NCBI GenBank assembly: GCA_022841505.1
Contig: JALHRK010000008.1
Span: 1-46,080 of the forward strand
DNA: 46,080 bases
Reading direction: 5' to 3'
Source: Saprospiraceae bacterium
GTDB taxonomy: Bacteria > Bacteroidota > Bacteroidia > Chitinophagales > Saprospiraceae
Shown here: positions 1-46,080 of the stretch, in pieces
Numbering within the stretch: position 1 is the stretch's first letter
How the letters are laid out: the number at the start of each line of letters is the position of its first letter
Program-made: the position numbers and the translations under genes
Notes under the pieces: generated by a model
What the model saw: only the letters and a program-made list of their open reading frames with translations
What the model was told of the DNA's origin: nothing
Databases searched by the model: none

Positions 1-3000
1 GCACCGGGCAGTTCGATACCATTTCCACCCCGGGTTCGCAATCGGTCACCGTTACCAACAGCTTAGGTTGTGAAGGTACAGCAACGGCAATGGTGGTGCA
101 AAACCCAAATCCAACGCCAAACATAACCGGCCTGACGGGCATTTGCCCAACCAACGGATCAACGGTGCTTCAGGTAAGCGGCGGCCCTTATACCAATTAT
201 CAGTGGTCTACCGGCCAGAGCAGCGCCTCCGTTACGGCTAACACGGTTGGCCCGATAGCAGTTACTGTTACGAACAGCAATGGTTGCATTGGCAATACCC
301 AGGCGCAAATCAGCTTTCTGCCTGCCCCGATGCCCACCATCAGCGGACCGGCTGCCATCTGCGAGGGCACGAGCGGTACCCTGACTGCCAGCGGCGGTTT
401 CACCACTTACAGTTGGTCAACCGGGAGCGGCGCTCAAAACACGAGCGTTTCCGCAGCCGGCAACTATAACGTTACGGTAACCGACAGCAATGGCTGTACC
501 GGATCTACGGACTTCGATGTTACTGAACTTGCATTGCCGACCGTTTCAATCGCCGGCGATCTGGATTTTTGCGCAGGAGAATCCTCCCAGCTTGATGCCG
601 GGGCCGGATTTACAAATTACCAATGGAGCAACAGCCAGACCGGACAATTCAGTACTGTAAATTCCAATGGCAATATTTCGGTAACCGTTACCGATGCTGC
701 AGGTTGCCAAAACTCAGCAACGGCCTTAGTGACCGAATATAACCTGCCCCAGGCTCAAATTGCAGGCAGTCTTAGTTTTTGCATCAACGGCTCTACGACG
801 TTGAGCGCCGGTGGCGGCACTTTTGCCGCTTACCTTTGGTCGAACGGCGAAACGACGCCTTCTATTTCAACGGGCCAGCCTGGCAACTATGCTTTGATGA
901 TTACGGATGCCAATGGTTGTTCAAATAGCGATACCGTGGCGGTTCAGGAACTCACTGAATTGACGCCTTCTGTTACCGGCGACCTGGCTTTCTGCGATGG
1001 AGAAACCACGCTGCTCGATGCCGGAACGGGCTACAATACCTATCTCTGGTCAGATGGCAGCAATGCACCCCAGCTGACGGTGAGCAGCACCGGTATTTAC
1101 AGCGTGACGGTTTCCAATGCCGATGGCTGCATGGGGCAAACGTCTGTTACAGTGGTCGAAAACCTGCTTCCGGTGGTCAGCATCAACGGTGCGGCTAATT
1201 TCTGCGCAGGCAGTACCAGCACGCTTTCCGCAACACCGGGTTTTGAATCCTATCAATGGACTGGCGGTACAGACACAGAAACCATTGCGGTGACTTCGGG
1301 CGGCACTTACCAGTTGACGGTAACCGATGCAAATGGTTGCCAGAATGCAACCTCCTTTGCAATCCAGGAAATTCCGTTGCCAACGCCTTCCATATCCGGC
1401 GTACCGGCCTTCTGTCCGGGCGCTGCTGCAACGCTTACCGCAAACGCGGGTTATCAAAATTACTCTTGGAACAACGGCCAGACCACAGCAACCATCTCCG
1501 CTGCGACAACGGATAACTTTAGCGTTACCGTCACAGATGCATTTGGTTGTACCGGCAGCACTTCCATTGATGTGGCAGAATACGTCACGACCACGCCGGT
1601 GATTTCCGGAGTGCTTGACTTTTGCCAGGGCGACGGCACCTCGCTGAATGCCTCCGGAAACTTCGTTAACTATGCGTGGACGGGCGGTGTGCAGTCGCAA
1701 ACCCTCGCAGTCAGCCAGCCCGGAGCCTATGCGGTAACCGCAACAGACGCCAACGGTTGTCAGACCAATGCTTCGGCTACGGTTATAGAAAATCCGTTGC
1801 CACAATTCAGCATCCTTGGCGATCTGGATTTCTGCGACGGCCTGAGTTCAACCCTCAGCGTAAGCAATCCTTACCCAACCTACCTCTGGAGCAACCAGAG
1901 CGGCGCGGCGTCTTTGCCGGTCAACAGCAGCGGCAATTATTCCGTTACGGTGACCGATGCGAATGGCTGCCAGAATTCCAATACGGTTGCAGTGGTAGAA
2001 TACCCGCTTCCGCAAGTTGCCATCACCGGAACGCTGTTTTTCTGCGAAGGCAGCAGCACGACGCTGAATGCGCCTTCCGGATTGGCTACTTATGTTTGGA
2101 ACAATAACCCGGGCGCGGCAAACCTGACGGTAACGACTCCGGGGCAATATACCGTGGTAGGAACAGATGTCAACGGTTGCAGTTCGACCGCAACCGCAAG
2201 CGTACTGGAAGCAGATGTCCCGGTTGCCGTCATCAACCCGGTTTCAGAACTCGACTGCGCCACCCGCGAAGTGACGCTGAACAGCAACGGCTCGAGCCAG
2301 GGCAACGGATTCCTGTATGTTTGGAGTGGCCCGGATATTCAGGCCAGCGAAGCGAATAGCCCAAACCCGACAGCCGGCATTGCAGGCGCTTATACCCTTA
2401 TGATTTCTGACCAGACCTACAATTGCCCGACTGCCACGGCCAGCATTAATGTGATTGACCTCGCCTACGAGCCGGCTGCCAGCTTGCTGGTGACCGATGT
2501 GCTCGATTGCAATACGGCCTCGGTTCAACTGAACGGCGCCGGTTCTGAAAGTGGCCCGGGTATCGTGTACCGGTGGTACAATGCAGCGGGGAATTTGCTT
2601 TCCTCCTCCGGCGTCCAGAACTATTACCAGGTTAGTCAGGCGGGCGGTTACACCCTGGAAGTTTTTGATCAACTCACCTCCTGCGTTTCGACCGTGAGCG
2701 CCACGGTTAGTTCAGATTTCAACTACCCGGTTGCCAACGCCGGCCCGCCACGGCACCTCGATTGCCGCAATACACTTGACGTGCTTGACGCAACGGGATC
2801 GAGCCAGGGCGCGCAGTTCAGCTATGCCTGGTCTACGAGCTTAGGGAATATTGTGCAGGGACCTGCCACAGCGACGCCGACAATCAATGCGCCGGGCGCC
2901 TACAACTTAGTGGTGACCAATAACCAAAATGGCTGCACCGCAAATGCATCCGTTCAGGTCACCCAAAATATCCAGCAGCCCAATGCTAACGCCGGGCAGG

Positions 3001-4004
3001 ATCAAACCCTGAACTGCGTGATTTCATTGGTGACATTAGACGCTTCTGCTTCGGTTGCTTCCCAGCCGTTGTACCGTTGGGTGGCTGCCGGAACTGCGGA
3101 TACCGTGGCCATTACGCCAACCTTAGATCTGAACGCCCCCGGCAATTATGTGCTTTGGGTCATAGACAACCTGAATGGCTGCGCCGACAGCGACGTCGCC
3201 AACGCTTTGCTTGACCCTGCTTTCGTACAGGGTTTTTCGGTCACCACAGACCAGCCGACCTGCTTTAACGACACAGATGGCAGCATCGTCGTACACAGTG
3301 TGGAAGGCGGAACGCCGCCGTTCGTATACAGCCTGAATGGCGCTGCTTTCCGTCCGGGAGGCGTTTTCAACAACTTAGGTTCCGGCGAATACAATATTGT
3401 GATTCAGGACGCTTTGGGCTGTGAATACATGGAAGATGCCTACATCGAAGTATCCAACGACCTGCGTGTAGACGCCGGCCCGGATCAGTTTATTGATTGG
3501 GGAGATTCGGTGCGCATTCACGCCCAGATCAACGTGCCCTCCGATGAAATCACTTCGATGAAATGGCAAAGTCCCGGCGAACTGCCTTGCGCAAATTGCC
3601 CGGAATTGGTCCTTGGCCCACTGGAAACGACCGCCTATTCGATCGCCATAATGGACGAAAATGGCTGTGTTGCCAAAGATCAGGTGACCGTTTTTGTGCG
3701 CCGCAACCGCGATGTGTTCATCCCGAATGCATTTTCACCCGATAACGACGGCACAAACGACGTGCTGATGATTTTTGCGGGCGACGAAGTGGTGCGCATT
3801 AAGTCGTTCCAGGTCTACAACCGCTGGGGAGAATCCGTATTTGAAGTCTACAATTTCCAACCCAACGATCCAATTTACGGCTGGAATGGCGCAGGCCGCG
3901 GCGGACAAATTTTCAATGCAGCGGTATTTGTTTATCTCGCTGAAGTTGAATTCATTGACGGCAGCACCAGGCTTTATACGGGTGATGTGTCGTTGATCCG
4001 GTAA
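1..4004 (+). CDS. Giant repetitive secreted adhesin with CHU_C (T9SS) C-terminus, 5'-truncated by window edge
   Basis: The frame is open from the left edge (codons from base 3), so the ATG at 90 is internal and the true start lies outside the window. About ten tandem repeats of roughly 70 residues follow, each with a pattern like hydrophobic-F-C, then YxWSxG, then G-x-Y-x-VTVTDxNGC. Next come about four diverged LDC-type Ig/PKD-like repeats, one SprB-like repeat (TCFNDTDGSI, GGTPPFxYSLNG), a DAGPDQ-type domain, and a final domain with FIPNAFSPDNDGTND and VYNRWGESVFE. That last domain is the gliding-motility-associated C-terminal (type B T9SS sorting) domain. Known members are exported through the outer membrane and act as surface adhesins or matrix proteins. 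The paired cysteines suggest one disulfide per repeat (inference). A terminator follows directly. The last 75 bp of this locus recur almost 15 kb downstream. Confidence 0.9.
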   Translation, partial: TGQFDTISTPGSQSVTVTNSLGCEGTATAMVVQNPNPTPNITGLTGICPTNGSTVLQVSGGPYTNYQWSTGQSSASVTANTVGPIAVTVTNSNGCIGNTQAQISFLPAPMPTISGPAAICEGTSGTLTASGGFTTYSWSTGSGAQNTSVSAAGNYNVTVTDSNGCTGSTDFDVTELALPTVSIAGDLDFCAGESSQLDAGAGFTNYQWSNSQTGQFSTVNSNGNISVTVTDAAGCQNSATALVTEYNLPQAQIAGSLSFCINGSTTLSAGGGTFAAYLWSNGETTPSISTGQPGNYALMITDANGCSNSDTVAVQELTELTPSVTGDLAFCDGETTLLDAGTGYNTYLWSDGSNAPQLTVSSTGIYSVTVSNADGCMGQTSVTVVENLLPVVSINGAANFCAGSTSTLSATPGFESYQWTGGTDTETIAVTSGGTYQLTVTDANGCQNATSFAIQEIPLPTPSISGVPAFCPGAAATLTANAGYQNYSWNNGQTTATISAATTDNFSVTVTDAFGCTGSTSIDVAEYVTTTPVISGVLDFCQGDGTSLNASGNFVNYAWTGGVQSQTLAVSQPGAYAVTATDANGCQTNASATVIENPLPQFSILGDLDFCDGLSSTLSVSNPYPTYLWSNQSGAASLPVNSSGNYSVTVTDANGCQNSNTVAVVEYPLPQVAITGTLFFCEGSSTTLNAPSGLATYVWNNNPGAANLTVTTPGQYTVVGTDVNGCSSTATASVLEADVPVAVINPVSELDCATREVTLNSNGSSQGNGFLYVWSGPDIQASEANSPNPTAGIAGAYTLMISDQTYNCPTATASINVIDLAYEPAASLLVTDVLDCNTASVQLNGAGSESGPGIVYRWYNAAGNLLSSSGVQNYYQVSQAGGYTLEVFDQLTSCVSTVSATVSSDFNYPVANAGPPRHLDCRNTLDVLDATGSSQGAQFSYAWSTSLGNIVQGPATATPTINAPGAYNLVVTNNQNGCTANASVQVTQNIQQPNANAGQDQTLNCVISLVTLDASASVASQPLYRWVAAGTADTVAITPTLDLNAPGNYVLWVIDNLNGCADSDVANALLDPAFVQGFSVTTDQPTCFNDTDGSIVVHSVEGGTPPFVYSLNGAAFRPGGVFNNLGSGEYNIVIQDALGCEYMEDAYIEVSNDLRVDAGPDQFIDWGDSVRIHAQINVPSDEITSMKWQSPGELPCANCPELVLGPLETTAYSIAIMDENGCVAKDQVTVFVRRNRDVFIPNAFSPDNDGTNDVLMIFAGDEVVRIKSFQVYNRWGESVFEVYNFQPNDPIYGWNGAGRGGQIFNAAVFVYLAEVEFIDGSTRLYTGDVSLIR

Positions 4005-4030
4005 GAACGATTTGTTTTGATAAAAACAGG

Positions 4031-4065
4031 AGCCACCTCGATTTTTCGGGGTGGCTTTTTGTTTT
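4031..4065 (+). terminator. Rho-independent terminator of the adhesin gene
   Basis: AGCCACC pairs with GGTGGCT around a short loop with further internal pairing (TCGA/TTCG), followed by TTTTTGTTTT. It starts 26 bp after the stop codon. A near copy stands at 19026-19060. Confidence 0.8.
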
Positions 4066-4094
4066 GTGAGAGGGCTTTACTCGGATAAAAATGC

Positions 4095-4102
4095 TATATT
4101 TG
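4095..4102 (+). promoter_or_regulatory. Putative -7 element TATATTTG
   Basis: TATATTTG fits the Bacteroidota -7 consensus TAnnTTTG and lies 24 bp before the ATG at 4127. No convincing -33 TTG was found at the expected distance. It argues that the in-frame start at 4091 is not used, because that codon would lie upstream of the transcript. Confidence 0.4.
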
Positions 4103-4126
4103 GGAATTAAACTTGCGTATCAAAGC

Positions 4127-4486
4127 ATGAAACCACCATTTCTATTGGATCCATCCCTGTACGCTCAGGTCCTTGATTGCTTGAGTAACTTGTTTTTTAC
4201 AGACAAGGTAGGGGATACCAAAGATATGGATTTTTTGCGGGATGACCGCTGGCTTTCCGACACTGCGGTGATTGATCAGGTATCTTTGCGCAAGGGTTTA
4301 TGGTTGATTTCACTGGTTTTTGTACATCATAAAATGCCAATGAAATTTTTGATGCGCCGCATCACTTCGCATGCCTGCCCCAGGCGCGCCGGCATGATGG
4401 CCTTGTACATGCGACGCCTGGCTGCCAAAGATCAACGGGGCACTTTAAAAATAGAATCAGACAGTTTTCATACCCCACTCAATTAG
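4127..4486 (+). CDS. Hypothetical protein, 119 aa, upstream of the TetR gene
   Basis: I do not recognise this protein. It begins MKPPFLLDPSLY and has a hydrophobic-aromatic stretch in the middle (GLWLISLVFVHH) and a basic segment (MRRITSHACPRR) before a polar tail. No signal peptide or clear domain is visible. The start at 4127 is preferred over an in-frame ATG at 4091 because a -7-like box (4095-4102) lies between them. It is 43 bp upstream of the TetR-type gene in the same direction, so the two may be cotranscribed. It lies inside the segment bracketed by the adhesin-end direct repeats. It could be a partner of the regulator or an unrelated orphan gene. Confidence 0.5.
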   Translation: MKPPFLLDPSLYAQVLDCLSNLFFTDKVGDTKDMDFLRDDRWLSDTAVIDQVSLRKGLWLISLVFVHHKMPMKFLMRRITSHACPRRAGMMALYMRRLAAKDQRGTLKIESDSFHTPLN

Positions 4487-4529
4487 CAATGCCCAATTGA
4501 CCGGGATAAAATCCCTTATTGAGACAAGC

Positions 4530-5156
4530 ATGAGCATCAGTACAAAGCATAGGATACTCGAATCTGCAATACGTTTGTTTAATCAGAACGGTGTTGCCAA
4601 TGTGCGCCTGCAACAAATTGCTGATGAAGCCGGCATTAGTGTAGGCAATTTGGCCTATCACTTCCGGAACAAAGATGTCATTGTCTCCACGGTCTATGAA
4701 AACCTGTTTGAAGAATTTTCAGAAATCCTCTCTTTTTACCTGAAAGGCCCCGGCTTGGCTGATTTCGACCAACAGCTGGATCTTTACCATGCTTTCTTTG
4801 CCAAGTATAATTTTTATCTGATTGATTTATTTGAAATAGAGCGTTCCAACGCTGCGATCATGACACGTTGGCACCAGTTCGTTGCAAAAATGCTCCTTCA
4901 GATCCGCAAGCGCCTTGATTATTGCGTACAGCGTGGCTTACTCATTCCCGAGCCGGTGCCGGGGATCTACGACACCCTGACCAACAATATCTGGATGGCC
5001 ATCATTTTCTGGGTTCCCCAACAAATACTCAAGGGGCAGTCGTTCAGTGCCGACCACTTCAAAAACGCCGTCTGGGCACAGATCAGTCCATACCTTACCC
5101 GCCGCGGCCTCGACGAATTTGCGGTTGAGGTTCAACCTATTGGAAGCAATATTTAA
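4530..5156 (+). CDS. TetR/AcrR-family transcriptional regulator
   Basis: 208 aa from the ATG at 4530; an in-frame TTG at 4497 is less likely. The N-terminus is a typical TetR HTH: KHRILESAIRLFNQNG, then VRLQQIADEAGISVGNLAYHF, then RNKDVI. The C-terminal half is helical and ligand-binding-like, with no motif that reveals the ligand. The gene reads toward hupS, and the 186-bp gap between them contains the TTAGAAAA/TTTTCTAA half-site cluster at 5207-5233. A perfect copy of this palindrome lies upstream of hypB, so this protein is the natural candidate to bind both and coordinate the two hydrogenase operons (inference). I saw no such palindrome upstream of the TetR gene itself, so autoregulation is not indicated. 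Confidence 0.85.
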   Translation: MSISTKHRILESAIRLFNQNGVANVRLQQIADEAGISVGNLAYHFRNKDVIVSTVYENLFEEFSEILSFYLKGPGLADFDQQLDLYHAFFAKYNFYLIDLFEIERSNAAIMTRWHQFVAKMLLQIRKRLDYCVQRGLLIPEPVPGIYDTLTNNIWMAIIFWVPQQILKGQSFSADHFKNAVWAQISPYLTRRGLDEFAVEVQPIGSNI

Positions 5157-5206
5157 AAAATTCAGGTAGAATTTGGCGCTGCTTTGCCCGTAACTTGATT
5201 TTGACT

Positions 5207-5233
5207 TTTTCTAAATTAGAAAATTTTTTCTAA
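5207..5233. promoter_or_regulatory. Putative operator of three alternating half-sites upstream of hupS
   Basis: Three half-sites are present: TTTTCTAA (5207-5214), TTAGAAAA (5216-5223) and TTTTCTAA (5226-5233). The last two form TTAGAAAA-TT-TTTTCTAA, an 18-bp dyad identical in both arms to the one at 18861-18878 upstream of hypB. The cluster lies 39 bp upstream of the -7-like box of hupS, a position that would also suit activation. Confidence 0.65.
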
Positions 5234-5272
5234 ATTTATTTGAAAAAACTTACTAATACTCAATCGTTGCCA

Positions 5273-5280
5273 TATATTTG
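5273..5280 (+). promoter_or_regulatory. hupS: Putative -7 element TATATTTG for the hupS operon
   Basis: TATATTTG matches TAnnTTTG and ends 62 bp before the hupS ATG. I could not see a clear -33 TTG. The leader would be about 55 nt without a Shine-Dalgarno sequence. Confidence 0.45.
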
Positions 5281-5342
5281 TTGTGACACTTATTTCTCCA
5301 AAAATAATACGGGGTTTTCTCGGGTACTACAAATCAAAATTT

Positions 5343-6323
5343 ATGGCAAACGTACTCTGGTTGCAAGGTGGCGCCTGTAGTGGCAATACTATGTCTTTCC
5401 TGAATGCCGAAGAACCAACGGTTGTTGAGTTGGTCACCGACTTTGGCATCAACATCCTTTGGCACCCTTCTATCGGCCTTGAAATCGGACACCAGGTGGA
5501 AGACCTGCTTTCCGATATTCTGAACGGCAAAGTACAAATGGACATTTTTGTGTTTGAGGGTAGCATCATTCAGGGCCCAAATGGCACGGGGACGATGAAC
5601 TACTTCTGCGATCGCCCCATGCAGGATTGGGTGCGCGATTTGTCCAAAGTTGCTGCTTTTGTGGTTGCCATTGGCGATTGTGCTACCTGGGGGGGTATCC
5701 CTGCGGTGCCGCCCAACCCAAGCGAAAGTACAGGGTTGCAGTTTCTCAAAAAAAGCAAAGGTGGTTTTCTTGGCGCCGACTTTGTTTCGAAAGGAGGGCT
5801 GCCGGTAATCAACATCCCCGGCTGCCCGGCTCACCCCGATTGGGTAACCCAAATCCTGGTAGCCATTTCAACCGGTCGGATCAAAGACGTGCTGATAGAC
5901 GATTTTCACCGCCCCAAAACCTTTTTCACCGATTTTGTGCAAACCGGCTGCCCGAACGCAATCAGCTTTGCTCAAAAAGTGGACGGCGGTTTTGGCAAAC
6001 GCGGCGGTTGTCTGTTCTACGAGGTAGGCTGTCGCGGGCCAATGACGCATGCCAGCTGCAACCGCATTCTTTGGAACCGCCAATCGAGTAAGACCCGTGC
6101 CAACCACCCTTGCCTCGGTTGTACAGAACCGGGTTTCCCGCACCACGATCTGGTTAAAGGAAGCGTGTTCAAATCGCTCAAATACCTGGGCTTTTTGCCC
6201 AAAGACGTACCATCAGGAACTTCACGACTGGCTTATTACACCCGCGCCGGGTTTGAGAAAGTGATGGGAGCCGTAGAAGGCGCGATGGGCGTAAACAAAG
6301 AACATTTTGACACGTCCAAGTAA
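5343..6323 (+). CDS. hupS: [NiFe]-hydrogenase small subunit, group 2a-like
   Basis: 326 aa. It carries the iron-sulfur electron relay and pairs with HupL. The start at 5343 gives MANVLWLQGGACSGN, the typical cytosolic group 2 N-terminus with no Tat signal; the in-frame GTG at 5283 would add an unrelated 20-residue extension. Relay residues visible are C12, C113 (GDCATWGG), C161 (PGCPAHP), H189, C203, C223, C230, C239, C257 and C260. At the place of the second proximal-cluster cysteine of standard enzymes (CxxC) stands Asn15 (ACSGN). This fits what I recall of mycobacterial Huc, a group 2a enzyme reported to carry [3Fe-4S] clusters. Overall the wording is close to cyanobacterial and mycobacterial group 2a small subunits. 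It is 36 bp upstream of hupL. Confidence 0.93.
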   Translation: MANVLWLQGGACSGNTMSFLNAEEPTVVELVTDFGINILWHPSIGLEIGHQVEDLLSDILNGKVQMDIFVFEGSIIQGPNGTGTMNYFCDRPMQDWVRDLSKVAAFVVAIGDCATWGGIPAVPPNPSESTGLQFLKKSKGGFLGADFVSKGGLPVINIPGCPAHPDWVTQILVAISTGRIKDVLIDDFHRPKTFFTDFVQTGCPNAISFAQKVDGGFGKRGGCLFYEVGCRGPMTHASCNRILWNRQSSKTRANHPCLGCTEPGFPHHDLVKGSVFKSLKYLGFLPKDVPSGTSRLAYYTRAGFEKVMGAVEGAMGVNKEHFDTSK

Positions 6324-6359
6324 TTTTTCATTCATTTAACAAGTCAAATTATTCCTAAT

Positions 6360-7952
6360 ATGTCAACGGTCAAGGAACTCAATATATCTCCCGTCGGGCG
6401 CGTAGAAGGCGACCTCGATGTGAAAGTATACATGGAAAATGGCGTTGTCACCCGGGCACATACGCAGGCTGCTATGTTTCGCGGGTTTGAAAAAATCATG
6501 CACGGCAAAGATCCTCAATCGGGGCTGATTGTTACGCCCCGCATTTGCGGAATTTGTGGCGGCTCGCACCTGTATTGCGCCTCCTCTGCTTTAGATACGG
6601 CATGGAAAACACAGTTGACGCCCAATGCGTTGTTGCTGCGCGCCATTGGCCAGGCTACGGAAACCATACAGTCCATTCCGCGCTGGTTCTATGCCATTTT
6701 TGCCACAGACATGGCCAATAAAAAATTTGCGAACAAGCCACTCTATGCCGAGGTAGTGAAGCGATTTGCAGCCTACGTTGGCACTTCTTTCCAAAGAGGG
6801 GTGACGGCTTCGGGGCGACCGGTAGAAGTGTATGCCATTTTTGGAGGCCAGTGGCCCCATTCTTCCTATATGGTGCCGGGCGGGGTTATGTGCGCCCCCA
6901 CGCTCAAAGACATCACCCGGGCACATGCCATCATGAATCACTTCCGCAATGACTGGTTGGAGTCTGTTTGGCTGGGATGTTCCATCGAACGTTATATGCA
7001 AATCAAAAGCTGGGACGACCTGATGGCCTGGGTGGAAGAAAACGAAAGCCAGCGCAACAGCGACCTGGGCCTGTTCATCCGTGCCAGCATTGAATTTGGG
7101 ATGGATAAATTTGGACAGGGAGTAGGAAAATTCCTTGCTTATGGTACTTATTTGCACAAAGACCTGTACAACACGCCAACCATAGAAGGGCGCAATAAAG
7201 CGCTCATCAGTCCTTCGGGGTATTATGACGGCCAGAATCACCACGTCTTTGACCACCTCAATATTAAAGAACACGTGAAGCACTCCTGGTACGCCGATGT
7301 ACCGGCTGCGCACCCCTGGAAAGAACCTATGCCCACACCACTGCCTTCAAAAAACCTGATTGAGACTAATTTTAACGAAAAGTACAGCTGGGCAAAAGCC
7401 CCGCGTTACAACGAATTCGCTGCAGAGGCCGGCCCTCTGTCCCGGGTTATTGCAAACGCCAACCCGGCCAATCTGCCGCACCAAATTCAGGATCCTTTAT
7501 TTGGCGACATTATGAAGAAACTCGGGCCGAGCGTATTTGTACGTGCCCTTGCCCGGATGCACGAAGCACCGCGCCTTTACGAATACATTGACCAATGGTT
7601 GTCCCAGATTGACCTCGATGGTCAGTTCTACATCAAACCGGAAGAACGCGATGGCATGGGCTTTGGCGCGACAGAAGCTGCCCGCGGCGCACTGGCGCAC
7701 TGGATTGAAATCGAAAACGGTGTCATTAAAAACTATCAGGTGATGGCGCCTACAACCTGGAATGTTGGCCCGGGAGACGAACAAAACAATCCTGGCCCAA
7801 TCGAATCAGCGTTAGAAGGCACAGAGATCGAAGATCCACACGATCCGGTAGAAGTTGGGATGGTGGCCCGCTCGTTCGACTCCTGCTTAGTTTGTACGGT
7901 TCATGCCCACGATGCAAAGTCGGGCGAACAACTGGCGAAATTTAAATTGTAA
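6360..7952 (+). CDS. hupL: [NiFe]-hydrogenase large subunit, group 2a-like
   Basis: 530 aa, the catalytic subunit that binds the Ni-Fe(CN)2CO site and splits H2. The L1 motif RICGICGGSH (C63, C66, H70) and the L2 motif DSCLVCTVH (C509, C512, H515) supply the four cysteine ligands. A 15-residue C-terminal tail follows His515, as expected for a precursor cleaved by an M52 endopeptidase; that protease is encoded next. No signal peptide is present. L2 has Ser where many enzymes have Pro (DPC), which I take as subgroup variation. All ligands are intact, so the enzyme should be active. A strong hairpin lies 16 bp after the stop, before hupD. Confidence 0.95.
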   Translation: MSTVKELNISPVGRVEGDLDVKVYMENGVVTRAHTQAAMFRGFEKIMHGKDPQSGLIVTPRICGICGGSHLYCASSALDTAWKTQLTPNALLLRAIGQATETIQSIPRWFYAIFATDMANKKFANKPLYAEVVKRFAAYVGTSFQRGVTASGRPVEVYAIFGGQWPHSSYMVPGGVMCAPTLKDITRAHAIMNHFRNDWLESVWLGCSIERYMQIKSWDDLMAWVEENESQRNSDLGLFIRASIEFGMDKFGQGVGKFLAYGTYLHKDLYNTPTIEGRNKALISPSGYYDGQNHHVFDHLNIKEHVKHSWYADVPAAHPWKEPMPTPLPSKNLIETNFNEKYSWAKAPRYNEFAAEAGPLSRVIANANPANLPHQIQDPLFGDIMKKLGPSVFVRALARMHEAPRLYEYIDQWLSQIDLDGQFYIKPEERDGMGFGATEAARGALAHWIEIENGVIKNYQVMAPTTWNVGPGDEQNNPGPIESALEGTEIEDPHDPVEVGMVARSFDSCLVCTVHAHDAKSGEQLAKFKL

Positions 7953-7968
7953 TCAACCAATACACGTT

Positions 7969-8005
7969 ACCGGGGTTGTGTCTTTTTTCACAACCCCGGT
8001 TTTTC
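7969..8005 (+). terminator. Hairpin with T-run between hupL and hupD
   Basis: A perfect 12-bp stem (ACCGGGGTTGTG, 7969-7980, with CACAACCCCGGT, 7989-8000), an 8-nt loop of mostly T, then TTTTC. It looks like an intrinsic terminator or attenuator inside the operon. It would give much more hupSL than accessory-gene mRNA (inference). Confidence 0.75.
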
Positions 8006-8008
8006 ATT

Positions 8009-8494
8009 ATGCTCAAAAAAACGGCAGTACTCGGTTTTGGAAACCCGGTGCGAAGCGACGACGGAGTCGGATGCTTTGTCATCGAACAATTAAAAAGCCG
8101 CCTGGGGGATTCGCTTCAGGGGCTTACGCTCATTGATATGGGTACCTCTGCTTTCGAGATGCTTTTCCAGTTGCAAGGTCACGACCGGCTCATTCTGGTA
8201 GATGCCGTAGTGAACAGCAACGAACCCGATGGGGTCTTGTTTCGCCTGCCGGCATCAGAAACGCTGGCGGCCATTCAGGACGACCCGATGGTATTCCTGC
8301 ACAGCCTGAAATGGGATCAGGCCCTTTCTTATGCAAAAAAGATACTGGGGGCCGCCTATCCCGAGGACATCAGCGTATACCTCATTGCGGTATCGGATAC
8401 GCGCCTGGAAGTTGGCCTGAGCGAGCCCGTGCAGCAGGCAGGATTACAAGTCTGTGATTTAATTCTGGAGGAAGTATCCACACCGGTACTATGA
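8009..8494 (+). CDS. hupD: Hydrogenase maturation endopeptidase (M52, HupD/HyaD type)
   Basis: 161 aa. It removes the C-terminal extension of HupL after nickel insertion. The N-terminus MLKKTAVLGFGNPVRSDDGVG is the diagnostic GxGNxxxxDDGxG nickel-recognition motif. The later conserved acid and histidine are seen in LILVDAV and in FLHSLKW. The ATG at 8009 is chosen because it places the motif at the usual distance from the N-terminus; an in-frame TTG at 7976 would start inside the upstream hairpin. The gene overlaps the next one by 4 bp (ATGA), which indicates translational coupling. Confidence 0.92.
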   Translation: MLKKTAVLGFGNPVRSDDGVGCFVIEQLKSRLGDSLQGLTLIDMGTSAFEMLFQLQGHDRLILVDAVVNSNEPDGVLFRLPASETLAAIQDDPMVFLHSLKWDQALSYAKKILGAAYPEDISVYLIAVSDTRLEVGLSEPVQQAGLQVCDLILEEVSTPVL

Positions 8495-8805
8495 GTGAAG
8501 TAAAATTGAGAAACCGGCATTTATTTCTTTCCGGCGGACTGGCTGCCGATGCTTTTGGCGATGCAACTCAGGTATATGTCGTTTATTACGCACAAAACCA
8601 CGCACTGTTGCTGGCGCCCTCGGATGATGCCTTGTTTCCGACCATGCACAAGGCCGGGATGCAAATGCTGAAAACCCGTAATTTGCAGGGAGACCGGAGC
8701 ATTTCCCTGGAGGAAATCCTTATTGATCATGATTTGGACGATTCGGATCGCGATTTACCTTACACCTATCAAAGTGGTTTGCGGATATTGCACATCCATT
8801 TGTAA
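8491..8805 (+). CDS. Small hydrogenase-associated protein of unknown function
   Basis: 104 aa, beginning MSEVKLRNRHLFLSGG and ending LRILHIHL. No signal peptide, membrane helix or metal-binding motif is apparent, though the tail holds two His residues in HIH. It overlaps hupD by 4 bp and precedes the TPR-like gene by 50 bp, so it belongs to the hydrogenase operon. Cyanobacterial hyp regions carry several short conserved unknown ORFs that have been proposed to help mature the small subunit; this gene may correspond to one of them, but that is only by position. A role in small-subunit maturation or scaffolding is inference. Confidence 0.7.
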   Translation: MSEVKLRNRHLFLSGGLAADAFGDATQVYVVYYAQNHALLLAPSDDALFPTMHKAGMQMLKTRNLQGDRSISLEEILIDHDLDDSDRDLPYTYQSGLRILHIHL

Positions 8806-8855
8806 TTTTTTTCAAACCGGCCCCCTGTAATGGGGAACGCTAAACAAAGGCGCAC

Positions 8856-10394
8856 ATGCTTTCGATATACGCTCCAGCAGCACTAATTCCGGTTGTTAAA
8901 GCATACCTAGCCGAAGAGCCTCGTCTGGATGAATTGATTGACCTACACGATTTTTTGTCGGTCAGACCGGCGTCCAGCGCGATGCACTTCATCATACGGC
9001 CCAAACAGGGAATTATGCACCCGGTTGACTGGCAGAGCGCCCTCCCGCCTTATCTCTTGCCAGAAGAAATTCCATTCAACCGGGAAAATTTGCTGGGGCT
9101 AATATTTGCCAAACTGGGCAATGAAGAAAAAATGGCAACGTGGCTAACCGGAAACAAAACCCTGTTGCGCGAGTTGAACCTGATTGCCAGCCTGCAGCAA
9201 GGTGCGCCTGCCGATCCGGCGGATTTGGTTTCAAACGCACACCCATTTGAAGAATATCGTTTTTGCCACAATTCGGCCATATTGCACCACTACGCAGCAA
9301 CGGAACACAATTTTGATCCCAACAAAACGCATTATTTCTATCAGGAAGCCCTCAATTGTGCCCCAAACGGAGAACACGCGGCATTTTCGGCCAAACATTT
9401 TGCCGGTTTCCTGCTGGACATGGGGGAAACCGACCAGGCCGAACATGTTTTACAACAGGCGCTACCCTATGCCCTGTCGGATGATGCCCTGATAGAATTG
9501 AAAGCCACCCTTTGCCAGGTTTGGATGAAAAAATTGGTGGTGCCTTACGATCAGGCATTGCTTGAAAATTTAAAAAATTCGCTTTGGGAAGTGCTGCAAT
9601 ACTACCAGCAACAACAAAGGGGGGACGAAGAAGCCCTGACATTGATTCATGCTGCACAAATTGCACATTATTCGGAAAGCTTTGCCGAGTCGCTGGGTTA
9701 CATCAACCGGGCGATCCAGGTTTTTCAGGAAAAAGAGATTCCGGAATTGTGCGCACAGGCGCACTACCGTCGGGCGCTGCTGCTCTATACCTGGGCTAAA
9801 AAAGGCAGCCCTCAGTTTTTTAAAGGCGCTTTAGACAGCTTCAAGGAAGCCGTTGCCGTGTTTACAAGGGAAGACGCCCCCGAAGTATTTGCTGAAATTC
9901 AGCAGTATTTGGGCATTATTTACGCTGAAATGCCGGACGAAGCGCTTAAACGCAGCATGTGGGCGGCCATCTCTTCTTCCGCTTTTCACGAAGCCCTCGC
10001 TTTTTATACTAAAGACAGGCATCCCTACGAATACGCCATGGTGTGCAACCACTTTGGCAATGCTTTGGCAAAATACCCGGCATCGGTGCACACGGATAAT
10101 TTTGAAAAAGCGCTTTTTTATTACAATGAAGCCCTGGAAATCCGAACTGCAGCAGCTTTCCCCATTGAGCGGGCCGCCACCCTGCTCAACTACGTAGAAG
10201 CTTGCTGGAACCTCAACCTGGAAGGCAAAGGTGCAGCTTCGGACAAAGCGCTGTTTGAGAATATGCTCGCCAAAGTGCAGGAAGCACTGGCGCTGACGAA
10301 CGATTCCCAGGTGAGGGATGAAGCCAATCAACAATTAGAACGATTGGAAAATTTACGGCAAACACTTGCCACTGAATCGGAGTATTATGCATGA
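8856..10394 (+). CDS. TPR-like helical repeat protein of the hydrogenase operon
   Basis: 512 aa, cytosolic. The first 130 residues form an unrecognised globular region (MLSIYAPAALIPVVKAYL, later PPYLLPEEIPFNRENLLGL). From about residue 150 to the end there are helical pairs resembling tetratricopeptide repeats, for example ESLGYINRAIQVFQEKEIPELCAQAHYRRALLL and EKALFYYNEALEIRTAAAFPIERAATLLNYVEA. TPR arrays bind partner proteins, so a chaperone or assembly scaffold for the hydrogenase is plausible (inference). From memory, a TPR gene accompanies group 2a hydrogenases in cyanobacteria and mycobacteria. The 3' end overlaps hypA by 8 bp. Confidence 0.8.
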   Translation: MLSIYAPAALIPVVKAYLAEEPRLDELIDLHDFLSVRPASSAMHFIIRPKQGIMHPVDWQSALPPYLLPEEIPFNRENLLGLIFAKLGNEEKMATWLTGNKTLLRELNLIASLQQGAPADPADLVSNAHPFEEYRFCHNSAILHHYAATEHNFDPNKTHYFYQEALNCAPNGEHAAFSAKHFAGFLLDMGETDQAEHVLQQALPYALSDDALIELKATLCQVWMKKLVVPYDQALLENLKNSLWEVLQYYQQQQRGDEEALTLIHAAQIAHYSESFAESLGYINRAIQVFQEKEIPELCAQAHYRRALLLYTWAKKGSPQFFKGALDSFKEAVAVFTREDAPEVFAEIQQYLGIIYAEMPDEALKRSMWAAISSSAFHEALAFYTKDRHPYEYAMVCNHFGNALAKYPASVHTDNFEKALFYYNEALEIRTAAAFPIERAATLLNYVEACWNLNLEGKGAASDKALFENMLAKVQEALALTNDSQVRDEANQQLERLENLRQTLATESEYYA

Positions 10395-10737
10395 AATTTC
10401 TTTGGTACGCACCATTTTTCGAACGCTGTCGGATAATTTCAGTGCGGAAGAATTAGACCGGGTAGAGGCCATTGTTTTAAAAGTCGGGCCATTGGCCAAT
10501 GTGGAGCCGATTTTGATGCAAAACGCTTTTGGCGCCGTGGTAGAAGAAGAAGAAACGCGCTTTCGGGAAAGCAAACTCCAAATCAATACGGTACCCATCT
10601 TGGTGCATTGCCCGGTGTGTGAGCAAAACTCGGAAGTCGTGCAATACCGTTTTGTATGCGGGGTTTGCGGAAAGCCATGCGCCAATGTGGTTCAAGGCAA
10701 TGAATTGTTGATCGAACGGGTCGTGTTTCGCGATTGA
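10387..10737 (+). CDS. hypA: Hydrogenase nickel-insertion protein HypA
   Basis: 116 aa from the ATG at 10387, giving the essential MHE nickel-binding N-terminus (MHEISLVRTIF). The in-frame start at 10366 would bury it. The zinc site has two CxxC pairs, CPVC and CGVC, separated by about 13 residues. HypA works with HypB to deliver Ni to the HupL precursor. It overlaps the TPR-like gene by 8 bp and is the last gene of the plus-strand operon. It ends only 2 bp from the stop of the opposing minus-strand operon, with no terminator between them. Confidence 0.93.
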   Translation: MHEISLVRTIFRTLSDNFSAEELDRVEAIVLKVGPLANVEPILMQNAFGAVVEEEETRFRESKLQINTVPILVHCPVCEQNSEVVQYRFVCGVCGKPCANVVQGNELLIERVVFRD

Positions 10738-10739
10738 CT

Positions 10740-11309
10740 TTACCCACCACCCAGTTTGCGCTTTTCGATATAAGCCCGTATCCGTACCGCACTTTCGTAA
10801 TCTTCTTTATCCACTACTTTTTTCAATAGTTCTTCCAACTCCGTGAGGGTGTACTCCGCTAATGACCCTTTTTTCTGGCGGCCAAGCAACGACGTCGTCA
10901 TAATACCTGCTTCTTCAATAACGTGTTCGAAGATGAAAATGGGCGCTCCAAAACGCACTGCCATGGCAATTGCATCGGACACCCGGGCGTCTACCTGAAG
11001 TACGTCCTTGTTTGATTGTTTTAACAAAAGATAAGTACAAAAAACGGTTTCTTTGAGTTGGTAAATCAGCACTTCCTGGACGCTTGCACCAAGAACCTCC
11101 AACGCATTTTTGAACAAATCGTGAGTCATCGGGCGCACTGGCTGCATTTTTTCCATGAACATTGCAATTGCCTGCGCTTCCTGCGGGCCAATGATGATGG
11201 GAATGCGGTGCTGGTTGTTAAAATCTTCCAGCACCAGTGCATAATTGCCTGGTTGCGATTCACTGGCAGCCAGGGCGGTCACTGCCAGTTCTACTTTATT
11301 CGACCTCAT
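10740..11309 (-). CDS. Bifunctional nuclease-domain (BFN/DUF151) protein with UVR-type tail
   Basis: 189 aa from the ATG at 11309, which forms an ATGA overlap with the upstream 72-aa gene; a further in-frame start lies at 11333. The core (VELAVTALAASES, RIPIIIGPQEAQAIAM, PMTHDLF, VDARVSDAIAMAVRFGAPIF) is the BFN domain. The C-terminal helix pair LEELLKKVVDKEDYESAVRIRAYIEKRK resembles UvrB/UvrC interaction motifs. Such proteins are common single genes in Bacteroidota. Its place at the end of the hyp operon, translationally coupled, is unusual and its link to hydrogenase is unknown. Confidence 0.85.
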   Translation of the reverse strand: MRSNKVELAVTALAASESQPGNYALVLEDFNNQHRIPIIIGPQEAQAIAMFMEKMQPVRPMTHDLFKNALEVLGASVQEVLIYQLKETVFCTYLLLKQSNKDVLQVDARVSDAIAMAVRFGAPIFIFEHVIEEAGIMTTSLLGRQKKGSLAEYTLTELEELLKKVVDKEDYESAVRIRAYIEKRKLGGG

Positions 11310-11524
11310 GCAGCGTATTTTATGAACTGACACAACTCTTCTAAATCCAGGAAAGGCGCCACAACCGAGCCGTCCGACATCAATTTGAAAATTCCGTTCT
11401 GCTCGACTTCAACTTCATAACCTTTCTCCAAAACGAGGGTATTACCTTCGATCGTCACCACTGCGATTTCGTATTCCGATAAGGCCAGAAGCAGCCAGTC
11501 TTTGGGCGTAGCAGGTACATTCAT
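11306..11524 (-). CDS. Small protein of unknown function in the hyp operon
   Basis: 72 aa, acidic, beginning MNVPATPKDWLLLALSEYEI and ending EELCQFIKYAA. I do not recognise it. It overlaps both neighbours by 4 bp (ATGA at each end), so translation is tightly coupled to the nickel permease gene upstream and the BFN gene downstream. No signal peptide or membrane helix is visible. It could be one of the short unknown ORFs seen in hup/hyp regions of other phyla, but I cannot show this. Confidence 0.7.
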   Translation of the reverse strand: MNVPATPKDWLLLALSEYEIAVVTIEGNTLVLEKGYEVEVEQNGIFKLMSDGSVVAPFLDLEELCQFIKYAA

Positions 11525-12156
11525 AAGGCGCTAAGATTTTCCCACATAACTTTGCAACCCAGCGCAATACACAACAGCGATGATGCGAGTGTAAGTGCTC
11601 CGCGGACTTGCCGGGCATTGGTAAATCTCCTGGAAAATGGCAAACTGAATACCCCGGAAGCCAGTAGCATACCTGCGATGGAACCCAATCCAAAAATCAA
11701 CAGGTAGGCAATGCCTTGCAAACTGCTCTTTAGTTCGGTCATGACCAGCAAAACCAGGGTGCCGCTGCCGGCTAAGCCGTGCACCAACCCAATTCCATAG
11801 GCCAAATGATGGTGGTGGTGCGGCACTTCTCCGTGATGGGCTTCGTGGTGGTGCTGCTCGTGCTTCCAGGTTTTCCAGATCCGGTGTATGCCGAGCAGGA
11901 TAAGCATCAGCCCAACGGTCGCTTCAAAATAACCAAACGTTGCTTCTGCAACAGCGACTTTAGCCACAATCATCAGCAGACCAATGACAAGGATGGTGGA
12001 GGTATGCCCCAGTCCCCAGTAAATTCCATCTTTAATCGAGGCTTTCACGGAATTACGACGGGTGACGATGCTGCTGACCGCCACCAAATGGTCTACCTCG
12101 AAAGCGTGCGTAAATCCAACCATTGCAGCAAAAAGAAGAGGGATCGTTGTTTCCAT
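11521..12156 (-). CDS. NicO/UreH-type nickel transporter
   Basis: 211 aa from the ATG at 12156, with about six membrane helices. Near the N-terminus, GFTHAFEVDHLVAV matches the HxxxxDH metal-permease signature of NiCoT/UreH-like transporters. A cytosolic or periplasmic loop (HEQHHHEAHHGEVPHHHHH) is extremely His-rich and likely collects Ni2+. A second conserved stretch is GLVHGLAGSGTLVLL. The role would be nickel supply for HupL, which its operon position between the NHL gene and the small 72-aa gene supports. A longer in-frame start at 12228 would overlap the NHL gene and is not preferred. Cobalt transport cannot be excluded. Confidence 0.85.
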   Translation of the reverse strand: METTIPLLFAAMVGFTHAFEVDHLVAVSSIVTRRNSVKASIKDGIYWGLGHTSTILVIGLLMIVAKVAVAEATFGYFEATVGLMLILLGIHRIWKTWKHEQHHHEAHHGEVPHHHHHLAYGIGLVHGLAGSGTLVLLVMTELKSSLQGIAYLLIFGLGSIAGMLLASGVFSLPFSRRFTNARQVRGALTLASSLLCIALGCKVMWENLSAL

Positions 12157-12158
12157 AC

Positions 12159-13298
12159 TTATAACGTATAAAAAGTAATTCGATGATTTCCGGTATCGGC
12201 CACCGCCAATAAATTGCCGTCGGTGCAAATAGAAAAAGGCCAGTACAAACTTTTGTCTGTTCCAAACACCGTATCTGCATTTTCACTGCCGGTGTGGAAA
12301 TCAGGTTTCCCCAACAATCCGCCGGCAGCGGCGTTGCTGAAAACCGGAAATTCAGGAAACCGCAGGATACGGCTGTTTCCGGTGTCTGCTACCAGTAAGC
12401 CTTTCTCAAAAAAAGCGCTGTCATAACACCAGCTCAGGGTGTTGGCCTGCGGAAAAAGCGCGTATTGATTTTGCCCGCTGCTGTCTAAGTCAGGCTGCCC
12501 AATGATGCAATCCGCTTTCTGTGTCAGCGCATCCCGCCAATGCCGCCAAAGCAAAACGCGGTAATACTGCGTGTCGGTAATGGCCATGGCCCCATCCGGG
12601 CTAATTTTGACGGAGTAAGGCCATATAGGATCCTGATTTTCATAATCCCGGGTCACAAAATCTGGTTTTCCGATGACGCCATCCGCATGCGGGTAGCTGA
12701 CCGTTGGGATCGTCTCAAAAAAAAGCACCCGCCGGTTGCCGGTATCGGCGATCCACAGACTTTTTCCGTCGCTAAATACGCCGTAAGGCCAGTAGAGCGA
12801 ACGCCCGGTCGGCGCAGCGCCAAGTCCGGCAATGTTCGGCTCGTTTTGATCGAAGCCCGGCTGGCCGATCACTACATCGGCAGCCTGCCCCTGACTAACC
12901 GGAAGGGTATGCCAGATCAGTACCCGGTGGTTCCACGCATCCGCTACGATAAGACGGACGCCGTCCGACCAGATCCCGGATGGGTATTGCAGCGTTTGAG
13001 CAGATACCTTTCCCCCGGCGTTGCGGCCAACGCTGTCTGCATCTTCCTGCCCCAACACGACATCCGGTTCCTGAACAAGTCCTTCCGGCAATTGATGCCA
13101 GATGAACACGCGATTGCGGCCCGTATCCGACACCATCAGGCGGCCCGAATGCAGGCATACGCCGCGCGGCGCCAGAAAAGGCATCCATTCGGGGCCTTTG
13201 AACCAGCGTACTGGCTCGGCCACAACGACCTTCGGAGCATCGACTGATGCGGGTTGGCCGCCTTTTTTTAGTGTAATATTCAGAATGGCATCACTCAC
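12159..13298 (-). CDS. NHL-repeat beta-propeller protein of the hydrogenase cluster
   Basis: About 379 aa from the GTG at 13298, 10 bp after the hypE stop; an in-frame TTG at 13337 overlaps hypE, so the start is uncertain. It contains about five or six repeats of the type ADTGNHRVLIWxxLP followed by ADxVIGQPDF, typical of NHL propellers. No signal peptide is seen, so it is probably cytosolic. From memory, an NHL-repeat gene also accompanies the hyp genes of filamentous cyanobacteria (the alr0693 type) and has been suggested to take part in small-subunit maturation. Here it sits between hypE and the nickel permease (2-bp gap), which supports a maturation role. The partner protein is unknown. 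Confidence 0.82.
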   Translation of the reverse strand: MSDAILNITLKKGGQPASVDAPKVVVAEPVRWFKGPEWMPFLAPRGVCLHSGRLMVSDTGRNRVFIWHQLPEGLVQEPDVVLGQEDADSVGRNAGGKVSAQTLQYPSGIWSDGVRLIVADAWNHRVLIWHTLPVSQGQAADVVIGQPGFDQNEPNIAGLGAAPTGRSLYWPYGVFSDGKSLWIADTGNRRVLFFETIPTVSYPHADGVIGKPDFVTRDYENQDPIWPYSVKISPDGAMAITDTQYYRVLLWRHWRDALTQKADCIIGQPDLDSSGQNQYALFPQANTLSWCYDSAFFEKGLLVADTGNSRILRFPEFPVFSNAAAGGLLGKPDFHTGSENADTVFGTDKSLYWPFSICTDGNLLAVADTGNHRITFYTL

Positions 13299-13308
13299 AT
13301 TCGTTCGA

Positions 13309-14364
13309 TTAACAAATTCTCGGCAATTGTTCGCCAATTGGCATGTTCACAACCCTGCGCCCACCAATTTTGCTATGCAGCACAACCTGGCGCGGGTGTT
13401 CTGCGGTAACGGTTCCAATGATCGCAGCTTGCAGCCCGTTTTCGTCGCCCTTCAGTACCTCAAGCGCTGATTCGGCTGCCTCAGCAGCAACCACCGCTAA
13501 AAAAACGCCTTCATTGGCCACGTAGAGGGGGTCTAACCCCAGCAGTTCGCAGGCGCTGGAGACTTCTTCGAGCACCGGTATCGGCGCTTCCTGCAAATCA
13601 ATGCCCAGACCAGTGTCGCGCACCAACTCGTTGAGCACCGTAGCAACGCCGCCACGAGTAGGATCGTGCAGCAAATGTACATCGGGGCCGCAGGCGTCGA
13701 GCAGTCGCATGACGGTATGATTGAGATTTGCAGTATCGCTTGCAATACTGCTTTCAAATTCCAATCCCTGACGCACACTCAGAATGGCTACCCCGTGTGT
13801 GGCAACAGGGCCGCTGATCAGCAGCACATCGCCGGGTTGCACCCTCGATTTTCGGATGTCCGCTCTGGGATGCAACATGCCCACCCCACTGGTATTGATA
13901 AATATTTTATCGCCTTTGCCGCGCTCTACCACTTTGGTATCGCCCGTCACGATGCGCACGCCTGCCCTTTCTGCTGCAAATTTGATCCCCACAAGTACAT
14001 CCCAGAATTCCTGCATGTGCAGGCCTTCTTCGATGATAAAAGCCAAAGAGAGGTAGCGTGCTTGTGCGCCGCACATGGCCAAGTCGTTTACCGTGCCGTT
14101 TACCGCTAATTCGCCAATATTCCCCCCTGGGAAAAAGATGGGAGAGATGACATAACTGTCGGTTGAAAAAGCCATTTTGCCTGCTTTTATGTCAAATACA
14201 GCACCGTCGTGCCGCTCATCCAGCAGGTCGTTTTTCAGCAGGTCAAACACCCCGCTGTCTAAAAGGCGGTTGGTGAGTAACCCTCCGCTGCCGTGCCCCA
14301 TGGTGATGATGTCAAAGTCGAGCTTCGGCATGGGGCATTGCAATTGCATACTTATCTTATCCAT
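13309..14364 (-). CDS. hypE: Hydrogenase cyanide-ligand maturation protein HypE
   Basis: 351 aa, PurM-like ATPase that dehydrates the carbamoyl group on its C-terminal cysteine to a thiocyanate for transfer to iron. The protein ends LPRIC, the required C-terminal Cys motif. Other signatures are GHGSGG near the N-terminus, FSTDSYVISPIFFPGG, and VNDLAMCGA. It takes carbamoyl from HypF and passes cyanide to the HypC-HypD complex. The gap to hypD is 2 bp. The exact start could be the ATG at 14364 or a later ATG (residues 6 or 12). Confidence 0.95.
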   Translation of the reverse strand: MDKISMQLQCPMPKLDFDIITMGHGSGGLLTNRLLDSGVFDLLKNDLLDERHDGAVFDIKAGKMAFSTDSYVISPIFFPGGNIGELAVNGTVNDLAMCGAQARYLSLAFIIEEGLHMQEFWDVLVGIKFAAERAGVRIVTGDTKVVERGKGDKIFINTSGVGMLHPRADIRKSRVQPGDVLLISGPVATHGVAILSVRQGLEFESSIASDTANLNHTVMRLLDACGPDVHLLHDPTRGGVATVLNELVRDTGLGIDLQEAPIPVLEEVSSACELLGLDPLYVANEGVFLAVVAAEAAESALEVLKGDENGLQAAIIGTVTAEHPRQVVLHSKIGGRRVVNMPIGEQLPRIC

Positions 14365-14366
14365 CG

Positions 14367-15473
14367 TTAAGCCGTTTCAGTATCGGCCAAAGCCTGTGAA
14401 AAATGGTAATAAGCCGCACAAGCACCTTCTGAAGAAACCATAGGTGCTCCCATTGGGTGCTGCGGAGTGCATTTTTTACCAAACTGCGGGCACTCGTGCG
14501 GCTTTTTAATGCCTTTGAGCACCTGCCCGGCAATACATTCCTTGCTTTCGGGCGTGTGGGGAATGTCAATGTCAAATTTCAGGCTTGCATCGTACGCTGC
14601 AAATTCAGGCCGCAATTCATACCCACTGAGCGGGATATTGCCGATGCCGCGCCATTCCCGGTCGCTGATCCGGAACACTTGTCCGATGACTTTGCGGGCC
14701 TCGGGATTGCCTTCTGGTTTGACGACCCGGGCATATTGGTTTTCCAATTTAATAATCCCTTGCTCCAACTGGCGCACAGTCATCAAAATGCCCTGAACGA
14801 GGTCAACGGGTTCGAAGCCGGTGACCACAATGGGGATGTGGTATCGCTGCACCAAGGGGCCGTATTCCTCCAAACCCATGATTGCGCAAACATGCCCGGC
14901 TGCCAGAAATCCCTGAATATTGGAATCCGGGTCGTTCATAACGGCTTCGATGGCCGGCGGAACAATGACGTGGGAAGTGAGTATGGAATAGTTGGCTACC
15001 CCGGCGCGCTGTGCATGAAGCACGGATAAGGCGTTGGCTGGTGCGGTGGTTTCAAATCCTACAGCAAAAAAGACGACCTCCCGCCCGGGGTTTTCGCGGG
15101 CAATTTTCACAGCTTCCAGCGGCGAATACAAAATGCGCACATCGCCTCCGGCAGCTTTAGCCTCCAGTAAACTATGGCTGGATCCCGGCACGCGCAGCAT
15201 ATCCCCAAAAGAACATAGGATGGCGCCTTTTTCCAGGGCTAAATAGACCGCTTTGTCAATAAGATTCAGCGGGGTTACGCAGACCGGGCATCCCGGTCCG
15301 TGCACCATGCGTACCTGCTCCGGCAGCATTTGCAAAATGCCGTTTTTGACTAAACTATGCGTTTGGCCGCCGCAAACCTCCATGATCGCCCAGGGTTGGG
15401 TCGCCGCGCGGTGGATTTCTTCAAGGTAACGGGCTACTAAGTCCGCATCCCGGTATTCGCTGATGTATTTCAT
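14367..15473 (-). CDS. hypD: Hydrogenase Fe(CN)2CO assembly protein HypD
   Basis: 368 aa. CGGQTHS (C34) and GPGCPVC (C62, C65) are the conserved cysteine motifs that hold the iron and its diatomic ligands together with HypC. The C-terminal region has further cysteines (KECIAG, PHECPQFGKKC, GACAAYY) for the [4Fe-4S] cluster. Length is typical. It lies 5 bp after the hypC stop and 2 bp before hypE, in the order expected for a hypCDE unit. Confidence 0.95.
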   Translation of the reverse strand: MKYISEYRDADLVARYLEEIHRAATQPWAIMEVCGGQTHSLVKNGILQMLPEQVRMVHGPGCPVCVTPLNLIDKAVYLALEKGAILCSFGDMLRVPGSSHSLLEAKAAGGDVRILYSPLEAVKIARENPGREVVFFAVGFETTAPANALSVLHAQRAGVANYSILTSHVIVPPAIEAVMNDPDSNIQGFLAAGHVCAIMGLEEYGPLVQRYHIPIVVTGFEPVDLVQGILMTVRQLEQGIIKLENQYARVVKPEGNPEARKVIGQVFRISDREWRGIGNIPLSGYELRPEFAAYDASLKFDIDIPHTPESKECIAGQVLKGIKKPHECPQFGKKCTPQHPMGAPMVSSEGACAAYYHFSQALADTETA

Positions 15474-15478
15474 AAGCG

Positions 15479-15739
15479 TTATACTTGTGTGTGTTCAATG
15501 AGTTCGTCAATTTCCCCGATCAGCGCCAGGTACTCAAACGTCTTTTTTGCTTCTTCTTCGTCAACAATGCTGATGGCCACGCCAACGTGTACCAGCACAT
15601 AGTCGCCCGTTTTAGCCTGCGGTACCATCTCAAGGCTTGCTTCTTTGGTGATGCTGCCAAATTTGATTTTGGCCATGCTCACCAAGCCATCGTGCAGGCT
15701 TTCTATTGATTCAATCCGTCCTGGAATTGCGAGACACAT
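15479..15739 (-). CDS. hypC: Hydrogenase maturation chaperone HypC
   Basis: 86 aa beginning MCLAIPGRI, with the essential Cys2 that shares the iron complex with HypD and delivers it to the HupL precursor. The OB-fold-like body (TGDYVLVHVGVAISIVDEEEA) is typical. It is a single copy and therefore also the likely specific chaperone of HupL. It starts 15 bp downstream of the hypF stop. Confidence 0.95.
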   Translation of the reverse strand: MCLAIPGRIESIESLHDGLVSMAKIKFGSITKEASLEMVPQAKTGDYVLVHVGVAISIVDEEEAKKTFEYLALIGEIDELIEHTQV

Positions 15740-15754
15740 AGGTTTAAGGTTAGG

Positions 15755-18046
15755 TTAGTAATGAAAATTGCGACTTGCCGCAGCAAGTTGTCCGTAAGCA
15801 ATGCATTCGTCGTTTGGGGAGATTTGGTGATGAAAGTATAACTTAAAACGGGGTTTGAGGTAGTGAATTAACAAATCAATCAACACACTATTTTGAAAAA
15901 CGCCACCACTGAATGCTAAAGACCGGATGTTCACCTTCGAAGCAACATTTTTGACCATTTGAACCAAGATCAAATGCCAGCGGGCAGCCAAAGATTCGGG
16001 GTCTTGTCCTTGTTGAAGGCCATCCAGCAGGTTTTGAAAAACAGGTTTTATGGCAATGGATGCGCCGGTTAACGGGCCGGCCTGGGGAAAGGCCGGGTTG
16101 TTCAATGTTTCAGGCAGGCCGTGTTTGTTAAAGTAGCGCCGGGCCAATGCTTCTAATCGCATGGCAGCTTCTCCCTCGAAACTGACTTTATCGGAAAGGC
16201 CCAGCAAAGAGGCTACCGCATCGAAAAGCCGGCCCATGCTGGAAGTGCGCAGCAAAGCGCCGGTTTCCAGCATTTTTTGATACAATTTCCATTCGGATGT
16301 GGTGAATTTGGCGCTAAGCCGCTCTTCTGATCCTTTTAGCCCAAAACAACTGCTCAATGCTGAGAGACGAGGTTCGCGGGCCATTTTGTCGCCCAGCAAC
16401 CAGTCGAAATATTCGATATGATGCACCCGGGTCAGCAGGCCATTTTCAAAAACAAAAAACTCGCCGCCCCAAATTTGGCCATCATCCCCCAGTCCAGTGC
16501 CATCCCAAATGACGCCAAGTACGGGTTCTTCCTTGTCTAAGAGTTGGTTCTCACCCAACACCGCTGCAAAATGCGCTTCATGGTGTTGTACCTTTTGCAA
16601 CGGGGCCTGCCATGCTGCCGACAGGCGCGCTGCCAATTGTGTAGAAAAATAACCGGGATGCTGATCCGCAACAAGGCGCCGGGGGCGGGCCTGCATCAGG
16701 GTGGTAAACCGATGTAACACCTGCTCAAAACGTTCCTGCGTATCGAAACTATCCAGGTCGCCCAGATAGGGGCTTATATACGTATTGCCAAGGTGTTGCC
16801 ACGCGAACGTGCTTTTTAATTCAGCGCCTACAGCCAGAACGCTGCCTTGTTCCGGAGAGGTTTTTTCAAAAAACGAGGGCGCATACCCCCGGGAACGCCG
16901 AACAAAAATGGGTTGCCGGGAATACAAAGCATGTTGCGCCACAGAGTCGTCCTGCGGAAATACGATGTCGCGATTGTGCGTCAACAAGGCATCTGCAATA
17001 ATGGCCAGTTGCTGGCTGGCTTGTTCATCGGTATAACATACCGGAGCGCCACGCGCATTGCCGCTGGTTGCCACTAAAGGCTTTCCGGTTTGGCGGGCCA
17101 ACAATTCGAGTAGTGGCGCATAAGGAAGCATGACACCCAGCCGGTCCAGGTTTGGGGCGAGTAGCGTTGTGCAGATGCCAGAAGCCGGTTCTGGCCGAAG
17201 AGGCAGCAGCAAAATAGGGGCAGCGGCGCCTTCCAGCAGGGCGAGGTCGTCAGGTTGGAAGGCCACATCGCCGGCAAGCATGGCTGCGTCAGGATATAAA
17301 ACAGCTAAGGGTTTGGACGGGCGGTCTTTCCGCAACCTCAGTTTCTGAATGGCGTCGGCGCTGGTGGCATCGCACATCAACAGGAACCCGCCTATGCCTT
17401 TGACTGCCAGAATTTGTCCAGCTTGTATCCGTGCAGCCGCATCAGCGATTGCCTCCCGGCTGGTGGGGTATTCCCGGCCCGATAGCGTCAAAGCAATGCC
17501 GCATTGTGGGCAGGAATTGGTTTGGGCGTAATACCGCCTGTCTTCCGGGTTGTGGTATTCCGCGAAGCAGGTTTTGCACAAAGCAAAAGGTTGCATGGTG
17601 GTGCGGTCGCGGTCGTAAGGTAATTGTTGAATAACGGAAAATCGCGGCCCGCACAAGGTGCAGGTGGTGAACGGGTAGTGAAAACGGCGGTTCGTTGAAT
17701 CGTACATTTCCTGCCGGCAGTCGCCGCATAAGGCAAAATCGGGGGATAACACCAGGTTGGGCGTTGCTTCAGTATCGCTTTGGAGGATGCTGAATGCCCC
17801 GAAAGGTTCGGGGTCAACAATTTTTACCGTGCAATTGAGAATATGGGCAATTTCGGGCGCGCCTTGTTGCAGGTCGTCCAAAAAACGTTGAAGGGTGGTC
17901 TCCTTCGCATTGACCCTGATGTGCAATCCGTCGGCAGCGTTGTTAACCCAACCTACCAACGCATGTTGCTGCGCCAGCCGCCAGACAAAAGGCCGGAACC
18001 CCACGCCTTGCACCTGACCCTGAATATGGATATGGTAGGTATGCAT
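15755..18046 (-). CDS. hypF: Carbamoyltransferase HypF
   Basis: 763 aa, full length. It makes carbamoyl-adenylate from carbamoyl phosphate and ATP and loads HypE. Domains in order: acylphosphatase (residues 1-90, GQVQGVGFRPFVW); two zinc modules with CGDC, CTLC, CKTC and CPQC pairs (about 105-190); a YrdC-like nucleotide domain (about 200-385, including VKGIGGFLL and RRSRGYAP); and a Kae1-like carbamoyltransferase domain (about 400-760, including VQHHEAH and LAFSGGVFQN). All signatures are intact. It begins 31 bp after the hypB stop. Confidence 0.95.
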   Translation of the reverse strand: MHTYHIHIQGQVQGVGFRPFVWRLAQQHALVGWVNNAADGLHIRVNAKETTLQRFLDDLQQGAPEIAHILNCTVKIVDPEPFGAFSILQSDTEATPNLVLSPDFALCGDCRQEMYDSTNRRFHYPFTTCTLCGPRFSVIQQLPYDRDRTTMQPFALCKTCFAEYHNPEDRRYYAQTNSCPQCGIALTLSGREYPTSREAIADAAARIQAGQILAVKGIGGFLLMCDATSADAIQKLRLRKDRPSKPLAVLYPDAAMLAGDVAFQPDDLALLEGAAAPILLLPLRPEPASGICTTLLAPNLDRLGVMLPYAPLLELLARQTGKPLVATSGNARGAPVCYTDEQASQQLAIIADALLTHNRDIVFPQDDSVAQHALYSRQPIFVRRSRGYAPSFFEKTSPEQGSVLAVGAELKSTFAWQHLGNTYISPYLGDLDSFDTQERFEQVLHRFTTLMQARPRRLVADQHPGYFSTQLAARLSAAWQAPLQKVQHHEAHFAAVLGENQLLDKEEPVLGVIWDGTGLGDDGQIWGGEFFVFENGLLTRVHHIEYFDWLLGDKMAREPRLSALSSCFGLKGSEERLSAKFTTSEWKLYQKMLETGALLRTSSMGRLFDAVASLLGLSDKVSFEGEAAMRLEALARRYFNKHGLPETLNNPAFPQAGPLTGASIAIKPVFQNLLDGLQQGQDPESLAARWHLILVQMVKNVASKVNIRSLAFSGGVFQNSVLIDLLIHYLKPRFKLYFHHQISPNDECIAYGQLAAASRNFHY

Positions 18047-18077
18047 ACAATTGTTTATGATGAAATCCGGCTGCCTG

Positions 18078-18788
18078 CTACACGGTCGGGGCCATTTTTT
18101 TTGCTTCTACCCGTTCCATCAGCCACGCACACCAGGCATCTAAGCCCTCGCCGGTGGTGCTGGACACTAAGAGCGCCTCAATTTCCGGGTTGACGCCGCG
18201 CGCGTCCTCTATGGCCGCGTCCACACTAAAGGGCAGATAAGGCAGCAAGTCGGCTTTGGAAATGAGCACCAATTCGCTGGTGAGGAACATGCGCGGGTAC
18301 TTTTTGGGTTTATCGTCGCCTTCTGTCGTCGCGAGTAACGTAACGCGAAAATCTTCCCCCAGGTCGAAAGCCGCCGGACAGACCAGGTTGCCGACATTTT
18401 CGACAAACAAAAGGTCAAGTCCCTTGGTGTCAAAATGGTCGAATGCCTGAAGGATCATTTGTGCTTCGAGGTGGCAAACGCCGTTGGTGACAATTTGCAT
18501 GGAAGGCACACCGGCTTCCCGGATCCGGATGGCGTCGCGCTCGGTTTCAAGGTCGCCAACCAGCACCGCCATTTTTATTTTGTCTTTCAACCGCCGGGCC
18601 GTTTCCTGCATCAGCGTGGTTTTTCCGCTACCCGCCGAAGAGGTGATGTTGATGAGCAGCGTGCCCTGCCCTTCCATCTTCTCCCGGATGGTTCTGGCCA
18701 CAAAATCATTGGCTTTGAGCAGACTAAGCGTCGTGTTGTCGCATTGAATGGCCCCAACGGGCAGGCGGTTGGATTTGGCAAATGGCAT
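18078..18788 (-). CDS. hypB: Hydrogenase nickel-insertion GTPase HypB
   Basis: 236 aa, SIMIBI-class GTPase. Walker A is SAGSGKTT (51-58). Metal-site residues are seen in NGVCHLEA and VGNLVCPAAFDLGE, and ISKADLL is the guanine-specificity region. There is no His-rich N-terminal nickel store; the His-rich permease in the same operon may serve instead (inference). It is the first gene of the minus-strand operon. A TAACTTTG -7 box (18838-18845) and a perfect 18-bp palindrome (18861-18878) lie upstream. The leader would be about 45 nt. Confidence 0.95.
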   Translation of the reverse strand: MPFAKSNRLPVGAIQCDNTTLSLLKANDFVARTIREKMEGQGTLLINITSSAGSGKTTLMQETARRLKDKIKMAVLVGDLETERDAIRIREAGVPSMQIVTNGVCHLEAQMILQAFDHFDTKGLDLLFVENVGNLVCPAAFDLGEDFRVTLLATTEGDDKPKKYPRMFLTSELVLISKADLLPYLPFSVDAAIEDARGVNPEIEALLVSSTTGEGLDAWCAWLMERVEAKKMAPTV

Positions 18789-18837
18789 ACCGAAACTTGT
18801 TTAATATTTATGCTGGTGTGAAAAGGGGTCTGTCATA

Positions 18838-18845
18838 CAAAGTTA
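18838..18845 (-). promoter_or_regulatory. hypB: -7 element TAACTTTG for the hypB operon
   Basis: On the minus strand TAACTTTG fits TAnnTTTG. The palindrome at 18861-18878 starts 15 bp upstream, so it covers the region where a -33 element should be. Confidence 0.6.
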
Positions 18846-18860
18846 GGCAAAAAAACAAAC

Positions 18861-18878
18861 TTAGAAAATATTTTCTAA
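18861..18878. promoter_or_regulatory. Perfect 18-bp palindrome, putative operator of the hypB operon
   Basis: TTAGAAAATATTTTCTAA is fully self-complementary. Both arms equal those of the dyad at 5216-5233 upstream of hupS. The shared site at both ends of the cluster suggests one regulator, for which the TetR-type protein at 4530-5156 is the candidate. Confidence 0.7.
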
Positions 18879-18920
18879 TTGTTGGATTGATTCCATTATT
18901 GCACCTTCTAAACGCCCCGA

Positions 18921-18998
18921 TTCGTATATCTCGCTGAAGTTGAATTCATTGACGGCAGCACCAGGCTTTATACGGGTGATGTGTCGTTGATCCGGTAA
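18921..18998 (+). pseudogene. 3'-end remnant of a CHU_C-type adhesin gene
   Basis: The frame encodes FVYLAEVEFIDG...SLIR-stop, the last residues of the first gene of the window. Bases 18927-19001 are identical to 3933-4007 (75 bp). Just upstream the match is FV with two synonymous changes, and before 18921 homology ends and an in-frame stop is met at 18909. The copy continues into the terminator. It is therefore a truncated fragment, not a gene. Confidence 0.85.
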
Positions 18999-19025
18999 GA
19001 AGGATTTGTTTTGATAAAAAACAAG

Positions 19026-19060
19026 AGCCACCTGGATTATTCAGGGTGGCTTTTTGTTTT
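19026..19060 (+). terminator. Terminator copy downstream of the adhesin remnant
   Basis: AGCCACC and GGTGGCT arms with TTTTTGTTTT, a slightly diverged copy of 4031-4065. On the plus strand it no longer ends a gene. Confidence 0.7.
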
Positions 19061-19070
19061 TGGGGGAGTG

Positions 19071-19400
19071 CGGGCTTTGTTTCGCGGCCTTCAGGCCGCC
19101 TGGAGCCCTGTTATTATGCGAAGTCACATCGCAAAGTGGCTAGCCGCGCTTCGTTTCGCGGCCTTTAGGCCGCCTGAAGCCCTGTCATTATGCGAAGTCA
19201 CATCGCGAAGTGGCTAGCCGCCCTTCGTTTCGCGGCCTTCAGGCCGCCTGGAACCTTGTATTATGCGAAGTCACATCGCGAAGTGGTTAGCCGCGCTTCG
19301 TTTCGCGGCCTTCAGGCCGCCTGGAACCTTGTATTATGCGAAGTCGCATCGCGGAGTGGTTGGTCGCGCTTCGTTTCGCGGCCTTTAGGCCACCTTAGTT
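19071..19400 (+). repeat. Array of about 74-bp REP-like units, left of the RAYT gene
   Basis: TTTCGCGGCC recurs at 19080, 19154, 19228, 19301 and 19374 (spacing 74, 74, 73, 73). Each unit holds the palindrome GCGGCCTTCAGGCCGC (or TTTA in the middle) and then ATTATGCGAAGTCACATCGCGAAGTGG-like sequence. There are four full units and a partial fifth. Confidence 0.85.
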
Positions 19401-19429
19401 TCCCTACGAAAATAACTTATAATAATATT

Positions 19430-19458
19430 CAAGGCGGCCTAAAGGCCGCGAAACAAAG
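19430..19458 (-). repeat. Single REP-like unit in inverted orientation
   Basis: AAGGCGGCCTAAAGGCCGCG followed by AAACAAA is the reverse complement of the array unit core. It lies 18 bp from the 3' end of the RAYT gene. Confidence 0.75.
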
Positions 19459-19475
19459 GCCTCAAAACCAGCAAC

Positions 19476-20141
19476 TTACGCCCTTCCTGCTTCCCTCACA
19501 TATACATAAGGATAAGCTTCCCAGGATTTTACCAACTTCGCTTTCACAGGATTATTGAGAATATACCAGATCGCGTGTTGAAAATGCTTCTCAGAACGGA
19601 TATAACGGTCATAACAGCCATAAGACCACAAGGTTCCTGTTCGCCCAGTTTGCTTATTGACCTCATAAGACGAGCCTCCTTTAATGTAACCCACTACCTT
19701 ATCGAGGTTTAAGTAATTCTCAATATCTGTAACGCCATCCCAGTCATCCGGTACTTGCATGGAAAAATCAACCAAAAAATGGATGTGGTTGGACATGACA
19801 CAGGCAGCACAAAGATGGTAATATTGCCCATCGTATTTTTTGATATGATCCATTACAATTTGCGCAGCCTCAGCCTTTTTAAAAGGATGTTCCTGCACAG
19901 AATCAGCATGAAGCAGCGCCTCTAATTTTTCCTCAAATTGAATATGCAACTCCGCCCGCGCCATGAGTTTATCTTCTATTTTGGGATTGGCTTCTATTTC
20001 GGCGAGGGCTTGCCGCCGTTCTTCCTGCAAAGCTTCCAGGACTGCGCGGGGCACCGCATCGTGGCAGGTAACCGTGACACAGAAGGCGGCCCCAATACCC
20101 TGAAAATGAGGTTGGTTTTTGCGTTTGTAATAGGTTTTCAT
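19476..20141 (-). CDS. REP-associated tyrosine transposase (RAYT, Y1/HUH type)
   Basis: 221 aa. The HUH motif is SNHIHFLVDF (H119, H121). Tyrosine candidates for strand cleavage lie in KVVGYIKGGSSYEVN (Y152 or Y159). WSYGCYDRYIRSEKHF and AIWYILNNPVKAKLV are typical of the Y1_Tnp/RAYT family. An insertion of about 60 residues (rich in E, K and A) precedes the HUH region. It is flanked on both sides by REP-like palindromes, with the left array and the right array in opposite orientation, as expected for the domesticated RAYT/REP systems that cut REP hairpins. It is a single-copy, intact gene without IS-type terminal repeats, so it is probably not a self-moving element. Confidence 0.9.
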   Translation of the reverse strand: MKTYYKRKNQPHFQGIGAAFCVTVTCHDAVPRAVLEALQEERRQALAEIEANPKIEDKLMARAELHIQFEEKLEALLHADSVQEHPFKKAEAAQIVMDHIKKYDGQYYHLCAACVMSNHIHFLVDFSMQVPDDWDGVTDIENYLNLDKVVGYIKGGSSYEVNKQTGRTGTLWSYGCYDRYIRSEKHFQHAIWYILNNPVKAKLVKSWEAYPYVYVREAGRA

Positions 20142-20203
20142 TTTTGTATATTGATGTTCTGTGTAAACGTATTTGCAATGAGTTAATTTTTTTTTTCGAC
20201 GGG

Positions 20204-20256
20204 CTTGTTTCGCGGCTTTGTTTCGCGGGCTTTGTTTCGCGGGCTTTAGCCCGCCT
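20204..20256 (+). repeat. REP-like units, variant stem, upstream of the RAYT gene
   Basis: TTTCGCGG-CTTTG-TTTCGCGGG-CTTTG-TTTCGCGGG then CTTTAGCCCGCC. The last unit has the stem GCGGGCT/AGCCCGC in place of GCGGCCT/AGGCCGC, a paired change in both arms. Confidence 0.75.
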
Positions 20257-20383
20257 GAACATAATTACCTCAGATACAGACTAAAAACACTACAAATATA
20301 CTTCACGCTAATTAATTTTGTACATGGTCTTTACTTCGAGCTTGTGTCCCGATGTAGGACTATAGTCCTCATAATAACAATAT

Positions 20384-20520
20384 TGAAGGCGGCCTGAAGG
20401 CCGCGAAACAAAACACGGCCAACCACTCTGCGATGATACTCTGCATAATAATAAGATTCAAGGCGGCCTGAAGGCCGCGAAACGAAGCGCGGCCAACCAC
20501 TCCACGCTGCTACTCTACTG
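20384..20520 (-). repeat. Two tandem about 74-bp REP-like units in inverted orientation
   Basis: AAGGCGGCCTGAAGGCCGCG begins at 20386 and again at 20460 (74 bp apart). The units are the reverse complement of the left array, so the RAYT gene lies inside inverted arrays. Confidence 0.85.
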
Positions 20521-20524
20521 CGCT

Positions 20525-20581
20525 GGAGGGAGCTTGACGCACCCCGCCTACTCCGTTCCGTTGCAGCGCTTCGCTCCCTCC
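20525..20581 (-). terminator. Long-range 9-bp inverted repeat after the caspase-FGE operon
   Basis: GGAGGGAGC (20525-20533) pairs perfectly with GCTCCCTCC (20573-20581). It lies 34 bp beyond the stop of the last caspase gene. The loop is long and no T-run follows, so a terminator role is uncertain. Confidence 0.3.
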
Positions 20582-20615
20582 ATTACCATTAAGCTGGATC
20601 GGCAAACCTCCAAAA

Positions 20616-22469
20616 CTACAAGGCGAGGCGAAAACCAATGTAACCGGCGCGGTTCGCAGGCACGTAGCCGCCTCGATCCGCCACGCGGCAGTAAGGGGCG
20701 ATGTGGCTCCAACTACCACCGCGGCCCACGCGGGAAGAGCCTCTTGGACTGTCCATCCACGCACTGCCATCAGAAGGCGGGCTATTATTGTAATTGCTAT
20801 GCCAATCGTCTGCGCACAATTCCCATACATTCCCGCTCATATCATACACCTCCAATTCGTTGGGCTTTTTTGTGCCTACCGGCCGGGTCGTTTTTTCTGC
20901 CCCAAACGAATTGCCTTTGCTATAATTGCCATCGTACCAGGCCACTTCGTCAATTGTGTTGCTGCCGCTGTATAAATAGCCCTTTGTTTGGCTGCCGCCG
21001 CGGGCTGCGTATTCCCATTCCGCTTCGGTGGGCAGGCGGTAGCGCTTGCCGGTCAGCGCGTTCAGCTTTTGGAGAAACTCCTGAATGTCGTCCCAGGAAA
21101 CGCGCTCCACCGGACATTCATTGCATCCTTCATTATTAGAAGGATCTTCGCCTCCCATCACCGCGCGCCATTGGGCCTGAGTCACTTCGTAGCGGCCAAT
21201 TGCGAAGTTGCCTATACGCACTTCGTGGGGCCGTTTTTCGTCGTCTTGGCATTCGCCGTCGCGTTTGGCGTCTTTACAGCCCATGGTGAAGGAACCGCCG
21301 CGCACAGAGACCATGTCGGTTTCGAGTTTTTTGATAGGGTCGGGCTGTGGAGATACATCATTACAAGTTCTTTTTTCAGCATCTTCTGCCAGCGGACGGT
21401 AAGGACTATTTGGGAAGTCGTTGATGAATTTTTTATATCCGGCACAGTTATCATGCCTTTTGGCAGTAACCCAGGCCTTGATCTCGCGCTCCTCGACTTC
21501 CAAGTCCTTGGCTCGGTCCTCGGCTAAGGAACGAAACTCGCCACGCTCCTGCTTGCTAAGGTAGGCGCGGTAAGCAGCCGCAGTTTTCAAGCTGTCCGCC
21601 TCCTGCCAGTCGGCAAGATCCTGGCGGGCATCGTGGAAGGCTGGACCTGATATTGAGGAAAGGTTTTTGACAAAGATAAAATTGGCCTCATCCTGATGTC
21701 CGGAGAAGGTAGAGATATGGGGTTTAGGTTGTGCTTTTTTGAGTTCGGCCACCAATTCATGCATGGAGAGGAGGTCATAATCCCGACCACCATTGCGAAG
21801 AGCACGCAGGAAGTAGGCGGCAAAGTTAGAGGCGTCGGGGGTTTGTTCCTTTTTGCCGGAGGCTACAAAAAAGCGGCTTTGCAATGTCAGTTCGCGCGCT
21901 ATGACGCGATTGCGCTCATCAGCAACCGCGAACGGGCGGCCAAAAATGGGTTCCTTGTCACCTTTTAATGCTACCAACCGGTCAAAAGTACCAGAGTAAC
22001 AAGCGTCTATCGCCAGCACGATGTGCCGGCAGGGATTACTTTCCACAATTTTTTGCAGCCGGCTGAAGGAGAGGTAAGAGGTCTGCGTTGAGTCGTTGCG
22101 TTTGCCTTCCCGGGGAATGAAGAAGCCCTCTTTGGTCAGGTCGTCGAAATCGCCGTGCCCCGAGAGGTAGATAAGCAGTTGCCCGTCATCGGGGTATTTT
22201 TTGGCATTGTACTGCCGCAGAGCCGTTACAATCTGATCCTGCGTAGGATTGCGCAATACCAACGTATCGAAATCATATTGCCGGTACAATTCGCCAGCAA
22301 TTTTTTCCACTTCGCTGATGGGGTGTTGCAGCTTGCTCCAGTTTTGGTAGTCGTTCACCGCGATGAAGAGGGCGAAGTCTTTCCCTCGGCGGGGTAGTTC
22401 GCGTTCTGGTAGAGAAGCACTGGCGAGGCAGAGCATGGCAGCAAAAATGGGAAGGTGGTATATTTTCAT
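20616..22469 (-). CDS. Exported caspase-like protease fused to an FGE/sulfatase-modifying-type domain (copy B)
   Basis: 617 aa from the ATG at 22469, chosen because it aligns with the start of the paralogue; an in-frame ATG at 22493 adds eight residues. Residues 1-19 form a signal peptide (cut near ASA-SLPERE). The peptidase C14 fold has KDFALFIAVNDY, catalytic His105 in YLSGHGDFD and Cys157 in AIDACYSGT. A linker of about 130 residues has helical repeats (AYRAYLSKQERGEF). From about residue 385 a formylglycine-generating-enzyme-type domain follows (GGSFTMG, YEVTQAQWRAVMG, RLPTEAEWEYAARGG, DMSGNVWE, RGGSW, GFRLAL). The first of the two FGE active cysteines appears to be absent (RGGSWSHIAPYC), so it may be a binding rather than catalytic module. 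It is last in a four-gene operon. Confidence 0.9.
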   Translation of the reverse strand: MKIYHLPIFAAMLCLASASLPERELPRRGKDFALFIAVNDYQNWSKLQHPISEVEKIAGELYRQYDFDTLVLRNPTQDQIVTALRQYNAKKYPDDGQLLIYLSGHGDFDDLTKEGFFIPREGKRNDSTQTSYLSFSRLQKIVESNPCRHIVLAIDACYSGTFDRLVALKGDKEPIFGRPFAVADERNRVIARELTLQSRFFVASGKKEQTPDASNFAAYFLRALRNGGRDYDLLSMHELVAELKKAQPKPHISTFSGHQDEANFIFVKNLSSISGPAFHDARQDLADWQEADSLKTAAAYRAYLSKQERGEFRSLAEDRAKDLEVEEREIKAWVTAKRHDNCAGYKKFINDFPNSPYRPLAEDAEKRTCNDVSPQPDPIKKLETDMVSVRGGSFTMGCKDAKRDGECQDDEKRPHEVRIGNFAIGRYEVTQAQWRAVMGGEDPSNNEGCNECPVERVSWDDIQEFLQKLNALTGKRYRLPTEAEWEYAARGGSQTKGYLYSGSNTIDEVAWYDGNYSKGNSFGAEKTTRPVGTKKPNELEVYDMSGNVWELCADDWHSNYNNSPPSDGSAWMDSPRGSSRVGRGGSWSHIAPYCRVADRGGYVPANRAGYIGFRLAL

Positions 22470-22515
22470 GATGCTTTGAGAATTATTCTTCACTCTACAT
22501 TTTAATCAGAATTGA

Positions 22516-24048
22516 TTACAAAGCAAGTCGGAAGCCTATGTAATTTCTTTTGTCTGTAACTAATCCCAGATTACGAGCCGTTACCGTACAGGTTTCAGCA
22601 CTGTATGACCAGCCTCCACCGCGGTTTACTCGGACCATTTCCACCGTGCCATTTATCCACGCACTACCATCTACTGGTGCCCCGATGTAATCATTATGCC
22701 AGCAATCTTCGACCCACTCCCACACATTTCCACTCATATCATATATTCCTAACTCATTGGGATTTTTCTGCCCAACCGGGTGAGTAGTTTTTTTTGTTCC
22801 ATACTTATTACCTTGCTCATAATTATTGTTATACCAGGCAACTCTAAATAAGTTATTATTACCGCAATATAGGTAACCTTGGCTTTGGTTGCCACCCCGT
22901 GCTGCATATTCCCATTCAGCTTCAGTGGGAAGCCGGTAGCGCTTGTTAGTCAGCGTATTAAGCTTATCAATAAAATCCTGCGTATCTTCCCAACTTATGC
23001 CCTCCACAGGACATTCATCGCAATTTTTGTTATGTAGCATTGGTGAATCGCTACCCATCACAGCCCGCCACTGAGCCTGAGTTACTTCATATTTCCCAAT
23101 AAAAAAGTCCCGTACATTTACTTCTCTGGGTGGTTTTTGGTTACTAAGACCATTATCCCTTTCATCCCGAGATCCCATAATAAACGTACCCCCAGATATA
23201 CGAACCATATCAGCTTCGAGTTTTTGGAGAGGAGACGATGCATCTATATTCTTAATAAAAAGAAAATTGCTGCCCTCCTGATGCCCTTCGAAGGTGGATA
23301 TATGAGGCGTAGGTGTCGTATTTTTCAATTCAGCAATTAACTCGTCAACGGTCATGATATGATCTTCGCCGTTTCCATTGCGCAGGGCACGTAGAAAATA
23401 AAGGGCAAAATTTGAGGCATCTGGGGTTAGTTCTTTTTTCCCAGAAGCAACAAAATAGCGGCTAGTAAGCGCCAACTGATTCTCAATAAAGCTATTTCGC
23501 TTATCAGAAGCACCACCAGGCCTGCCAAAATCAGGTATACCCCGCATGGCTACTAATTTATCAAAAGTGCCAGAGTAACAAGCATCAATAGCAAGTAAGA
23601 TATGTTTGCAAGGTATATTTTCTACTAGTGCTTTTAACCGGTTAAAAGAGAGATATGAAGTCTGCGTCGGGTCATTAAGCCGTCCCTCTTCAGGTACGAA
23701 GAATCCCTCTTTTGTCAATTCATCAAAAGCACCATGCCCCGAAAGATAAATTAACAGTTGCCCATCATTGGGATAGGTCTTGGCATTGTATTGCCTCAGA
23801 GCCGTAATAATCTGATCCTGCGTGGGGTTACGTAACACCAGCGTATCGAAATCATATTCCCGGTACAATTCACCCGCAATTTTCTCCACTTCGCTGATAG
23901 GGTGTTGCAGCTTGCTCCAGTTTTGGTAGTTATTCACCGCGATGAAGAGCGCAAAGTCTTTGCCACGGCGAGATAGTTCGCGTTCTGGCAGGAAAGCTCC
24001 TGTGAGACAGAGCAAGGCAGCAAGAACAAAAAAGTGGTGAATTTTCAT
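22516..24048 (-). CDS. Exported caspase-like protease fused to an FGE-type domain (copy A)
   Basis: 510 aa, a tandem paralogue of the next gene with a near identical N-terminal half (signal peptide to about residue 20, His105 in YLSGHGAFD, Cys157 in AIDACYSGT). The long linker of copy B is missing, so the FGE-type domain begins near residue 275 (GGTFIMGSRDERDNG, YEVTQAQWRAVMG, RLPTEAEWEYAARGG, DMSGNVWEWVEDCW, RGGGWSYSAETC). The two FGE domains are more diverged than the caspase domains, which suggests different targets. Its start overlaps the EAD11-type gene by 4 bp (ATGA), so the two are translationally coupled. Because of the signal peptide the protease should act in the periplasm or at the surface. 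Confidence 0.9.
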   Translation of the reverse strand: MKIHHFFVLAALLCLTGAFLPERELSRRGKDFALFIAVNNYQNWSKLQHPISEVEKIAGELYREYDFDTLVLRNPTQDQIITALRQYNAKTYPNDGQLLIYLSGHGAFDELTKEGFFVPEEGRLNDPTQTSYLSFNRLKALVENIPCKHILLAIDACYSGTFDKLVAMRGIPDFGRPGGASDKRNSFIENQLALTSRYFVASGKKELTPDASNFALYFLRALRNGNGEDHIMTVDELIAELKNTTPTPHISTFEGHQEGSNFLFIKNIDASSPLQKLEADMVRISGGTFIMGSRDERDNGLSNQKPPREVNVRDFFIGKYEVTQAQWRAVMGSDSPMLHNKNCDECPVEGISWEDTQDFIDKLNTLTNKRYRLPTEAEWEYAARGGNQSQGYLYCGNNNLFRVAWYNNNYEQGNKYGTKKTTHPVGQKNPNELGIYDMSGNVWEWVEDCWHNDYIGAPVDGSAWINGTVEMVRVNRGGGWSYSAETCTVTARNLGLVTDKRNYIGFRLAL

Positions 24049-24761
24049 GACGCTTTGGGCGGATTATCGTTTGGAAAAAAAGTACGAACAATACGGGCAA
24101 GGTAAATCCCAAGCCCGCTCTCAATAAGAGCAAGTGCGCCGGAGAGCTGCGCATAACTCATGGTCCCCTTTGCTTTAGCGCCGATAGCCATAATCAAGGC
24201 CAGTCCGTAGGCGATGATGAACACGTATATCGCCCACTGTACATTGCGGCGGATGCGAGGTGAAGCAGATGATGCGGTATGTTGCACGTGTCTATGGTCC
24301 AGAAAATCCTGAAACATCAGCCCGGCGTAAGCAGCCAAAACCGGCAAGAGCAAGGTGAGCGTGCCAGCAAACTGATCCGCACTAAAACCGCCCGACTCCC
24401 AGTGGTTGAAAAGCCATAACACTACCCCAGCTTTAACGGCTAGCGTCAGCAACAGGATGTGTTGCTTCATTGTTTGCTCGCGAATGCCTTTTGGCGTTTC
24501 GACGGCTTTGGGTGGCGCTTCGGGTAAGCGTTTGAGCAAGGCAAGAGCCGAAGCAGCAATACCGTTTTGTTCGCGGGCAATAGCTGCAGGGTCGTGCGTA
24601 TCTAAACGTGCCTTGCGCTGGTTTTCTGCATGGCGGTTTTCCAGAACCGTAATTTCATCAGCAGCTTCTGTATTAGCTACAGTCTGTGCGACCGCGTGTA
24701 ATTGAGACAGCGCCTCGTCTAAATTGCCTTCGGAAATGAGTTGGCGGATGTTGTTTTTCAT
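24045..24761 (-). CDS. EAD11-like death-type adaptor domain fused to membrane helices
   Basis: 238 aa. The N-terminal 80 residues (NNIRQLISEGNLDEALSQL, then NRHAENQRKARLDTHDP, then EQNGIAASALALL) match the helical pattern I know as effector-associated domain 11, a homotypic adaptor of bacterial conflict systems. After a basic linker there are four hydrophobic segments (about residues 100-120, 130-150, 172-195 and 205-228), so the domain would be held on the cytosolic face of the inner membrane. It is coupled by a 4-bp overlap to caspase-FGE copy A and lies 20 bp after the secreted unknown gene. Family knowledge suggests it recruits or senses partners carrying another EAD11; none is seen in this window. 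Confidence 0.75.
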   Translation of the reverse strand: MKNNIRQLISEGNLDEALSQLHAVAQTVANTEAADEITVLENRHAENQRKARLDTHDPAAIAREQNGIAASALALLKRLPEAPPKAVETPKGIREQTMKQHILLLTLAVKAGVVLWLFNHWESGGFSADQFAGTLTLLLPVLAAYAGLMFQDFLDHRHVQHTASSASPRIRRNVQWAIYVFIIAYGLALIMAIGAKAKGTMSYAQLSGALALIESGLGIYLARIVRTFFPNDNPPKAS

Positions 24762-24781
24762 TTATGGCGAATATACATGGC

Positions 24782-25750
24782 TTACTTAGTCAGATATTTC
24801 TTAATCTCAAAAACAATAGCATCGGCATAGGCTTCGAGTTCTTCTTTGAAATCGAGTTCCATATCCATGTATCCATTGCGCTTAACAGTATCGTAGTAAC
24901 CGCTCCCCACGCGCCCCTCCAAAGTAAGGTGCAGCGTGAAGCCCTCATTAGTAGGCAGGTACAGGAAAGTATAACTAAGCAATTCACGGGTTGTCCAGTT
25001 GCAATTGTAGCCGAGGCTATCTAGCCATTTGCAAATAGTTGGATTTTGGGCATCTTTTACCACCTCTCGACACAGATCGCTCACATCAAAGCGCAGATAA
25101 TCTTCGTGAGGCTTGGGGTGTAAAGCAGGATTTCGGAGTTCGCAAGGCGATTGGGCGTACTTTTGTTTTGCAAATTTTACAATCTGCTCAAACACATAAT
25201 CTTTAGTGTATTGCTTCTCGAAGGCCGTTTTGCCAGCCCGGCTGCCGGTTTTAATGTCAGAGGGTCGGATGTGGATATAGCGGTTCTTTTCTCCTCTGGG
25301 ATTGCCTTCCTGCACTTCCACCCGCCCATCTTTGAAGTAAATACGACGAAAGAAAAGCGATTCGCGGCCTAAATCATAGGTGTCATATATTTCAATGACA
25401 GCAGCCTGTTGGCGTAAGCCCATGAGGTTGCTCATGCGAAAGAGGAGCGATTCTTCAAAATTCAGCCCGGGCTGAACTTCATGCGCAGCTTTGAGTTGCC
25501 CCCAAATATCAGCGATGGTATCCGCGTTACTGGTATGGAAGCTGAGGTATAGATGTACGTGTTCCTGAGCTATGCGTATATCCTGCACGCGCAGGAAATG
25601 ACCAAGTCCGGTATGATCAAGCCAGCGTTGATATTCATCTTTTTGCTGTATAAAATAAGATTCGTATTCGGCCAGGTTTTCTATCTGCGTAAATGCTGGG
25701 AGTGCACAGCTCCAGCAGGCGAAGACAAAAAAAAGGGTACAGGGTTTCAT
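24782..25750 (-). CDS. Secreted protein of unknown function, first gene of the caspase-FGE operon
   Basis: 322 aa with a clear signal peptide (MKPCTLFFVFACWSCALPAFT, cut before QIENLAEY). The mature part is mixed alpha/beta with several cysteines (SPCELRN, DLCREVV, TICKWLDSLGYNCNW), which may form disulfides. A hydrophobic-polar C-terminus, GFTLHLTLEGRVGSGYYD, and DMELDFKEELEAYADAIVFEIKKYL follow. I do not recognise a family. The 20-bp gap to the EAD11-type gene and the common strand place it at the head of the operon. It could be a sensor or a substrate of the caspases; this is inference. Confidence 0.75.
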   Translation of the reverse strand: MKPCTLFFVFACWSCALPAFTQIENLAEYESYFIQQKDEYQRWLDHTGLGHFLRVQDIRIAQEHVHLYLSFHTSNADTIADIWGQLKAAHEVQPGLNFEESLLFRMSNLMGLRQQAAVIEIYDTYDLGRESLFFRRIYFKDGRVEVQEGNPRGEKNRYIHIRPSDIKTGSRAGKTAFEKQYTKDYVFEQIVKFAKQKYAQSPCELRNPALHPKPHEDYLRFDVSDLCREVVKDAQNPTICKWLDSLGYNCNWTTRELLSYTFLYLPTNEGFTLHLTLEGRVGSGYYDTVKRNGYMDMELDFKEELEAYADAIVFEIKKYLTK

Positions 25751-25862
25751 AGATGGAGTTTTCTGAAAATGAGGCAGCTAAGATAGGAGAAAAATTGAAG
25801 ATTAGGCGATTTGAAGATTAGAAGGTACTCCTTCAATGTTAGGGAATTGCTCTACCCAGCTA

Positions 25863-28295
25863 TCAAAAAACAACAACCTTCCTACTCCCCATCCAGCCCC
25901 CCGCTCCCTTTAAACGCAGCACATAAACTCCGGGCAATAATCCGTTTAAATCAATTTTTCCCTCCCGCGTCGCATTTTGTACTTGCCGCGCCAACTGCCC
26001 TTTTGTATCAAAAAGCGCCAAATCAAAAACGGCAGGTGCTTGCCGCAAACGATAGTTCAGGATTTCCCGGGCTGGATTCGGAAAAACATCCAGTTGGAAT
26101 TTTTCACCACCAGGCATATAGATACCCGTTGTCGGATCATTGCAATCACAATCGTTGGTATAAACCTCAAACTCCCCGAGGCGGTACCAGCCGACATTGT
26201 GCTGCGTCAGTAACAGCCGAACATAGCGGCCTTTCACATCCTGGAGGTTTTTGAACAGGTCAATCTGGCCATTCCCGTCACTCACAGTGGCAACCGTTGT
26301 CCAGGACAGGTTGTCTGTCGAAACTTGCACCGTATAGTTTTTGGCAAACAAAATCCAATCCCAGTAAAGTTTGATCGCCGAAATGGTTTTTACAATGCCC
26401 AAATCGGCCGTAATTGCGGCATTTTGTTCCCCAAAAGCGCTCGACCAGGCGGTATTGAAATCGTTGTCGTTTGCATTGGCCACTGCGTTGGCGGGGCTAT
26501 TGTCCAGCAACGAAGTTGCAGAAAGTGTACCAAGCAGCGCTTCCGAAGGCCCTGTTTTGTAAGTCTCATCCACCCAGACCGGAATCTTTTCGGCAGATAA
26601 ATTTGCGCCAAGCGCTTCAAATTCGGCTTTAGACAAGTAATGGACTTTCGGCAAATAGCATTCCATAAACCCATTCCGCCAGTTAACGCCCAGCAAGGTG
26701 CTGTCGTACTGAGATCCCGCCCAGTCGGAATGTGCCCAATCTAAGCGGTCTTCGTGCGGGGCAAGGGGGAAAGTCCATTCCGGCGACACACAGACCCAGC
26801 GCATGAGTAAGCCATGACTCGATTGTGTGCCCCAGTCTACCCACGACACACCATTGGAGGCGGTTGCATTTGCTGGTCGGTCGCCGGGCCGCGAATAAGC
26901 GATGATGTAATTGCGCTGGTTGTCAATGACTACGTCGGCATCTGCGATTGCATGGATGGTTGTGGCGGGCAGGGGAGACAGCGGATCCTGGTCAATGCCG
27001 CAAATGCTCCAATACCGGACTTGCGCGGGTTGCATGGTCGCTTCCCCGTTTCGCGTGGAAGGAAAGGTCGGCAGGGTTCCGGTTAAGACCGCCACCATGC
27101 CCGGCGGCACGGTCATACTTCGACCCAAATAAGTGGCGTAGTTATTCGTGGTTGCATGGGGCTCGTAGTTGCCGGGGGAAGGCTGAAACTCGCCCCGACC
27201 CGTCCAGCCCAGTTCGATCTGGTTGACGCGGGCGCCGCTGTCGGGCCGGCTCCAGTTGTTGGCGATGCAGACGCCGTTGAGCATACTGCGCGTGATGCCC
27301 CAGGATTTGAACCAGCCTGCATTGGGGCCTGAACCGGCATCCGGATTTGGGTCGGTGATCCGGTTCGCTATGGTGAAATCAGCGCGTTCCTGCAAAGGGC
27401 TGAAATCAGAACCAATAAAATACTGATTCCCGTTGGGCAATTCAAACCAGACTTTCGGCATGGGCACGCCGCCTAAAGCATCCACGTTGTTGTCGGGTTC
27501 ATAAATGCGCAACCACAAAGCGCCGAGGTTCCAGTCGCCGGGCGTTTCCAGCGGGCTACCTGTCACCGTTTTGTGGCCCAGTGGCCCCTGATAAACCAGC
27601 ATGGCGCCTTTGCGCGTATTGGCGCTAAGCCGGTATGGATAAACGTGTCCGCCATTATTTAGGGAGACGGGATCGCCGGTTGTCAGATCAAATTCCATGC
27701 GGTATTTTCGGTCTGCCGCATTGCGGTCTGCGCCTACCCGGAAAGGGTTGACATGGCCCGGCAAGGGCTCAATATCTGCATCTGCAACAGAAATTTCTGC
27801 GGTTCCAAACTGGCGTTGAGCGTAGTACTCTATGCCATTCAGTGGCGGCGTAATTTGTACAGAAAAGAACCGGCAATGCGGGAATTCTCCTTCCAGCACC
27901 AACTTGCTACCAAAAGGCGCCAGCGCTGTTCCGAGGAAAAGGTAAGTGACTTTGGGGTCAGGAATACCCGCATAAAGCGAGTCTTTCTGAATCGGTTTCG
28001 CATAGCGCACTGCCCAGGTTTTGGCGGCGGTAACTTCGTCGGGATGTTGCAGGTGAAAATTTTTACTGTCGAAAATCCCCATTGGAATGAGGCTGTCGGG
28101 AATGGAATCAGGTACCAACCCCTGCGTCCATTGAACAATATACTGCTCAAGGCTTTGCGACCATTGCTGTGCTTCCGCAATAACCTCGGCGGGTGTTTTG
28201 TTTGGATAGGCATCAGAAGGAGGCAAACAAGCTTGTTGAACGATGGCCAGGGCAAAAAGGCAGTTCATCCAAAAATGGCTTTTATGTGCTTTCAT
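25863..28295 (-). CDS. T9SS-exported protein with discoidin (F5/8 type C) domain
   Basis: 810 aa. It has an N-terminal export signal with a lipobox-like LAIVQQAC, a large unrecognised region of about 560 residues (for example GIFDSKNFHLQHPDEVTAAKTWAVRYAKP and QYFIGSDFSPLQERADF), a discoidin-type domain at about 585-720 (NDNDFNTAWSSAFGEQNAAITADLG, YTVQVSTDNLSWTTVA, VKGRYVRLLLTQ), and a C-terminal type A sorting domain (VFPNPAREILNYRL, LPGVYVLRLKG). Such proteins are surface-anchored or released carbohydrate-binding or degrading proteins. The large domain has repeated Trp and Pro and may bind glycan (inference). No catalytic motif was identified. Confidence 0.85.
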   Translation of the reverse strand: MKAHKSHFWMNCLFALAIVQQACLPPSDAYPNKTPAEVIAEAQQWSQSLEQYIVQWTQGLVPDSIPDSLIPMGIFDSKNFHLQHPDEVTAAKTWAVRYAKPIQKDSLYAGIPDPKVTYLFLGTALAPFGSKLVLEGEFPHCRFFSVQITPPLNGIEYYAQRQFGTAEISVADADIEPLPGHVNPFRVGADRNAADRKYRMEFDLTTGDPVSLNNGGHVYPYRLSANTRKGAMLVYQGPLGHKTVTGSPLETPGDWNLGALWLRIYEPDNNVDALGGVPMPKVWFELPNGNQYFIGSDFSPLQERADFTIANRITDPNPDAGSGPNAGWFKSWGITRSMLNGVCIANNWSRPDSGARVNQIELGWTGRGEFQPSPGNYEPHATTNNYATYLGRSMTVPPGMVAVLTGTLPTFPSTRNGEATMQPAQVRYWSICGIDQDPLSPLPATTIHAIADADVVIDNQRNYIIAYSRPGDRPANATASNGVSWVDWGTQSSHGLLMRWVCVSPEWTFPLAPHEDRLDWAHSDWAGSQYDSTLLGVNWRNGFMECYLPKVHYLSKAEFEALGANLSAEKIPVWVDETYKTGPSEALLGTLSATSLLDNSPANAVANANDNDFNTAWSSAFGEQNAAITADLGIVKTISAIKLYWDWILFAKNYTVQVSTDNLSWTTVATVSDGNGQIDLFKNLQDVKGRYVRLLLTQHNVGWYRLGEFEVYTNDCDCNDPTTGIYMPGGEKFQLDVFPNPAREILNYRLRQAPAVFDLALFDTKGQLARQVQNATREGKIDLNGLLPGVYVLRLKGAGGWMGSRKVVVF

Positions 28296-28359
28296 ATTGA
28301 ACTTATTTCCAGCAAAGACGAAAGCAGGCTATCTAAAGTTATTGATAAATATCAAATTT

Positions 28360-28935
28360 TTAATAAGCGCCCGATCTGAGGCGACTTAATGTTTCGATGG
28401 TGATGCCTAAGTAAGTAGCAAGGTGCTTCAAGGGCACATAATTGAACAAATGCCCCTGTTGATCGCAAAATTCGTCGTAGCGCTGGCGGGCTGTTTTAAT
28501 GTACATGGCATTATTGCGCTCAATGAGCCAGTAGAGATAATACTGATTGATCAGCCGGCCCAGGCGTTCCCAGTTTTTATATTGGTCGTAAAGTTCCTGT
28601 AAATGGGTAAAAGTAATTTTCCAGGCTTGTATATCCGTGACCGCCTGCACCCCAAACTGTGCGGTCATGCGCATGGTAAAAGCGCCGTAATCCGTTGCTA
28701 AGGTGCCGGGCTGGCTAAACCAGGTGGTAATTTCCTGCTTTTTATTGTCCAGAAAATAGTGCCGTGCAATACCTTCCTGAACGAAAAAAAGCGCTGTACA
28801 GGGTTTGCCCCTGAGTACTAACTTTTCTCCTTTCCGGAAATGCACTTCCGTCAGCCGATGCCGAAAATCGTTCCATTCCGCTTCGGTGGGCGAAATGATG
28901 GAGGTAATAAATTGACGGAGGAGTTGGTCGTTCAT
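28360..28935 (-). CDS. Crp/Fnr-type transcriptional regulator
   Basis: 191 aa. The N-terminal cyclic-nucleotide-type beta roll is visible (VHFRKGEKLVLRGKPCTALFFVQEGIARHYF). A dimer helix (LQELYDQYKNWERLGRLINQYYLYW) follows, then a short winged HTH (VPLKHLATYLGITIETLSRLRSG). Members with this layout are common in Bacteroidota and often lack cAMP-binding residues. It is divergent from ettA. The 137-bp gap between their starts holds a three-copy GTTTACTAAAC motif (28959-29011). Confidence 0.88.
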   Translation of the reverse strand: MNDQLLRQFITSIISPTEAEWNDFRHRLTEVHFRKGEKLVLRGKPCTALFFVQEGIARHYFLDNKKQEITTWFSQPGTLATDYGAFTMRMTAQFGVQAVTDIQAWKITFTHLQELYDQYKNWERLGRLINQYYLYWLIERNNAMYIKTARQRYDEFCDQQGHLFNYVPLKHLATYLGITIETLSRLRSGAY

Positions 28936-28958
28936 GATCTTGTTTCAATTGCTTTATG

Positions 28959-29011
28959 ACGTTTACTAAACTTTATCACGGTTACCAAACTTTTGAAAGT
29001 TTAGTAAACGT
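28959..29011. promoter_or_regulatory. Inverted repeat between the Crp-type gene and ettA
   Basis: A 16-bp arm ACGTTTACTAAACTTT (28959-28974) is matched perfectly by AAAGTTTAGTAAACGT (28996-29011). Between them lies a degenerate direct copy, GGTTACCAAACTTTT (28980-28994). The three sites are regularly placed, as in a multimer operator of a divergent promoter. Confidence 0.6.
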
Positions 29012-29072
29012 AGCTCCACTAAATAAGTCGAAAAAAAGGCAGATATTTGCCGCTCAAAATCCACAGAAAATT

Positions 29073-30749
29073 ATGGCCGGCGAAAAAATCATTTTTTCCA
29101 TGTCGGGGGTTAGCAAAACCTTTCCTCCCAGCAAACAAGTGCTCAAAAATATATGGCTTTCCTTTTTTTATGGGGCTAAAATTGGCGTGTTGGGCCTCAA
29201 TGGCTCTGGAAAATCCACGCTACTTAAGATCATCGCCGGTTTGGACTCCAACTACCAGGGCAAAATCGAATTCGACGGCACGTACAAAATCGGCTACTTA
29301 GCACAGGAGCCTGTGCTGGATGATACGAAAACGGTGCGGCAAATTGTAGAAGAGGGCGTACAACATATCGTTGACATCCTGCGGGCTTATGACGAAATCA
29401 ACCTCAAATTAGCCGAACCCATGGACGATGACGAAATGATGAAAGTCATTGACCGGCAGAGTGAACTCATGGAACAGCTCGACCACCACAACGCCTGGGA
29501 ACTCGACCACCGCCTCGAAACCGCCATGGATGCCCTGCGATGCCCCGAAGGCGATGTGCCCGTCAAAGTACTTTCGGGTGGCGAACGCCGCCGCGTAGCG
29601 CTGTGCCGGTTGCTCCTCAGCAATCCCGATATCCTGCTCTTAGACGAACCGACCAACCATTTGGATGCAGAATCCGTGGACTGGTTAGAACAGTACCTCC
29701 AAAGTTTCCCAGGCACCGTCATCGCCGTAACCCACGACCGGTATTTCCTCGATAATGTTGCCGGCTGGATCCTCGAACTCGACCGCGGCGAAGGCATCCC
29801 CTGGCAAGGCAACTATTCCTCCTGGTTGGAACAAAAAGCGCTGCGCTTAGAACAGGAAGAAAAAACAGAATCGAAACGGCGCAAAACGCTGGAACGCGAA
29901 TTGGAATGGATCCGGATGGCGCCCAAAGCCCGCCAAAGCAAGGGCAAAGCCCGCCTTAATGCTTATGAAAAATTGGCCGACGAGGACAGCCGGGAGAAAG
30001 AAGCCCGCCTCGACCTCATCATCCCGCCCGGCCCGCGCCTGGGCGATGTCGTGATCGAAGCGCACAACCTCAGCAAAGGTTTCGGCAACCGCCTTTTGTT
30101 TGAAAACCTGAGTTTTTCTATCCCGCGCAATGCCGTAGTGGGCATTATCGGCCCCAATGGGGTGGGTAAAAGCACCCTGTTCAAAATCATCATGGGGAAA
30201 GAACAACCCGATTCCGGCGAAATCATCATCGGCCCAACGGTAAAAGCGGCGTATGTGGATCAGAGCCACGAAGGCCTGCTTCCGGAAAAAACTGTGTACG
30301 AAATCGTCTCAGAGGGGAATGACCTGATCACGGTAGGCAACACCACCGTCAATGCACGCGCCTACCTCAGTAAATTTAATTTTGCCGGCGCCGATCAGCA
30401 GAAAAAACTCGGTATTCTGTCGGGTGGCGAACGCAACCGCATCCACCTCGCCATTACGCTGAAGGAAGGCGGCAACGTGCTGCTCTTAGACGAGCCAACC
30501 AACGACATTGACCTCAATACGCTGCGCACGCTGGAAGACGCCCTTGAAAATTTCGCCGGCTGCGTCCTTGTGATCTCTCACGATCGCTGGTTTATTGACC
30601 GGCTTGCTACCCATATTCTTTCTTTTGAAGACGAAGGGGAAGTCGTCTTCTTTGAAGGCAATTACACCGATTATGAACGCGCCAAAAAGGAACGCCTCGG
30701 CGATGTGAAGCCACACCGCCCGAAATTTAAAAATGTAATTAATCCATAA
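29073..30749 (+). CDS. ettA: Energy-dependent translational throttle EttA (ABC-F)
   Basis: 558 aa from the ATG at 29073, giving the canonical MAGEKIIFSMSGVSKTFPP; the upstream in-frame ATG at 28956 would read through the operator repeat. It has two ABC domains with Walker A GLNGSGKST (41-49) and GPNGVGKST, signature motifs LSGGERRRVALC and LSGGERNRIHLA, and DEPTNHLDAES and DEPTNDIDLNT. Between them is the arm/linker region rich in R, K and E (EEKTESKRRKTLERELEWIRM). ABC-F proteins bind the ribosomal E site and gate the start of elongation according to ATP level. No membrane helices are present. Confidence 0.94.
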   Translation: MAGEKIIFSMSGVSKTFPPSKQVLKNIWLSFFYGAKIGVLGLNGSGKSTLLKIIAGLDSNYQGKIEFDGTYKIGYLAQEPVLDDTKTVRQIVEEGVQHIVDILRAYDEINLKLAEPMDDDEMMKVIDRQSELMEQLDHHNAWELDHRLETAMDALRCPEGDVPVKVLSGGERRRVALCRLLLSNPDILLLDEPTNHLDAESVDWLEQYLQSFPGTVIAVTHDRYFLDNVAGWILELDRGEGIPWQGNYSSWLEQKALRLEQEEKTESKRRKTLERELEWIRMAPKARQSKGKARLNAYEKLADEDSREKEARLDLIIPPGPRLGDVVIEAHNLSKGFGNRLLFENLSFSIPRNAVVGIIGPNGVGKSTLFKIIMGKEQPDSGEIIIGPTVKAAYVDQSHEGLLPEKTVYEIVSEGNDLITVGNTTVNARAYLSKFNFAGADQQKKLGILSGGERNRIHLAITLKEGGNVLLLDEPTNDIDLNTLRTLEDALENFAGCVLVISHDRWFIDRLATHILSFEDEGEVVFFEGNYTDYERAKKERLGDVKPHRPKFKNVINP

Positions 30750-30763
30750 GCCCACGCTGGCGC

Positions 30764-30779
30764 GAGGCTCCGGCCTCGT
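30764..30779. terminator. GC-rich hairpin between convergent ettA and the DsbA-type gene
   Basis: CGAGGC-TCCG-GCCTCG lies between the two convergent stop codons. A similar GAGGCTCC-AGCC sequence occurs just inside the DsbA-type gene. No T-run is present, so the terminator role is uncertain. Confidence 0.35.
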
Positions 30780-30784
30780 GTCTA

Positions 30785-31441
30785 CTATTTCTGAGGCTCC
30801 AGCCTTAGCCCCTCTTCCCAAACCTTCTCCAACACCTGCAAAAACAACGTGCTCCCTTGCGCCCCGGAAACCGTATATTTATCGGCAAACACAAAAAACG
30901 GAACCCCGGTGACGCCCACCTGGCGCGATTCGTAAATGTCCGTTTGGACGTCGTCGGCATAGTCGTTGCCAGATAAGACCTGGGCTATTTCAGCAGGATC
31001 CAGGCCGATTTCCGTTCCCAACTGAATCAGCGTCGGGTGGTCCGCCGTGTTTTTGCCTTCGATGAAATAGGCGGCAAACAAGCGCTCTTCCGCTTCATCC
31101 TGTTTTCCATATTTTTTGGCTAAGTGGGAAAAGCGGTGCGCGTCGAAAGAGTTGGCGACCACGGCCTTGTCAAAATGGTAGATCAACCCGACCTCTTTGG
31201 CCATGTTGACGACATAAGCCATGGATTGGTCGGTTTGCTCCGGAGACCAGCCTTTTTTTTCAGCCAGCGATTGTTTGACGCTTTTGCTCGGGTCGGTTTT
31301 TAAATTCGGATCGAGCTGGAAACTTTTCCAGACGACCTCCACCTGATCACGGTGGGGAAATTGTTCCAAAGCCGCCTCAAGTCTTCTTTTTCCAATATAA
31401 CAAAACGGACACATGACGTCCGACCAGATTTCTACTTTCAT
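30785..31441 (-). CDS. DsbA-family thiol oxidoreductase (FrnE-like)
   Basis: 218 aa from the ATG at 31441 (MKVEIWSDVMCPFCYIGKRR). The active site is CPFC at the N-terminus of a thioredoxin-fold with an inserted helical domain. The later cis-Pro region is GVTGVPFFVFADKY. No signal peptide is seen, so it is cytosolic like FrnE. Known members catalyse disulfide exchange or related redox reactions. It follows mtnC by 89 bp on the same strand and may end the sulfur-related block. Confidence 0.88.
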   Translation of the reverse strand: MKVEIWSDVMCPFCYIGKRRLEAALEQFPHRDQVEVVWKSFQLDPNLKTDPSKSVKQSLAEKKGWSPEQTDQSMAYVVNMAKEVGLIYHFDKAVVANSFDAHRFSHLAKKYGKQDEAEERLFAAYFIEGKNTADHPTLIQLGTEIGLDPAEIAQVLSGNDYADDVQTDIYESRQVGVTGVPFFVFADKYTVSGAQGSTLFLQVLEKVWEEGLRLEPQK

Positions 31442-31530
31442 TTTCACCCTAATTTTTGTTGCTTTACTACTGGAAAGGGAAACGCCCCGGGGGAAAAATA
31501 GTTTGAAATGCGGGTTGCTAACCATGGCGG

Positions 31531-32226
31531 TCAGTCTGGCAAAATAATAGCTGTAAAATCGTTCGCAACTGCATGACGGGAGCCTTCGACAGTACCCGGG
31601 CGTACCACCTGAATCGTATGCATCCCCGCCATAGCTGCCGCATCCAATTCTCCAACGACGTCTGATAAAAAAAGAATCGTATCTGGCAGTAATTGAAGGG
31701 ATTCAGCAATGTTTTGGTAAGAATTCGCCTCACGTTTTGGCCCAACAGCTGTATCAAAATGATTGGAAAAACAGGGTGTCAAATCGCCAAAAATGGAATA
31801 TTTGAACAACAGTTGCTGCGCTTCGACAGAGCCGGAAGAATAAATCCCCAACTGCATTCCCAAAGCTTTCCAGCGCGTCAGGATGGGAGGAACATCTTCG
31901 TAAACATGCCCTTTTAACAGGCCATTTTCATAGCCCGCACGCCAAACAGCGCCCTGGATGGCTTTTAGCGCCGGATGCTTCCGGTCTGCTGCTGTCCAGG
32001 CGACCAATTGACCGGCAAGTTCTTCTAAAGTAAAAACGACGCCTGCTTCTTCCCAAAGTGTATTTTGCGCTAAGCGAAGTGGCTCGGCCACCGACAACAA
32101 GGAAGCGCGATCCCGTAAAAAATCGTGAATCCTATCCTTAAAAAAAGGAAAAAGGGTATCGTAAACGAAAGCAACGGACGTGGTGGTGCCTTCAATATCC
32201 ATCAGGATGTATTGTCCTTTAAACAT
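31531..32226 (-). CDS. mtnC: Enolase-phosphatase MtnC (methionine salvage)
   Basis: 231 aa from the ATG at 32226 (MFKGQYILMDIEGTTTSVAFVY). The HAD motif I is DIEGTTT (Asp10). IYSSGSVEAQQLLF is motif II and FLSDVVGELDAA is motif III. It enolises and dephosphorylates 2,3-diketo-5-methylthiopentyl-1-phosphate to give the acireductone used by MtnD. Its start overlaps the mtnD end by 8 bp. Confidence 0.93.
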   Translation of the reverse strand: MFKGQYILMDIEGTTTSVAFVYDTLFPFFKDRIHDFLRDRASLLSVAEPLRLAQNTLWEEAGVVFTLEELAGQLVAWTAADRKHPALKAIQGAVWRAGYENGLLKGHVYEDVPPILTRWKALGMQLGIYSSGSVEAQQLLFKYSIFGDLTPCFSNHFDTAVGPKREANSYQNIAESLQLLPDTILFLSDVVGELDAAAMAGMHTIQVVRPGTVEGSRHAVANDFTAIILPD

Positions 32227-32764
32227 CAGCGATGGTGGGTTGATAAACCTGATCAATGCCTGATTCGGTGTAGTGCGGTACCCAGCCAGACTGATCAATG
32301 AACATGCGAATCGTTTTCACAGCAGGGTTTTTCTGGCCCGCATCAAACCAATGGCGGGTATGGGCAGGTACGGAAATCAGATCGCCCGCTTCGCATAAGA
32401 CATTAAAAACGGGGTCGCTCCCATTGTCTAAATTAAACCAAAAATAGCCTTTGCCAGCTACAAAAAATCGGACTTCATCTTCTGTATGCCGGTGTTCGCT
32501 GAGGAATTTATTGCGCAAAGCTTCATAATTCGGCGTCGTGGAATTGATGTTGATTACATCGGCGACCTGGTAACCGTTTTTTTGCATAAACGGCTGCAAA
32601 ACATACGCATAAGCATTCAATACTGCGTCCTGGTCTGCATCTTCCGGAAGATTTTCTTTTGCCTCCCATTGATCGAACCAAATGCCACGCGTATTGAGAA
32701 AGGTGCGGATTTCAGCGACATCGGCAGTGCTGAATTGTTGATCGGGTATGTTGAGAACAGCCAT
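32219..32764 (-). CDS. mtnD: Acireductone dioxygenase MtnD
   Basis: 181 aa from the ATG at 32764. The cupin metal ligands are H91, H93 and E97 in SEHRHTEDEVRFFV and H135 in VPAHTRHWF. With Fe it would give the keto acid precursor of methionine plus formate; with Ni it would give an off-pathway product. The gene is preceded by mtnB with a 78-bp gap and overlaps mtnC by 8 bp. Confidence 0.93.
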   Translation of the reverse strand: MAVLNIPDQQFSTADVAEIRTFLNTRGIWFDQWEAKENLPEDADQDAVLNAYAYVLQPFMQKNGYQVADVININSTTPNYEALRNKFLSEHRHTEDEVRFFVAGKGYFWFNLDNGSDPVFNVLCEAGDLISVPAHTRHWFDAGQKNPAVKTIRMFIDQSGWVPHYTESGIDQVYQPTIADV

Positions 32765-32842
32765 AATCACAGATTTATTCAGACAAAACTCGTGCATTTA
32801 ACTTCATCTGTGCTACAAGTCAGGTTAATTCTACATTAAGAT

Positions 32843-33460
32843 TCAACGCCTGCTTTCAATCTGGTTCAGGCATTCAAAAAGAAATTCAAAGCTTTCAATG
32901 TGCCGTTTGGCCTCCGCAATGCTGCTTCCCCAGGCGTAAAGGCCATGGCCGGCAAGCAGAAAACCGGGGGTTTCAGGATACGCTGCGAGCCGGCCTCTGA
33001 CTTCCAAGCTCAGCGCGGCAATATCCTGTGCATTTTCAAATACGGGTATCCAAACCTCCGCTTCGTGCGTCGTGATGCCCTGAAGCCCTTTCAACAACTC
33101 AAAACCGGTTATTTTCACAGCCTCCTCATTTCGGTGTATCCAGGAAAAAACAGTGTTTGCAACGGAATGCGTATGCAAAATTGCATTTACTTCGGGCCGC
33201 TCATAAAGCAAGGTATGCAGCAAGGTTTCAGCAGATGGCCGCAGGTGCCGGTAGGCTTCAAGGGGTTGCCCCTGCGCATCAATGACCATAAAATCCTCTA
33301 CCCTAAATGCGCCTTTGTCCACCCCGGAACGCGAAATCGTGTACGTATCCGATTCAGGAACGGGGTTCCGGAAAGAATAATTGGTACTGGTAGCCGGCGC
33401 CCAGCCTTTGGCGTGAAACCAGTGGATGACGGCTAAGAGGTCTTGCTGGAGGGAATGAGT
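32843..33460 (-). CDS. mtnB: Methylthioribulose-1-phosphate dehydratase MtnB
   Basis: About 205 aa if the GTG at 33460 is used; TTG codons at 33484 and 33508 are in frame and no ATG exists near the start. It is a class II aldolase fold with GWAPATSTNYSFR, zinc ligands in ILHTHSVANTVFSW and LAGHGLYAWG, and GITTHEAEVWIP. It dehydrates MTRu-1-P to a diketone, the substrate of MtnC. In this window mtnA and mtnK are absent, so they must lie elsewhere. It follows the TonB receptor gene after a hairpin. Confidence 0.9.
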   Translation of the reverse strand, partial: THSLQQDLLAVIHWFHAKGWAPATSTNYSFRNPVPESDTYTISRSGVDKGAFRVEDFMVIDAQGQPLEAYRHLRPSAETLLHTLLYERPEVNAILHTHSVANTVFSWIHRNEEAVKITGFELLKGLQGITTHEAEVWIPVFENAQDIAALSLEVRGRLAAYPETPGFLLAGHGLYAWGSSIAEAKRHIESFEFLFECLNQIESRR

Positions 33461-33536
33461 CACGAAAAGGATATTTTTCGTCAAATTTATTTTATTCTCG
33501 TCACTCAAATCAATTTTTTGCGTCGCGGACTGGATC

Positions 33537-33567
33537 GTGAGGGCGTCATTTGGAATGACACCCTCAC
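33537..33567 (-). terminator. 14-bp hairpin between the TonB receptor gene and mtnB
   Basis: GTGAGGGCGTCATT pairs with AATGACACCCTCAC (one C-A mismatch) around a 3-nt loop. It lies 14 bp past the receptor stop and has no T-run downstream on the minus strand. It may be a processing or mRNA-stability hairpin or a weak terminator. Confidence 0.45.
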
Positions 33568-33580
33568 TTGCCCCTGTAAA

Positions 33581-36142
33581 TTAAAAAGTATAGCGCAACG
33601 TCACCCCATAAGTCCGCGGATCGCCAAGCACGCCGGCATAATGCCCGGCATTGCCTGCACCCGGCAACAATTGCTCAAAATAATCCTGATCCAACAAGTT
33701 GCGCGCCCACAGGAATAAGGAAATTCCTTCTGCGGCTTTAAAGCCTGCCCGGGCGTTCAGTAAAGCATACCCGTCAACCACTAAATACTTTGATGGAGAA
33801 GGACTTGAAGAGAACTCAGAGCGATAATAAGTATCGAATGCGATGAAAAAATCGGAAGGTTTGCCCAAAAACTTGCCTGGCAAAGCAACCTCGCCGCCAA
33901 AAGAGAAGGCCCATTTGGAAATACCCGGCAAATCGCCACCCGACACGTCCTTAAAAGCGACCTGAACGCCGTCCACCTGCCTGCCGGTCTCTTCAAGCGG
34001 GAGCGGCGCATTGGTGAATGAAACGTATTTGCCTTCCGTGTAGGCAAGCGAGCCGTAAAGAGAGAGGTATTTTTTGAATTTCAAATTACCATCCAATTCA
34101 ACCCCGCGCACCCGCACTTTTTCTGCATTGGCGAGATAGCCGCGATTTATACCCAATTCAGGGGATTGAACCTGCGTCTGGTAGTCCTCAATATCTGTAT
34201 TGTACACAACAAGGTTCAGCGTGGAGTTTTGAGTAGGCGTTGTCTTCACGCCAATTTCAAAGTGGTTAACGGACTCCGGTTTGATCACAGCCAATTCCAG
34301 AATCGGAGCGCCGCTGGCAGCAGGCAAGCCGCCGAGGTTGAGGCCGACCGGTTTGAAACCGGTTGAATACGTCACAAAAGTATTCACGCGCCTGGCTGCT
34401 TTGAAAGCCAGCGTTAACTGTCCTGAAAAGTTGGTATCGTCAATATTCGCCTGGAAAGCCTGATTGGTGTAAACCGCATTTTTCAACGCAATGAGTGCAG
34501 GATCGGTTGTCTCCAAACCACCGTAGGTTTCCCGTTTGAAGTCTACTTCTTTGTCATCGTAGTTGAATCGAAGACCGGGCAAGAGACTTAAACGATCTGT
34601 GATCACCCAGTCAAGTTGGCCAAAAACTGCCCCGCTGAAGGTGTTGAGATTTTGTGTTGTTCTGATTCCATATCCTTCAAAAAGGCCAGGCGTCTGCCAC
34701 AGCGGGCTGGTAGAACTTTGTGAAAAACGCCATTGGGCACTGCCAGATTCTTCAATGTGAACCGGGTCTGATTTGAGGTTCTGACCAAAAGCGAAGACCC
34801 CAAAAACACCACTCAGCCGGGAAGAAAAAGTGCCGGCCCAGCGAATTTCCTGCGACCATTGACGGTGCTTTGAAGTGGCCTGCGACAATGCAAGCGCCTG
34901 GAGTCCGGTGAAATCCCGGTCGTTAGAAGGATCCCAATCCCAATAGCGCCAGGCTGAGGTAGAAGTCAGCGTGCCTGCGCCGAGGCTAAAATCCGCATTG
35001 ACCGAAACGCCGCCGAGGTCCTGACCTGAGCGCCACGGCGTGTCGTGGTCAATGAGCCGGTCAAACGGGTCGCGGCTTGGCAGCGTGTAGTTGAGGTCGG
35101 CAATGATCCGTTCAAACTGCCGGTATTCGGCGCGCAGGGTGGGCGCTACGCCCGCAATTACCTGCGCATAGCCGTCGGGGCGCTGGCGGGTTGCGTCTGC
35201 TGCAACCAGGATATTGATATTTTCTGAGGGCTTGAACAACAACTGCCCCCTAATACCGAGGTTGTTGAGGGTATTCACGTGTTTCTGCGTGGCAACATTG
35301 TAAATCAAGCCATCGCGCTGGGTACCGGAAAAGGACACCCGAGCGGCAAACTTTTTGCCTAGGGGCCCGGTAATGGAGCTTTTAGCCTGGATGTATCCAT
35401 AATTGCCATAGCTTAGCTCAAAGTCCGCGCCGGGCGTAAAACTCGGCTTGCGGGTCGTCACGTTGAAAGTGCCAGCGGTGGTGTTTTTACCAAACAGCGT
35501 TCCCTGCGGACCGCGCAATACCTCTATCTGCTCCACGTCAATGAAATCAAGCGTTGTTGCTGCAGGGCGCGCAAAATAAACGCCGTCAACATAGAATCCA
35601 ACGCCCGGGTCAATGCCGTCATTGGTCAACCCAAATGTCGTGCCCAATCCCCGGATGCTGAGTCCGGTATTGCGTGGATTGGACGAATAGAGCTGAACCG
35701 AAGGAATCAACTCCTTCAACCGGTTCACGTTGAAAGCCCCGGTCTCGGCAACGAGCGCGCCACCCAACACGGTGATCGGAATCGGAACATCCTGAACCGC
35801 TTCTTTGCGGCGTCGGGAAGTGACAATGATTTCGTCAAGGATTGTGGCATTGGCTAAGATCACTTCAACGGCAGCCTGCGGTTCCTTTGCTAAGTAGATT
35901 TTTGCTGCTTCATAACCCACGTAACTTACTTCAAGGGTTAACGGAAATTTCAACTGACCAGCCAACTCAAACGCCCCATTCTCATCGGTGATGGCAAAGA
36001 TGGCGGTGCCGGTTATGTTCACCGTTGCGCCAACGATGTTTTCACCTTGTTCGTCTTTGACCAGACCCGAAATAACGCGCTGTGCGTATGTTGCGCCTGC
36101 CCAGAGAAAAATAGATAAAGCGATAAGTATCAATCGTTTCAT
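33581..36142 (-). CDS. TonB-dependent outer-membrane receptor (CarboxypepD_reg type)
   Basis: 853 aa. A signal peptide (to about residue 20) precedes a CarboxypepD_reg-like domain (residues 22-105, GLVKDEQGENIVGATVNITG) and a plug (about 110-230, RRKEAVQDVPIPITVLGG, IDVEQIEVLRGPQGTLFGKNTTAG). A long beta-barrel ends with the aromatic LRYTF. The ligand cannot be told from sequence and there is no SusD-like partner next to it. A leader of about 320 nt with a poly-Cys ORF precedes it, and methionine-salvage genes follow, so a sulfur-containing substrate is a reasonable guess (inference). Confidence 0.93.
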   Translation of the reverse strand: MKRLILIALSIFLWAGATYAQRVISGLVKDEQGENIVGATVNITGTAIFAITDENGAFELAGQLKFPLTLEVSYVGYEAAKIYLAKEPQAAVEVILANATILDEIIVTSRRRKEAVQDVPIPITVLGGALVAETGAFNVNRLKELIPSVQLYSSNPRNTGLSIRGLGTTFGLTNDGIDPGVGFYVDGVYFARPAATTLDFIDVEQIEVLRGPQGTLFGKNTTAGTFNVTTRKPSFTPGADFELSYGNYGYIQAKSSITGPLGKKFAARVSFSGTQRDGLIYNVATQKHVNTLNNLGIRGQLLFKPSENINILVAADATRQRPDGYAQVIAGVAPTLRAEYRQFERIIADLNYTLPSRDPFDRLIDHDTPWRSGQDLGGVSVNADFSLGAGTLTSTSAWRYWDWDPSNDRDFTGLQALALSQATSKHRQWSQEIRWAGTFSSRLSGVFGVFAFGQNLKSDPVHIEESGSAQWRFSQSSTSPLWQTPGLFEGYGIRTTQNLNTFSGAVFGQLDWVITDRLSLLPGLRFNYDDKEVDFKRETYGGLETTDPALIALKNAVYTNQAFQANIDDTNFSGQLTLAFKAARRVNTFVTYSTGFKPVGLNLGGLPAASGAPILELAVIKPESVNHFEIGVKTTPTQNSTLNLVVYNTDIEDYQTQVQSPELGINRGYLANAEKVRVRGVELDGNLKFKKYLSLYGSLAYTEGKYVSFTNAPLPLEETGRQVDGVQVAFKDVSGGDLPGISKWAFSFGGEVALPGKFLGKPSDFFIAFDTYYRSEFSSSPSPSKYLVVDGYALLNARAGFKAAEGISLFLWARNLLDQDYFEQLLPGAGNAGHYAGVLGDPRTYGVTLRYTF

Positions 36143-36239
36143 GATTGAAAATTTTTAAAGTTTGCAAAAGATGTTGAGGAAGAATTAGAGCGCTCTGATA
36201 TACTGCGGCATGAGATACCCGATCAGAATAAAGCAGTTG

Positions 36240-36347
36240 TTAGCAACAACAGCAACAACAACGGGAGGTGGATGAAGCTTGGGAGGAATGGCTGGCAAAA
36301 GATGCTTTAAACAGCACAGGACGCCTGAAATTCAAGTGCTTTTTCAT
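36240..36347 (-). CDS. Poly-cysteine leader peptide upstream of the TonB receptor (35 aa)
   Basis: A short ORF begins with ATG at 36347 (MKKHLNFRRPVLFKAS), passes through a Ser-rich stretch (HSSQASSTSR) and ends in six consecutive Cys codons (TGT, TGT, TGC, TGT, TGT, TGC) directly followed by TAA. It lies 97 bp upstream of the receptor ATG, and its first codon would be about 110 nt after the predicted transcription start. Poly-Cys leader ORFs that sense cysteine availability by ribosome stalling are, from memory, known in mycobacteria. Here it would regulate the sulfur block (inference). Coding status is not proven, but the run of Cys codons ending exactly at the stop is hard to explain otherwise. 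Confidence 0.7.
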   Translation of the reverse strand: MKKHLNFRRPVLFKASFASHSSQASSTSRCCCCCC

Positions 36348-36405
36348 AAGAAATTGGTTTACTTAAACAAAATATATAAAAAAAGCTCGTTATAAATTTG
36401 AGAAT

Positions 36406-36440
36406 CACACCAATGGAGGTAATCGTGGATACCAGGTGTG
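36406..36440 (-). promoter_or_regulatory. Stem-loop in the receptor leader, upstream of the poly-Cys ORF
   Basis: On the minus strand CACACC-T-GGTA, an 8-nt loop, then TACC and, after TCCATT, GGTGTG. Two nested short stems suggest RNA structure early in the leader. Confidence 0.4.
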
Positions 36441-36464
36441 TGGTGGTACTGTGGTTAGGTCTCA

Positions 36465-36472
36465 CAAAGATA
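36465..36472 (-). promoter_or_regulatory. -7 element TATCTTTG for the leader and TonB receptor
   Basis: The sequence on the minus strand matches TAnnTTTG exactly. The next coding start for the receptor is at 36142, so the leader would be about 320 nt. No clear -33 was found. Confidence 0.5.
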
Positions 36473-36517
36473 AGGGCTTTTTTTTAAAATTATACATATT
36501 CTACCAAAAAAGTATAA

Positions 36518-37843
36518 TTAGTGTCTGTTATAATGAAGGATTACAGGATTAAATGAAACCATCAAGTAACTCCATACCGGAGTGTTATTGGCGTCTTCAA
36601 TTTTTTTGAGCAGTTCCATGCTTTTTTCAGCAATCAGGTAAGAAAATCCGAAGTTGATGTTCACATTTTTTACCGGCTTGTAATTCAAACTCAAATCGTT
36701 TTCGAAGCCGAGGTATCGCGCAGCTTTTTCATTATTGTCATTCCTGAGCGGATACTGTGTATAAAACAGGTGGCTGTCGGCCCGGAAAGACATTTTTTTG
36801 CCTGCTTTGTAAAGCACAAAAAGGTAAGGGTTAACTAAGCCGCTGTTGTTGACGTCGGCAGGGAATCGGGTAAAAAAATTCATATTCCCCATAAACTTCC
36901 AAGCTACCCCATACAATATTCCAAATGAACGCGATATATGGTCATCAGGCGCAGCTTCTCCGCTCATAATTTCTGCGCCAAGCCGAAGCGTTGTTTTATT
37001 GAAGGTTGCGCTGATTTCCGGTTGAATATAATAAGCCTTGATTTTTTTTAAACCCGAGTTTTTACCGTATTGATAATACGCATTTAAAGTCCAATAAAAA
37101 TTGCTGTCTCTGTATTCCAATCTGGCGCCGTTGTTTATGCCAAAATAAGGTTGTCCGGAATTGTTGTTATTTTCAAACACATCCGCAAAATTGATTGTGG
37201 TAAGCGTATAATGCTCATTTATTTTGTATTTTAAATGATGCACCAACAGCAATTGATAGCGATGCGACGCAACGGGCGAATAAGCGGCTTCGTATTGGTT
37301 GGGATATTTTCGGGTTGCTGCAATCGTAAAATCTGTTGCTAATTTTTCCTGATTGTAAAACAGCCGAATCCCTTCATGAGAACGGCCTTGCTGCGACCAC
37401 GGCGCGTCGGAAAAAATCCTTCCATTATCTAAAGACAGCCCTTGCCTGCCAATTTTTACAGACAGATTTTTGGCGATTTGTGCTTCCAGATACAATTCAT
37501 AAGCGTTGATGCTTCCTATGGAGGATAGATTCCCTGACTTTCCCCACAAATGTATTTCCTGCAACGACGCATGGAGTTTTATGGCTTTTCGGCGATAGGT
37601 AATGCCAAGCCGATTTCGCTGGCTTACAAAAAAATCCGGAGCAAAGTCATCCGTCGGCAACTGTATATAATCTTTTCGGTATTCGGCTCTTGGTCTTATT
37701 TCAAAATCTATGACTAAGGATTCCTTTAGGGTGTCCTGATTTTGTGCAAACACCTGATTGCTGACCACACTGTTCAACAGGGCGAGTAGCGGTATAATTC
37801 GCCATGAAGTTTGAAACATGAATCTGAAGGAAAGGGATTTCAT
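36518..37843 (-). CDS. Alginate-export-like outer-membrane porin
   Basis: 441 aa from the ATG at 37843; the in-frame codon at 37870 is TTG. An N-terminal signal segment (WRIIPLLALLNSVVSNQVFA, cut before QNQDT) is followed by alternating beta-strand sequence resembling the alginate-export family (EIRPRAEYRKDYIQ, FFVSQRNRLGITY, INAYELYLEAQI, VKIGRQGLSLDNGRIF). It would form a channel for anions or acidic sugars. It follows the YeiH-type gene by 31 bp, so an anion, possibly a sulfur oxyanion, is plausible (inference). Its last codons and stop (AACAGACACTAATTA) match the terminal repeat of a MITE-like element at 44167-44320. Confidence 0.8.
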   Translation of the reverse strand: MKSLSFRFMFQTSWRIIPLLALLNSVVSNQVFAQNQDTLKESLVIDFEIRPRAEYRKDYIQLPTDDFAPDFFVSQRNRLGITYRRKAIKLHASLQEIHLWGKSGNLSSIGSINAYELYLEAQIAKNLSVKIGRQGLSLDNGRIFSDAPWSQQGRSHEGIRLFYNQEKLATDFTIAATRKYPNQYEAAYSPVASHRYQLLLVHHLKYKINEHYTLTTINFADVFENNNNSGQPYFGINNGARLEYRDSNFYWTLNAYYQYGKNSGLKKIKAYYIQPEISATFNKTTLRLGAEIMSGEAAPDDHISRSFGILYGVAWKFMGNMNFFTRFPADVNNSGLVNPYLFVLYKAGKKMSFRADSHLFYTQYPLRNDNNEKAARYLGFENDLSLNYKPVKNVNINFGFSYLIAEKSMELLKKIEDANNTPVWSYLMVSFNPVILHYNRH

Positions 37844-37874
37844 AAATGCAAGACAACCAATAGCTTTCAAAATA

Positions 37875-39233
37875 TTATTTTATATCCGGCACAGCCAGCA
37901 ATATCCCGCCAAACAACAAATAAGACCAAAGCAAGGTCCACGCAATATTAAACAACTGCGCACCGGTAAAAACCAGCGCCGGGCGCCCACCCTGCGTTTT
38001 CAGCAAATCAGAAAACCGCGCTTCCAGTCCAATCGCCACAAAAGCCAATGCAAACCAAAGGGTTCGCAGGCTGTTCAAAAATCCCGAGGCTTGTTTGACC
38101 ACATCAGTGGGAATCAGAAAAGAAAAAATCAGGGAGACCAGGATGAATCCCAATACGAACTTGGGAAATCGCTCCCAGATGAGTTTCAGGTTTGGCTTTT
38201 CCGTATTGCCACCCGCTTCCGGATTTTTCCGGAATATCCACCACGTAGCGATGAAAAACGCAGCAAATCCGAGCAGTACATTTTGCGAAAGCTTAACAAT
38301 GGCGCCCACTTTGGAAGCCGCCGGCCCTACCTGTTCTGTCGCAGCCACCACCGTAGCCGTCGTGTCCAGGGTGCCACCCAGCCATGCTCCACCCACGATT
38401 TCAGGAATGCCAAATGCCTGAATGGCCCAGGGTTGAAGGATCATCATGGGAATCGCCAACAACAGGACTAAGGTCGTCACATAAGACAGTTTTTTCTTAT
38501 CCCCCTGAATGGCGCCGCTGGCCACTATGGCCGCTGATACGCCACATATAGAGACCGCCGAGGCCAGAATTACCCCGAACTCGTCATCCACTTTCAGGCG
38601 TCGGGAGAGCCACAAAGAAAAAAACCAGACGACGCTGACCACCGCAAGGGCTTGCAAAATACCGGGGAAACCTGCCTGAACAATGTTCGGAAACAAAATG
38701 CTCGTGCCCAGAATAATCAAACCCGTTTTGATAAAAAACTCTGACCGGGCAGCAGTTTTCAGCCATTCCGGTAGTTTAAACAGGTTGTTGAGCAATAGCC
38801 CGAAAAGCAGTGCAAACACCACGTATTCAAGTCCGTACGCTTCTACGCCGCTATTACCGGCTGCAATGAGCGAAAGGATGGCCAGCAAAAAAACAAGGGC
38901 AAAACCGGCAAGGTATTTCAACAGGTTACCACCCGATAATTTTATGGCCACAGCAGATAATATAGCAAACAACAGTCCGCATAAAGCTATCATGGTAAGA
39001 TTACCCGAATTCAGGACTTTAGAAAACAGCGTATTGGTGTCGATCCATGCATAAACCGGCGAGACCGGTTTGTCGCCCTGAAGTACCCAAACCCACAACA
39101 AAACACCGGCAATCAGTATTCCGCCAATGACGTTCGCCCATGCATCTTCCGATAATCGTGCCCAAAACCCGGATTGAGAGGTACTGTCAATAGATACCGC
39201 TTCGGATGGTCCGGCGTTTTTTCTCTTTGCCAT
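37875..39233 (-). CDS. YeiH-family membrane transporter (putative sulfate exporter)
   Basis: 452 aa from the ATG at 39233. About ten or eleven hydrophobic segments are present, with signature stretches GLIILGTSILFPNIVQAG, VSICGVSAAIVASGAI and WLGGTLDTTATVVAATEQ. The family is annotated as a putative sulfate exporter, and members are often regulated with cysteine or sulfur genes. It lies 50 bp after the Rrf2-type gene and 31 bp before the porin gene, so the three likely form one operon. Direction and substrate are unproven. Confidence 0.88.
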   Translation of the reverse strand: MAKRKNAGPSEAVSIDSTSQSGFWARLSEDAWANVIGGILIAGVLLWVWVLQGDKPVSPVYAWIDTNTLFSKVLNSGNLTMIALCGLLFAILSAVAIKLSGGNLLKYLAGFALVFLLAILSLIAAGNSGVEAYGLEYVVFALLFGLLLNNLFKLPEWLKTAARSEFFIKTGLIILGTSILFPNIVQAGFPGILQALAVVSVVWFFSLWLSRRLKVDDEFGVILASAVSICGVSAAIVASGAIQGDKKKLSYVTTLVLLLAIPMMILQPWAIQAFGIPEIVGGAWLGGTLDTTATVVAATEQVGPAASKVGAIVKLSQNVLLGFAAFFIATWWIFRKNPEAGGNTEKPNLKLIWERFPKFVLGFILVSLIFSFLIPTDVVKQASGFLNSLRTLWFALAFVAIGLEARFSDLLKTQGGRPALVFTGAQLFNIAWTLLWSYLLFGGILLAVPDIK

Positions 39234-39283
39234 AATTGTTGATGTTGAAAAAGTAGAAAAAGGCCACAATGGAACCTTGAAAT

Positions 39284-39688
39284 TTATATCAAATCAGCAA
39301 CCGTTGTGCGCTCCAGAACATCCAACATTTGATCCCTGACTTCCAACAACGCACTTCGTATTTTACAGGCTGCTTCATCCGGGCAATCTTCACAACGCTC
39401 GTAGAAATTTTTTGAAACACAGGGGATCAGTGCGATAGGGCCATCTATGAGGCGGTAAACTTCGGCCAGCGATACCTCATCCGGCTTTTTCATCAAATAA
39501 TACCCGCCTGTGTTGCCCTGCCGGCTGTTCAGGATATGCCCTTTTTTTAATTCCAAAAGGATCTGTTCTAAAAATTTTTTCGGAATGCCTGCCTTTTCAG
39601 CAATTTCGCGGGTGATTACCTGCCCTCCCTCCTTTTTCGCGATGTAGATCAGTGCCTTCAACGCGTATTTCATTTTCTTCGAAATCAT
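39284..39688 (-). CDS. Rrf2-family transcriptional regulator
   Basis: 134 aa from the ATG at 39688 (MISKKMKYALKALIYIAKKEGG). It has the winged HTH (TREIAEKAGIPKKFLEQILLELKKG) and wing (SRQGNTGGYYLMKKPDEVSL). Cysteines C90, C99, C102 and C108 (LIPCVSKNFYERCEDCPDEAACK) resemble the cluster-binding set of IscR-like members. Family regulators respond to Fe-S status, nitric oxide or cysteine (CymR). As first gene before the YeiH-type transporter, it is likely the local sulfur or redox regulator (inference). Confidence 0.9.
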   Translation of the reverse strand: MISKKMKYALKALIYIAKKEGGQVITREIAEKAGIPKKFLEQILLELKKGHILNSRQGNTGGYYLMKKPDEVSLAEVYRLIDGPIALIPCVSKNFYERCEDCPDEAACKIRSALLEVRDQMLDVLERTTVADLI

Positions 39689-39746
39689 TGCTTCTGTCCG
39701 GCGTTTTTGCATCCTGCCAGAACGGTAAAAGTAGTTACTTTTTGAT

Positions 39747-39790
39747 AAAAAATCGAAAGCCCTCCGATTTGACACCGAAGGGCTTTCGAT
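39747..39790 (-). terminator. Terminator of the thioesterase gene
   Basis: The stem ATCGAAAGCCCT (39752-39763) pairs with AGGGCTTTCGAT (39779-39790). On the minus strand it is followed by TTTTTTATC. It separates the thioesterase from the Rrf2 operon. Confidence 0.8.
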
Positions 39791-39808
39791 TGTGCATAGG
39801 CGCTTATT

Positions 39809-40246
39809 TCACCCCTCCACAAAATCTTCCGTTCTCGGAAAAGCATGAAATGCATCAACCGCCTCCCGGGGAATCTTTGAAGCGAGTTTCCGCAGTTTGG
39901 TATCCAGCCACGCGCCATCAATGGTGATCACGGCATGAAGCTTGCCTTCGGGAGAAAGAAACTGATGCCGGATGGTCCACCGGGAAGCATCCGGTTTCAA
40001 TTTCGCCATTTTTGCGTCTATGATAATTGAGTCGGCAAACCGGATTTCTTTTCGGAAGACGCATTCCTCCCGAAAAAGGATTGGGCCGAAGCCTTGCTCC
40101 TGCATCAGTTTGGTGCTCAGCCCCAGTTGATCCAAAACCTCCACACGCAATTGCGCACCAAAATCGTAATAAGCGCTGTGGCGCATGTGAAAATTAGGAT
40201 CGAGGTCCGCCCACCGGATAGAAATTGCTTTGCTGAATTGGATCAT
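39809..40246 (-). CDS. Acyl-CoA thioesterase (hotdog fold, 4HBT type)
   Basis: 145 aa. The active-site pattern is seen in SIRWADLDPNFHMRHSAYYDF, where the Asp after the Leu corresponds to the catalytic acid of 4-hydroxybenzoyl-CoA-type thioesterases. FREECVFRKEIRFAD and RWTIRHQFLSPEGKLHAVITIDGAWLD are the following strands. It hydrolyses acyl-CoA thioesters; the chain length is unknown. It is 104 bp from the DEAD-box gene and ends at its own terminator. Confidence 0.87.
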   Translation of the reverse strand: MIQFSKAISIRWADLDPNFHMRHSAYYDFGAQLRVEVLDQLGLSTKLMQEQGFGPILFREECVFRKEIRFADSIIIDAKMAKLKPDASRWTIRHQFLSPEGKLHAVITIDGAWLDTKLRKLASKIPREAVDAFHAFPRTEDFVEG

Positions 40247-40350
40247 AGCGCCAGTAGTATCTTACCCTTCCAAAATTACGGCCTTGCCTCCCCCGCCATG
40301 CGGGACAAGCTTTGCCCATTTGCCTCTTGCCAATTTGCCCCTTACGCACA

Positions 40351-42054
40351 CTACCACTTTTTCTTCACAAAATCGCTTTTGCCTTTGAAAGGACTGGTTC
40401 TGGGCCTGTCTCTCCGGCCAGCATCTCCGCCTTCACCCTTCCGATCGGAAGCGTCATCCACGCGCAATTTGCGTTTGTTGACTGTGATCTGGAGCAGGCT
40501 CTCGCGCACTTTGTCTACATAACCGGTTTCGATGTCAAAATGCATGTACGAACGGCTGATGTCAATTCTTCCGACTGCCGCAGACGGGATGGAGAATTTT
40601 TGGGTCAGGATTTTGATGAACTCTTTTTTGGTCACGCCATCCATTTCGCCGATGTTGACGAACAACCGGGCAAACCCACTGCTGCTTCTGCCGCGCTCGG
40701 ATGCGCCGTCTCGCCGCGCGCCTTTAGGCTGGATATTGATGTCCGGCGCATTGTGGTAATACGCCAAAAAGCGGTTGAATTCCACGCTGGCGAAACGCAT
40801 GATGAGTTCCTCTTTCGTGAGGTCGGCCAGGGCTTCGTATATTTTTTCCAAAAATGGTTCGATCACCTCGCGTTGCACTTCCGTGTCGCGAATGCTCTGA
40901 ACGATGTGGAACAGTTGTTTTTCACACACTTCATCACCGGTCGGGATGGGCAGGCGCTTGAAAGTCGCCTTCGTCTGGCGCTCCAACTGGCGGATGCGCT
41001 CTTCCATTTTTGGCGTGATGATGGTAATGGAAATCCCTGTGCGGCCTGCGCGACCGGTTCGTCCGCTCCGGTGCGTATAAATTTCCGGGTCGTCGGGCAA
41101 ACCGTAGTTGATCACGTGGGTGATGTTGCTCACGTCAATGCCCCTTGCGGCCACGTCCGTCGCGATCAGCAACTGTAGGTTGCCTTCGCGGAAGCGGGTC
41201 ATGGCGCGATCGCGGTCTTCCTGGGTGAGGTCGCCGTGCAGCGCGCCGGAGTCGTAGCCGTCGCGGATCATTTGCTCCGCAATTTCGCGGGTTTCAGCTT
41301 TCGTGCGGCAGAAAATCAGCCCCACAATGCCCGGCGTCGCATCCACCACGCGTTTCAGCGCGGCATAGCGGTCGTTGGCGTGGCAGAGGTAATAGACGTG
41401 TTCGATGTTGACATTCGTCTGGTTGCGGCCGCCGGTGGTGAGTTCGCGCGGATTGCTCATGTAGTTGCGCGTGATGTGGCGCACTTCATTCGACATGGTC
41501 GCCGAAAACAACCAGGTCGTATGCTCGGTGGTCACGGTCGCGAGGATGGTATCCAGCGACTCTTTGAAACCCATGTTAAGCATTTCGTCCGCTTCGTCGA
41601 GCACGACCCGGGAAACAGATTCGAGCTTGAGCACGCCCCGGTTGATCAGGTCTACCAGGCGTCCGGGCGTAGCCACCACGATGTGCGGCGCCGGCTTCAA
41701 TTGCCGGATCTGATCGCCAATCGGAGCGCCGCCATACACTGCGACCACTTTGTATTGGTGGGCGTGGGAAGCGTATTTGACTAAGTCGCTCGCCACCTGT
41801 ACGCAGAGTTCCCGCGTGGGACAAAGAATGAGTCCTTGCACGCCTTTGCGCTCTATATCAATCAGTTGCAACAGTGGCAAACCAAAAGCAGCTGTCTTTC
41901 CCGTTCCGGTATGCGCCAGCGCAATCAGGTCGCTGTCAGATTCAAGTGCTGCGGGGATCACTAATTCCTGAATAGGCGTCGGGGTCGTAAACCCCAGGCT
42001 CTCGATACCGAGCAACAGATCGTCGTTCAGTCCGAGATTTTTGAATGGTGTCAT
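40351..42054 (-). CDS. DEAD-box RNA helicase with DbpA-like RNA-binding domain
   Basis: 567 aa. Motifs: Q-motif TPTPIQELVIP, I AHTGTGKTAAFG, II LDEADEML, III SATM, VI HRSGRTGRAGRTG. A C-terminal DbpA-type RNA-binding domain lies near 465-540 (FARLFVNIGEMDGVTKKEFIKILTQKF), followed by a basic tail rich in R, D and G. Such CsdA/DeaD helicases act in ribosome assembly and cold shock. A MITE-like element lies just upstream of the start (42081-42242), where the promoter should be. Confidence 0.94.
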   Translation of the reverse strand: MTPFKNLGLNDDLLLGIESLGFTTPTPIQELVIPAALESDSDLIALAHTGTGKTAAFGLPLLQLIDIERKGVQGLILCPTRELCVQVASDLVKYASHAHQYKVVAVYGGAPIGDQIRQLKPAPHIVVATPGRLVDLINRGVLKLESVSRVVLDEADEMLNMGFKESLDTILATVTTEHTTWLFSATMSNEVRHITRNYMSNPRELTTGGRNQTNVNIEHVYYLCHANDRYAALKRVVDATPGIVGLIFCRTKAETREIAEQMIRDGYDSGALHGDLTQEDRDRAMTRFREGNLQLLIATDVAARGIDVSNITHVINYGLPDDPEIYTHRSGRTGRAGRTGISITIITPKMEERIRQLERQTKATFKRLPIPTGDEVCEKQLFHIVQSIRDTEVQREVIEPFLEKIYEALADLTKEELIMRFASVEFNRFLAYYHNAPDINIQPKGARRDGASERGRSSSGFARLFVNIGEMDGVTKKEFIKILTQKFSIPSAAVGRIDISRSYMHFDIETGYVDKVRESLLQITVNKRKLRVDDASDRKGEGGDAGRRDRPRTSPFKGKSDFVKKKW

Positions 42055-42080
42055 TAAAATAGTTTACACTTTGGAAAATA

Positions 42081-42242
42081 AGAATTTGTTCGGGATTTCG
42101 TGATCGAGCGAGGGTGCGGAAATTTTGTTTTAGACGAGGCGAATTTTGCAGACATAGCCGGCAGCTATGTTGAAAAAATTCAACGAAGTATAAAATAAAA
42201 TTTGCCAGCCGTAGCCGATTGATGAATTTCCGAACAAATTCT
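42081..42242. mobile_element. MITE-like element with 13-bp terminal inverted repeats
   Basis: The ends are AGAATTTGTTCGG (42081-42093) and CCGAACAAATTCT (42230-42242), perfectly inverted. Inside are CATAGC-CGGCA-GCTATG and GTTGAA-AAAA-TTCAAC hairpins. It has no coding capacity and length 162 bp. It sits 27 bp upstream of the helicase start, where it may carry or replace the promoter. Confidence 0.65.
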
Positions 42243-42350
42243 ACGCGCAAAGGTACAATAAACTGCAAATATTTTTTTGATCTTCTGTAAAGCTTTGCTT
42301 CTGAAGTTTCCCGCAAAACTTGTCCCGTAAGCGGGAGCGCGCATCTGAAA

Positions 42351-42567
42351 TTTCCCGCAACGCACGCAAAGGTCTCGCTAAGTCCGCAAAGCGAGACCGC
42401 GTCGCAATAAGGTTTCACACAACGGCACAACGGCACAACGAAAACATGCAATTGAATGCCGAGTCATTGTGCCGTTGTGCCGTTGTGTGAAAAAAATCTG
42501 TTGTGTGCCAGGGCAGTAAAGACTGCCTTAGCGTCCTTGGCGAACCCTTTGCGTGCTTTGCGGGAAA
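42351..42567. repeat. Nested inverted-repeat element between the helicase and tsaC
   Basis: The outer arms, 42351-42372 and 42546-42567, match in 21 of 22 bases (TTTCCCGCAA.. with ..TTGCGGGAAA). The inner arms, 42413-42438 and 42467-42492, are a perfect 26-bp inverted repeat that contains CGGCACAA twice in tandem. The loop is 28 bp. No coding capacity is seen. Confidence 0.7.
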
Positions 42568-42667
42568 CAATTTTTGTCCCATAGACCGCTAGGCCGCAAA
42601 CCAAAGTAATTTACATTCCTCCCCAAAAACCTTAATATTGTGCCCGCTTTTCACCAGCACCCGAACC

Positions 42668-43627
42668 ATGACCACAATCGGAACCGACATTGCCCACGCC
42701 ATTGCCCTGCTTCAACAGGGCAAATTGGTCGCCATTCCCACCGAAACGGTGTATGGCCTTGCCGGCAATGCGCTGAACGAAGCAACCGTAGCGTCCATTT
42801 TTGAAGCCAAAAACCGCCCCACTTTTGACCCCCTCATCATCCACATTGCCGACTGGCGCCACGCAGCACTTTGGGTGCAGGACATTCCGGAGAAAGCCGA
42901 AGCCTTAGCAGCAGCCTTTTTTCCCGGTCCTTTGACCTTGCTGTTGCCCAAACGCCCGGTCATTTCTGACCTCGTCACCGCCGGTTCTCCGTTCGTTGCC
43001 ATCCGCGTGCCCGCGCACCCAATGGCCCGGAAAGTCCTGGAGGCCCTCGATTTCCCTTTGGCAGCGCCGAGCGCCAATCCATTCGGGTACGTCAGTCCCA
43101 CCACAGCGGCACACGTAGCGCAGCAATTGGGCGAAAAAATCCCTTACATCCTGGACGGTGGCCCCTGTCAGGTTGGTTTGGAAAGCACCATTGTGGGGTT
43201 TGAAGGCGATGCGCCGGTTGTTTTTCGCAAAGGCGGCATCCCCATCGAGGCCATTGAACAGGTGATTGGCCCCGTAACCGTGCAGGAGCATTCTTCGTCC
43301 AAACCCTCGGCGCCGGGCATGCTGCTCAGCCATTACGCACCGGGCACGCCGCTTGTACTCGGCAATTTGCGGGAATTAGCCGCCCAATCTCCCGGCGCAA
43401 AAATCGGCGTCCTGGCGTTCCAGGAGCCTTTGCCGGGCCTGCCCGCAGCGCAGCAGGTGGTGCTTTCCGCAAAAGGCGATTTTGCAGAAGCCGCGCAGCA
43501 TTTATTCGCCGGATTGCGCTATTTGGATGGACTGCATCTGGATTTAATCCTGGCAGAATTGTTGCCGGAAGCGCAGCTCGGACGCGCTATCAACGACCGC
43601 TTGCGGCGCGCTGCGGCGAAAAGGTAG
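42668..43627 (+). CDS. tsaC: L-threonylcarbamoyladenylate synthase (Sua5/YwlC/TsaC)
   Basis: 319 aa from the ATG at 42668 (MTTIGTDIAHAIALLQQG); the in-frame ATG at 42638 is less likely. The YrdC core shows IPTETVYGLAGNAL, KNRPTFDPLIIHI, FPGPLTLLLPK, and SANPFGYVSPTTAAHV. A C-terminal Sua5-type domain follows (PSAPGMLLSHYAPGTPL). It forms threonylcarbamoyl-AMP for t6A modification of ANN-decoding tRNAs. This is a two-domain Sua5 form, longer than E. coli TsaC. Confidence 0.94.
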   Translation: MTTIGTDIAHAIALLQQGKLVAIPTETVYGLAGNALNEATVASIFEAKNRPTFDPLIIHIADWRHAALWVQDIPEKAEALAAAFFPGPLTLLLPKRPVISDLVTAGSPFVAIRVPAHPMARKVLEALDFPLAAPSANPFGYVSPTTAAHVAQQLGEKIPYILDGGPCQVGLESTIVGFEGDAPVVFRKGGIPIEAIEQVIGPVTVQEHSSSKPSAPGMLLSHYAPGTPLVLGNLRELAAQSPGAKIGVLAFQEPLPGLPAAQQVVLSAKGDFAEAAQHLFAGLRYLDGLHLDLILAELLPEAQLGRAINDRLRRAAAKR

Positions 43628-43636
43628 GACAAAGAG

Positions 43637-43667
43637 TTGTCTAACCCCTTATTTTTTGATACTTTTG
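43637..43667 (+). promoter_or_regulatory. Bacteroidota-type promoter of the small lipoprotein gene
   Basis: TTG at 43637-43639 and TACTTTTG at 43660-43667 are spaced 20 bp apart, a good fit to the -33/-7 model. The start codon at 43701 is 33 bp downstream of the -7 element. Confidence 0.6.
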
Positions 43668-43700
43668 CGCCGAAAAAAACTTTCTAAACCAATCAACAAT

Positions 43701-44090
43701 ATGAAACGCTCGATTCAATTGCGGTTCGCTTTTTTTGCATTTTTAGCTGTTACGGTAGCAGGATCTGCCTGCGAGACAGAAAAAAAGGAAGACTATTCCG
43801 AAAAAATATTGGGCCGCTGGGAAATCGTGGAAGCCAAAAGAAACGGCGACCTCACCGAATCGCTCGCCGGCCTGTTTTTTGAATTCCAAACGGGCGGCGC
43901 CATGCGCACCAACCTCTCCGCCACTGAAGAAACCGCCGCTTACGAACTGCAGGACAACAAAATCCTGCAACGCCAAAGCCAGATCGAAGCCGATTATACC
44001 ATCGAAGCTGTCACCGATTCTACGATGACGCTTACGACTACGCTGCGCAATTATAATTTTAGATTTTTACTGGCGAAGGCTGGGGAGTAA
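43701..44090 (+). CDS. Small lipocalin-like lipoprotein
   Basis: 129 aa from the ATG at 43701, which is downstream of the promoter; the in-frame start at 43656 is upstream of it. The export signal (FAFFAFLAVTVAGSAC) ends with a lipobox-type GSAC. The mature part begins ETEKKEDYSEKILGRWEIVEAKRNG and shows alternating strands (LFFEFQTGGAMRTNLS, AYELQDNKILQRQ, TIEAVTDSTMTLTTTL), the pattern of small lipocalin-like or META-like Bacteroidota lipoproteins. No ligand can be assigned. Confidence 0.75.
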   Translation: MKRSIQLRFAFFAFLAVTVAGSACETEKKEDYSEKILGRWEIVEAKRNGDLTESLAGLFFEFQTGGAMRTNLSATEETAAYELQDNKILQRQSQIEADYTIEAVTDSTMTLTTTLRNYNFRFLLAKAGE

Positions 44091-44091
44091 T

Positions 44092-44115
44092 AGCCCCCAA
44101 CCCCCGGAGGGGGCT
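44092..44115. terminator. Hairpin after the lipoprotein gene
   Basis: AGCCCCC pairs with GGGGGCT across AACCCCCGGA. There is no T-run. It is located right after the stop and could be a terminator or a short repeated palindrome. Confidence 0.4.
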
Positions 44116-44166
44116 TAGCGACGTATCCTGATGAAATGTCCGATAATTCGACATACGGTAATCCCC

Positions 44167-44320
44167 TAATTAGTGTCTGTCCATTTAGTCGGGTGTCTGT
44201 CCTTTAGAGTTCGAGAGCAAGGCATGTTTGGCCCCAAAAGTGGGAGTTTACTCGCGTAAATGACCAATTTTGGGGCCAAACATAACGCTGCTATCGGACT
44301 ATAAAGACAGACACTAATTA
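44167..44320. mobile_element. MITE-like element with 15-bp terminal inverted repeats
   Basis: TAATTAGTGTCTGTC (44167-44181) and GACAGACACTAATTA (44306-44320) are perfectly inverted. A second perfect 15-bp inverted repeat, TGTTTGGCCCCAAAA (44225-44239) with TTTTGGGGCCAAACA (44268-44282), lies inside. GTGTCTGTCC also occurs twice in direct orientation near the left end. Length is 154 bp with no coding capacity. From 44321 to 44637 I see nothing else that is well supported. Confidence 0.7.
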
Positions 44321-44637
44321 TCGAATAACCTGTTTTTTTAACAAAAAACAGACGGCCTGATTTTGGATTTTGACCAAAAAATCGCTTTCTTTGTTCCATA
44401 TTAATTTTTTGTTACTACCCTTTCTGCTGCATACGAAGTTTGCTTTTCAGTTCTTCCGGCGCATCGCGCGCGACTACTATAACATTTTGTACAAACACAA
44501 CACACCGCTGATCCTGGACTCTGACTCAGGAAGGCGACTGCTATTTAGTTTTATTGTATTACGCTAAAAATATTAAACGTATGAAAACTGTTTTTTGCTT
44601 TGTTCCCATCATTCATTCCCATTCCCTGGTTTCTTCA

Positions 44638-46080
44638 ATGAAACGGGGGGGGGTAAGCTGTTTACGTGTCTTATGATTGGCCTTCTGCCATGGATGATGG
44701 CTGCTCAATCTGAACCGGAACCTGAGCCCAAAGAAGCCTTTCCTATTGCATGCCTTTCGAGCGTAACCGATCCTACGACGTTACCTATTTTGGAAGTTCA
44801 GGTTAATGTACATTTTATCGGCGCTACCGGCAATAATTTTGTACCCGGCACCCAGCAGGAAAATGGCCAGGCCCAGATTAGTGCAGGCTGGAATGGCAAT
44901 TACGCTGCAATAGAGATGCTCAAAAGAGCAAATCTGATCATGTCTAATCTTACTCCCAACCCTATTGGGTTGTCCGATTTCCTCGGCGACAGCCGCGTTC
45001 GCTTCAAATTATATACTGAAGAAAGCAACGCAAATGATTTACACGGAGGGATTTGGTATTGGGAGACTGGCCCTCCAGCTGCAACGCTGCCCTATGGTGA
45101 CAAGGTACTGCATTTACTTGTAAAAGATCAAAATGTCTCTTGGTCAGGTTCAGTTTGTTCCGTTGGATTATTTTGCAATACAATAGAACTGGCTAATTGG
45201 TATAAACGGATCATTACAGATGGTACTGAATTTTCAGGAAACTCTTACGGTACAGCTATTTCTATGGCCAAGTCATTTATACACGAGGTAGGCCATCTCA
45301 CCGGGCTTTGTCATTCTTTTAATTCTGGTAATCAATGCAGTGACATAGATGTAGCCGCCGAATGTTTTACAGCGAGTAGTGGCGGAGACTGTGGAATGGG
45401 CAGCGGTTTTTGTAACAACTACCAGTCGGGGAGCTATAACATTATGGGCCACAACGGGAACGCTACAGCGCTTTCTCCCTGCCAATGGCGTATTTATTAT
45501 GGACGGTTGCTGGGAGGATCTCTGCAAACAGGCGAGCGTGCAAAATACGTTAAAATCTTTGGTTGTGAGCCTGGCATTATGCCTTCAATAACCATTCAAT
45601 CAGACATGGATATTTATTGGTCTACGCCACGAGTCATAGGCGGGCCGGTCATCATCGAATCCAATGCAACCCTGACCATAAGTTGCGCTCACATTTTTAC
45701 TTCCGGAGCCTCCATCCACGTGAAAAGGGGAGGCAAGCTAAAAATCATTAATGGCGCTATTTTTGCCGCCTGCGGTGAACCTTCCTGGAAAGGCATCTTC
45801 GTGGAAGGCAATGCAAACGAAGAACAACCCGACCCGGAAGCTGAGGTTTCTGAAACGGACGACTGGTTATCCGGGGTGGTCTATTTGGACGGGGCATACA
45901 TTTCAGGCGCCTATACGGCGGTCAATACCTGGCAAGATGGTCAGCTTGGAAATCCCGATTACTGGGGAGGGGTGGTATATGCCAAAGGAAGCACATTCGA
46001 AAACAACCGTAGAGGCGTGGCTTTTATGGCTTATGGCAAGGAAAACAAAAGCGCATTTTTGGAGGGTTGCCATTTTCGCG
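44638..46080 (+). CDS. Secreted metzincin-type metalloprotease with beta-helix-like region, 3'-truncated by window edge
   Basis: The frame is open from before 44673 to the right edge. From the ATG at 44673 the zinc motif HEVGHLTGLCH is at residues 204-214 and the Met-turn YNIMGHNG has Met258, the metzincin/pappalysin pattern. The N-terminus KLFTCLMIGLLPWMMAAQSE looks like a signal peptide without its start. The ATG AAA at 44638 is separated from it by nine G and is out of frame; seven or ten G would join them. After the protease part comes repetitive sequence (GGPVIIESNATLTISC, GGKLKIINGAIFAACG, GVVYAKGSTFENNRRGVAF) typical of parallel beta-helix T9SS proteins. It may be a phase-variable gene or carry a sequencing error; translation could also begin at 44673. 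Confidence 0.8.

Follow-up and report, generated by a model that had tools for sequence, protein, structure and literature searches.

Cysteine codons in the leader of a TonB-dependent receptor gene of a Saprospiraceae bacterium: a proposed Cys-tRNA attenuator with counterparts at sulfur genes of other Bacteroidota

Why should a short open reading frame (ORF) ending in six consecutive cysteine codons precede the gene of an outer-membrane importer? The question is posed by a locus in the window, by which we mean the whole 46,080-nucleotide stretch of a Saprospiraceae genome that was analysed. The original prediction read this ORF as an attenuator that measures charged Cys-tRNA. It described 35 codons, the last six before the TAA stop all encoding Cys, inside a leader of about 320 nt that begins at a -7 box, with a nested stem-loop upstream. 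The ORF and the leader are borne out by the following layout.

33581..36142, minus strand: TonB-dependent receptor of 853 aa (ATG at 36142), the proposed regulated gene
36143..36239, minus strand: spacer of 97 nt from the stop of the leader ORF to the receptor ATG, without an intrinsic terminator
36233..36253, minus strand: short hairpin pairing the last Cys codons with bases just past the stop; a weak reading of the sequence
36240..36347, minus strand: leader ORF (uORF) of 35 codons (ATG at 36347), MKKHLNFRRPVLFKASFASHSSQASSTSRCCCCCC and a stop
36243..36260, minus strand: six consecutive Cys codons directly 5' of TAA (36242-36240), the proposed sensor of charged Cys-tRNA
36266..36325, minus strand: part of the uORF body that is rich in C and poor in G (about 35% and 17%), a candidate Rho loading site by composition only
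36406..36440, minus strand: nested stem-loop towards the leader's 5' end, predicted by folding only, of unknown role
36465..36472, minus strand: TATCTTTG, candidate -7 box of the TAnnTTTG type

The TAnnTTTG consensus is given for a flavobacterium in the portion of PMC9723704 available to us. If transcription starts 5-7 nt past the box, as we infer, the leader is about 316-318 nt long. The uORF ATG lies 117 nt downstream of the box end and about 110 nt past this inferred start, and the ORF is thus not leaderless. The nested stem-loop is indeed predicted at 36440-36406, but it is neither refuted nor firmly established; a congener (L093) differs in sequence at this position, yet refolds into a nested hairpin. 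An Rfam search of the window leader returned no match at the gathering threshold, either to a T-box or to other riboswitches, and no Pfam family, not even DUF2946, was matched by the uORF.

The receptor has the domains PF00593, PF07715 and PF13715 above cut-off. Its substrate is unassigned, since no NCBIfam equivalog exceeds its cut-off, and remains open because the TonB receptor relatives with solved structures are all distant, 4epa (the pesticin receptor, E 8.7e-19) being the best match. The sulfur-related neighbours that had been claimed (a YeiH-type transporter, an Rrf2 regulator and mtnB/D/C) are confirmed by profile matches, although the YeiH-type protein exceeds the cut-off only of PF03601 and falls below that of NCBIfam TIGR00698. 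The first of the mtn genes is the next gene after the receptor on the same strand.

32843..33508, minus strand: mtnB, methylthioribulose-1-phosphate dehydratase (TIGR03328, 213 bits, cut-off 137)
32219..32797, minus strand: mtnD-like acireductone dioxygenase (ARD; PF03079, 102 bits)
31531..32298, minus strand: mtnC-like acireductone synthase (TIGR01691, 231 bits, cut-off 128)

Another receptor locus (L016) is surrounded by cysDN, cysJ and cysI. A sulfur role for the receptor itself would rest on such neighbours only, namely mtnBDC in the window and the cys genes around L016.

The congener L093 retains the same TATCTTTG box and the uORF, whose Cys run there counts seven codons. Over the last six of these and the stop, the congener and the window are identical (21/21 nt), and the three parts of the ORF match at 31/33, 34/51 (the middle) and 23/24 nt. 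Start, frame, Cys run and stop have therefore been kept while the middle has drifted, which is the outcome sought when a comparison of the Cys run with its flanks was proposed. For the window uORF this comparison comprises two sequences only.

Other families, too, have Cys-rich uORFs ahead of the orthologous receptor, with mutually unrelated bodies. Of the 55 receptor leaders outside the Flavobacterium type, 11 have a sense uORF in which three or more of six codons encode Cys; the antisense count is 1/55, and 200 shuffles of the leaders average 0.75, with a maximum of 4. With the threshold raised to four or more Cys, the counts are 5/55 in sense, none in antisense and 0.035 in shuffles. The other 44 orthologues have no uORF at the three-Cys threshold. 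The uORFs include the following.

L153: seven Cys
L155: RCCCCNSTC
L159: RCCMCS
L161: SCCCCK
L095: RCCCG
L089: RCCCL

MCCIHCHCM (L041), MQCLISCCFFRRDF (L094) and the uORF of L319 (cysS) are counted in our tallies and may be chance occurrences.

A scan for at least three consecutive Cys misses the leaders of the Flavobacterium type, because their tail is composed of Met and Cys. In one set of such orthologues, a leader uORF is present at 45 of 45 loci, nearly all with a Met/Cys tail. The pattern ATGTGYATGTGYTRR occurs once per genome in six of eight genomes, always at the receptor, and its reversed control gives 0. The frame of these uORFs is conserved, and the Cys codons are kept more than the rest; the bodies are near neutral (dN/dS about 0.64). 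In this type the Met/Cys codons would form one arm of a stem, the other arm lying just upstream of the receptor start. The stem has a mean z of -3.1 (35/44 below -2), and 93.7% of cells are paired, versus 17-54% when it is slid. It displays no covariation and no compensatory change, and RNAalifold yields only -1.39 kcal/mol. In the window, folding did not reveal uORF codons paired with the receptor initiation region.

Are such ORFs restricted to receptors? The 7.5-Mb genome of the window contains 19 places with at least five Cys codons in a row (TGYx5), 16 of them inside or opposite long open frames. The three outside frames of at least 120 codons head the receptor, cysH-cysD-cysN and metY. 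That all three of these places head sulfur loci agrees with the earlier contention that six Cys in a row next to a stop is very unlikely by chance. Shorter patterns in this genome were less selective: TGYx4 plus stop mostly marks frames inside or opposite genes, with 3/11 outside long frames (one of these, at the edge of a contig, has five residues and no ATG), and TGYx3 lies outside long frames in 1 of 30 cases checked among 132 matches. Six relatives contain 71 run-containing frames in 69 regions, with six ORFs outside open frames of at least 110 codons. Five of these head cysH, cysS, metY, a cysteine synthase gene and a NirA/sulfite-reductase-like (sulfite/nitrite-reductase-like) gene; the sixth (L400) has no known sulfur gene downstream. 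The filter considers frames from stop to stop (120 codons for the genome of the window, 110 for the relatives) and would drop real leaders lying under spurious long frames.

At the level of the order, with gene starts picked by a simple rule, at least four Cys in six codons were found upstream of metY at 5 of 14 loci (those above cut-off among the 30 given), one being the genome of the window itself. The corresponding count is 1/30 for cysS and 0/30 for the hisS control; for each of these two genes 58 genomes gave a match, and the 30 best loci were used. In the phylum sample, only 1 of 30 cysD loci has a Cys uORF, and hence the cysHDN leaders are not general.

Several of these leaders suggest how the signal might be put into effect. 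Of 22 leaders, eight have an intrinsic terminator according to our script, a weak one included. The cysH leader of the window's genome, where the ATG is 4 nt after the box, has an intrinsic terminator of 16 pairs and a U-run. When the transcript is ended before the 3' arm of the terminator, a competing antiterminator is predicted to fold, a pairing that none of 500 shuffles matched (p<0.002). Pairing of a terminator arm with the segment after the Cys codons exceeds that of shuffles in 4 of 9 leaders (p<0.05) and is not significant in the other five. In several leaders, namely cysH here and metY, cysS, cysteine synthase and the reductase gene in relatives, the output would be an intrinsic terminator, with an antiterminator strand that begins 5-12 nt past the Cys codons. 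No intrinsic terminator was detected in the window leader or in seven other receptor leaders examined. Consequently, the output step in the window is unsettled; we infer that Rho-dependent termination or a block of translation initiation is likeliest.

A hairpin of the Cys codons was considered as a general output and rejected. Over 14 non-Flavobacterium leaders the folding scores are mixed (mean z -1.5, 4/14 below -2, two of these four owing to a repeat). In the window, the wider stretch around the Cys codons folds no better than shuffles (z -0.31), for which reason the short hairpin at 36233..36253 is rated weak.

The leader has the marks of a Cys-codon attenuator: a short ORF with tandem Cys codons, a position before sulfur genes, and Cys codons as its most conserved part. 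The ORF, its conservation pattern, the genes headed by such ORFs and, by sequence, the terminators are all observed. Judging from sequence comparison, we consider it very probable that the ORF encodes a leader peptide whose Cys codons would let a ribosome gauge charged Cys-tRNA, and that it is one of a set at sulfur and cysteine genes. When charged Cys-tRNA is plentiful, the ribosome would pass the Cys codons, reach the stop and leave, and the leader RNA would then switch off the genes that follow. Under scarcity of charged Cys-tRNA, the ribosome would wait at the Cys codons and the switch-off would be prevented. Translation, stalling and a response to cysteine are inferences for all of the Cys-codon leaders. 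The original prediction is supported by Cys codons that outlast the ORF body in the congener, by the independent Cys-rich uORFs before the receptor in other families, by the poly-Cys uORFs heading cysH, metY, cysS, cysteine synthase and the reductase-like gene, and by the leaders that combine an intrinsic terminator with a competing segment, of which the window leader is not one.

Cysteine and methionine are metal ligands, and the nascent peptide itself might be the sensor, its Cys residues binding copper, another metal or a thiol reagent and altering ribosome arrest. This has been proposed for CruR, a copper-responsive Bordetella uORF before the TonB receptor BfrG; in the passages of PMC9426467 available to us, it is a 145-residue DUF2946 protein with CXXC and RAPP motifs, the former essential. 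CruR and the window share a Cys-containing uORF before a TonB receptor, and possibly a Rho-dependent output. However, the window uORF has 35 codons, a Cys run, an association with sulfur genes and no CXXC-RAPP pair, in addition to its lack of a Pfam match. Further, the Cys codons stay while their spacing varies freely (CCCCCC, RCCCL, MCMCW), and the ORFs head cysH, metY, cysS and cysteine synthase rather than copper genes. We therefore regard this explanation as very unlikely.

Another possibility is that an Rrf2-type operator alone regulates the receptor, and that the uORF is a passenger or merely sets basal translation. The elements concerned are these.

36501..36515, no strand assigned: ATACTTTTTTGGTAG, one base off the palindrome CTAN9TAG, a candidate operator
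39284..39775, minus strand: Rrf2-family regulator (TIGR00738, 113 bits, cut-off 73), the candidate reader of the palindrome

The congener L093 carries the strict form, CTACTTTTTTGGTAG. Within 420 nt upstream, CTAN9TAG is present at 56/59 Flavobacterium-type receptor loci (3.9 in shuffles) and 35/55 others (4.8 in shuffles), and thus far above expectation, including loci where no Cys uORF was seen (such as L096, L097 and L100). Two strict palindromes flank the uORF only in L089, L155 and L159; L153 has one downstream and an imperfect copy upstream. An Rrf2 gene adjoins the receptor in L052, L095 and L013, and we infer that the palindrome is probably read by the Rrf2 regulator, which scores 68 bits against the CymR model (cut-off 195). 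Regulation by the operator alone nevertheless leaves unexplained the survival of Cys codons amid drift of the ORF body, as well as the unrelated poly-Cys ORFs with terminators before cysH, metY and cysS, and is highly improbable.

We give scant credence to the idea that the ORF makes a small Cys-rich peptide with a function of its own, for instance in buffering thiols or metals. The conserved frame at Flavobacterium-type loci would suit it, but the bodies show no relation from one family to another and are near neutral in that type, and the ORFs of the scanned genomes, L400 excepted, always belong to sulfur-locus leaders. Chance alone, in the form of a low-complexity TGY repeat, to which the 16 TGYx5 places in or opposite long frames might point, has a negligible claim in view of the three remaining places, the empty hisS control and the low antisense and shuffle counts.

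Attenuation by Cys-tRNA may extend further. With lesser confidence, we favour an attenuator regulon of Bacteroidota in which an input of Cys or Met/Cys codons has been joined repeatedly to differing outputs and stacked on other layers. The outputs would be an intrinsic terminator, a stem over the initiation region and probably Rho; the layers would be an Rrf2-type operator and a SAM riboswitch, the latter lying upstream of the uORF in the metY leader of the window's genome. This regulon would cover sulfate reduction, cysteine and homocysteine synthesis, Cys-tRNA synthetase and the outer-membrane TonB importer, and its signal would be cysteine, in part cysteine plus methionine. Bacteroidota with such leaders probably switch sulfur genes on when their ribosomes lack cysteine.

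If this is true, an outer-membrane receptor of unknown substrate is tied to cysteine supply, and the TonB importer is the first known outer-membrane transporter governed by tRNA charging; to our knowledge there is no other. Cysteine-codon attenuation would reach a third major bacterial group, and poly-Cys short ORFs outside genes would be a simple search key with which unannotated genomes could be mined for sulfur genes and for how these are regulated. Fixed Cys codons amid fast turnover of the ORF body offer a clean example from nature of a peptide retained on account of its codons. Direct testing is possible, as tractable Flavobacterium species carry the receptor leader.

Cys-tRNA attenuation has been described in Actinobacteria and Rhodobacterales, and our literature search found no report of it in Bacteroidota. 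Mycobacterial polycysteine short ORFs are reportedly leaderless, to go by a title of Canestrari from 2020, whereas the window ORF is not. The mycobacterial precedent named in the original prediction is correct according to the passages available of Seliverstov 2005 (PMC1262725), which place Cys-codon leaders at the cys operon of Mycobacterium and P. acnes and at cbs of B. longum. As far as those passages go, the actinobacterial ORFs share with ours a short frame, a Cys run near the stop and a place in a sulfur-gene leader, and the mycobacterial leaders, like the receptor leaders, have no intrinsic terminator. The window differs in phylum and in that its ORF heads an outer-membrane TonB receptor, and sister leaders in its genome are equipped with an intrinsic terminator or placed behind a SAM riboswitch. 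The uORFC-8-2 motif before cysS in Rhodobacterales, as described in the part of PMC8632094 available to us, has tandem Cys codons and shares the proposed logic, the cysS target and the U-run terminator. It has two Cys codons and concerns one gene in one alphaproteobacterial order, whereas the Bacteroidota leaders have runs of four to eight Cys at several genes in another phylum. Finally, the receptor leader of the window departs from trp/his-type attenuators in having no terminator; the cysH leader has in common with them the codon run, the antiterminator segment and the intrinsic terminator before the gene.

The uORF ahead of the window's TonB receptor gene very probably operates by Cys-codon attenuation. 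As the original prediction held, a short ORF ending in a run of Cys codons precedes the receptor (853 aa), and the sulfur-related genes named for its surroundings are all there:

36472-36465, minus strand: TATCTTTG box
36440-36406: predicted nested stem-loop close to the 5' end of the leader
36347-36240, minus strand: uORF of 35 codons, the last six before TAA being Cys
neighbor of the receptor: YeiH-type transporter gene (profile match)
neighbor of the receptor: Rrf2 regulator gene (profile match)
neighbors on the receptor's strand: mtnB, mtnD-like and mtnC-like genes (profile matches)

The uORF stop lies 97 nt from the receptor ATG. The uORF has neither a Pfam nor an NCBIfam match, and there are no Rfam matches in the window.

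At the congener locus L093, the receptor is 94% identical to that of the window (88% in gene nucleotides). Its uORF, MKKHLYFRPPVLKNAPSVSHSLYSVSSSCCCCCCC, is of equal length, and a nested hairpin with different arms is predicted at the position matching window 36440-36406. Nucleotide identity between the two uORFs is 31/33 at the start, 34/51 in the middle and 23/24 at the end. The proposed check of the Cys run against its flanking bases came out in favor of the run: the final six Cys codons and the stop are identical at 21 of 21 nt, versus the 34/51 of the middle. In this alignment, the uORF body drifts while the Cys codons stay.

The device recurs at sulfur genes. Five consecutive Cys codons (TGYx5) yield 28 matches at 19 places in the genome containing the window, and three of these places are outside open frames of at least 120 codons. 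One is the window uORF; the second, MNSTNISFMACCCCCCTARLHRSGCNAILYEYWS (L193:2495-2599), is upstream of cysH-cysD-cysN; the third is a 40-codon ORF with the end MMCCCCCCCC, upstream of metY:

L222:733-857 (contig C486): SAM riboswitch, 85 bits
L219:1159-2481: metY, 663 bits to TIGR01326

The eight-Cys ORF begins 12 nt past the riboswitch, and L222:733-992 is a tandem of two sulfur sensors, the riboswitch and then the leader ORF.

The same search in six further genomes, with the listed places fetched apart from two receptor leaders already known, gave 69 regions and 71 frames with a Cys run, six of them outside open frames of at least 110 codons; one genome (G544) had no such ORF. Five of the six head cysH (L266), cysS (L272), metY (L279), a cysteine synthase gene (L283) and a NirA/sulfite-reductase-like gene (L285). 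The first four names rest on N-terminal fragments scoring under the curated whole-protein cut-offs, the fifth on a partial protein (175 bits). Downstream of the sixth (L400; genome G241, contig C15) are a CarboxypepD-like gene, encoding 105 aa, and a PhyH gene; upstream of it is a cysteine desulfurase similar to the cargo of family 2A encapsulins (507 bits, partial). L400 begins at a copy of the palindrome CTAN9TAG, a candidate operator. An order-level test found Cys uORFs at 5/14 metY, 1/30 cysS (3/30 at a lower threshold) and 0/30 hisS control loci, and the single case among 30 cysD loci sampled across the phylum was L188, MLYLHFKLIKCCCSCLE upstream of cysH. Met-Met stands at or almost at the 5' side of the Cys run in the metY leaders L323, L324, L279 and L219 and in L285, a resemblance to the MMCMCW tail of Flavobacterium. 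Such leaders may read the supply of both methionine and cysteine.

A first set comprised 80 orthologous receptor loci, out of 197 relatives; 9 of 148 and 26 of 395 genomes had matches in a second and a third, the window's own genome being among both the 9 and the 26. All 45 first-set loci labelled Flavobacterium, Flavobacteriaceae or [Flexibacter] ("Flavobacterium-type"; close relatives and non-independent) have a leader ORF. In the 44 that were measured (the 45th, L091, was observed separately), the uORFs have 34-38 codons and stop 45-52 nt from the receptor ATG with TAA (29), TAG (8) or TGA (7). They contain two Cys in 31 cases, three in 11, four in one and one in one; the commonest tail is MMCMCW or MCMC, and dN/dS is ~0.64. 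The suggested search for Cys-rich short ORFs in Bacteroidota receptor leaders also bore fruit in the 55 other loci: at least four Cys in six codons occurred in 5 sense and 0 antisense cases (0.035 in shuffles), and at least three in 11 and 1 (0.75 in shuffles). The peptides are unrelated (seven Cys in L153, RCCCCNSTC in L155, SCCCCK in L161, RCCCL in L089). At the three-Cys threshold, 44 of the 55 leaders have no uORF; in several of these, the palindrome is near the gene and leader room is small. The receptor leaders of L016 and L064 contain a strong GC-rich, REP-like palindromic repeat (GCGTCGGCA...TGCCGACGC); the uORFs close to it have a single Cys and MKTxxLFLRPYC as their common start.

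That the uORF measures Cys-tRNA is supported by the sulfur-gene leaders with Cys uORFs, some of which possess a terminator and a competitor. In the cysH leader of the same genome, the ORF starts 4 nt past a TAAGTTTG box and is separated from cysH by a terminator of 16 pairs and a U-run. When truncated before the terminator 3' arm, the transcript is predicted to fold a competitor between the post-Cys segment and the terminator 5' arm (duplex z -4.8, 0/500 shuffles). A ribosome stalled on the Cys codons would leave the post-Cys segment free for this competitor; one continuing past them would cover it, following textbook attenuation logic. Of 22 leaders, 8 are followed by a script-detected terminator, that of L219 being weak, and no receptor leader is among the 8; the pairing test was significant in 4/9 leaders, including the close relatives L193 and L266. 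Translational output is favored in the Flavobacterium-type receptor leaders because a predicted stem there pairs the Met/Cys codons (its 5' arm) with a segment near the receptor ATG (the 3' arm ends ~15 nt upstream). This stem has a mean z of -3.1 (35/44 below -2), with 93.7% of cells paired versus 17-54% when slid; no compensatory change was found in it, and RNAalifold found little. Neither a terminator nor a stem over the initiation region was seen in the window leader. Rho-dependent termination would be plausible there, on compositional grounds, because a C-rich, G-poor stretch precedes the Cys codons. The output step in the window is unsettled, and there are no translation or cysteine-response data.

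CTAN9TAG occurs within 420 nt upstream of the receptor at 56/59 Flavobacterium-type and 35/55 other loci (shuffles, 3.9 and 4.8); the window copy is one base off. An Rrf2 gene adjoins the receptor in L052, L095 and L013, and the palindrome presumably resembles known Rrf2 sites. Binding by the Rrf2 regulator is inferred, without binding data. A second copy lies between uORF and receptor start in L089, L155 and L159 (in part in L153), possibly a second operator or an RNA hairpin. The receptor most likely serves sulfur acquisition, since in L016 it is surrounded by cysD, cysN, cysJ and cysI, and in L089 and L014 enzymes of homocysteine synthesis are encoded nearby; its substrate is unidentified.

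Canestrari, in 2020, reportedly treated Cys-codon leader peptides in Actinobacteria. In the portions available of the sources that follow, such peptides are described for Actinobacteria, with Rho-dependent termination proposed by Seliverstov and colleagues for mycobacterial cys leaders (PMC1262725), and one is placed ahead of cysS in Rhodobacterales (PMC8632094). Available passages on flavobacterium amino-acid operons give leader-peptide signs and no Cys leader (PMC9723704), those on Bacteroides mention leader-like short ORFs (PMC7366714), and those of PMC2965389 name no Bacteroidota Cys leader. Searches of an open-access library, with subscription papers and supplements outside their scope, yielded no report of a Cys-codon leader for Bacteroidota. 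CruR, as far as the passages at hand describe it, is likewise a uORF ahead of a TonB receptor, but a different one from the window's (PMC9426467). The finding holds and extends beyond the first observation, and the kind of leader is one known from Actinobacteria and Rhodobacterales.
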